A stretch of 35,196 nucleotides of DNA. It comes from Halovivax asiaticus JCM 14624. GTDB lineage: Archaea > Halobacteriota > Halobacteria > Halobacteriales > Natrialbaceae. How positions within the stretch are numbered: position 1 is the stretch's first letter; the number at the start of each line of letters is the position of its first letter. The stretch spans positions 1-35,196 of the forward strand of contig NZ_AOIQ01000007.1 in assembly GCF_000337515.1 (NCBI RefSeq), given 5' to 3'. Of the stretch, positions 1 to 35,196 are shown piece after piece. The notes below the pieces were generated by a model that had not been told where the DNA came from, made no database searches, and saw only the letters and a list, made by a program, of their open reading frames with translations. Made by a program: the position numbers and the translations under genes.

Positions 1-37
1 CCTTGCCAGCCCGCTCAGAGATGTGTATAAGAGACAG
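1..37. other. Sequencing-library adapter (not genomic)
   Basis: Positions 19-37 read AGATGTGTATAAGAGACAG, the 19-base Tn5 mosaic end used in Nextera libraries. The 18 bases before it match the tail of the Roche 454 Titanium B-type primer used in early Nextera kits. Read on the minus strand, the adapter adds the foreign residues VSYTHL to the end of HutH; read on the plus strand it gives the peptide MCIRDS. Both are familiar adapter-derived peptides. Genomic sequence starts at 38. Confidence 0.97.
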
Positions 38-1577
38 CGCCGGTGCCGACGCCGTGAGTCAGGGCGTCGTCGACGTACTCGGCCGCCTCGGCGGCCGCAC
101 AGAGCTCCGTCGCGACGACGTGGCGGGCGTTCGCGAGCGCTGTCCGAGCGTGATCGGCTGCCTGGGCGCTCATGCTGACGTGATCCTCCTGACCGCCGGA
201 GACGGGTGTGTTGTCCGTCGCGGCGCGACCCAGCGAGCGGTTCTCGTTGACCAGCGACGCGGCGGTGTACTGGGCGATCATGTAGCCCGACTCGACGCCA
301 CTCTCGGTCGCCAAGAACGGTGGGAGGTGGTCCTCCTGGAGGTTCGGGTTCAGGAGGCGGTCGACCCGTCGCTCGCTGATAGCGGCGAGTTCGGTCAGCG
401 CCGCCGTGATGTAGTCGAGTCGGAGCGCGAGCGGTTCGCCGTGGAAGTTGCCGCCGGAGAGGACCGCCGCTCGATCCGTCCCGCTCGCACGTGGATCGGC
501 ATCGTCGGCGTCGAAGACGAGCGGGTTGTCCGTCGCGCTGTTGAGTTCGATCGCGACGGCTTCGCGGAGGTGGGCCACGGCCTCGCGAACCGCGCCGTGG
601 ACCTGCGGGAGACACCGCAGCGAGTAGGCGTCCTGCACCCGATCGCAGTTCCGGTGGGACTCGACGATCTCGGAATCGGCGGTCAGTGACCGGATTCGCT
701 CGGCACTCTCGCGGTGGCCCGAGTGGGGGCGAACCTCGGACAGCACGGGGTGGGAGGGAACCGTGGATCCCATCGTCACCTCCGTCGTGAGTGCGCCGGC
801 CGCGTCGGCCGCCTCGACGACGCGTTCGGCGTCGACGACGAGCAACGCCGCCAGGCCGACGGTGAGTTGCGTGCCGTTGATCATCGCCAGCCCCTCCTTC
901 GGGGCGAGCGACAGCGGGTCGAGCCCCGCGGTCGCGAGCGCCTCGTCACCCGGGAGCCGCCGACGGTCTGTCGCTGGGACGTCGGCTCGGTCGGTGGCCG
1001 CGCCCGAATCGCGGCCATCGGTCGCCCCATCGCTCTGGTCGACGATTGCCTCGCCCTCGCCGATGAGCACGAGCGCCATGTGCGAAAGCGGCGCGAGGTC
1101 GCCGCTAGCGCCGAGGCTACCCCGGGACCGGACGACCGGGTGGATCCCCTCGTTCAGCATCGTCACGAGGTGGTCGACGACGATCGGGCGGACGCCGGAG
1201 TGGCCCTTCGCGAGGGCGTTCAACCGGGTGACCAACATTGCGCGCACGGCCTCGCGACCGAGTTCCTCGCCGGCGCCAGAGGCGTGACTCCGCAGCAGGT
1301 TGTGCTGGAGTCGTGCGAGTTCGTCGGGTTCGATCCGCTCGTCGACGAGTTCGCCGAACCCGGTGTTGACGCCGTAAACTGGCTCGCCCGAGGCGACGAC
1401 GTCCTCGATGCGCTCGCGCGCGGTCTCGACGTTCGCCATCGCCTCGTCCGTCAGTTCGACGGGCGCGCCGAGTCTGGCGACGCGTTCGACGTCGGCTGGC
1501 GTGAGTGTCTCGCCGTCGACGCGAACGGGGTCGTCGGCGCCCGTCGTCTGCCGGGTCCGCTCGGTGGGCTCACCCAT
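38..1577 (-). CDS. hutH: Histidine ammonia-lyase, 3' end missing
   Basis: First enzyme of histidine degradation: removes ammonia from L-histidine to give urocanate in the cytoplasm. The Ala-Ser-Gly triad that cyclises to the MIO prosthetic group is at residues 157-159 within RGSLGASGDLAPLSH. The YGVNTGFG motif (68-75), the PKEGLAMINGTQ segment and the QEDHVSMS region are also present. A hydrophilic insertion of roughly 25 Asp/Ala/Thr-rich residues follows GEGEAIV, between the MIO segment and LPGDEAL, where bacterial HutH is short. Start is the ATG at 1577, overlapping the hutI stop by 8 bases, so this is the last gene of the hutUGIH operon. Only 513 genomic codons are seen; the adapter replaces the stop. 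Compared with family length (about 510-530 residues), few residues should be missing. Function is very sure. Confidence 0.96.
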
Positions 1578-2832
1578 GGACGCGCTCGCCTCCCTTGAGG
1601 ACGGTGTCGACGCGATTCACGCCGAAGCTGTAGGGAACGTGGACGTAACTCGGCGCGTCAAGTACGAGCAGATCGCCGGGAGCGCCGGGCCGGATCGTTC
1701 CGCTGTCTGTGGGAACGCCGCTCGCTCCACCGTCGCCGGCGTCGAGTGCTCGCGCGCCGCCGCGGGTGGCCGCTGTAAGCGCGGCTTCGGGGGTCATCTT
1801 CATCTTCGCACAGGCCAGCGCGACGGTAAACCCCATCGACTGTGCGTGGCAGTTAGGGTTGAAGTCGGAGGCCAGCGCGACGGTCGCACCCGCCTCGCGG
1901 AACTGCGCCGGATCGGCGTACTCCGTGTCGAGCGAGAACGCCGCCGCGGGAAGCAGGGTCGCCACCACGTCGGCCTCGGCGAGCGCCGCGGCGTCCTCGT
2001 CCGTCGCGCGCAGGAGGTGATCGGCGCTGACGGCCCCGACGTCCGCCCCAATCTGGGCGCCGCCGGTGCGGGCGAACTCCTCGGCGTGAATCTTCGGGGA
2101 AAGTCCGTGTTCGCGACCCGCTTCCAGAATCCGGCGGCTCTGTTCCGGTGTGAACACGTCTTCCTCGCAGAAGACGTCGCAAAAGGTCGCGATGCCCTGG
2201 TCGGCGACGGCCGGGAGTTGCTCGTCGATCACGCGCTGTGTGTATCCAGCCGCATCCTCGCCTTCCGGAACCGCGTGAGCCCCCATGAACGTCGGAACCA
2301 CGTCGACCGGATGTGACTCGCCCGCCCGGTCGATAGCCGCGAGCAGGCGAAGCTCCGTCTCGCGGTCGAGCCCGTAGCCGGATTTGACCTCGATCGTCGT
2401 CGTGCCGTGTTCGAGAGCCGCATCGAGCTGGGCCGTCAGGTTCGCGACGAGTTCGTCGTCGCTCGCCTCGCGAACGGCGCGAACGGTTCGGAGGATGCCG
2501 CCACCCTCGGCGAGGATCTCCTGGTAGTCGGCCCCACGAAGCCGGGCGGCGAACTCGTCGGAGCGATCGCCGGCGAAGACGCTGTGGGTGTGTGAGTCGA
2601 CGAAGCCGGGGATCACGCTCTGGCCAGTGGCGTCGACGGCCGTCCCGGCGTTCGCCGGCGGATACTCACGCGTCACCTCGTCCGTGGGCCCGACGGCGGC
2701 CACCGACCCGTCGACGATCGCGACGGCGGCGTCCTCGTACCGTTCGAGGGTCACGCCCGTGCCGGTGGCGTCCGAGTCCGGACCGACGACGATTTCCGCG
2801 GTGTCGTGGACGACCGCGTCGAGCTCAGACAC
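1570..2832 (-). CDS. hutI: Imidazolonepropionase
   Basis: Hydrolyses 4-imidazolone-5-propionate to N-formimidoyl-L-glutamate, the third step of the Hut pathway. The protein is an amidohydrolase-superfamily TIM barrel. The metal-binding HTH lies at residues 81-83 ([15 protein letters not shown]), followed by a [15 protein letters not shown] substrate loop, the [12 protein letters not shown] histidine and the [14 protein letters not shown] segment. I place the start at GTG 2832 ([10 protein letters not shown]), giving 420 residues, the usual HutI length. The frame stays open up to 3012, but that extra stretch lies inside hutG and is Arg/Ser/Pro-rich shadow sequence. A GGGGGTGAGG purine-rich Shine-Dalgarno-like run sits just before this GTG. 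The gene overlaps the hutG stop by 8 bases and the hutH start by 8 bases, indicating translational coupling. Confidence 0.95.
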
Positions 2833-3817
2833 GGGCCTCACCCCCGGCACCGTAGCCGGCGAGGGCGTGCGCGACCGTCCGCGCGGCCGCCCGCGCCGTC
2901 CGAGTACCGTCGTCCAGGCCGGGCGCGCACTCGACGACCTCGAACCCGGCGAGACGGTCGTCGTCGCAGGCTTCTCGCACGCACGCGAAGAGTTCGCGTG
3001 CGGTGAGGCCACCGGGCGTCGGCGCGCTGACCCCCGGGGCCGCCGGCGCGTCGAGGACGTCCAGGTCGACGCTGACGTAGAGATGGTCGACGCCGGAGAG
3101 CGTCCGCAACGCCCGGTCGAGCGCCGCGTCGCGATCCTCGCCGACGGCCTCCGCGGTCACCACCGCACCGCCTTCGCTCTGGAGCCACTCGACGTACGTC
3201 GTCGACGTCTCGAAGTGGCGTGCACCGACGACGGCGTAGGCGTCGAGGCCGCGGTCGTGTAACTGCCGGTAGGGCGTCCCGGAAGACGGCCCGTCCGCGG
3301 GCTCGCGCACGTCGAGGTGAGCGTCGAAGTTGAGGACGCCGACCGACCCCGACTCGAGGAGGGGCGCGACGTTCGGGACGGTGAGCGAGTTGTCGCCGCC
3401 GAGGAAGACGGGCAAGGCGTCGGTCGCGTGGAGGCCGGCGGTCACCGACTCGGTGAGTGCCTGGACGTCGCCGACGTCTGCTTGATCGTCGAGGTCGACC
3501 GTGTCGGTCGGCCACGCGACGTCGCCAAGGTCCCCCATGCGCCCGACGGGGCCCGCGTCGACGTGATGCGTCTTGACGCCGGCCAGCGCCTCGCGAATCG
3601 CACCGGGCCCCTCACGAGCTCCGCGCCGGCCGATGACGGCGCCGTCGTAGGGCTCGCCGAGGAGGACGGCGTCGAACTCGCCTGCGGTCGTCACGTCCGC
3701 CGGTGTGCCCGCCGCGTCCAGGGTCGCGGACTCGATCACGTCGCCGAACGTCTCGTCGTTCGGATCGCTCGCCGGCGACTCCCAGGCCGGTGGGGCCGAA
3801 ATCGTGGCTTCGGCCAT
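2825..3817 (-). CDS. hutG: Formimidoylglutamase (ureohydrolase family)
   Basis: Hydrolyses N-formimidoyl-L-glutamate to glutamate plus formamide, the last Hut step. It belongs to the arginase/agmatinase/formiminoglutamase fold with a dinuclear manganese centre. Visible motifs are NFDAHLD at residues 163-169 and [10 protein letters not shown] at 249-258, which supply the Asp/His metal ligands. The first motif, normally GG(D/G)H, reads GGDNS at 140-144, so the expected metal-ligand histidine is an asparagine at 143. The length of 330 residues fits the family. Start is the ATG at 3817, sharing one base with the hutU stop (TGATG). Its place between hutU and hutI supports HutG rather than agmatinase or arginase. 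The His-to-Asn change may be a normal variant of this subgroup; I could not compare sequences. Confidence 0.92.
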
Positions 3818-5553
3818 CAGTCATCACCTCGGTCGCGCATGGGGATCGCGACGTCCGACTCGCGAGCGGTGTCGAGAGCCTTCTCGTAGCCCGCGTCGGC
3901 GTGGCGGATCACGCCCATCCCGGGGTCCGTCGTGAACACGCGCTTTGCGGTCTCGGCCGCCTGCTCCGTCCCGTCGAGGACGACGTGGTTGTTCGTGTGC
4001 AGGGCGTTGCCGATGCCGACGCCGCCCCCGTCGTGGACAGAGACGATGTCCGCACCTGCCGCGCAGTTGAGTAGCGCGTTCAGGATCGGCCAGTCGGCCA
4101 CGGCGTCGGTGCCGTCGCGCATGGCCTCGGTCTCGCGGTTGGGACTCGCGACGGAGCCGGCGTCCAGGTGATCGCGGGTGACGACGATCGGCGCTGCGAT
4201 CTCGCCCTCGCGGACGAGGTCGTTGATCCGCAGGGCGAACCTGGCGCGCTCGGTGAGTCCGTCGTCGTCGGTGGAGTACCCCAGCCAGCACACCCGCGAT
4301 GGCAGTCCCTGGAACTGCACCTGCTCCTGAGCGAGTTCGATCCAGCGCCGGAGCGAGTCCTTCTCGGGGAACAGATCGAGGACGGCCTCGTCCGTGCGGA
4401 AGATGTCCTCGGGATCACCTGAGAGTGCGGCCCAGCGGAAGGGGCCGCGGCCCTCGCAGAACTGCGGGCGGATGTACGCCGGGACGAAGCCGGGGAAGTC
4501 GAACGCCGTTTCCATCCCGCGTTCGTCTTGCACCTGGCCGCGAATGTTGTTCCCGTACTCGAACGCGATCGCGCCGCGATCCTGCAGGTCGAGGATGGCC
4601 TGGACGTGCCGTTCCATCGTGTCGATGCTCTCAGCGACGTAGCGGTCCGGGTCCTCGTCGCGGAGCGTGTCGGCCTCGGCGACGGTGTACCCCGACGGAT
4701 AGTAGCCCTCGAGCGCGTCGTGCGCGCTCGTCTGGTCGGTGACGATGTCGGGCACGAACTCACGTTCGAGCATCGCTTCGAGCATGTCTGCGGCGTTCAC
4801 GTGGACGCCGACGCTGTACGATTCGCCCGCCGCGGCGGCCGCCTCGGCGCGCTCGATGGCTTCGTCGAGGTCGTCGGTCTTCTCCTGGCAGTAGCCCGTC
4901 TCGATCCGGCGGTCGATGCGCTCCTCGTCGACCTCCGCCGCGATACAGACGCCGCCGTTCATGGTGACGGCCAGTGGCTGGGCGCCGCCCATCCCGCCGA
5001 GTCCGCCGGTGACGACGATGCGGCCCTCGAGATCCGTCTCGTCGTACTCTGCGCGTGCGAGCGCGGCGAGCGTCTCGTAGGTTCCCTGGATGATCCCCTG
5101 CGTGCCGATGTACGCCCACGACCCCGCGGTCATCTGGCCGTACATGATCTTCCCCTCGGCCTCGAGTTCGTGGAAGTGCTCCCAGTCGTCCCACTTCCCC
5201 ACGAGATTCGAGTTGGCGATCAGTACCCGCGGCGCGCGTTCGTGGGTCCGAAAGCGACCGACGGGTTTGCCGCTCTGGACGAGCAGGGTCTCGTCGTCCG
5301 CGAGATCGCGCAGTTCCTCGACGATGGCGTCGTAGGCGTCCCAGTTCCGGGCCGCGCTCCCGGTCCCGCCGTAGACGACGAGTTCCTCGGGTTTCTCAGC
5401 CACCTCGGGATCGAGGTTGTTGTTGAGCATTCGGAGGGCGGCCTCCTGACGCCACCCCTCGCACTCGAGCTCGGTGCCAGTCGACGCACCCTGGTACGCC
5501 CGCCAGGTGTCGCTTGGCTCACCACGGTCGAACGACTTGGAAGCGTCCTGCAT
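3817..5553 (-). CDS. hutU: Urocanate hydratase
   Basis: Second Hut step: converts urocanate to 4-imidazolone-5-propionate using tightly bound NAD+ as an electrophile. The NAD-binding glycine-rich stretch [10 protein letters not shown] is at residues 183-192. The conserved [11 protein letters not shown] and [15 protein letters not shown] segments lie toward the C-terminus, and the N-terminal [10 protein letters not shown] and [12 protein letters not shown] blocks are intact. The ATG at 5553 gives 578 residues, close to the usual 550-580. The open frame continues upstream to 5898, but those codons overlap the divergent regulator gene and are not urocanase-like. This is the first gene of the minus-strand hutUGIH operon. 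Its promoter must lie in the 84-base gap before the regulator; a weak T-rich box (about 5576-5582 on the minus strand) sits some 25 bases upstream. Confidence 0.97.
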
Positions 5554-5637
5554 ACCTGTCTCTCGACCGCGTCCGTCAAAACGTCTCACCCCACCGCACG
5601 GAGGTGGGTTGAAGTATATCCGGGACGAGTCGTCTGC
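5554..5637. promoter_or_regulatory. Divergent hutU / regulator promoter
   Basis: This 84-base gap separates hutU (minus) from the Bat-type regulator (plus). On the plus strand GTATAT at about 5614-5619 lies 19-24 bases before the regulator ATG, as expected for a TATA box of a leaderless or near-leaderless transcript. For hutU only a weak TTTT-containing box is visible. The dyad at 5590-5608 lies between the two cores. Confidence 0.6.
5590..5608. repeat. Inverted repeat, possible hut operator
   Basis: CCCACC and GGTGGG are perfect 6-base inverted arms around the 7-base spacer GCACGGA. The dyad is the only clear symmetric element in the divergent promoter and would be well placed for a dimeric regulator acting on both genes. 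A role as operator is inference. Confidence 0.45.
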
Positions 5638-6288
5638 ATGCACGAAGCGACGTTCCGCCTCGAACCCGCCGGCCCGTACGGCGAGTCGACGGCCGGGACC
5701 GACACCACTGTCGCACTCTGGTGTAACGACCACGCGGATCTGCTCTCGATCCGCGGCGACGCTAGCGCCGTCCTCGCGGCCGTCGACGAGCGAGTCGGCG
5801 TCAGCGATCGAATCGACCGTGGCGATCGAACCCTGGCCGTTACTGCGGACTGCCTCGGCGAGGAGGGTGGCACTGTGGATCGCTCTCTCCGGCGGCATGG
5901 GTGTCTCCTCGTCCCGCCGCTACGGTACGAACGCGGGACCAAGCTCGTCCGGGTACTCGCCCTCGACCCGGGAGATCTCACGGCGCTCTACCGCGATCTC
6001 GTCGACGAGAGTTCGGTCACCGTCGAAGCGAAGCGCTCGTTCGACCAGCCGGACGCGGGTGAAGACCGGGGGCAGTCCCCGTTCGACGCGGCGCCGACGC
6101 TGTCACCACGGCAACGGGAAGCGCTCACGATCGCCCACGAACGCGGCTATTACGAGCGACCGCGCGAGGTGACCGCCGAGGCCATCGGGGAAGATCTGGA
6201 CGTCACCCGTCGGACGGCCGCCGAACATCTCCGACGCGCCGAGCAGAAAGTGATCGACGCGTACGTCGAGCGGTCGGCGCACCGGTAA
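5638..6288 (+). CDS. Bat-type HTH-10 regulator, probable Hut regulator
   Basis: Predicted DNA-binding transcription factor of 216 residues in the haloarchaeal bacterio-opsin-activator (Bat) style. The N-terminal two thirds form a sensing region that I cannot assign to a named ligand domain. The C-terminal HTH_10 domain runs from [25 protein letters not shown] through the recognition part [20 protein letters not shown] (about residues 155-210). The ATG at 5638 is chosen because a TATA-like GTATAT lies about 20 bases upstream and the region beyond it belongs to hutU. Transcription is divergent from hutUGIH, so local control of histidine catabolism is the best guess. Whether it activates or represses, and its ligand, are unknown. 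Confidence 0.85.
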
Positions 6289-6391
6289 CGAATGCAGTCG
6301 AGGATAGAAGCGGCCTGTCGGAGTTTGCAAGAGGCAAAATTCGACGTTCTCATTTCGGAACCCGGTGTTGATTCCACACACTAACCAGTAA

Positions 6392-6400
6392 CTATATTAT
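6392..6400 (+). promoter_or_regulatory. TATA box for the candidate structured RNA
   Basis: CTATATTAT forms an archaeal TATA box in an AT-rich patch. Its centre is about 26-27 bases upstream of the first base of the 7-bp helix at 6423, the standard distance to a transcription start. Confidence 0.6.
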
Positions 6401-6421
6401 CCTTCACGTCATCCATCCGAA

Positions 6422-6548
6422 CGGAAGCCCCATCCGTCGGGTACGAAAGTGCCCCGGGTGTTAGAGCACCCGAGACGTGGCTTCCAAATCGCGCTCGGCA
6501 ATTTGGTTGCCATGTTCCGAAAGACACCTTCGAGACAAAAAGGTCTCG
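6422..6548 (+). ncRNA. Candidate structured RNA (own gene or leader)
   Basis: I see no convincing protein from 6289 to 6660, but strong RNA structure. GGAAGCC (6423-6429) pairs with GGCTTCC (6479-6485). Inside, CGTC (6435-6438) pairs with GACG (6474-6477) and encloses two adjacent hairpins: GGGTAC/GTGCCC with a GAAA tetraloop (6439-6454) and CGGGTG/CACCCG with a TTAGAG loop (6455-6472). Two further hairpins follow, GGCAA/TTGCC (6497-6511) and CGAGAC/GTCTCG (6531-6548). A well-placed TATA box precedes it. It matches no RNA family I recognise: not SRP RNA, RNase P RNA, 5S, a tRNA or a known riboswitch. The 3' end is uncertain; the transcript could run into the zinc-protein gene at 6661 and act as its leader. 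A last hairpin, CGGTCC/GGACCG (6629-6648), lies just before that gene. Confidence 0.55.
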
Positions 6549-6660
6549 CACGCCCGTTGCCTAGAGAGTCGTATCGCTACCCGTCGCTGAGCTTCGCTTT
6601 CGGGGATTGGGGGCCGAGTCACTTCGATCGGTCCAAGTCATCGGACCGGGAGGCGCTCGG

Positions 6661-6915
6661 ATGAAATCCGTCGAGCGAGAGCGCGGCGGAGCTGGCGATG
6701 TGTCTCGCGATCGGGAGTGCTATCGGTGTGATCGGGACGTGGCACCGGCGCGGCTCTTTCGGCTCGTTGCCGAGCCGCCGGCCGCGCTCGCGCACGACTA
6801 CCAGACCGCGGAGCGGTTTTGCTGCCCGGATTGCGCCGCCGCGATGAACCTCTCCGAGTTCTCGGAGCGGTTGAAAGCACGCGCTCGTCGGGGTGAGAAG
6901 TCGCCGGGCAGGTGA
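6661..6915 (+). CDS. Small zinc-finger-like protein
   Basis: A hypothetical protein of 84 residues. It carries CYRCD near residues 20-24 and CCPDC near residues 53-57, a paired CxxC arrangement typical of small haloarchaeal zinc-binding proteins. The C-terminus is basic (RLKARARRGEKSPGR), which would suit nucleic-acid or protein binding. I chose ATG 6661; the frame is open further upstream, but that part falls in the structured RNA region and shows no protein-like features. No named family is recognised. It lies between the candidate RNA and the Lrp-type regulator on the same strand, with 70 bases to the latter. Confidence 0.65.
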   Translation: MKSVERERGGAGDVSRDRECYRCDRDVAPARLFRLVAEPPAALAHDYQTAERFCCPDCAAAMNLSEFSERLKARARRGEKSPGR

Positions 6916-6985
6916 CTGGTCGAGCGGCGCGGTCGGAGATTAGACGGTGACAAAGTGCTTTGCGTTTTGGTCCCGAAAACACTCT

Positions 6986-7492
6986 ATGGGACGCGATTTA
7001 GACGACGTGGATCGAAGCATCCTCTACCTGCTTCAGCAGGATGCTCGAACCACGACCGCCCAGGAGATCGGCGATCAGGTCGGCGTCTCGGCCAGCACCG
7101 TCCGCAACCGGATCGACGCCCTCGAAGCCGACGGGATCATCCGCGGTTATCATCCGGAAATCGACTACGAGGCAGCCAACCTGCCCTTGCAGGTGACCTT
7201 CGTCGTGACTGTGCCACCCACCGAACTGTCCAGCTACTCCGAGCAGGTTCGAGGGGTCCAGGGCGTGATCGACGTCAGAGAGATGCTCACCGGTCGTCGG
7301 AACATCCAGGTCGACGTGGTCGGGACGAGTACACGCGATATTACGAGAATCACCGATTCCATCCACGAGATCGGTGCCGAAATCGAAAGCTCGGAGATGA
7401 TGCGTCAGCGCCACGTGCAGCCGTTCAACCACTTCTTCCTGCAGGGGACAGATGATATGAGCGCACGTGCGGACGATTCCGAAACCGACTGA
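6986..7492 (+). CDS. Lrp/AsnC family transcriptional regulator
   Basis: DNA-binding regulator of 168 residues. The N-terminal winged helix (LDDVDRSILYLLQQDARTT, then EIGDQVGVSASTVRNRIDAL and a GIIRGYHPEIDYE wing) is the standard Lrp/AsnC start. The rest resembles the ligand-binding RAM-type domain, but the usual effector is not evident. I start at ATG 6986 (MGRDLDDVD), where Lrp homology begins. An in-frame start at 6947 would add 13 residues unlike the family. A T-rich box (GCGTTTTGG, about 6962-6970) lies some 20 bases before this ATG, suggesting a short leader. Lrp-type proteins often regulate themselves or their neighbours; the target here is unknown. Confidence 0.9.
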   Translation: MGRDLDDVDRSILYLLQQDARTTTAQEIGDQVGVSASTVRNRIDALEADGIIRGYHPEIDYEAANLPLQVTFVVTVPPTELSSYSEQVRGVQGVIDVREMLTGRRNIQVDVVGTSTRDITRITDSIHEIGAEIESSEMMRQRHVQPFNHFFLQGTDDMSARADDSETD

Positions 7493-7518
7493 TCGGTGAC
7501 GGCGCTAATGCTACCCGT

Positions 7519-7626
7519 TTCGGAATTCCACAGTATATGAGGACCACATTCGCTCTAACACATCTTTTGATCGCAAATCCGCAGTTATAACGCACTAAGC
7601 TGCGGAATACGGAATTTGTCTATATA
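7519..7626 (+). promoter_or_regulatory. AT-rich regulatory region upstream of DUF7344-like gene
   Basis: This stretch is distinctly AT-rich compared with its surroundings. CCGCAG (7579-7584) and CTGCGG (7600-7605) are perfect inverted arms around a 15-base spacer containing TTATAA. CGGAATT occurs twice in direct orientation (7521 and 7610). A strong TATA box TATATA is at 7621-7626, predicting a start near 7650 and a leader of about 80 bases before the gene at 7732. The adjacent Lrp-type regulator is an obvious candidate to bind here, but that is inference. Confidence 0.5.
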
Positions 7627-7660
7627 CACTCACAACAGCGTTATCCGTGTCTTGAGTCAA

Positions 7661-7675
7661 CTAGTACGAGAGGAC
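7661..7675 (+). other. Sarcin-ricin-loop-like motif in leader
   Basis: CTAGTACGAGAGGAC is identical to the universal core of the 23S rRNA sarcin-ricin loop as found in bacterial rRNA. It includes the bulged-G module, the GAGA tetraloop (7668-7671) and its closing C-G pair. It lies in the predicted 5' leader of the gene at 7732. The longer stem of the rRNA is not conserved, so only the local fold is predicted. Function unknown. Confidence 0.5.
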
Positions 7676-7731
7676 ATACCCGCTGAAGGTCTCGGCCGTC
7701 CTTCGGGGGTTGACATCTTCGGACACACAGT

Positions 7732-8022
7732 ATGAACGACAAGGCATTCGATGCGCTAGAGAACGAAGATCGCCGAAATCTGTTACTCGCGCTCCTCGAA
7801 CACAATCCCCAGACCGTCCCCACACGATCCCCTGTGAGCGAACAGGTCACGTCCGCGGCCCCCGACCAGCAGTTCCAGACCGCGATGTACCATAAACACC
7901 TCCCCAAACTCGACGCGTACGGCTTCATCCGATGGGATACGGAGACAGACGAGGTCGTCAAAGGGCCGGAGTTCGAAGACATTCGTCCGCTCCTCGAAGC
8001 GATAGTCGACAAAGAGCGCTGA
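7732..8022 (+). CDS. DUF7344-like winged-helix protein
   Basis: A 96-residue protein that looks like a haloarchaeal winged-helix regulator of the DUF7344 type. It opens with FDALENEDRRNLLLALLEHNPQ, a helix resembling the start of ArsR-like domains, followed by a variable segment. The YHKHLPKLDAYGFIRWDTETDEVVKGPEFEDIRPLL part would be the recognition helix and wing. No metal or ligand site is visible. ATG 7732 is the first start in the frame that fits the domain. The predicted promoter at 7621-7626 leaves a leader of about 80 bases, long for a haloarchaeon, with an rRNA-like motif inside it. The DUF assignment is from memory of the family pattern. Confidence 0.8.
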   Translation: MNDKAFDALENEDRRNLLLALLEHNPQTVPTRSPVSEQVTSAAPDQQFQTAMYHKHLPKLDAYGFIRWDTETDEVVKGPEFEDIRPLLEAIVDKER

Positions 8023-8407
8023 GTCGACAAGAAAACGCCAGTGTGGCCTCGTAACTGCACTCACCTGTCCGTGTGAACTACCCGACGCGGCCCGTTCACG
8101 GCGGCCTCGTTCGCGGTTCTCGATTCGGTTCGAACCGCGCGGCACTCAGGATGGATGGGCTGCGACTCGCGTAATTCGAACCTCAGTTCGATTGCCGCTG
8201 CTCGCGAATTGCTCGCAGACACGTCTCTCACTATCGTTCGCAAAACCGAGAGACTCACTGACGTTCGTCTCTCGCATGCGAGGGTTGGGATTTGAACTAC
8301 CTCCAGACGGTCCTGCTCGCTCACTCCGTTCGCTGTGCGGGCTGCGGCTGGCGTTCTTCAAATCCCGCGTCACACAGACACGTCTCTCACATTCGTTCGA
8401 GACGGTA
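8023..8407. other. Gene-free region with dyad and tRNA-derived repeats
   Basis: I see no credible gene in these 385 bases. CGCGGTTC (8112-8119) and GAACCGCG (8132-8139) form an 8-bp dyad, and CGGTTCGAACCG at 8127-8138 is a perfect palindrome. From 8216 onward the region consists of repeats related to the 3' end of the neighbouring tRNA-Leu and its downstream flank. The segment 8310-8370 is rich in the CGCTCACTCCGTTCGC-type sequence common in degraded haloarchaeal intergenic DNA. Confidence 0.6.
8216..8297 (-). repeat. Duplicated tRNA-Leu 3' end plus flank (truncated copy)
   Basis: The 22 bases at 8276-8297 are identical to 8407-8428, which cover the discriminator, acceptor 3' strand and most of the T arm of the tRNA-Leu gene. 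The block CAGACACGTCTCTCAC at 8216-8231 recurs at 8375-8390, on the corresponding side of the true tRNA. Tail and flank have therefore been copied together as an imperfect unit of about 50-80 bases. This is how tRNA-located integration sites look after element loss. Confidence 0.7.
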
Positions 8408-8428
8408 TGCGAGGGTTGGGATTTGAAC
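8375..8428 (-). repeat. tRNA-side copy of the repeat
   Basis: Second copy of the unit at 8216-8297: CAGACACGTCTCTCAC (8375-8390), an ATTCGTTCG stretch, and the 22 bases 8407-8428 inside the tRNA-Leu gene. About 110 bases separate the two tRNA-derived cores. No integrase gene lies between or beside them. Confidence 0.65.
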
Positions 8429-8492
8429 CCAAGGACCCCTACGGGAGCGGGTCTTAAGCCCACCGCCGTTGGCCTTGCTTGGCTACCCTCGC
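8408..8492 (-). tRNA. tRNA-Leu (anticodon UAA)
   Basis: On the minus strand the acceptor GCGAGGG pairs with CCCTCGC over 7 bp, with discriminator A at 8408. The anticodon stem GTGGG/CCCGC closes the loop CTTAAGA, giving anticodon UAA, which reads leucine UUA/UUG codons. The long variable arm (CCC/GGG stem) and the T arm TTGGG-TTCAAAT-CCCAA confirm a class II leucine tRNA. CCA is not encoded and no intron is seen. Length is 85 bases. Confidence 0.95.
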
Positions 8493-8771
8493 GGGAATGC
8501 ATCCGTTGATTGCCGGGGGGTGTGGATGTGCGTTTCGGTGTCGAACGAACCGGGGACGGTGCTGAAGCGGTTTTTTGGTGAATATTTGCCGGTGGAAGGA
8601 GTGAAGCGACTGGGACGTGGCAACCGGTCCGAAGAGAAAAACGTCGGCGAAGCGGACCCCCATCAGCTTCACCGACCCCCCATCCCTGACTCTCGTCAGG
8701 CAGTTCGACGGTCGGGGTCAAGAACCATTAATATTTCTATTCAGTCCGAAGCGGAATGCAGGGAGTGGGAC

Positions 8772-9320
8772 TTACACGTCGTCGAGGGTGACGGAGTCGA
8801 TCGTGATCGGGTCGGTGGGTTTGTCGTTGGCGTCGACGTCCGTCGAGCCGATGTCGCGAACGACGTCCATGCCGTCGGTGACCTCACCGAAGACGGCGTG
8901 GCGGTCGTCTAAGTGGGGCTGGGCGTCGAGGGTGATGAAGAACTGCGAGCCGTTCGTGTTGGGGCCGGAGTTAGCCATCGAGAGTTTGCCGGGCCCGTCG
9001 TGGCGGAGTTCGTCGTGGAACTCGTCGTCGAACTCGTAGCCCGGGCCGCCGCGGCCGGTTCCCGTCGGGTCGCCACCCTGGACCATGAAGCCCTCGATGA
9101 CGCGGTGGAAGGGGACGCCGGCGTACAGCGAGTCACCGCGTGTCTCGCCGGACTCGGGGTCGGTCCAGGTCGTCGTGTCCGGCGCCGGCTCGTCGTCGGC
9201 CGCCGGATCGTGCTCGGCCAGGTTCAGGAAGTTCTCCACGGTTCGCGGAGCCCGCTCTTCGTACAGTTCGATCTCGATGTCGCCCTCACTCGTGTGCAGG
9301 GTTGCCGTTGGGTTTCCCAT
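8772..9320 (-). CDS. Cyclophilin-type peptidyl-prolyl isomerase
   Basis: Cytoplasmic cis-trans prolyl isomerase that assists protein folding. The cyclophilin core is clear: FHRVIEGFMVQGGDPTGTG with the catalytic arginine, then a GKLSMANSGPNTNGSQFFIT block and HLDDRHAVFGEV. An acidic insertion of about 30 residues (HDPAADDEPAPD to GETRGD) separates the N-terminal strand region from the active-site block. The protein has 182 residues against about 165 for a minimal bacterial cyclophilin. I start at ATG 9320 (MGNPTATLHTSEGDIEI). The frame is open to 9383, but the added residues are not cyclophilin-like. There is no signal peptide. It is a stand-alone gene, 81 bases from the deaminase gene upstream. 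Confidence 0.94.
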   Translation of the reverse strand: MGNPTATLHTSEGDIEIELYEERAPRTVENFLNLAEHDPAADDEPAPDTTTWTDPESGETRGDSLYAGVPFHRVIEGFMVQGGDPTGTGRGGPGYEFDDEFHDELRHDGPGKLSMANSGPNTNGSQFFITLDAQPHLDDRHAVFGEVTDGMDVVRDIGSTDVDANDKPTDPITIDSVTLDDV

Positions 9321-9401
9321 GTCCGCGCCGACGGGACGGGCGGTGAAAACGGTGGTGATTCGACGAACCCGCGAGACGCCCACCCGCGGCGTCGAACGTG
9401 G

Positions 9402-9920
9402 TCACCAGCCGTAGGACTCGTGGACGGTGAGTCCCTCCTCGAGCAGGACGGGACCGACGACGTCGGTTCGGTCACTCAGGACATCCGCCGCACGAACGGA
9501 GGGCGTCCCCCCGGTAAGAACGGCGAGGTCGTCGGCGCCGACGCTGTAGACGACCCGGGCGAACCCGGCCGTGGCCATCCCGCCGGCGCACATCGGACAC
9601 GGTTCCGTGCTGGTGTACATCACCGTCTCCGCGCGTTCCTCGGGAGTCATCTCGCGGACCGCCAGGTGGGCGAGGTGCAGTTCCGGGTGCCGGCGGATGT
9701 CGTCCTCGGTGACGATACGGTTCGACGCCTCGCGGACGATCTCGTCGTCTCGAACGAGGACGCTCCCGAAGGGCTCGTCACCTCGCTCGGCGGCCTCGCT
9801 GGCGAGCGCGAACGCCCGACGCATGTGGGAATCGTGGTCGAAGTCGTCCAGGGAAACAGCCGTCACAGTAGTCGACGATTGGTCGCCACACGGAAGGCGT
9901 TCACGCTCGCTCAGTTCCAC
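9402..9920 (-). CDS. Nucleoside/base deaminase (CDA fold)
   Basis: Zinc-dependent deaminase of the cytidine/guanine deaminase fold. The zinc and catalytic site is HPE (in RRHPELHLA) with PCPMCAGGM downstream. The 30-residue spacing between that histidine and the first cysteine matches guanine and cytosine deaminases, which identifies HPE, not the later HLA, as the HxE motif. The usual core opening MRRAFALASEAAERGDEPFGSVLV is present. The substrate could be guanine, cytosine, another base or a nucleoside; sequence alone does not decide. The longest start is GTG 9920 (172 residues). A GTG or ATG about 19-32 codons later is also plausible because the first residues are not family-like. It is divergent from the deacylase gene at 10004. 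Confidence 0.87.
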   Translation of the reverse strand: MELSERERLPCGDQSSTTVTAVSLDDFDHDSHMRRAFALASEAAERGDEPFGSVLVRDDEIVREASNRIVTEDDIRRHPELHLAHLAVREMTPEERAETVMYTSTEPCPMCAGGMATAGFARVVYSVGADDLAVLTGGTPSVRAADVLSDRTDVVGPVLLEEGLTVHESYGW

Positions 9921-10003
9921 CAGACGGACTCGCGGACCGATACCTCTCTTCGACGTGACCAGTTCCCCATACGTACATACCGCCGTCCGTGGAAGACCGT
10001 ATC

Positions 10004-10975
10004 ATGGCCGCAGGCACGCACACTGCAGCGCGCATCTCGCTGGCGACGCTCCCCTCCGGCGTCGAGGTTGCGACGACGATTCACACCTACGATGGGGCGA
10101 CTGACGGTCCCACGCTGTACGTTCAGGCCGCCCAGCACGGCCGAGAGGTCAACGGAACGGCCGTCCTCCGTCGGTTTCACGATCGGGTCCCGCGAAACGG
10201 CCTCGCCGGGCGAATCGTGGCCGTTCCCGTCGCGAATCCGCTCACGTTCGATCGCGTCTCCTACACCACGCCCGAGATCATCGACAGCGTCAACCCGAAC
10301 ATGAACCGGGTCTGGCCGGGTGACGACGAGGGATCGCTCCACCAGCGCATGGCGGCGACGCTGTGGGAGTACGTCGAGACCGCGGACGCCGTCGTCGACC
10401 TCCACACCGGCAGTCCCGACATGTACCCGCACGTCGTCTATCTCGACGGAAGTGATCGGTCGCGCGCACTCGCCAACGCGTTCGGCACCGACCTCTTGCT
10501 GGGCGAGGAAGCCGGCGAGGACGCCACCGACGAGTGGCATCGTCGCGGCTTCGCCGGCAAGCTCCGCGTGGTCGCCGACCGCGAGGGGATCCCGTCTATC
10601 ACCCCCGAACTCGCCCACAATCGCGAGATCGTCGACGACGTCGTCGAGGCGGGTGTCGACGGCCTGCTCGACGTCTGCCGACATCTCGGAATGCTCGACG
10701 GTTCCGTCCCGGCACGAGACCAGACCGTCGCCAGAAACCACCTCGGGCAGGTCACCGCGTCGGCGTCGGGACTGTTCCGCCCGAAGGAGACGCTCGAACT
10801 CGGCGACTCGATCCCAGCCGGCGCCGCTATCGGGACGGTTTACGATCCGACGACGTACGAGACGCTCCAGAACGTCGCCACCGATCGCGCGGGGATCCTG
10901 TACGCGCTCACCCGGGAGGCGACCGTCACGGCTGGCGACAAACTGGCGAGCGTCGCGATCGTTCGAGACGAGTGA
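10004..10975 (+). CDS. Succinylglutamate desuccinylase/aspartoacylase family protein
   Basis: Zinc-dependent deacylase or carboxypeptidase of the AstE/AspA (M14-like) family. The zinc ligands are visible as QHGRE (residues 44-48, His45 and Glu48) and VDLHTG (131-136, His134), with the family motif NPNMNRVWPG at 97-106. A C-terminal beta-rich region (ETLELGDSIPAGAAIGTVYD) is typical of the group. ATG 10004 gives 323 residues; a GTG at 9989 would add five. The exact substrate (N-acyl amino acid, ectoine-type compound or other) cannot be read from the sequence. The gene stands alone, divergent from the deaminase and convergent with the sulfatase, so neighbours give no hint. Confidence 0.88.
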   Translation: MAAGTHTAARISLATLPSGVEVATTIHTYDGATDGPTLYVQAAQHGREVNGTAVLRRFHDRVPRNGLAGRIVAVPVANPLTFDRVSYTTPEIIDSVNPNMNRVWPGDDEGSLHQRMAATLWEYVETADAVVDLHTGSPDMYPHVVYLDGSDRSRALANAFGTDLLLGEEAGEDATDEWHRRGFAGKLRVVADREGIPSITPELAHNREIVDDVVEAGVDGLLDVCRHLGMLDGSVPARDQTVARNHLGQVTASASGLFRPKETLELGDSIPAGAAIGTVYDPTTYETLQNVATDRAGILYALTREATVTAGDKLASVAIVRDE

Positions 10976-11031
10976 CCACGGTGGGCATCGATGGGGCGGT
11001 GTTCGAGCGGGAGTGAGGCGGCCGTCACCCG

Positions 11032-12381
11032 TCACGCGGCGTCGTCCGGCCACGTCATGATGGTATCGAAGTTACCTGGGGGAATCGGCCCGTCGAGAAG
11101 GGGATCGTCGGTCTCGACCATCCAGGTGTGGAGTCGATCGGCGAGTTCACGTCGGCGGTCCTCGTACCGAGGCTCGTTCGCCACGTTGTCCACCTCGGTC
11201 GGGCCCTCGTGGAGGTCGTAGAGTTCTTCGAACGGGCGAATCGGGACGGCGTAGGCCTCGCGAACTTCGCGCCCGGACTCGCTCGCGAAGACGTCTCTCG
11301 GAAGGTACACCCGCGGGAGGTACCAGAAGTTGCGGATGTACTTGAATCGATCAGTCCGAACGGCGCGAATCGGGTTGTACATGTCGTGCCAGGTCATCTC
11401 GAGGAAGAGTTCCTCGCGGTGGTCGTCCTCCCCACCGCTGAGCAGCGGTCGAAAGCTCCGGCCGTTGACCGCAGTCGGCAGTGGGACGTCGAGCAGATCG
11501 AGCAGCGTCGGGGTGACGTCGACGTTGCTGACCAACTCGTCGAACTCGCGACCGCCGCTCGCCAGTTCGGGGTGGGACATGATCAGCGCGGCTTCGACCC
11601 CGGGATCGTAACACGTCCCTTTCGCACGGGGGAACGCGATGCCGTGTTCGGTTGTGAAGACGACGAGCGTTTCCTCGTCGAGGCCGGTCTCGTCGAGGCA
11701 CGTCCGAATGCGGCCGATGGCGTCGTCGATCGCGTAGACCATGCCGTGCATCTCAGAGAGGTCCTGCCTGATCCCACGGCGATCCGGAAGGTACGAAAGC
11801 GGGCCGACATCGTCGGGGTCGTCGGCGTCGTACCGGTCGCGCTCGAAGCCATACCGACCGTTTGCCTCTTCGACCCGGTGCAGTTCGAAGAAGCCCACCG
11901 ACGCGAAAAACGGTGCGTCGAACGCACGCTTCTCGAGGAACGTCGTCACGACGTCGGTCACGTTCACGGCCCGGTTGACCTGGTGGACGCTGGGCGAGAC
12001 GCCCGGGTACAGATTCCCCTCGGAGTGGACGTACTCGTATCCCAGCCGGTCGGTGTCCTGCGTGATGTGCTGGAGCCCGAAGAGGTGAGTTTCGTAGCCA
12101 GCCTCGGCGAGGTACTGGGGCAGGATGCGTTCGTCGTCGTCCAGCTCCCACTCCCCGTGAGCGAGCCCCATGAGGCCGTTGACGTGCGGATAGCACCCGG
12201 TCATGAGACTGCCACGACTGGGCGAACACTGCGGCGCCGTCCCGAAGTGATTCTCGAATCGAACGCCCGCCGCCGCGAGCGCGTCGACGTTCGGCGTCTC
12301 GATCGGAGCCCCGTAGCAGCCGAGATGCTGGCCGAGATCGTGGCAGTGGATCAAGAGGACGTTCGGCGTCGCCGTTGCCAT
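11032..12381 (-). CDS. Sulfatase (N-sulfoglucosamine sulfohydrolase-like)
   Basis: Type I sulfatase, expected to hydrolyse a sulfate ester or sulfamate on a sugar. The CSPSRGSLMTG motif at residues 52-62 carries Cys52, to be converted to formylglycine. The context APQCSPSR...GCYPHVNGLMGLAHG resembles heparan N-sulfatases more than arylsulfatases. VVFTTEHGIAFPRAKGTCYDPG provides the second metal and sulfate-binding part. In the first metal motif the usual Asp-Asp pair reads HD (HCHDLGQ, residues 12-18). ATG 12381 gives 449 residues; the extra open frame up to 12558 is not sulfatase-like. No signal peptide is seen, so the enzyme may be cytoplasmic. No formylglycine-generating enzyme or polysaccharide gene cluster lies nearby. 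Confidence 0.9.
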   Translation of the reverse strand: MATATPNVLLIHCHDLGQHLGCYGAPIETPNVDALAAAGVRFENHFGTAPQCSPSRGSLMTGCYPHVNGLMGLAHGEWELDDDERILPQYLAEAGYETHLFGLQHITQDTDRLGYEYVHSEGNLYPGVSPSVHQVNRAVNVTDVVTTFLEKRAFDAPFFASVGFFELHRVEEANGRYGFERDRYDADDPDDVGPLSYLPDRRGIRQDLSEMHGMVYAIDDAIGRIRTCLDETGLDEETLVVFTTEHGIAFPRAKGTCYDPGVEAALIMSHPELASGGREFDELVSNVDVTPTLLDLLDVPLPTAVNGRSFRPLLSGGEDDHREELFLEMTWHDMYNPIRAVRTDRFKYIRNFWYLPRVYLPRDVFASESGREVREAYAVPIRPFEELYDLHEGPTEVDNVANEPRYEDRRRELADRLHTWMVETDDPLLDGPIPPGNFDTIMTWPDDAA

Positions 12382-12591
12382 ACGCGGCGAACCACGACTG
12401 CCGGCAAAACTGTTGGCTCGCCTCGCCGAACGTGAGCCGACTTCGGACCCGCGGTGGCCATCATCAGTCTGACGCGGACAGCCGGTTGGGACTCGACGAG
12501 GGGGATTCCCCCCAGTCGCGAGGCAGACCGAATCGGTGGTCCGGGACGCTACTGTCACCTATGTACTCGACCGAGGCAGTATTTTTCGAAC

Positions 12592-12610
12592 GTATACAAC
12601 ATATAAAATA
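12592..12610 (+). promoter_or_regulatory. Promoter of the PhoD-like phosphatase gene
   Basis: GTATAC (12592-12597) and ATATAAAATA (12601-12610) form a strong AT-rich TATA region. With the usual 25-27 base spacing, transcription would start at about 12620-12632. That is downstream of the ATG at 12613 and upstream of the ATG at 12646, so this element decides the start codon below. Confidence 0.65.
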
Positions 12611-12645
12611 CCATGAATGACAGCGGTGCACGGTTCATCGCAGCA

Positions 12646-14745
12646 ATGACAGCTACCGATGCACCCGAACGACCTGAATCGAACGCGGACAACCGACGAC
12701 AGTTCTTACAGGCACTCGGCCTGACCGCGACCGCCGCAGGGCTGGTCCAGACTGCAGCCGCGGACACGGACGACGACACCATCGTCGAAACGGAGGCAGC
12801 CGGGCTCGTTCCGCTGACCCACGGCGTCGCCAGCGGTGACGTGACCGACTCGACGGCCGTGGTGTGGGGACGGGCAGACGGCAACGCGACGATTCAAGCT
12901 GTCTGCGTCCCGAAAAACGGTGATGGCGGCGTCGGGACGGCACGAACGAGCGTCGACGAGACGACGGACTTCACCGGCCACCTCGAGATAACCGATCTCG
13001 CCTCCGCGACCGACTACCGGTACATCGTGGTGGCGACGAAGGCAGACACGGCTCCCGAATCGCTCGACGGAGCCGATACCGAGACGGTCCGCCGCGTCTG
13101 GCGAGAGCGTGAGGGGCGAACACAGACCGCTGGGATCGAAACCGGGACCTTCCGGACGGCGCCAGCACCCGACGAAGCGGAGCCAGTCCGGTTCGCCTGG
13201 AGCGGCGACACGTGGGGCTACGGTGACGATCCCATCGAGCCGCCGTTTCCCGGCCTGCAGACGATCGCCGAGCAGGCGCCCGACTTCTTCCTCTATCACG
13301 GCGACACGATCTACGCCGACGCACAGACGCCGGCCGGCAAGATTACGGAGGACACACCGATCGACGACTCGCTGGCGATCTACCGCGAGAAGTACAAGGA
13401 GATGCGGGTCCCGCCGGCCGAGATCGCCGAGCGGACGAACCTGAAAGAACTCCTCCGGACGACCTCGGTCTACACGGTCTGGGACGACCACGAGGTGATC
13501 AACAACTTCGCCGGACCGATCGAACCGTTGATGCCGGACGGAAGGCGGGCGTTCCGCGAGTACTGGCCGCTCGACCGTGATGACGAGGCAGCCCCCGGCA
13601 CGTCGAACCGGTTCTACGACTCGTTCCGGTGGGGGAAACACCTCGAACTGTTCATCATCGATACGCGCCAGTACCGCGATCCGAACGTCGACTTAGACGC
13701 CAAGTCGCTGCTCGGTGACGAACAACTCGCCTGGCTGAAGGACGCGCTTGCCGGCTCCGACGCGACCTGGAAAGTGCTCGCATCCCCGGCACCGCTCGGG
13801 TACCCGTCGGATTCGTGGGCGACGCCGTCGGACAAGACCGGGTACGAGTCGGAACTCCTGGACCTGCTCGAATTCGTCCAGAGCGAGGAGATCGACAATC
13901 TGGTCACGATCGCCGGCGACGTGCACAAGTCCGTCGTGGGCGGGTACGATCCGGACGACGACGGTACCTACGAGTTCGTCGAGGGGATCGCCGGCCCGCT
14001 CGGCGCACCGTCCGGTGTGCCGGACGACCTCTACGCGCCGCTCAACCCGACCGAGTTCTTCGCGAAGGGCGAGTACACCAACTTCGGCGCCGTGGAGGTC
14101 GACGAGTCTGGCGAGACGCTCACCATCACCATCTACGCCGACGACGGCACCGAGCAGTTCGCGAAAACCGTCCACACGGACGACATCGACCCCAGTCGCC
14201 CCGACCGTGACCGGATCGAGAGCACGTTCGACGACGGCCCGGATGGCTGGCTCGTCTCGCAAAACGGTGGCAGCGACCACCCCGCACACCGGACGACGGG
14301 CGGCAACCCCGGCGGCCACATCACCGAAGCGGAAAATCAGGGCGGCATCGCGTGGTACTATCAGGCGCCGTTCAAATTCCTCGGCGATCGCGAAGCCTTC
14401 TACGGCGGGACCCTCTCGTTCGACTGCAAGCAGGCGGAGATCGACTGGCAGTTCGACGCACACCCGATGGAGGGCGGGGACGTGTTGCTCGCGAGCGGAG
14501 AGACCAAACTCGTCTACGAGTTTCGCGGAACCGGCAGTAATCCCGGAACCGAGTGGACCACGTTCGACGCACCCCTCACTGCGGAGGCCGGCTGGATCGA
14601 TCTGACCAGCCACGATCCGTTCGCGACCGAGGAGACGTTCCGCGACGTTCTGGCCAATCTCGACACCCTCCGCATCCGTGGCGAGTATCGCTCCGGTGAC
14701 GACCGCAGTTTCCTCGACAACGTCGTCCTCAGGAAAGCGGACTGA
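12646..14745 (+). CDS. phoD: Secreted PhoD-like alkaline phosphatase with laminin-IV-like domain
   Basis: Exported phosphoesterase, likely releasing phosphate from organic phosphates outside the cell. The twin-arginine signal is at residues 17-32 (RRQFLQALGLTATAAG). A fibronectin-like PhoD N-domain spans about 50-172 and the PhoD metallophosphatase domain about 180-510, with SGDTW (186-190), HGDTIYAD (218-225), WDDHE (279-283) and AGDVHKS (423-429). Residues about 527-696 form an extra beta-rich domain (FDDGPDGW to FLDNVVL) resembling laminin IV/B domains, which would suit surface or matrix attachment. The chosen ATG yields 699 residues. ATG 12613 would add 11 residues but lies before the predicted transcription start. 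No PHO-type operator is recognised. The PhoD assignment is sure; the laminin-like call is from pattern. Confidence 0.9.
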   Translation: MTATDAPERPESNADNRRQFLQALGLTATAAGLVQTAAADTDDDTIVETEAAGLVPLTHGVASGDVTDSTAVVWGRADGNATIQAVCVPKNGDGGVGTARTSVDETTDFTGHLEITDLASATDYRYIVVATKADTAPESLDGADTETVRRVWREREGRTQTAGIETGTFRTAPAPDEAEPVRFAWSGDTWGYGDDPIEPPFPGLQTIAEQAPDFFLYHGDTIYADAQTPAGKITEDTPIDDSLAIYREKYKEMRVPPAEIAERTNLKELLRTTSVYTVWDDHEVINNFAGPIEPLMPDGRRAFREYWPLDRDDEAAPGTSNRFYDSFRWGKHLELFIIDTRQYRDPNVDLDAKSLLGDEQLAWLKDALAGSDATWKVLASPAPLGYPSDSWATPSDKTGYESELLDLLEFVQSEEIDNLVTIAGDVHKSVVGGYDPDDDGTYEFVEGIAGPLGAPSGVPDDLYAPLNPTEFFAKGEYTNFGAVEVDESGETLTITIYADDGTEQFAKTVHTDDIDPSRPDRDRIESTFDDGPDGWLVSQNGGSDHPAHRTTGGNPGGHITEAENQGGIAWYYQAPFKFLGDREAFYGGTLSFDCKQAEIDWQFDAHPMEGGDVLLASGETKLVYEFRGTGSNPGTEWTTFDAPLTAEAGWIDLTSHDPFATEETFRDVLANLDTLRIRGEYRSGDDRSFLDNVVLRKAD

Positions 14746-15020
14746 AGGGCGATCAGATCACCTGACACCCGATTCGAGCACCTGACCCCGCCGTGATGCG
14801 GTCCCCCTGCTCGCCACACGGCCCTCCAGGCCGACACGCCGGTAAAACCGAATCGGTACCCCTCCAGTCGGATTTCGAGTCGGTCCAGCACTCATCGTGA
14901 CAACGTTCTAGTTTTCCGCTACAGTCTACCCAACAAGCTCCATCCGGCTCATCGTCCGGCGGTAGGGTATACGACGAGTCGGGTGGCGAGATATCACACG
15001 GCGCGGTGATCGGAGAGACG

Positions 15021-15839
15021 TCACACCGCGAGTCGGTCGGCGAGTGACGCAGCCTGGTCGGTGAGTTGCGTCGTCGTCTCCGATGCTGTCTCTAAGTGCG
15101 ACGTGATCGCACGATACAGGTCGGCGGTATCGAGTTCGCCGGTCGCGTCCCGCCACCGCTCGGCCGTTCGAGCGGGTTCCCCACACGCTGGACAGGGGTC
15201 GCCGTCGAGGATCGACTCCAGGCAGACGTGGCAGCGTCCTTCCACGGAGACGGCGGTCTCGACGAGGTCGAGAACCGTTCGAAGCTGGTGCTGGAGAGCC
15301 ATCGCGGTGGTCAGGACATTTTCGAACGCCTCCACGGTGGGCTGGCCGAGATCCGTGTTGGCCAGGACGAGTTCGGAGACGAGGTGTTCGACCGCCGACG
15401 AATCGAAGTCCAGCGGGTCGAGTGCGGACCGCTCGACGCCGGCAGCCGCCAGGTGGCGGTCGACGACGGCCAAGCCGAGAGCGCTCCGTCGCCGCCCGTC
15501 GCGGTACTCGCGACGGACATCGGCATCGTCGAGCCCGCCGGTCGTCTCGGTCGCGAGCGCCGCAACGTCCGCGACTACGCTCCCCTGGGTCTTCGTTACG
15601 GTCCGGAGGAACGCCATCCCCCCAGCGGCAGGGTCGGCAGCCAGGCGATCTCGCCACGCCGGGGTCGCCCCGTCGAGGAGTGCCGCACAGTCGGCACAGA
15701 CGGTCACCATTTCGGCCCCGCTGTGGCGTTCGCCGGCATCCCAGACGGACGCATCGGGATCGCGATCGGCCGTCAGGGCCGCGTCGCAGTTGACGCACCG
15801 GCGCCCGTCACGGTCGAGGACGTCGATCGGGTCAGTCAC
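15021..15839 (-). CDS. HNH-like zinc protein
   Basis: A 272-residue protein with two zinc modules joined by a helical middle. The N-terminus (VLDRDGRRCVNCDAAL, then VTVCADCAALLDG) has the cysteine frame of HNH nucleases, CxxC...CxxC. The central histidine motif is poor (ERHSGAEMV), so nuclease activity is doubtful. A second module CHVCLESILDGDPCPACG lies at about residues 200-217. The helical rest contains a VAEL/AFEN-like region with no match I recognise. GTG 15839 (VTDPIDVLDRDG) is taken as start because the domain begins there; the frame is open to 16100 but that part overlaps the next gene. It lies downstream of, and on the same strand as, the DUF547 gene, 106 bases away. Confidence 0.72.
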   Translation of the reverse strand: MTDPIDVLDRDGRRCVNCDAALTADRDPDASVWDAGERHSGAEMVTVCADCAALLDGATPAWRDRLAADPAAGGMAFLRTVTKTQGSVVADVAALATETTGGLDDADVRREYRDGRRRSALGLAVVDRHLAAAGVERSALDPLDFDSSAVEHLVSELVLANTDLGQPTVEAFENVLTTAMALQHQLRTVLDLVETAVSVEGRCHVCLESILDGDPCPACGEPARTAERWRDATGELDTADLYRAITSHLETASETTTQLTDQAASLADRLAV

Positions 15840-15945
15840 GACCGTCTCGATACGGGCAGTCGCGAAAAACGTTCGGATCGGACGGCAACCGGCAGTCGCG
15901 CGACGGGAGTCGCTGTGGTCGTAAACCGGTGCAGGGACGTTCTCC

Positions 15946-16653
15946 TCAAGAGCGACGTGCATCCACCGTCCAGTCGTGCTGGGCGTACTCGATCGCGACT
16001 GATGGGGTGGGAAGCATATCGTACCGGGCGAGAAAGTCCCGGATGCCGTCGAGGCCGCCGAAGTCCCCGCGATACCGTCGAAAGAGGCGAGGGATTGCAA
16101 CGAGGTCGCGCTCGGGGTCGTACGTCACAGTCTCCGCGAGGAACCACTCGGTGGCGACGTCGAGTTCGTCGTCGACGTCCGGCGGCGAGTAGATCGTTAC
16201 CGGCGGAGCGTGCTCGCCAGCGCCGGAGAGGGCGAAGTGAACGCGCGGCTCACACGCGGCCAGTCGAAACCGCCGTTCGAAGGACGAAGGAAACAATCGC
16301 GGCACGTACCCCCAACCCCATCGCGCCCGGGAGTGGCGAAGCATCCCGTCGCGAACGTCGTTGAGACACAGACTGGTTCCCGCTATCTCGAATCGATCGC
16401 GGGAGAAGAACGCCCAGCGATCGAACCGTGAACCGCTCAGTTGCGCGCCGTGGTCTTCGATGAGGAGCTGGACGAACGCGTTGAAGACGTTGAGCCAGAA
16501 CGCGAGCCGTCGCGGCCGGGTCGAGAGCGACCGCTCTAGCCGGTCGGGATCGAGGCCGGCGAGCTGGGACCGAAGCGCAGTCGATTCGCGGTCCGTCTTC
16601 ACCGAGTACAGCAGGTCGGCGGAGACGGAGAGCGGATCGAGCTGGGTCGACAT
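15946..16653 (-). CDS. DUF547 family protein
   Basis: A 235-residue protein of unknown function with the DUF547 pattern: RRLAFWLNVFNAFVQLLI (about 47-64), SLCLNDVRDGMLR, and EPRVHFALSGAGEHAPPVTIYSP (about 132-154), followed by a FLARYDMLP ending. In family members I know, the HFAL segment is followed by one or two cysteines before PP (NCGAKSCPP type). Here they are replaced (SGAGEHAPP), so any cysteine-dependent chemistry would be lost. The ATG at 16653 is clear and the start fits the family. There is no signal peptide or membrane segment. The neighbour downstream is the HNH-like zinc protein; a functional link is unknown. Confidence 0.82.
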   Translation of the reverse strand: MSTQLDPLSVSADLLYSVKTDRESTALRSQLAGLDPDRLERSLSTRPRRLAFWLNVFNAFVQLLIEDHGAQLSGSRFDRWAFFSRDRFEIAGTSLCLNDVRDGMLRHSRARWGWGYVPRLFPSSFERRFRLAACEPRVHFALSGAGEHAPPVTIYSPPDVDDELDVATEWFLAETVTYDPERDLVAIPRLFRRYRGDFGGLDGIRDFLARYDMLPTPSVAIEYAQHDWTVDARRS

Positions 16654-17053
16654 TCGGTCGGTGTTCGATGCCAGGCCTATTGAAAGGGGCCTGTGACCGA
16701 TCTTGACTCTCGCGACCGAACCGAGATAACGGGTCGGCTACTGGACCGGGACAGGTGTATGGGCACCCTACTCTATCAGTCCATGCGGACGGTTCGACTC
16801 GCCGATCGATTCACGCGGGCGGGCCACATCGCGATCAGATCAGGCGGGCGGGCACGCATCGCGATCAAATCAGGCGGACGGCACACATCGTGACCGAATT
16901 ACACGACCGGCTTAGTGAGTGGCCATATTCATCGCACCGTGCCCACCGCTCGTGTCGGCAGACGGCCAGGGGCTGCGTACGGGCGGTGACGACGATCGGC
17001 GGTACCATGGGTTTACGCGAGTCGGCGGTGTCGATCATCCGGGTGTTACACGC
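16654..17053. other. Gene-free region upstream of AI-2E permease
   Basis: About 400 bases between the DUF547 gene (minus) and the permease gene (plus). Apart from the tandem repeat at 16814-16901 I see no gene, RNA fold or clear TATA box. Frames that stay open through it give Arg/His/Ser-rich peptides that merely translate the repeat. Confidence 0.6.
16814..16901. repeat. Three imperfect tandem repeats of 29-30 bases
   Basis: Units at 16814-16842, 16843-16872 and 16873-16901 share the pattern GGCGGGCGGGC-ACATCGCGATCARATCA. Units 1 and 2 are nearly identical; unit 3 has diverged (CACATCGTGACCGAATTA). They abut without spacers. GCGATCA is repeated in phase every 29-30 bases, about three helical turns, which could suit a row of protein-binding sites. 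Confidence 0.75.
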
Positions 17054-18073
17054 GTGGACAGAGCGACCGGGACGCTCGTCGCGACCATCGCCGTACTCGC
17101 CTTCCTCTCCGTGTTGCTCCTCCTGCCGTTCGTCCAGTACGTACTGCTGGCGATTTTGCTCGCGTACGTCCTCAGACCGCTTCAGGGACCACTGGAACGG
17201 CGAACGACACCCGGCATCGCGGCATTCGCCCTGACGATCCTCGCCGTCGCGGTGTTCGTCGTCCCGATTTCAGTGATCGCCGCGCTCGTCGCGGAGGACG
17301 CCGTCGCGTTCGCGAGCGACGTCGACCCCAGCGCCGACCAGTTACGGGAAGTCGAACGGCTGATCGCCGACTGGACGGGGTACCAGGTGGACCTCGCTGC
17401 GCTGGCCGGCGAAATTGCCGAACGGATCGGCGATGTCCTCCTCGGACAGACGACCAAGATCTTCGCCCAGATCACCCACACCCTGATCGGCCTCGGCACG
17501 GCGCTGTTCGTGCTGTACTACTTCCTCAAAGACGGACACCGACTCGTCGCCTGGCTTCGAGAGATGACGCCGCTGCCACCCGACCTGCAGGATCGGTTCT
17601 TCGAACGGATCGATGCCGTGATGCGGGCCGTGCTGGTGGGCCACGTCTTCATCGCGTTCGTCCAGGGGCTCCTCGCCGGCATCGGCCTCGCCCTGACCGG
17701 CGTCCCGAACGCCGCCTTCTGGACGTTCGTCATGATGCTCCTCGCACTGGTCCCCCTCGTCGGTGCCTTCATGGTCTGGGGGCCGGCCGTGGTCTACCTG
17801 TACGCCATCGGCGACACCTACCTCGCGGGGGCGCTCTTCCTCTACAGCGCCATCATCGTGAGCGTCTCCGACGACTACCTTCGGCCGGTCGTCGTCGACC
17901 GCTACGCGCGCATCAATCCGGCCGTCATCATCCTCGGCGTGCTCGGCGGCGCCTACGCGTTCGGGATCATGGGGCTGTTCTACGGCCCCGTCGTGCTGGG
18001 TGCGCTGCTCGCCGCCGTCGAGGTGCTGGACGAGTACTGGGATCGGCAGGCGAGCCCGTTCGAGACGCCGTAA
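17054..18073 (+). CDS. AI-2E family (TqsA/PerM-like) membrane transporter
   Basis: Polytopic inner-membrane protein of the AI-2E transporter superfamily, whose members export small molecules or ions; this substrate is unknown. It shows the family layout: an N-terminal pair of membrane helices (GTLVATIAVLAFLSVLLLLPFVQYVLLAILLAYVLRPLQ), a third helix, and a soluble amphipathic segment (about residues 80-135). Then come a YYFLKDGHRL motif and four or more C-terminal helices with GVPNAAFWTFVMMLLALVPLVGAF and DDYLRPVVVDRYARINPAVIILGVLGG. GTG 17054 (VDRATGTLVA) gives 339 residues and matches where family homology begins; the frame is open to 16919. A tandem repeat lies 150-240 bases upstream. It is followed by the e-MtaB gene after 97 bases. 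Confidence 0.88.
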   Translation: MDRATGTLVATIAVLAFLSVLLLLPFVQYVLLAILLAYVLRPLQGPLERRTTPGIAAFALTILAVAVFVVPISVIAALVAEDAVAFASDVDPSADQLREVERLIADWTGYQVDLAALAGEIAERIGDVLLGQTTKIFAQITHTLIGLGTALFVLYYFLKDGHRLVAWLREMTPLPPDLQDRFFERIDAVMRAVLVGHVFIAFVQGLLAGIGLALTGVPNAAFWTFVMMLLALVPLVGAFMVWGPAVVYLYAIGDTYLAGALFLYSAIIVSVSDDYLRPVVVDRYARINPAVIILGVLGGAYAFGIMGLFYGPVVLGALLAAVEVLDEYWDRQASPFETP

Positions 18074-18170
18074 CAAGGAACCCGTCTCGTGAACCCAGCC
18101 GCGAGGAGCGTCGTGCGAGCAAGCGGAAACGTCGGGCTTTTGGCCCGCCGGCCCCCAGTCCCCCACGAAC

Positions 18171-19424
18171 ATGGCCCGGTACCACATCGAGACGTACGGC
18201 TGTACGTCCAACCGCGGGGAGAGCCGCCAGATCGAGCGGCGACTCCGCGACGCAGGCCACCACCGGGTCGACGGCGTCGACGAGGCGGACGTAGCCATCC
18301 TCAACACCTGCACGGTCGTCGAGAAGACCGAGCGGAACATGCTCCGGCGAGCCGAAGAACTGGCCGACGAGACGGCCGATCTCTACGTCACCGGATGCAT
18401 GGCGCTCGCCCAGGGTGAAGCGTTCGTAAACGCCGGCGTGGATGCGGACGTTCTCCACTGGGACGAGGTCCCCGAGGCCGTCACCAACGGCGAGTGCCCG
18501 ACGACCACCCCAGATGCCGAGCCCATCCTGGACGGTGTCGTCGGCATCCTGCCGATCGCCCGCGGCTGTATGTCAGACTGCTCGTACTGCATCACCAAGC
18601 ACGCCACCGGCAAGATCGACTCGCCGTCCATCGAGGAAAACGTCGAGAAAGCCCGCGCACTGATCCACGCCGGCGCGAAGGAACTGCGCATCACCGGCCA
18701 GGACACCGGCGTCTACGGCTGGGACGACGGCGAACGCAAGCTCCACCGCCTCCTCGATCGGATCTGCGACATCGAGGGCGACTTCCGAGTCCGGGTCGGG
18801 ATGGCCAACCCGAAGGGGGTCCACGGCATCCGCGAAGAACTCGCCAGCGTCTTCGCCGACAACGAGGAACTGTACGACTTCCTACACGCGCCCGTCCAGT
18901 CGGGCTCGGACGACGTCCTCGGCGACATGCGCCGACAGCACCAGGTTTCGGAGTACGTCGAGGTGGTCGAAACGTTCGACGACGCGCTTCCGTACTGGAC
19001 GCTCTCGACGGACTTCATCGTCGGCTTCCCCACCGAGACCGACCACGACCACGCCCAGTCGATGGCGCTGCTTCGAGAGACCCGCCCGGAGAAGATCAAC
19101 GTCACGCGCTTCTCGAAGCGCCCGGGAACCGACGCCGCCGACATGAAGGGCCTCGGTGGGACCATCAAGAAGGAACGCTCGTCGGAGATGAGCGAGGTCA
19201 AGCGAGAGCTCGTCCGCGAGGCATACGCCGATATGGTGGGCGAAACGCGCGAGGACGTCCTCGTCGTCGAGGAAGGAACCGGCGACTCGGTGAAGTGTCG
19301 CGACTCGGCGTATCGTCAACTTATCGTCCGGTCGGCGAGCGAGTACGGGCTCGAACCCGGCGACTTCGTCGATCTCGAAGTGACGGCCAACGAGACGATG
19401 TACGCGTTCGCCGAGCCACTGTAG
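18171..19424 (+). CDS. tRNA N6-threonylcarbamoyladenosine methylthiotransferase (e-MtaB)
   Basis: Radical-SAM enzyme that adds a methylthio group to t6A37 of tRNAs reading ANN codons (ms2t6A), in the archaeal/eukaryotic e-MtaB (CDKAL1-like) branch. The N-terminal domain binds the auxiliary iron-sulfur cluster through Cys11 (ETYGC), Cys47 (LNTCTV) and Cys76 (VTGCMA). The radical-SAM CxxxCxxC is CMSDCSYC at residues 133-140. A C-terminal TRAM-like segment (about 340-417) would bind tRNA. Length of 417 residues fits the family. ATG 18171 is directly before ARYHIETYGC, the conserved start. It is probably transcribed alone or with the permease upstream; the downstream gene is convergent. Confidence 0.95.
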   Translation: MARYHIETYGCTSNRGESRQIERRLRDAGHHRVDGVDEADVAILNTCTVVEKTERNMLRRAEELADETADLYVTGCMALAQGEAFVNAGVDADVLHWDEVPEAVTNGECPTTTPDAEPILDGVVGILPIARGCMSDCSYCITKHATGKIDSPSIEENVEKARALIHAGAKELRITGQDTGVYGWDDGERKLHRLLDRICDIEGDFRVRVGMANPKGVHGIREELASVFADNEELYDFLHAPVQSGSDDVLGDMRRQHQVSEYVEVVETFDDALPYWTLSTDFIVGFPTETDHDHAQSMALLRETRPEKINVTRFSKRPGTDAADMKGLGGTIKKERSSEMSEVKRELVREAYADMVGETREDVLVVEEGTGDSVKCRDSAYRQLIVRSASEYGLEPGDFVDLEVTANETMYAFAEPL

Positions 19425-19484
19425 CGACGCCCGCCCCCAATTTCCCTCTGGCCGACTCGGCCGACCCACTGTCCCACCGGTTTT

Positions 19485-19518
19485 ACTGAGGGACGCTATT
19501 CACTGAGTGGCACTATTC
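19485..19518. repeat. Two 17-base tandem repeats in convergent gap
   Basis: ACTGAGGGACGCTATTC (19485-19501) and ACTGAGTGGCACTATTC (19502-19518) match at 14 of 17 positions. A decayed third unit begins TCCGAGTG. They fill the gap between the convergent e-MtaB and HIT genes, where transcripts should end. Confidence 0.65.
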
Positions 19519-19539
19519 TCCGAGTGTCGTCACCGACGA

Positions 19540-20079
19540 CTACCACTCGAATTCGACCGCCCGACCTTCCCCCGGGACCGTCGCGTCGTCGAAATTCGCG
19601 AAGGCGTCGTGAAGTGCGTCGTAGGTGTCCTCGATCGCCTGGACGATGACCTTGGTGTCGCTGATGACGGGCATGAAGTTGGTGTCGCCGCCCCAGCGCG
19701 GGACGACGTGCGTGTGGACGTGATCGTCGATGGAACCCCCGGCGGCGTTGCCCAGGTTCAACCCGGCGTTGTAGCCGTCGACGCCGAGTGCCGCGTCGAG
19801 TGCCTCGAACGTTCGCTGTTTCAAACGCGCGTGATCCAGTAGCGTCTCGTCGTCGAGCGCCGCGTACTCGCCCGTGTGCGTCCGCGGGATGACCATCACG
19901 TGGCCCGGGTTGTACGGATAGTTGTTCATGAGGACGAAACTGCGTGGGCTTCGAGCCACGACGTAGTTGTCGCGGTCGGTCGTCTCTTCCAGCAGTCGAC
20001 AGAAGACACACCCCTCGTCGTCCCCGCTTCGATCGCGATCGACCCACTCGATGCGCCACGGCGCGAACACCTGCTCCAT
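19540..20079 (-). CDS. HIT family nucleotide hydrolase
   Basis: Histidine-triad hydrolase or transferase acting on nucleotides such as Ap4A or AMP-amidates. The triad DDHVHTHVVPRW gives His120, His122 and His124. An N-terminal CVFC (residues 24-27) with a FAPWRIEWV lead is typical of the longer Ap4A-phosphorylase-like HIT group. NNYPYNPGHVMVIPRTHTGEYAAL is the conserved substrate-binding stretch. ATG 20079 yields 179 residues; the frame is open to 20154 but homology starts at MEQVFAPWR. A CTTTAG box about 25 bases upstream (20102-20107, minus strand) may be its TATA element. Transcription is convergent with e-MtaB. Confidence 0.93.
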   Translation of the reverse strand: MEQVFAPWRIEWVDRDRSGDDEGCVFCRLLEETTDRDNYVVARSPRSFVLMNNYPYNPGHVMVIPRTHTGEYAALDDETLLDHARLKQRTFEALDAALGVDGYNAGLNLGNAAGGSIDDHVHTHVVPRWGGDTNFMPVISDTKVIVQAIEDTYDALHDAFANFDDATVPGEGRAVEFEW

Positions 20080-20452
20080 ACCGCTCTCTCGGCGACCCGG
20101 GGCTAAAGTTCCCCTGTCCACCGTCGGGCCCCACGCCCCGGTGTGGGCCACCACTATCAGGTCGTCCTAGATGACGGCCGGCCGCTGGCGCCACGGCGCA
20201 CCCGATGCGGTTGGTCGCTAGTGTCACGACGTACCCAGTGAGTGTTGGCCGCTGGCTTTACGATAATACCAACTGGCAAAACTGTAATTACACCCACACC
20301 ACGCGAATTTTACGGCCTTAGATCAATTGGTGAACGATATTGGACTGCCTGAGAAGTTATTCGATCGGTGCCGACGCCGTCCAGTGGTTTTGCGAATCAG
20401 TCCTCGAAATCAAACGCGGTTTTATACACTATGTACGAAGAGTATCATCGTG
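20080..20452. other. Intergenic region, no gene seen
   Basis: The HIT promoter side holds a GC hairpin (GGCCCCAC...GTG-T-GGGCC, 20127-20149). The decamer GGCCGCTGGC occurs twice (about 20178 and 20247). The section from about 20260 to 20420 is markedly AT-rich. No protein, tRNA or stable multi-helix RNA is evident. Confidence 0.5.
20420..20426 (+). promoter_or_regulatory. TATA box of the small zinc protein gene
   Basis: TTTTATA lies 27-33 bases before the ATG at 20453, predicting a start at about 20449 and an almost leaderless mRNA. Confidence 0.65.
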
Positions 20453-20653
20453 ATGGCAACGACTGACAACAATTTCAGCGGGCTTACCGAGCACTGCGAG
20501 GACTGCGAACTCGATACCCTCCATGATGTCTCTGTCCAAATTCGAACCGAGAGCAGAAAGGAGGAGAACGCGCAGTTCTCGCGTGAGCCCTACCGGGTGA
20601 CGGAGTGCCAGCGCTGTGGCGCTCGCAAGAGCCAGCGCATGAACAACGCCTGA
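20453..20653 (+). CDS. Small haloarchaeal zinc protein (DUF7835-like)
   Basis: A 66-residue protein with two CxxC pairs: HCEDCELDTLHDVSVQI near residues 13-30 and ECQRCGARKSQRM near the end. The knuckles are separated by an acidic linker, the layout of small haloarchaeal zinc-ribbon proteins of the DUF7835 type. The ATG at 20453 is supported by the TATA box about 27 bases upstream. Upstream in-frame codons (from 20327) are rejected for that reason. Function is unknown; proteins of this kind are suspected of protein or nucleic-acid binding. It stands alone. The DUF name is given from memory. Confidence 0.82.
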   Translation: MATTDNNFSGLTEHCEDCELDTLHDVSVQIRTESRKEENAQFSREPYRVTECQRCGARKSQRMNNA

Positions 20654-20842
20654 CCCGAGCGAGCGAAGCGCAGCGAGACCGGGCGATCTCGACCACCCAT
20701 CGGTTAGGTGTCGGTGGTCTCCCCTTCGTACCCAACGACGGTGAACAGGGTACCGAGCAACCGCACGACTGAGGGTGGACAGGCGAGCAACGCTACGATG
20801 GGGAGCACGGCTGGGACGCACCCCCACGAGGGCGAAACGTGG

Positions 20843-21739
20843 TTACTCCGTCGTCACTTCACAGCCGTCCGGTGTCACGATGATCGTGTGTTCTTTCTGG
20901 CTGACCAGACAGCCGTCGTCCTCTTTGAGAACGGGATAGCCGTGGACGATGTCGTTTCGCTTCAGTCGCCGGAGCGCCATCTCGGCCCGGCCAGTGTCGA
21001 GCCACCGGGTCGCGAACGGCAGCGTCCGAAACTCCTCGGTGATCTGGTCTAACGCCTGTCTGGCCTGCCGATTCCGAATCGTCCCCTCGCGTTCGAGCGA
21101 GAAGATCTCCTCGGAGGCGCCCTCGGTGACCTTACCGCCGCCGTCGGTCGCGAACGGTTCGATCGCGACGACGTCACCGACTTCGAGAGTCGTCCCCTGC
21201 GAGACTGCCCGGTTGGGAATCGTCGGACTGGTGTGTTGTTCCCAGTGACCCAGGCCGTGACCGGTCAGGTTGACGACCGGGTTGAACCCGTAGTCGTCGA
21301 TGACCGACTCGATCTCGGCACCGATCTCGCCCGTCTCCACGCCGGGTTCGATCATGTCGAGCGCAGCATCGAGCGCCGCCGCCGGCGCCTCGGCGAGGTC
21401 GTCGTGGCCGGAGAGATCGACCGTGATCGCCGTGTCGGCCAGCCAGCCGTCGACGTGAACGCCGATGTCCAGATTGATCATCTCCTCCCCGAACGTGGTC
21501 TCGTCGTCGATGCTCGGCGTCGCGTGCGCGGCCTCCTCGTCGATCGAGATGTTGACCGGGAACGCGGGTTGCCCACCGAGTTCTCGAATCCGCTCCTCGG
21601 CGTACTCGGCGACCTCGAGGTGCGAAACGCCCACCTCGACGCGATCGGCCGTCTCCTCGCGCACCTGCGCCAGGATCTCGCCCGCCTCGCGATGCTTTGC
21701 GTACTGCTCGGCCTCGAGATCGACTTCGGAATCAGCCAT
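20843..21739 (-). CDS. map: Methionine aminopeptidase, type II
   Basis: Removes the initiator methionine from nascent proteins; cytoplasmic dinuclear metalloprotease (M24). The five metal ligands and the substrate histidines are all visible: His72 (AHATPS), Asp91 and Asp102 (INLDIGVHVDGWLADTA), His161 (NLTGHGLGHWEQH), Glu194 (AIEPFAT) and Glu283 (VSQKEHTIIV). The helical insertion between the Glu194 part and the C-terminal sheet (about 210-265) marks the type II (archaeal/eukaryotic) form. ATG 21739 gives 298 residues, the normal archaeal length; codons above it are not homologous. A T-rich CTCTTTTT box lies about 25-30 bases upstream. Divergent from the metallophosphatase-ppk1 operon. Confidence 0.96.
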   Translation of the reverse strand: MADSEVDLEAEQYAKHREAGEILAQVREETADRVEVGVSHLEVAEYAEERIRELGGQPAFPVNISIDEEAAHATPSIDDETTFGEEMINLDIGVHVDGWLADTAITVDLSGHDDLAEAPAAALDAALDMIEPGVETGEIGAEIESVIDDYGFNPVVNLTGHGLGHWEQHTSPTIPNRAVSQGTTLEVGDVVAIEPFATDGGGKVTEGASEEIFSLEREGTIRNRQARQALDQITEEFRTLPFATRWLDTGRAEMALRRLKRNDIVHGYPVLKEDDGCLVSQKEHTIIVTPDGCEVTTE

Positions 21740-21927
21740 GGGTGGCGTTTGGTGGGTCGACAAAAAGAGATTGCGTCTCCGCCGGTCGAACCTGGTGTCA
21801 CGACATAGAGACACCCGCCGGACCAGCTATATACCGGTATAGAGACCACTGAACGATACTGTCGCCACCCCACCGCTCAGTATCAATCATATAAAGCGTA
21901 ATACAGGTATGTGGCGGAAATTCCATC
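21740..21927. promoter_or_regulatory. Divergent promoter with 12-bp palindrome
   Basis: This gap lies between map and the metallophosphatase gene. TATACCGGTATA at 21830-21841 is a perfect 12-bp palindrome. CATATAAA at 21889-21896 is a good TATA box, about 27 bases before a predicted start near 21919, giving a leader of about 9 bases before GTG 21928. The palindrome lies roughly 50 bases upstream of that TATA box, a position suited to an activator site; this role is inferred. Confidence 0.55.
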
Positions 21928-22623
21928 GTGCTGCGTACCGCCTCGTCCGGAGACACAGCCGTCCCGTTCGTCGAACACTGGATCGAGCCTGCAGCCTGGG
22001 ACAACGTGTACGTGATCGGAGACGTCCACGGCTGTCGAGGCGCGCTCGACGAGCTGCTCGCCACGATCGGTGTCGACGATGACGACCTCGTCCTGTTCGT
22101 CGGCGACCTCATTCGAAAAGGACCCGACGGCGGGAGCGTCGTTCGATTCGTCCGACGACACGAGAATATGCTCGCCGTCAGAGGAAACAACGAGCAGAAA
22201 CTGCTCGACGAGGAGATTACCTGTCCCTCCGTTGGCCCATCGGACCGGGCGTACCTTCGGACGCTCCCCGACGCGATCCGCTGGGACGGCGGACTGGTCG
22301 TTCACGGCGGCCTCGATCCCGAGCGTGAGGTCTACGCACACACGCGCGAAGAGCTACAGACGATGCGCTCACCGACCGGTGACGGCTACGACGGGCCGTT
22401 CTGGTTCGAACGCTACGACGGCCCACCGCGCGTCTTCTTCGGCCACACCGTGCTCTCCGCCCCGATCGAGGACGAGTGGATCGTCGGACTCGATACCGGC
22501 TGTGTCTACGGTGGGCAACTCACCGCCTACGACCTCACGAGCGAGCGGTTCGTCACGGTCGATGGCCAGCCCCACCAGGAGCGAGCGTCGGCAAAGATCG
22601 TGTCTCACTGGGGGCCGCGGTGA
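21928..22623 (+). CDS. Calcineurin-like metallophosphatase (ApaH/PrpE-like)
   Basis: Dinuclear-metal phosphoesterase of the PPP/ApaH type, likely acting on phosphoproteins, diadenosine polyphosphates or small phosphate compounds. All signature motifs are present: GDVHG (31-35), GDLIRKGP (59-66), GNNE (86-89), VVHGGLDP (about 114-121) and FGHTVL, with GLDTGCVYGG at the end. GTG 21928 is chosen because it is in frame and lies 9 bases after the predicted start from the TATA box. The nearby ATG at 21909 is in another frame. Length is 231 residues. The stop is 10 bases before polyphosphate kinase, so the two are surely co-transcribed. A link to polyphosphate or Ap4A turnover is suggested by position only. 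Confidence 0.9.
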   Translation: MLRTASSGDTAVPFVEHWIEPAAWDNVYVIGDVHGCRGALDELLATIGVDDDDLVLFVGDLIRKGPDGGSVVRFVRRHENMLAVRGNNEQKLLDEEITCPSVGPSDRAYLRTLPDAIRWDGGLVVHGGLDPEREVYAHTREELQTMRSPTGDGYDGPFWFERYDGPPRVFFGHTVLSAPIEDEWIVGLDTGCVYGGQLTAYDLTSERFVTVDGQPHQERASAKIVSHWGPR

Positions 22624-22633
22624 GGTGAAGGGA

Positions 22634-25042
22634 ATGGAGGGTGGTGATCAGGCAAACCCCGTAGACGAAGGAGAATCGAGTCACGACCGGACGACGGTCG
22701 CCGGGTCCGGAGACGGTGAGACAGCCGACTCGTCTGCGGGCGGGTCCGACGAGACAGGCACGAAAACTGGGGTGAAGCCGACAGACGGAGAACCTGCATC
22801 GCAATCGGCCGTCCCACAGGGCGATGGGGCGAGGACGGACACATCTGCGGATGCAGACACTGACAGGAACACGATCACGTTTCGATCCATGGCCGAGGAC
22901 GGTTCAGCACGTCTCAGCACCGTCGAGCGAGCGACTGACGAGCGACTCGACGACGGCGACATCGATCTGACCGATCCCGCGCTCTATCTCGACCGCGAGC
23001 AAAGCGAACTCGCCTTCCAGCGTCGTGTCCTCGCCGAAGCGCGCGACGAGACGAATCCGCTGCTCGAACGTGTTCGGTTCCTGGCCATCCTGACGGCCAA
23101 TCTCGACGAGTTCGTCCGGAAACGGATCGGCGGTCTCGATCGGCGCGCCCGAACGGGATCGGACGAACGATCCCCGGCTGGCCGAACGACCGACCAGCGA
23201 CTCACGGACGCGCTCTCCGAAGCGGGCGACATCCTGACCGCCCAGGCACGCTGTTACAGTGAGGAGATTCGTCCGGCACTGGCGGCCAACGGTATCGACA
23301 TCGTCGACTACGAAGCCCTCTCACCGGCCGCAACGGACGCGGCTCGATCGACGTTCGAGGAGTCGATCCTCCCAACCCTGACCCCGCTGACCTTCGACCC
23401 GGCCCACCCGTTCCCGTTCATCTCGAACCAGAGCCTCTCGCTGGCCGTCCTCACGAGACGTGAGTGTGACGACGGCGTCACGTTCTCGCGCATCAAGATC
23501 CCGCGCAATCGCGAGCGCTTCGTGTCGGTCGACTCCGAATCGACGTTCGTGCGCCTCGAAGACGTCGTCCGATCGAATCTCGACCTGCTGTTCCCCGACG
23601 TCGAGATCGTCGATACGGCGCTGTTCCGCGTGACGAGAAACGCCGAGGTGAGTCGCGCTGAGGAGGCAGACGACATGATCGAAGCGACCGAATCCATCCT
23701 CGACCGGCGACGGTTCGGGAACGTCGTCCGCCTCGAGATCGAACCCGATGCGCCCGCGGAGATCGTCGACATCCTCACGCGGGAGCTCGACCTGACGGAT
23801 CGACAGGTGTTCTCCCTCCCCGGCCCGCTCGAGTACCGCGACTTCCACCGGATCGCGTCGCTCGACCGGCCCGACCTCTCCGGACCGGACTGGATCCCCC
23901 AGCCCCACCCCCGTCTGGCAGTTGCCGCTCGCGACGAAAGCCGGACGATCTTCGACGCGATCCGGGCAAATGACGTCCTCCTCCACCATCCCTACCACTC
24001 GTTCGAGAAGACGGTCTGTCAGTTCCTCGAACAGGCGGCGAGAGATCCCGACGTGCTCGCGATCAAGGCCGCGATCTATCGAACGGCGAGCGATTCGCGG
24101 GTCATCGAGAGTCTCCTCACGGCCGCACGAAACGGCAAACAGGTCGCGGTGATGGTCGAACTCGCCGCCAGGTTCGACGAGCAGAACAATCTCGAATGGG
24201 TCGAGCGACTCGAGGCGGAGGGGATCCACGTCGCCTACGGCACCATCGGGTACAAGACCCACAGCAAGGCCGCCCTCGTCGTTCGCGACGAGGACGACGG
24301 AGTCGGACTCTACTCCCACATCGGGACCGGTAACTACCACTCAGAGACCGCGAAGGGATACGAGGATCTCGGATTGCTGACCGCCGATCCGGCGGTCGGC
24401 CGCGACCTTGTCCGACTCTTCAACTACTACACCGGACAGACGTTACACGACGACTACGAGGCGTTGCTGGTCGCTCCGGTCGAATTACGAGACCGCCTTC
24501 GGGCGGTGATTCGGGCGGAGGCCGAACGCGCACGAGCCGGCGAGACAGCGCGGCTGATCGTCAAGGTGAACCGACTTGAAGATCCGACGCTGATTCGAGA
24601 ACTGTACCGGGCGTCGATGGCCGGCGTCGAGATCGATTGCCTGGTTCGGGGAATTTGTCGACTTCGTCCCGGCATCGACGGGATCAGCGAGACGATCACC
24701 GTCCACAGCATCGTCGGTCGATTCCTCGAACACTCGCGAATCGTCTACGCACGCGACGGGGGATCTGGACGGTATTACGTCGGCTCGGCCGACTGGATGC
24801 AGCGCAACCTTGACGACCGCATCGAGACGCTCGTCCCGATCGAGGCCCGCCCGCTGCGTGACCGGCTCGACGCGATCCTCGAGACGCTGCTCGCAGACGA
24901 ACGCAATCGGTGGGTGATGCGAAGCGACGGTTCGTACGCACCCGTTCCCGCAAGCGACGATCCAGTCGATGCGCACGCAGCCTTCATGGAGCACGCCAGA
25001 CGCGACGCCAAGAGGCTCGACGGGAACCCCGTCGATAGCTGA
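22634..25042 (+). CDS. ppk1: Polyphosphate kinase 1
   Basis: Makes inorganic polyphosphate from the gamma-phosphate of ATP, reversibly. The PPK N-domain begins YLDREQSELAFQRRVLAEA. The two active-site histidines are His562 in LYSHIGTGNYH (the phospho-histidine in known PPK1) and His700 in RFLEHSRIVYA. The C-terminal YYVGSADWMQRNLDDRIE motif is conserved. ATG 22634 with GAGGTGAAGGGA just upstream gives 802 residues. The first 80 or so are an acidic, Ser/Thr/Gly/Asp-rich, low-complexity extension not found in a standard PPK1 of about 700 residues. An internal ATG (MAEDGSARLST) could be the true start if the extension is not translated. Second gene after the metallophosphatase. Confidence 0.96.
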   Translation: MEGGDQANPVDEGESSHDRTTVAGSGDGETADSSAGGSDETGTKTGVKPTDGEPASQSAVPQGDGARTDTSADADTDRNTITFRSMAEDGSARLSTVERATDERLDDGDIDLTDPALYLDREQSELAFQRRVLAEARDETNPLLERVRFLAILTANLDEFVRKRIGGLDRRARTGSDERSPAGRTTDQRLTDALSEAGDILTAQARCYSEEIRPALAANGIDIVDYEALSPAATDAARSTFEESILPTLTPLTFDPAHPFPFISNQSLSLAVLTRRECDDGVTFSRIKIPRNRERFVSVDSESTFVRLEDVVRSNLDLLFPDVEIVDTALFRVTRNAEVSRAEEADDMIEATESILDRRRFGNVVRLEIEPDAPAEIVDILTRELDLTDRQVFSLPGPLEYRDFHRIASLDRPDLSGPDWIPQPHPRLAVAARDESRTIFDAIRANDVLLHHPYHSFEKTVCQFLEQAARDPDVLAIKAAIYRTASDSRVIESLLTAARNGKQVAVMVELAARFDEQNNLEWVERLEAEGIHVAYGTIGYKTHSKAALVVRDEDDGVGLYSHIGTGNYHSETAKGYEDLGLLTADPAVGRDLVRLFNYYTGQTLHDDYEALLVAPVELRDRLRAVIRAEAERARAGETARLIVKVNRLEDPTLIRELYRASMAGVEIDCLVRGICRLRPGIDGISETITVHSIVGRFLEHSRIVYARDGGSGRYYVGSADWMQRNLDDRIETLVPIEARPLRDRLDAILETLLADERNRWVMRSDGSYAPVPASDDPVDAHAAFMEHARRDAKRLDGNPVDS

Positions 25043-25085
25043 TCACTGGGTCAACAACTGATCGGTGAGTCGACGACTGATCGGA
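25039..25085. repeat. 19-base tandem repeats at the ppk1 end
   Basis: CTGATCACTGGGTCAACAA (25039-25057) and CTGATCGGTGAGTCGACGA (25058-25076) share 14 of 19 bases, followed by a third partial CTGATCGGA. The first unit contains the ppk1 stop codon. They lie in the gap between convergent ppk1 and asparaginase genes. Confidence 0.65.
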
Positions 25086-25114
25086 GGACGGGGCAGGGCC
25101 AGCAGTCCGTCTCC

Positions 25115-26089
25115 TCAGTCCCAAGCCACGGCCGTCTGCATCCCCTCACTGTTGAACGCCGAGCCGACGGTTCCGTCCGCGTCGATGGCGATGACGCCGG
25201 CGTTTGCGCCGGTGAGTTCGCCGAACTCCTCCATCGCGAGCGTCGTCGCCGCATCGGCGTCGAGCCCGCGTTCGACGTGGCGGGCGACTCGTCGCGAGAG
25301 CGTGACCCGGGCGATGTCCTCCCCGGCGCCCGTGGCGCTGACTCCTGCCGCCGGACAGCAGTAGAAGCCGGAGCCGACCTGCGGAACGTCGCCGACGCGG
25401 CCCGCGAACGCGAGCCACCGACCACCCGTCGAGGTCGCCGCCGCGATCCGGTCACCGTCGCGGGCGACGACACCGACGGTGTCGTGGTCGTGCTCGTCGT
25501 CGACACCCGGCGTCCGGGAGCCGTCGGCCGTCGTGGACGAGTCGGTCGATGTGGCCGACGTGTTCGCCGCCGAGTCATCCGTCTCCGCATCGCGACCGTC
25601 CGGATCCGACCGGCCGTACTTGTCCGCGATCCAGTCCAGGTGCTCGCGCGGACCGCCATCCGGGGCGTCGAGTGCCGCCCACTTCTCGCGGGTGCGTTCT
25701 GACCAGAGGTCGACGCCGGTCTCGACGTCGAACGCCTCGGCCAGCGAGACGGCGTGCTCGCCGGCGATGAACCCGTGTGGCGTCTCTTCCATGACGAGTC
25801 TGGCGACGCTGACAGCGTGTTCGACGCCGGGCATGGAACACGCGGCGCCGACGGCCCGGTCGTCGGTCATGACGCCCGCGTCGGTTCTGACGACGCCATC
25901 CGACTGGACGGCACCGCCGACTCCAGCGTTGAACCGCGGTGACGATTCGAGCACCCTGATGGCCGCCTCGACCGCGTCGAGTGGCGTCTCGGCTGCCACC
26001 CCGGTCTCGGCGGCGTCGTCGAGGACCGCCTGTCTCGGTTCCGGTTCTTCCGGCCGGCTCCCTGCACCCCCGTGGACGATGACCTGCAT
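25115..26089 (-). CDS. Isoaspartyl peptidase/L-asparaginase (type 2, Ntn hydrolase)
   Basis: N-terminal-nucleophile hydrolase that self-cleaves and then hydrolyses isoaspartyl dipeptides and/or asparagine. MQVIVHGGAGS starts the alpha part, and FNAGVGGAVQSDGVVRTDAGVM is the conserved middle. The cleavage site is HD|TVGVVARDG with the nucleophile threonine, and later GAGEDIARV and NSEGM. Just before the Thr is a Ser/Thr/Asp-rich linker (about DGRDAETDDS to GVDDEHDHD), probably disordered and trimmed off. The residue before the nucleophile is Asp, not the usual Gly of bacterial enzymes. ATG 26089 gives 324 residues; the frame upstream to 26290 is not homologous. An ATTATT box (26113-26118, minus strand) lies about 25 bases upstream. 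Confidence 0.92.
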   Translation of the reverse strand: MQVIVHGGAGSRPEEPEPRQAVLDDAAETGVAAETPLDAVEAAIRVLESSPRFNAGVGGAVQSDGVVRTDAGVMTDDRAVGAACSMPGVEHAVSVARLVMEETPHGFIAGEHAVSLAEAFDVETGVDLWSERTREKWAALDAPDGGPREHLDWIADKYGRSDPDGRDAETDDSAANTSATSTDSSTTADGSRTPGVDDEHDHDTVGVVARDGDRIAAATSTGGRWLAFAGRVGDVPQVGSGFYCCPAAGVSATGAGEDIARVTLSRRVARHVERGLDADAATTLAMEEFGELTGANAGVIAIDADGTVGSAFNSEGMQTAVAWD

Positions 26090-26238
26090 GCCCGGAGACT
26101 GCCACCGCGACGGAATAATCGTCCCGGTCTCCCTACAGCGTGGCCACGACTTCCGACAGTTGACGGCGCTGGTGGGAAGGCGCGAGGCGATCGGTGGGAT
26201 TTTGCCGGTCGTCGCACAAGGGACGGATCGACTGACCA

Positions 26239-26592
26239 GTGAATCAGGACGACGGGTCGGTGAGTGAATGGATCGCGTGGCTTCGCGCACACGAGCGAAC
26301 GCTCTGGGTGATCGCGATCCTCTTCTACGGCGTCGGCGATACGATCACGACTGGGCTCGGGCTCTGGGGCACCGAGGCGATGGAGATCGGACCGATCGTG
26401 GCACCGCTGGTCGACTGGCACGGGCCGGTCGGCCTCCTCGTCGTGAAGGTGACGACGCTGTCGGGGTTTTACGTCCTCTGGCACGTGATGTCGACGCCAA
26501 AGCGGGTCGCAATCCCGTTCGCACTGGCGTTCGTCGGCACAGTCGTAACCGGCTGGAACGTCGCGATCGTGTCCACCGGGTTCGGCACGTGA
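26239..26592 (+). CDS. Small haloarchaeal membrane protein
   Basis: A 117-residue protein with three predicted membrane helices, about residues 20-42 (LWVIAILFYGVGDTITTGLGL), 58-82 (GPVGLLVVKVTTLSGFYVLWHV) and 88-112 (AIPFALAFVGTVVTGWNVAIVS). The FYGVGDTITT segment with an Asp inside the first helix resembles small haloarchaeal membrane proteins of the DUF5658 type, but I am not sure of the name. GTG 26239 is the only reasonable start and precedes a short soluble, acidic N-terminus. Function is unknown. It is divergent from the asparaginase gene and 94 bases upstream of icd. Confidence 0.75.
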   Translation: MNQDDGSVSEWIAWLRAHERTLWVIAILFYGVGDTITTGLGLWGTEAMEIGPIVAPLVDWHGPVGLLVVKVTTLSGFYVLWHVMSTPKRVAIPFALAFVGTVVTGWNVAIVSTGFGT

Positions 26593-26686
26593 GCCGGCAA
26601 AACGTGCGGAGTTTTTCGGGATAGGTGCGCGATCCCGCGGGGAAATGGATGCGCTTTTAGGCGCGGTGACGGGAGATACGGACGAG

Positions 26687-27949
<1,263 letters not shown>

Positions 27950-27964
27950 GAGCCACTCGCGCAG

Positions 27965-27985
27965 TCAGAACGCCTGGCGTTCTGA
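27965..27985 (+). terminator. Perfect hairpin after icd
   Basis: TCAGAACGCC and GGCGTTCTGA are 10-base perfect inverted arms around one central base, 16 bases after the icd stop. The sequence that follows begins TAATAT. It can fold as an 8-bp stem with a 5-base loop and probably ends or stabilises the icd mRNA. Confidence 0.65.
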
Positions 27986-28343
27986 TAATATCGAGACGCT
28001 CGCGTACCCGCGATTCGACGCCGGGGAAATTTTTCTGTGGCCGGCATACCGACTCGACACGGCGACAGGTGCGTTCGTGTCGACGGGAATCGGAGGCGTC
28101 ACTCGACCATCGCCATCACGGGAGGAGTCAGTCAGTCATCGCCGTCGTAGCCAGGACGACGGACGCACAGACAGCCGACATAGATTCGCAGGAACATCGA
28201 GGAAACAGCGACGCACTGCGAGGAAATCTCGATTCGTGCCGCTTCCTGAGAACCGATCGATTGGGACGGGCTGTCACCAATCGAGTGTCACGCGGTGGGA
28301 ACGGCCCTGTACTCATTTGACACTGTTCGACATCGATTCCACC
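27986..28343. other. Intergenic region, no gene seen
   Basis: About 360 bases before the amphi-Trp gene. An AATTTTTCT run at about 28026-28034 might be a remnant promoter. Frames that remain open across it give Ser/Arg-rich peptides with no recognisable features. Confidence 0.5.
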
Positions 28344-28586
28344 ATGCCCGAAGAAGTACTGTTCAAGACTGAGGAAGTCCGGTCACGAACCGAAATCGCC
28401 GACGCACTCGTCGAGGCGGCCGAACAGATCGAAGACGGGACGGTCAAGCTCGACAGTCCGACCGACGACTACCGGGCCGAGGTGCCGTACGAGGCTCGGT
28501 TCGAGGTCGAACTCGAGCGGCTCACCGATTCAGAAACCGGCGAACAGCGCTACGAACTGGAGTACGAGATTCGCTGGACCGAGTGA
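28344..28586 (+). CDS. Amphi-Trp domain protein
   Basis: A small protein of 80 residues matching the haloarchaeal amphi-Trp pattern. An amphipathic helix (SRTEIADALVEAAEQIEDGTVKL) is followed by alternating beta strands with charged and hydrophobic residues (YEARFEVELERL) and a closing ELEYEIRWTE with the name-giving tryptophan. Function of the family is unknown; proteins are cytoplasmic. ATG 28344 (MPEEVLFKTEEV) is where family similarity begins. The frame runs open upstream to 28077, but that part is unlike any protein. Convergent with the ABC permease gene, 30 bases apart. Confidence 0.86.
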   Translation: MPEEVLFKTEEVRSRTEIADALVEAAEQIEDGTVKLDSPTDDYRAEVPYEARFEVELERLTDSETGEQRYELEYEIRWTE

Positions 28587-28616
28587 CGACCGGGACGAAT
28601 CAGACAGTCGTCGGGC

Positions 28617-29483
28617 CTACAGGTCGGCCTTCTCGAACCGATAGTAGCCGATCGCGACCGGGACGACGACCCAGACCAGCAGTAGCAGGGCGCCGAACCA
28701 CTCCTGCAGGAAGAACGGGGTGTCGCCGGCGACGCGGTCGGCCGGCGCCGCGAACGTCGGATCGAGGTTGAAGCGGAACATGACCGGGAACACCTGGCCC
28801 TCGACCAGCGTCGAGGCCGCGTACGCGAACGACTGGAGCGGGTTCAATTGCTGGGCAAAGAGATACCAGGTCGCTGGATACTCGGTCGGGAACCCGTCGT
28901 GGGCGAAGTAGTAGACGCCGGCGGTGAGCAGTTCCCAGAACGCGAAGAAGATCATGAACGTGCCGACGGTGAGCGCCATCGCACGGCCGCGAGAGGCGAC
29001 GCCGGCGGAGACGCCGACCGCGAGGCCGACGAACGCGACGCCGTACAGGACCGACAGTGCACCCAACGACGCCAGATCGACGATCGGTGCGCCGCCGAAG
29101 AGGACGATACTCAGGACCAGCGCGACCACGAACGAGAGGACGACTGCGAGACCGATCACCGCGGCTCGGCCGAGCAGTTTGCCAAAGACCACGTCGGCCC
29201 GGTTCGGCGGAAGACCGAGCAAGAGTTTCAGGCTCCCCGACCGGCGTTCGCCGACGATGGCCATGTAGCCGCCGATGAGGGCGGCGATCGGAACCAGCAC
29301 CCCGAGCGGGATCGCGAGGAAGCCGAGCATTTCGCCGGCCGCGATGTCCTCGCCGGTCGCCCAGACGATGATGTAGCCGAGCGCTGAGAGGCCAACGAGT
29401 AGGCCGATGATCGACCACAGCAGTTTCGAACGGCCGGCATCGGCGAAGTCCTTCTTCGCCACGGTGAGCGTGTGACCCGTCAT
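28617..29483 (-). CDS. ABC-2 type exporter permease (NosY-like)
   Basis: Membrane subunit of an ABC exporter, 288 residues. It has about six transmembrane helices: LLWSIIGLLVGLSALGYIIVW, LGFLAIPLGVLVPIAALIGGYMAI, AAVIGLAVVLSFVVALVLSIVLF, VLYGVAFVGLAVGVSAGVAS, AMALTVGTFMIFFAFWELLTAGVYYF and a C-terminal LLLLVWVVVPVAIGYYRF. The GERRSGSLKLLLGLPPNRADVVFGKLLG loop is typical of ABC-2/NosY permeases. An extracellular loop (about 200-255) separates the last helices. The start overlaps the ATPase stop by 4 bases (29480-29483), so the two subunits form one operon and complex. Substrate unknown; there are no nos genes nearby. Confidence 0.91.
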   Translation of the reverse strand: MTGHTLTVAKKDFADAGRSKLLWSIIGLLVGLSALGYIIVWATGEDIAAGEMLGFLAIPLGVLVPIAALIGGYMAIVGERRSGSLKLLLGLPPNRADVVFGKLLGRAAVIGLAVVLSFVVALVLSIVLFGGAPIVDLASLGALSVLYGVAFVGLAVGVSAGVASRGRAMALTVGTFMIFFAFWELLTAGVYYFAHDGFPTEYPATWYLFAQQLNPLQSFAYAASTLVEGQVFPVMFRFNLDPTFAAPADRVAGDTPFFLQEWFGALLLLVWVVVPVAIGYYRFEKADL

Positions 29484-30469
29484 TCGTCACCTCCGGCGTT
29501 CGCCACCCTTCGATCCGGCGCCGACTCGACGTCACCGGCGAGCGTCGTAGCCGCGGCCTCGTCACCTTCGATCAGCGTCGTGAACATCGATTCGAGCGAC
29601 GTCTCCTCGATCCGGAGATCGGTGAGTTCGACGCCGGCGTCGGCGACCGTCGTGACGACGAGCGGTTTCGCCGCGGGTCGCTCGACGAACGCCTCGAGTC
29701 GGTGTCCGGTCGCCGTGACGTTCGAGACGCCGTCGATCGCGGCCACCGCGTCGACGACACCGTCGAGCGCGCTCGCGGCCGTGATCGTCATCGTCGCGCC
29801 ACCACCGACAGATTCGCGTAACCCGTCGATCGTATCGAGCGCGATGAGTTCCCCCGCACGGAGGATCCCGACGCGGTCGCAGACCGACTCGACGTGTTCT
29901 AAGATGTGACTCGAGAAGAACACGGTCGTCCCGCGTTCGGCCTCCGCCCGGACGAGATCCTGCATCTCGTTGATCCCGGTCGGGTCGAGCCCGGTCGAGG
30001 GTTCGTCCATGATGAGCAGGTCCGGGTCCCCTGCGAGGGCCATACCGGTCGCGAGGCGCTGACGCATGCCCTTGGAGTAGCCGCCGGCGGCGCGGTCGCC
30101 GTCCTCGGGCGAGAGACCGACGCGCGCCAGGAGGTCGTCCGGCGACTGATCGGCTCCTTTCGTCTGGATCGCGAACTCGATGTGTTTTCGTCCCGTGAGA
30201 CGATCGTACACCGAGAAACCCTCGGGGAGGATGCCGACCCGCTGGCTGATCTCGTCAGACCCCGTCTGGGCGTCGTATCCCAGAACCGTCGCCGAGCCCG
30301 CCGTCGGCCGGGTGAAATCGAGCAACATGTTGATCGTCGTCGACTTCCCTGCGCCATTGGGCCCCAGAAAGCCGAAGACTTCCCCCTCCTCGATCTCGAG
30401 GTCGAGCCCGGAGACGGCCGTGAGATCGCCGAATCGTTTCGTCAGTCCGTCGGTTCGTATTGCAGTCAT
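29480..30469 (-). CDS. ABC exporter ATP-binding subunit
   Basis: Energises the adjacent permease. Walker A is GPNGAGKST at residues 36-44, the signature is YSKGMRQR (about 130-137, a variant of LSGGQ common in this family), Walker B is LLIMDEPSTGLDP (about 150-162), and FFSSHILEHVE carries the switch histidine. Beyond about residue 215 there is a C-terminal regulatory extension (TMTITAASALDGVV to ETSLESMFTTLIEG), as in CcmA/NosF-like ATPases. The tail is acidic and Ala-rich. ATG 30469 gives 329 residues. First gene of the two-gene operon with the permease. Confidence 0.94.
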   Translation of the reverse strand: MTAIRTDGLTKRFGDLTAVSGLDLEIEEGEVFGFLGPNGAGKSTTINMLLDFTRPTAGSATVLGYDAQTGSDEISQRVGILPEGFSVYDRLTGRKHIEFAIQTKGADQSPDDLLARVGLSPEDGDRAAGGYSKGMRQRLATGMALAGDPDLLIMDEPSTGLDPTGINEMQDLVRAEAERGTTVFFSSHILEHVESVCDRVGILRAGELIALDTIDGLRESVGGGATMTITAASALDGVVDAVAAIDGVSNVTATGHRLEAFVERPAAKPLVVTTVADAGVELTDLRIEETSLESMFTTLIEGDEAAATTLAGDVESAPDRRVANAGGDE

Positions 30470-30612
30470 AGCTATCGTTGAGCCTCCCCCACAGTTCTCG
30501 TGAGGGTCACAGCGGTGGCTCCAAATAGGTTGTCATTTCGCTGACGCCCTCGTCAGTCACTTGTTTCTAAACGACCACGGCTGTGCGACCGGCGACACAG
30601 CTGAAGGGAGGC

Positions 30613-30656
30613 AACGTATCGCCGCACCAGAAGGAAGATAACGCATCGCCGCACCA
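30613..30656. repeat. 17-base direct repeat with 27-base period
   Basis: AACGTATCGCCGCACCA (30613-30629) recurs as AACGCATCGCCGCACCA (30640-30656) with one mismatch. The copies lie in the divergent gap between the ABC operon and the DUF5817-like gene, about 75-118 bases before the latter's ATG. A binding-site pair is possible. Confidence 0.7.
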
Positions 30657-30730
30657 CGGACGCGACACGCGTTCGGAAAATCGGAACCGTGACCGAGAAA
30701 TTCAACAGGCATCCGGGAGAACGACCAGAT

Positions 30731-31255
30731 ATGTACGCGGTGGTCGGCTGTAGCGAGTGTTCCGCCCTCTGGATCGTCGAGGGACGATCAGAGACGAGCC
30801 AGTGTCCGCGCTGTGGCTCTCGCCGGCCGTTCGATGCCCGAAAGAAGTTCGTCGAGACCGAGGACGCCGAACACGCACGCGAGGTGCGCGCGTCGATGCT
30901 CGCGAATCGCCAGGACGAGGGCGAGGCATTCGCGAGCGTGGACTCGGTCTCGGAGCTCGAATCACAGGTCGAAGACGGCGTCGTCGACGACGAGACGTAC
31001 CTCGCAGAATCTGGGCTCGACGTCGACGAAGTGACGGCGGCTGGCGAGCGCGACCCCCGTGGGTCGACCAGCAGTGGAAGTCGCAAGGAGATCGTCGAAC
31101 GGGCGATCGAGGAACTCGACCGGCCGACCGCCGACGAAGCGATCGCCTACGCCGAGGAACGCGGCGTTCCCTCGTCGTACACCGAACGGGCGCTCGAGAA
31201 GCTCGTCCGAACAGGTGACGCCAGCGAGAGTCGTGGGCGGTATCGACTGCTGTAG
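30731..31255 (+). CDS. DUF5817-like zinc-ribbon and winged-helix protein
   Basis: A 174-residue haloarchaeal protein. The N-terminal zinc ribbon is CSECSALWIVEGRSETSQCPRCG (CxxC and CxxC, residues 7-29), followed by a basic helix RRPFDARKKFVETED. The acidic middle is probably flexible. The C-terminus (about 115-174, KEIVERAIEELDRPTADEAIAYAEERGVPSSYTERALEKLVRTGDA) looks like a winged helix, so DNA binding is plausible. ATG 30731 (MYAVVGCSECSALW) is chosen because the domain begins there; a GTG at 30689 would add 14 residues. Function unknown. Divergent from the ABC operon, convergent with the PhzF-like gene. Confidence 0.85.
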   Translation: MYAVVGCSECSALWIVEGRSETSQCPRCGSRRPFDARKKFVETEDAEHAREVRASMLANRQDEGEAFASVDSVSELESQVEDGVVDDETYLAESGLDVDEVTAAGERDPRGSTSSGSRKEIVERAIEELDRPTADEAIAYAEERGVPSSYTERALEKLVRTGDASESRGRYRLL

Positions 31256-31281
31256 GCGTAGCGGGCGGCCGTGACGGCTTC

Positions 31282-32262
31282 TCAGGGTTCGATGATGTCG
31301 TCCTCGGTGACCGACGGGACCGCCAGCTCACCGGTCATCGAGACGATTCCGTGTCCACCGACGCGAACGTCGCCGTCGACACGGACCCGGACGCGGCCGG
31401 GGCGATCGACGTAGTGGCCCTGTTCCATCACGAGTTCCGTCGGGGCCGACTCGTCGATCGAGACGGCGACGCTCGTATCGCCGCCGGTGCCCGCGGTGAC
31501 CGTCCCGCCGGTGTCGCCGGAGAAGGCCCCGAATCGACGCAGGTACGCCCCCGCCGCGCCGCTCGCGGTGCCGGTGACGGGATCTTCGGGAACGCCCGCA
31601 CCCGGCGCGAACATCCGCCCGTGGGCCGTCGAGTCGGCCTCGAGTGCATCGAACGTGAAGAGGTAGATGCCGGTCGCGTCGACCTCGTCCGCCAGCGTCT
31701 CGATCTTCGCCATGTCTGGCTCGGCACCGCCGACGTCCTGCAGGTAAGTGATAGGGACGATCAGGAAGGGGAGTCCCGTTGAGGAGACTGCCAGGGGAAG
31801 GTCCGCGCCGACACCTTCGAGGGCAGCGACCTCGACGCCGAGCGCCTCGGCGACGCGATCGTAATCGAGATCGACCTCGCGAATCGTCGGGGCGTCCTGA
31901 GTCATCCACGCCGTCCCGTCGGATTCGATCTCGACGCCGAGCACCCCAACGTTGGTCTCGATGGTCGCCGTCCCCGGTTCCAATCGGCCGGTTTCGTGTG
32001 CCGCGACCAGCGTCCCGATCGTCGCGTGCCCGCAGAGGTCGACCTCCTGGGTCGGCGTGAAGTACTGGAGGCGATAGTCGGCGTCGGCACTCTCACTCGC
32101 GAACGCCGTCTCGCTGACCGAGAGTTCGTTCGCGATCGCCTGGCGCTGTTCGTCGACGAGTTCGTCGGCCTCGAAGACGACGCCGGCGGGGTTGCCGGCG
32201 AGTGGCTCGTCGGTGAATGCGTCGACGAGCCTGACCGATGCCGTGAGTGCTCCGTTGTTCAT
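31282..32262 (-). CDS. PhzF family isomerase/epimerase
   Basis: Member of the PhzF/diaminopimelate-epimerase-like fold, 326 residues, cytoplasmic; the physiological substrate is unknown. The two-domain pattern is clear: VRLVDAFTDEPLAGNPAGVVF at the start, SETAF with the catalytic glutamate, RLQYFTPTQEVDLCGHATIGTL (about 67-88), then MFAPGAGVPEDPVTGTASGAAGAYL and the EQGHYVDRPGRV ending. All fit active PhzF proteins. ATG 32262 gives the family start; codons beyond it to 32319 are not similar. The thiC gene is 102 bases upstream on the same strand. Co-transcription is possible but not required. Confidence 0.91.
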   Translation of the reverse strand: MNNGALTASVRLVDAFTDEPLAGNPAGVVFEADELVDEQRQAIANELSVSETAFASESADADYRLQYFTPTQEVDLCGHATIGTLVAAHETGRLEPGTATIETNVGVLGVEIESDGTAWMTQDAPTIREVDLDYDRVAEALGVEVAALEGVGADLPLAVSSTGLPFLIVPITYLQDVGGAEPDMAKIETLADEVDATGIYLFTFDALEADSTAHGRMFAPGAGVPEDPVTGTASGAAGAYLRRFGAFSGDTGGTVTAGTGGDTSVAVSIDESAPTELVMEQGHYVDRPGRVRVRVDGDVRVGGHGIVSMTGELAVPSVTEDDIIEP

Positions 32263-32364
32263 GCAGGCCCGAACGGTGTGGGACGGTTTAGTCGTGGCGA
32301 CAGCGGCCCACCAATTCACTCACGCATCACGGCGAGTGGAGCGGGCAGCGCTGCACCGTTACGA

Positions 32365-33798
32365 TCACTCGTTGGCCGCGGGCGTGTCTGGCGCCGACCG
32401 GTCGTCGGCCGTGCGCCCGAGCTCGCTATCGTGCGTGCCGACGGGTGGTCGATTGACCTCCGACGCGCGGGAGTCGTCGAGATCCGTGTCCGCGGTCAGC
32501 GCGGCGAGTTCGCCATCCTCCCGGGCGTCCTGGTCGATACGCATCGAACAGAACTCGACGCCACACATCGAGCAGAAGCGAGCGTCGGTGTAGTTGTCGC
32601 CGGGGAGGGTCTGGTCGTGATACTCTCGAGCGCGTTCGGGATCGAGTGCGAGAGCGAACTGTTCGGTCCAGTCGAACGCGTAACGAGCCTCCGAGAGGGC
32701 GTCGTCCCAGTCGCGGGCGCCGGGGCGACCGTTCGCGACGTCGCCGGCGTGGGCCGCGATCCGGTAGGCCGCGAGTCCCTCGCGAACGTCCTCGCGGTCG
32801 GGGAGCCCGAGGTGTTCTTTCGGCGTCACGTAACAGAGCATCGCGGCGCCTTCCTGAGCGGCGATGGCGGCACCGATGGCACTCGTGATGTGGTCGTAGC
32901 CAGGGGCGACGTCCGTAACGAGCGGACCGAGCACGTAGAACGGCGCCCCGTCGCAGACGCGTCGCTGACGCTCGACGTTCTCCGCGATGCGATCCATCGG
33001 CACGTGGCCGGGCCCCTCGACCATGACCTGTACACCGTGGTCCCAGGCCCGTCGGGTGAGTTCGCCCAGCGTGTCGAGTTCGGCGTACTGCGCCTCGTCA
33101 CAGGCGTCGGCCACACAACCAGGTCGCAGGCTGTCACCGAGGCTGATAGTGACGTCGTGGGTCGCGAAGAGCTCGCAGATGTCGTCGTAGACGGAAAACA
33201 GCGGGTTCTGTTCGCCGTGGGCTTCCATCCACTTGGCCATGATCGAGCCGCCGCGCGAGACGATCCCCGTCTTGCGTCCCTCGGTGAGCGGCAAGTGCTC
33301 CGCGAGGATGCCCGCGTGGATCGTCATGTAGTCGACGCCCTGTCGGGCCTGCTTCTCGATGACCGACAGGAGTCGCTCGGGTGTCAGATCTGCCGGATCG
33401 CCGGCCTGCTTGACTGCCTCGTAGAGCGGAACGGTTCCCAGCGGAACCGGCGAGCGATCGAGGTGATCCTCGCGGATCGTGTCGAGGTCGGCCCCCGTCC
33501 CGAGGTCCATCACCGTATCCGCGCCGTAGTGGACCGCCGTGTGCAGTTTCTCGCGCTCCGCCTCGATGTCGCTGGTCGTCTCACTGTTCCCGATGTTCGC
33601 GTTCACCTTCGTCGAGAACGCCTCGCCGATGATCATCGGATCGAGCGCGGTATGTGCGTGATTCGCCGGAATCACTGCCCGGCCCGTTGCGACCGCTTCT
33701 CGCACGCGATCGGGCTCACACCCTTCGCGTTCGGCGACGCGTTCCATCTCTGGCGTGATCGTTCCATCCCTGGCTGCCTGGCGTTGGGTACGCGGCAT
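32365..33798 (-). CDS. thiC: Phosphomethylpyrimidine synthase ThiC
   Basis: Radical-SAM enzyme that rearranges aminoimidazole ribotide into the HMP-P pyrimidine of thiamine. The non-canonical iron-sulfur motif CSMCGVEFC is at residues 409-417 (CxxCxxxxC). The body contains [44 protein letters not shown] and [12 protein letters not shown], all diagnostic. About 50 residues of Asp/Ser/Pro-rich tail follow the cluster motif. ATG 33798 ([13 protein letters not shown]) gives 477 residues; an ATG two codons upstream is also possible. A TATTATGAC box lies about 28 bases before it, so the mRNA is leaderless or nearly so. No TPP riboswitch is present, so control would be by a protein regulator. No other thi gene is in the window. 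Confidence 0.96.
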
Positions 33799-33820
33799 GA
33801 TCACTAGGTTATACTACTAA

Positions 33821-33829
33821 GTCATAATA
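33821..33829 (-). promoter_or_regulatory. TATA box of thiC
   Basis: On the minus strand TATTATGAC lies about 23-31 bases upstream of the thiC ATG, within an AT-rich patch (33801-33830) unlike its GC-rich surroundings. The spacing leaves no room for a leader riboswitch. Confidence 0.6.
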
Positions 33830-34077
33830 CCTGTGGAGCGGTGAAATGAATGGGCCAGTCCACCGGGTCGAGGCAAGAGATCACCACCGAGGCAATGACC
33901 CAGGTACCACCCGAAACCTCGGAAAAAGCACTGGGCCAAGAGCCCAACTCGGATCCGGGGTGCCGACTCGAAGCTCGGAGACCAACCCGGACACAGGCGG
34001 TCGACTCGGTGGGAGGAAAGTGACCTGACCCTCTCCGACGGCGAGTCACCTTTGGCGATCCAACCCATACGGGCGGT

Positions 34078-34761
34078 ATGACGATCCGGACCGACGACGC
34101 CACGGCTGAGTTAGAAGTGACCGCCGACTTCGACGGCGGCTTCAGCTGGATCGCCCACCCCGACGAGCGGATGCAACGAGCGAGTCACGCACTCGTCGTC
34201 GACGACGCGATCTGGGTGATCGATCCGGTCGACGGGGATGGACTCGATGAATTGCTCGCCGAGCGCGGGTCCGTCGCGGGCGTCGTCGTCGGGCTCGACC
34301 GGCACAAACGCGACGCTGCGGCGATCGCGACGCGCCACGACGTCGCGGTCTGGCTGCCCGACTGGTTCGACGGCGTCGAGTCGGAACTCGATGCTCCGGT
34401 CAGACGCTTCGGCGCGGAACTGGCCGACACCGGGATTCGGAGTCAGGTGGTTACGCGCAGCCGGTTCTGGCAGGAGGTCGCGCTCTTCGATCCGGCGACG
34501 GAGACGCTGGTCGTCCCGGAGAGCGTCGGGACAGCATCGTACTTCCGAACGGACGCGGAACGGCTCGGCGTCCACCCGGCACGGCGACTCTGGCCGCCAC
34601 GGAAGCGGCTGTCCGGGTTCGATCCACACCGGGTCCTCGTCGGCCACGGTGCCGGGATCGAGACGGGTGCCGGGGATGCGCTCGACGCTGCGCTCGCCGG
34701 GTCGCGGCGACGAAGTCCGACACTGTACGCCTCGATCCTGCGGGCCGCCCTCCCGCTGTAA
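34078..34761 (+). CDS. Hypothetical protein, possible degenerate MBL fold
   Basis: A 227-residue cytoplasmic protein. The layout suggests a metallo-beta-lactamase-like fold: SHALVVDDAIWVIDPVDGDGLDELLAERG (about 36-64), GVVVGLDRHKRDAAAIATRHDVAVWLPDW (about 68-98), ETLVVPESVGTASYFRTD and HRVLVGHGAGI near the C-terminus. The HxHxDH metal motif is reduced to LDRHKRDA, and no other histidines are placed to replace it, so hydrolytic activity is doubtful. I do not recognise a specific family. ATG 34078 is supported by the good fit of the first residues and lies after a long GC-rich gap from thiC (divergent). It is convergent with the CoA-binding protein, 30 bases apart. Confidence 0.72.
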   Translation: MTIRTDDATAELEVTADFDGGFSWIAHPDERMQRASHALVVDDAIWVIDPVDGDGLDELLAERGSVAGVVVGLDRHKRDAAAIATRHDVAVWLPDWFDGVESELDAPVRRFGAELADTGIRSQVVTRSRFWQEVALFDPATETLVVPESVGTASYFRTDAERLGVHPARRLWPPRKRLSGFDPHRVLVGHGAGIETGAGDALDAALAGSRRRSPTLYASILRAALPL

Positions 34762-34791
34762 TGGACCGACACGACGGGATTTTGCATCCAG

Positions 34792-35196
34792 TTACCCACA
34801 GAGACGGCCGTGCTCGACTTTCATGCACCGGTCCTGGACGACGGAGAGTCCCGCGTCTTCGGCCCGTTTGGCGGCCTCTGGATCACGTATGCCCAGCTGG
34901 GTCCACACCACGCGAACGTCGCCGCGATCGATCGCCTCGTCGACGATTCCCGCAACCTCGTCGCTCGGCCGAAAGATGCAGACGAGCGGAAGTTCGGCGT
35001 CGACCGCCGTGAGCGAGTCGGCGGCGTCGCGTCCGAGAACGTCCTGCGCGGTCGGATTGATCGGAACGATCTCGTACCCGTGTCGCTGCAAGTAGGCGGG
35101 CACGTCGTGAGCTGCTTTCCCGGGCGTGGTCGAACAGCCGACCACCCCGACGCGCTTGTGGCCGAGAATCTCCCTGAGGGCCGCGTCAGTCTCGAC
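34792..35196 (-). CDS. CoA-binding protein (YccU-like), 5' end cut by window
   Basis: Single-domain Rossmann protein of the CoA_binding (YccU) family, the part related to the CoA-binding domain of succinyl-CoA synthetases. The GVVGCSTTPGKAAHDVPAYLQRHGYEIVPINP stretch is the dinucleotide-binding start. The middle is VDAELPLVCIFRPSDEVAGIVDEAI, then VVWTQLGIRDPEAAKRAEDAGL and the closing VVQDRCMKVEHGRL with the conserved Cys-Met-Lys. The frame is open to the window edge with sensible residues (ETDAALREILGHKRVGVVGC), so the true start lies at or beyond 35196 and about 134 codons are visible. Function is unknown; a regulatory or CoA-sensing role is suspected. Confidence 0.9.
   Translation of the reverse strand, partial: VETDAALREILGHKRVGVVGCSTTPGKAAHDVPAYLQRHGYEIVPINPTAQDVLGRDAADSLTAVDAELPLVCIFRPSDEVAGIVDEAIDRGDVRVVWTQLGIRDPEAAKRAEDAGLSVVQDRCMKVEHGRLCG

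Follow-up and report, generated by a model that had tools for sequence, protein, structure and literature searches.

A structured RNA at positions 6421-6559 of the forward strand of the window, i.e., the whole 35,196-nt stretch of Halovivax asiaticus JCM 14624 DNA analyzed here (all features below lie on this strand), probably serves a bicistronic mRNA as its 5' leader and, judging from its evolution, acts as a bistable translational switch that sequesters the start codon. The initial annotation had left open whether this RNA is a new sRNA or a leader controlling the downstream zinc gene; the leader reading is supported by the position of the AUG, the covariation of the strand that carries it (strand c) and the overlap of the ORFs, and the new sRNA is not. 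Beyond that annotation, an alternative helix that hides the AUG, a short ORF inside the region and a multicopy haloarchaeal family were found.

Structure and Promoter of the Element

Folding of positions 6420-6560 yielded an energy of -59.0 kcal/mol, as compared to -41.7 ± 3.6 kcal/mol for dinucleotide shuffles (z -4.9), and none of the 200 shuffles was as stable, which bears out the structured RNA suspected there. When P1 was constrained, the fold reproduced the helices described initially, namely the 7-bp helix P1 (6423-6429/6479-6485), an inner 4-bp helix P1b (6435-6438/6474-6477) and two back-to-back hairpins, P2 (6439-6454; stem 6439-6444/6449-6454) with its GAAA loop and P3 (6455-6472; stem 6455-6460/6467-6472) abutting it. 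The two further hairpins are P4 (6484-6506; stem 6484-6489/6501-6506) and P5 (6531-6548; stem 6531-6536/6543-6548, with an A-rich loop). Without this constraint the window copy folds optimally in another way: 6474-6481 pairs with 6509-6516 around P4, which buries the AUG at 6512. Three strands are involved: strand a (GGAAGCC, 6423-6429), which is the 5' side of P1; the switching strand b (GACGTGGCTTCC, 6474-6485), which forms P1 with a via 6479-6485 or the sequestering helix with c; and strand c (GCCATGTT, 6509-6516), which holds the AUG.

The RNA is predicted to begin where the TATA box places the start, as had been claimed: the TATA box ACTATATTA at 6391-6399 predicts transcription from about 6421-6422, and its spacing is kept across 68 copies. 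Among these, the positions -29 to -26 before GGAAG are A or T in 99-100% and position -37 is G or C in 94%, and because of this conservation the predicted transcription start coincides with the 5' end of P1. An upstream promoter element, TTGATTCCAC at 6368-6377, is also conserved and forms the left end of the repeat, since most full-length type-A copies begin aligning at 6368. We infer that the copy in the window is transcribed.

In the window, the covariance model R2 (described below) detected the element with 104.1 bits (E 9.5e-26) and otherwise gave only a weak match to the reverse complement of the element itself. The remark that the RNA fits no known class agrees with the comparison to Rfam 15, which returned no match in the window nor at the RNA in the loci of 18 relatives; at gathering and lax thresholds the best weak match was STnc450 with 14.2 bits (cut-off 37), outside the element. 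The RNA family is new in the sense that it is absent from Rfam 15, its newness being judged by the Rfam test only.

Copy Number and Distribution

A search of haloarchaeal genomes, proposed in the initial annotation, revealed a conserved, multicopy family in most sampled genomes of the order. A DNA search located about 27 loci in the element's own genome, where the family has about 25 copies; it also revealed copies in each of the 5 genomes searched from the genus and in the majority of those from the family. Of 125 genomes from the family, the covariance model R1, built from 42 copies, matched 85, some of them at least 24 times (up to 24 candidates were scored per genome); in other families its matches were weaker and often single. 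The model R2, derived from 45 diverse members and applied with a threshold of E 1e-4, matched 288 of 392 sampled genomes of the order, representing 79 of 95 genera. These genome counts are lower bounds because strict filters were used in the large searches. In a draw of 148 genomes from the phylum, all 14 matching genomes belonged to the order Halobacteriales and none lay outside it. The phage records searched contained no match to the element. A core-pattern search of IMG/VR yielded three contigs, and one of them, L271, is also matched by the covariance model; the copy on this viral contig (8512-8651) has b GGCAUCC and c GAUGCC changed together. In one genome, three copies follow in a row about 1.5-1.7 kb apart (G024:C1 1570915, 1572635, and 1574158).

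The type-A unit extends over approximately 550 bp (about 6368-6918) and comprises the promoter, the RNA, a short ORF (ORF1) and the zinc-protein gene (ORF2). A repeated unit of this size in about 25 dispersed copies, together with a cassette that adjoins variable DNA, is what a non-autonomous MITE-like mobile element with palindromes serving transposition would also produce. However, the ends of the unit coincide with the promoter and a stop codon, inspection by eye of five pairs of cassette junctions revealed neither terminal inverted repeats nor target duplications, sites are common to different species with a continuous upstream flank, and selection acts on ORF2 as well as on the RNA, so that we consider a transposition-related role of the palindromes very improbable.

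The surroundings of the type-A cassettes were compared between two genomes (G000 and G003) at orthologous sites (window 6897-8159 and L089-L097). The alignment is continuous to approximately the end of ORF2 and breaks there in 5 of 5 sites, beyond which 0.14-5.6 kb of different DNA precede conserved genes; between these genomes the cassette lies at the border of a variable site. The 5.6-kb insert of G003 at such a site (L091, about 1567-7203 with the locus turned to its reverse strand) encodes proteins that by eye resemble an AAA ATPase and a DUF4157-type protein of the kind found in contractile-injection-like clusters. A gene for an Lrp/AsnC-type regulator follows the cassette in the window (6987-7492) and follows a different cassette type at L061 in another genome (G002).

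Genes Downstream of the Element

The initial annotation saw no credible protein in the region, which was not borne out: the AUG at 6512 opens ORF1 of 50 codons (6512-6664) with a conserved N-terminus, MFRKTPSRQKGLAR, and P5 therefore lies within coding sequence. Frame and length of ORF1 are kept in the type-A copies, where dN/dS is 0.32 for codons 1-25 and 0.96 for codons 26-50, i.e., the second half is near neutral. ORF2 (6661-6915) encodes a small zinc protein of 84 amino acids (CxxC...CCxxC) and overlaps the ORF1 stop by ATGA. Its dN/dS among paralogues was 0.33 and 0.32 in two groups, indicating purifying selection. Among 68 copies, the ORF1 stop and ORF2 start share the 4-nt ATGA overlap in 40, overlap otherwise (-8, -1) in 6 and show the spacing TGAGATG in 10. 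The same ORF1/ORF2 layout is present in named Natrinema, Natrialba, Halopiger, and Natronorubrum and in other genera.

The ORF2 proteins comprise at least three types of small zinc proteins with a CxxC or CxC-like motif in 57 of 63, and those tested belonged to no Pfam or NCBIfam family at cut-off. In the copies and their distant relatives, an AUG about 80-115 nt from the RNA 5' end opens either a zinc protein or a short overlapping ORF; a CxxC or CxC motif occurs in the first or the coupled ORF of 19 of 30 independent hits. The genes behind the leader mostly encode small zinc-finger proteins and sometimes PadR-type regulators or integrases (a tyrosine recombinase). SWIM proteins also occur behind it: two were above the Pfam cut-off, and in Haladaptatus plasmids proteins annotated as SWIM are found, one of which begins at the predicted AUG. 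The SWIM genes of Halorussus and Haloprofundus (L279 near 3986 and L280 near 3998) are without the leader and have another hairpin-like sequence in common directly upstream (TTCTGCCCC..GAAGGGTGCGGGGCACTC).

A trans-acting small RNA located upstream of the zinc gene by chance might likewise have its own TATA box, a compact fold and multiple copies. Such an RNA would have no downstream ORF of its own, whereas here the AUG inside the element opens an ORF in the copies and in relatives. Its fixed position at the AUG, the covariation of strand c, the overlap of the ORFs and the consistent gene association across families also speak against this explanation, to which we attach little credence.

Some copies lead an operon that adjoins BrxL and includes a RAMP-like protein, which raises the idea that the RNA serves a CRISPR-derived defence module of haloarchaea as its guide or scaffold. 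The HRAMP modules of haloarchaea derive from CRISPR systems and contain homologues of Cas5 and Cas7 (PMC8730458), and BrxL was identified at L291:1982-3133 (PADLOC E 2e-149), with similar sequence beside L300 and L307. Against this, the RAMP likeness was seen by eye only and is backed by no Pfam, PADLOC or PDB match, and most copies lead unrelated small zinc genes; a role as guide or scaffold therefore appears exceedingly unlikely. When ORF2-type and RAMP-like proteins were compared with Pfam, NCBIfam, PADLOC, and PDB, only SWIM, PadR and phage integrase were above cut-off. As for the gene order at these loci, BrxL precedes a copy with a CxxC protein behind it (L291, with matching upstream ORFs at L300 and L307), and at L291 and L307 the copy also leads a coupled protein that by eye resembles a Cas7-like RAMP.

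Covariation of the Two Competing Helices

Compensatory changes in P1 and the hairpins had been named initially as support for the fold, and the covariance models reveal them in P1, P2, and P3. In the A3 alignment of 45 sequences, which is biased toward P1 and not toward the b:c helix, two-sided changes were found in 31 of 32 pairs of the P1 state, and the 197 two-sided cells compare to 52.7 ± 7.5 for shuffled and 27-46 for slid versions of the alignment. Strands a and b covary in P1, P2 shows two-sided changes in all 7 aligned pairs, and P3, although near invariant, shows them in 4 of 5 pairs in distant relatives. For P4, which occupies the interval between b and c, 61 unique segments whose stems differ in sequence gave a mean fold z of -1.66. 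In P5, two-sided changes occurred in 6 of 6 aligned pairs and the A's of the loop are 87-97% conserved. Unpaired bases conserved across the order are few, namely AA in L2, the A's in the P5 loop and CAUG.

The b:c helix, which is absent from both models, was assessed by swapping partners between sequences. In A3, the duplex of b with its own c had -9.84 kcal/mol as compared to -6.75 ± 0.38 kcal/mol for swapped partners, and none of 2000 swaps was as good, which also held when each distinct c hexamer was represented by a single row (18 rows) and when the AUG was excluded. For 30 hits from 20 genomes outside both models the values were -8.60 and -6.65 ± 0.35 kcal/mol (0 of 5000), with the reservation, valid for all these tests, that the shuffles ignore phylogeny and relatedness among rows remains. 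Strands a, b, and c read GGAAGCC, GGCUUCC, and GAAGCCAUG in Natrialbaceae; GGAAGACC, GGUCUUCC, and GAAGACCAUG in Haladaptatus relatives; GGAAACC, GGUUUCC, and AAACCAUG in L056; AGAAACCC, GGGUUUCU, and GGAAACCCAUG in L316; and, in a further three-way change, GAAGGUC, GGCCUUC, and GAAAGGCCAUG. In L304, GACAAACCAUG is paired off with GGUUUGUC. In the type-B copies CGUGG/CCAUG is kept and the bases before CCAUG mismatch b. Since a, b, and c change together across haloarchaea, both helices appear to be selected and to exclude each other.

The strength of b:c as such is unexceptional as compared to random AUGs in GC-rich DNA (medians of -11.2 and -10.1 versus -8.4), and only 37% and 13% fell below the 5% point of the background. 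Exact 5-nt a/b/c triples were found in 5 of 30 independent hits as compared to 4.5% of background AUGs, and exact b:c 5-mers in 19 of 30 as compared to 19%. Because the absolute strength of b:c is not unusual and exact triples are uncommon, the case for a switch rests on the covariation. Two earlier treatments of the data were superseded. RNAalifold on the MAFFT alignment A1 recovered only P1 and P3, P2 being missed because its 5' strand was misaligned in short copies, and was replaced by the covariance-model alignment; a count of b:c pairs in fixed columns of A1, where few pairs varied owing to a one-base shift in register from family to family, was replaced by the swap tests.

With folding energies that refer to standard conditions rather than to the haloarchaeal cytoplasm, the median difference between the P1 state and the closed state was -1.9 kcal/mol in favour of P1 (interquartile range -6.1 to -0.4; 68 copies), and in most copies the energies of the two states lie close together. 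In the window copy, whose P1 is comparatively short, the closed state is the more stable by 6 kcal/mol. A constitutive leader, in which P1, P2, and P3 insulate or stabilise the mRNA and P5 aids ribosome pausing at the AUG without regulated switching, would be compatible with the P1 state being favoured by several kcal/mol in many copies and with the conservation of P5 just behind the AUG. It leaves unexplained, however, that the bases before the AUG change with b in separate lineages, and we regard it as unlikely.

Proposed Mechanism and Comparison with Known Systems

The sequence comparisons support the structure, both competing helices, the location at the AUG and the ORF overlap, and on this basis we propose a translational switch with two states. 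Pairing of b with a would give the open state, in which P1 closes a compact three-way junction together with P2 and P3 and leaves the AUG at 6512 accessible. Pairing of b with c would give the closed state, in which P4 is extended and the AUG hidden. As ORF1 overlaps the zinc-protein ORF, the switch at the ORF1 AUG would govern ORF2 as well, via termination-reinitiation. In Haloferax volcanii, gene pairs with such an overlap are strictly coupled and Shine-Dalgarno sequences are unused at 5'-UTRs (PMC6728339); by analogy, translation of ORF1 and ORF2 may be coupled at the window locus. That the states interchange in the cell, and in which direction control is exerted, we likewise infer.

The leader precedes many zinc-finger genes and some genes for regulators and integrases, and therefore a shared input probably shifts the balance toward P1; the variety of downstream genes argues for such an input and against each product merely regulating its own leader. 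In order of likelihood, the trigger would be an RNA-binding protein, a small molecule or ion, or temperature or salt. The small number of conserved unpaired bases speaks slightly more for a protein or a tertiary contact than for a buried pocket that holds a metabolite. The protein could possibly be a small zinc-finger protein working as Com does in phage Mu; Com, itself a small zinc finger, binds the mom mRNA, activates its translation and is thought to melt a start-codon stem (PMC6483171). Small zinc proteins are encoded behind most copies of the leader. The com-mom pair is the nearest worked precedent, as there too the start codon lies in a stem that needs opening, whereas the haloarchaeal leader precedes many different genes and involves competition of three strands.

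The predicted architecture is that of a translational riboswitch. Its position as a 5' leader is indicated by the TATA spacing and the position of the AUG, and a conserved domain with mutually exclusive platform helices by the a:b and b:c covariation. As in translational riboswitches (in archaea, the fluoride riboswitch), P1 in a 5' leader would be shared by a junction domain and a platform masking initiation; unlike in these, the element has no Rfam match, the AUG itself is masked, Shine-Dalgarno sequences play no role and conserved unpaired bases are few. We do not file it as a riboswitch proper, which requires direct ligand binding. The synthetic theophylline riboswitch E, an artificial AUG-masking riboswitch that works at high salt in Hfx. 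volcanii (PMC8241225), similarly hides the AUG in a stem and frees it when an upstream domain folds, but is designed and contains a Shine-Dalgarno sequence. With respect to the encoded proteins, the zinc-finger micro-proteins of H. volcanii (e.g., HVO_0758) resemble ORF2 in their very small size and paired CxxC motifs, but we found no leader RNA described for them.

Significance

Haloarchaeal mRNAs are mostly leaderless, and Shine-Dalgarno sequences are not employed at 5'-UTRs (PMC6728339), and in 2021 the fluoride riboswitch was stated to be the only natural riboswitch experimentally determined in archaea (PMC8241225). It is conceivable, though rather doubtful, that the element represents the first native haloarchaeal riboswitch-like class, present in most genomes and with about 25 copies in some, and constitutes a translational network in which paralogous small zinc-finger proteins, by binding the leaders, free or hide one another's start codons, with links to accessory genes such as integrases and neighbours of defence systems. 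With 288 of the 392 genomes sampled from the order carrying it and no entry in Rfam, such a leader would amount to a major level of gene control in these archaea that has gone unrecognised, and the leader family offers a handle on many unnamed small zinc proteins.

Follow-up and report, generated by a model that had tools for sequence, protein, structure and literature searches.

The phosphatase gene at positions 12646..14745 (forward strand) of the window, by which we mean the whole 35,196-nucleotide stretch of Halovivax asiaticus DNA that was analysed, is an open reading frame of 699 amino acids plus a stop. It raises the question of why a PhoD-family enzyme that is probably exported should end in a domain of the kind found in laminins. 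The original prediction, made from the letters alone, was that a laminin-IV-like domain follows the PhoD domain and probably fixes the phosphatase to the cell surface, to S-layer glycoprotein or to extracellular polymer.

A laminin IV domain follows the PhoD catalytic domain

The protein contains a PhoD_N domain (residues 59-132, 12820..13041, forward strand; Pfam, 6.4e-08) and a PhoD catalytic domain (residues 200-488, 13243..14109, forward strand; Pfam PF09423, 1e-47), with a PF09423 score of 163.4 bits against a curated cut-off of 27. The Asp/Asn metal-ligand motifs GDxxY, WDDHExxNN and GDVH are all present, as GDTIYAD (residues 219-225), WDDHEVINN (279-287) and GDVH (424-427). A variable short linker of about 12 amino acids (residues 513-524, 14182..14217, forward strand) leads into the tail, residues 525-699 (14218..14742, forward strand). 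Sequence matches of the whole protein in the PDB are to Bacillus subtilis PhoD (2yeq, 3e-14) and, weakly, to perlecan in its laminin IV region (E 0.28).

The tail is a laminin IV domain in both sequence and fold. The Pfam Laminin_B model (PF00052, cut-off 22.4 bits) matches residues 571-698 of the whole protein (3.3e-15, 56.6 bits) and gives 60.5 bits with the isolated tail, as had been expected; in a control, 0 of 14 genomes exceeded the cut-off, and three had matches at E<=10. The domain starts N-terminal to Pfam's residue 571, at about residue 525 (F528...GW535), so that the boundary first proposed (527-699) was correct. An AlphaFold2 model of residues 523-699, built from 16 sequences, has a mean pLDDT of 87.5 and a pTM of 0.87, and Foldseek puts perlecan laminin IV and laminin alpha-2 L4b at the head of its matches. 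Structural alignment with VIA-align gives Z 19.3 for perlecan (9i5a_A; rmsd 2.8, 160 aligned) and Z 17.7 for laminin alpha-2 (4yep_A; rmsd 2.6, 160 aligned), followed by a mannanase with a CBM (Z 13.6) and then, at about 10.5-12, by CBM22, CBM30, CBM11, MAM-bearing and other entries. CBM4 and MAM/reelin-type domains are also among the fold matches, and several solved CBMs (Z 10.5-13.6) score lower than laminin IV. Two independent lines exclude a chance match, an HMM score well above the cut-off and a confident tail model that ranks laminin IV first; neither an ordinary PhoD C-domain nor a non-laminin fold was found. The model of the full-length protein (pLDDT 47.6) is too poor to read domain packing. 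Two further features of the tail are its charge, with 31 D+E versus 13 K+R in 175 residues, and a clade-specific insertion, xPxEGG (about residues 606-611), which is missing or unshared in other aligned Laminin_B domains.

Predicted export and the C-terminus

A second in-frame ATG lies upstream, at 12613, but ATG 12646 is the likelier translation start, because a TATA-like sequence, ATATAAAAT, read from the sequence at 12601..12609 (forward strand), occupies the position about 36 bp upstream of it. Counted from this start, the protein has a putative Tat-type signal, NRRQFLQ (residues 16-22), with a short run of hydrophobic residues reaching about residue 40 (12691..12765, forward strand), in line with the Tat-type signal that had been foreseen. 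All 10 aligned orthologues keep the twin Arg, and the Pfam TAT_signal match (residues 16-33) is weak, scoring 15.1 bits where the cut-off is 22.7. Hydropathy peaks at residue 20 with no Cys nearby, and since Cys 87 and Cys 594 are the only two in the protein, there is no lipobox Cys. We found no second strongly hydrophobic segment (maximum 19-residue mean hydropathy beyond residue 60, 0.69), no C-terminal hydrophobic segment of the TM-anchor type by hydropathy and, judged by eye, no PGF-CTERM-like end on the last residues. Any attachment would therefore have to be non-covalent.

A metal site that differs from canonical PhoD

According to PMC4223295, B. subtilis PhoD binds Fe via Cys-180 and the C180A mutant loses activity, the Asp/Asn residues of the WDDHE..NN motif are metal ligands, and purple acid phosphatases have an Asp at the position of the PhoD Cys. 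In the excerpt of PMC13318637, PhoD appears only within a reference table of query enzymes.

The Cys is missing in the fusion protein, which has SGDTWGY (residues 186-192, 13201..13221, forward strand) at this position. It is missing too in all fused and GD-type tail-less relatives that were aligned, haloarchaeal and bacterial, where W-[ST]-G-D-T or a related G/A-D motif replaces it. The Cys is kept in 17 of 17 aligned canonical haloarchaeal PhoDs and was found by motif in six further canonical loci (L091, L093-L097), the survey of L068-L097 having excluded L078 and L082-L084. One of these Cys-type enzymes is encoded in this same genome (C17:155319-156422, L094). Among the relatives, the other ligand motifs are largely retained: the second N of WDDHE..NN is D in L049, L057 and L058, and at the GDVH site of tail-less rows GD becomes AD or the motif is changed otherwise. 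Asp188 is probably a substitute metal ligand, a reading made by motif, as in the MAFFT alignment Asp188 is displaced by one residue from the column of the Cys. By HMM the fusion protein is thus a member of the PhoD family, though outside the Cys-ligand type.

Single origin and constraint on the tail

Our tree of 42 catalytic domains included 23 fused rows and 10 Cys-type rows from canonical loci L068-L097; 10 of those 30 loci (L078, L082-L084, L091, L093-L097) had no phmmer match, and L087-L089 and L099 were dropped as duplicates of L060-L062. All 23 fused rows fall into one clade (support 100/99, 100% of bootstraps), whose sisters, at 44-46% identity, are the tail-less haloarchaeal proteins L057 and L058, in a tree where long branches join the GD and Cys groups. 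This topology indicates that the fusion arose once and was retained across a whole group of haloarchaea. Tail-less GD-type relatives terminate 2-32 amino acids past the catalytic domain, so the tail was gained by, or lost from, a complete enzyme; the more economical of the two is a gain in the ancestor of the fused clade.

Mean pairwise identity among the 23 fused rows is 0.85 in the catalytic domain, 0.77 in the tail, 0.57 in PhoD_N and 0.51 in the linker. In four pairs, dN/dS is 0.13, 0.11, 0.16 and 0.08 for the tail and 0.15, 0.09, 0.16 and 0.09 for the catalytic domain. The tail is thus on a par with the catalytic domain in this measure, under purifying selection and functionally constrained.

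Distribution of the fusion and of its modules

PhoD-laminin IV is an established architecture within Halobacteria. Of 391 Halobacteria genomes, 21 have Laminin_B, with 23 matches in all, 20 of which, in 19 genomes, are PhoD fusions; the other three (L002, L021, L023) come from two genomes. Every one of the 20 fusion frames scores at least 631 bits with phmmer against the catalytic domain and has a Laminin_B-like tail, and Pfam confirms the fusion in eight of them, the window protein included. PhoD of any type, tallied per genome and not per copy, is present in 103 of the 391 genomes. The fusion had been called unusual for PhoD. This holds outside Halobacteria, as, among 85 plasmid records that match PhoD, six have the tail and all six are haloarchaeal, but not within Halobacteria, where 19 of the 103 genomes with PhoD have it. 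A scan of genome contigs with the tail gave 14 loci, comprising nine haloarchaeal PhoD fusions and five bacterial proteins that lack PhoD. Laminin_B is rare in the bacterial samples (3 of 289 and 6 of 296 genomes), and a PhoD motif was found in 0 of 17 bacterial Laminin_B ORF stretches with 1.5-kb flanks, several of these loci being one gene.

Within haloarchaea the fusion is patchy, present in two of the five listed genomes of the same genus, and it is plasmid-borne in Natronococcus, Haladaptatus and Halomarina. Because of this patchy occurrence and plasmid location, its history is consistent with gene transfer or loss. Two members of the fusion group, WP_252491028.1 and WP_276275021.1, are publicly annotated as alkaline phosphatase D family protein, product names that omit the laminin tail, and the open-access paper listings that we searched showed no report of a PhoD-laminin IV fusion. 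PF00052 in Rhizobium etli papers was taken as a gene name and set aside; the word 'laminin' does not occur in one of them, PMC3188799.

Laminin_B is also found on other exported prokaryotic proteins, with RTX repeats (L034, L035), Por_Secre_tail (L033) or PEP-CTERM (L037), and at the C-terminus of a haloarchaeal SipW-dependent-type protein (L105:2266-4044, reverse strand; TIGR04088, 29.3 bits, cut-off 19). In bacteria, the SipW-dependent-type class includes biofilm fibre subunits. At the L105 locus, two adjoining ORFs share a similar N-terminus with this protein. The survey of PhoD architectures that had been proposed turned up further tails besides laminin IV: in 10 canonical haloarchaeal PhoD C-termini scanned, three have LTD (lamin-tail) and one has Dockerin_1 (these four being L068, L070, L076 and L071). 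The ends of L079, L085 and L086 look dockerin-like by eye, without a Pfam match.

Gene neighbourhood

Divergent from the phosphatase gene is a sulfatase with an SGSH_C-type C-terminus (11032-12558, reverse strand). We rejected it as a conserved operon partner, since it is nearby in 0 of 9 fusion loci. When phoD and 10 neighbouring genes of the window were searched by tblastn against the nine loci L024-L032, phoD alone matched. A gene of about 114-119 amino acids recurs just downstream of the fusion in L024-L026, L028-L030 and L032, in Natrinema, Halopiger, Natrialba and Haloterrigena; we take it to be possibly BsuPI-like. Elsewhere in the window, positions 15-5898 (reverse strand) hold an apparent histidine-utilisation cluster, with urocanase confirmed by Pfam and ammonia-lyase, imidazolonepropionase and arginase-like ORFs recognized by eye. 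A 359-amino-acid ORF at 15021-16100 (reverse strand) has Cys pairs (CVNC...CADC) and matches no Pfam family at 0.001.

Possible roles of the tail

We hypothesize, with moderate confidence, that the protein is an exported GD-type PhoD phosphatase/phosphodiesterase in which the laminin IV domain is a non-catalytic binding module that retains the enzyme at the surface or matrix. After Tat-type export and signal cleavage, the enzyme would free phosphate from extracellular phosphoesters, and the jelly-roll tail would bind a surface or matrix glycan or glycoprotein non-covalently, the candidate ligands being S-layer glycoprotein, exopolysaccharide or a matrix fibre. Retention of this kind would keep both enzyme and product close to the cell. 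We favour it because the next-best matches of the laminin IV fold are CBMs and MAM/reelin-type domains, because laminin IV sits on exported proteins elsewhere (RTX, Por_Secre_tail, PEP-CTERM, SipW-dependent-type), and because haloarchaeal PhoDs repeatedly carry other C-terminal accessory modules. That the tail is a clean add-on, with tail-less relatives ending shortly after the catalytic domain, and that it is constrained (dN/dS 0.08-0.16 versus 0.09-0.16 for the catalytic domain, tail identity 0.77) also argue for retention. On the other side, a shared laminin IV fold by itself shows no function, no covalent anchor was found in the protein, and no neighbour gene in the nine loci L024-L032 points to a surface or matrix role. 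Near-catalytic conservation and a linker of about 12 amino acids would equally fit intimate packing of the tail against the enzyme.

Such packing is the basis of a second explanation, in which the tail packs over the active site as a lid or substrate clamp and sets the substrate range. B. subtilis PhoD provides a precedent, as its C-terminal extension, a helix, caps the active site and contacts phosphate (PMC4223295), and the xPxEGG insertion, specific to this clade among the aligned Laminin_B domains, could be read in the same way as the short linker and the conservation. However, the tail-less sister enzymes stop at the same point with no substitute lid, Laminin_B is also present on proteins that lack PhoD, and the linker sequence is variable, all of which make a lid unlikely. 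We consider it more unlikely still that the tail stabilises the fold or mediates dimerisation in high salt and binds no external ligand. The acidity of the tail, its beta-sandwich fold and its conservation would suit this role, but other haloarchaea have GD-type PhoDs with no tail (L057-L062), and haloarchaeal proteins are acidic in general. Least probable of these is direct binding of the tail to a polymeric substrate, such as phosphorylated polysaccharide or extracellular DNA, so that the enzyme would degrade polymers as CBM-bearing glycosidases do: PhoD enzymes can act on specialised polymer or lipid substrates (PMC4223295) and CBM11, CBM22, CBM30 and CBM4 are among the fold matches, but any sugar site is conjectural and the CBM Z scores are clearly below those of laminin IV.

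Returning to retention at the surface or matrix, a wider version of it is that haloarchaea use laminin IV modules as a matrix address tag and that the fused phosphatase lives inside the matrix. We regard this as a long shot, suggested because laminin IV sits on SipW-dependent-type secreted proteins and on the phosphatase clade alike; if true, it would be a prokaryotic parallel to the laminin IV modules of animal basement membranes. The role of the laminin IV domain is unclear in animals as well, and the fusion offers a defined archaeal family of single origin, whose enzyme acquired a laminin-type module that strong selection has since maintained.

Comparison with known systems

The laminin IV (L4) domains of laminin alpha-2 (4yep) and perlecan (9i5a) share fold and sequence family with the tail (Z 17.7-19.3). 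The tail is only 15-20% identical to them, lacks the flanking laminin EGF-like repeats and sits on a prokaryotic enzyme. With B. subtilis PhoD (2yeq), the fusion has in common PhoD_N and the catalytic domain, the GDxxY/WDDHEVxNN/GDVH motifs and, putatively, a Tat-type signal, but it has SGDTWGY where canonical PhoD has ASCQ, and a laminin IV tail where PhoD has either a capping helix or no extension. Purple acid phosphatases resemble the fusion in having GD at the first metal motif, whereas the fusion is of the PhoD family by HMM and has the WDDHE..NN motif. The LTD and dockerin PhoDs of haloarchaea (L068, L070, L076, L071) are like the fusion in having a C-terminal accessory module, and differ from it in their Cys-type catalytic domain, their separate clade and the module itself. 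Haloarchaeal PhoDs comprise two metal-site types and have acquired differing C-terminal modules, which bears on how phosphate scavenging and dependence on iron are predicted for hypersaline systems.
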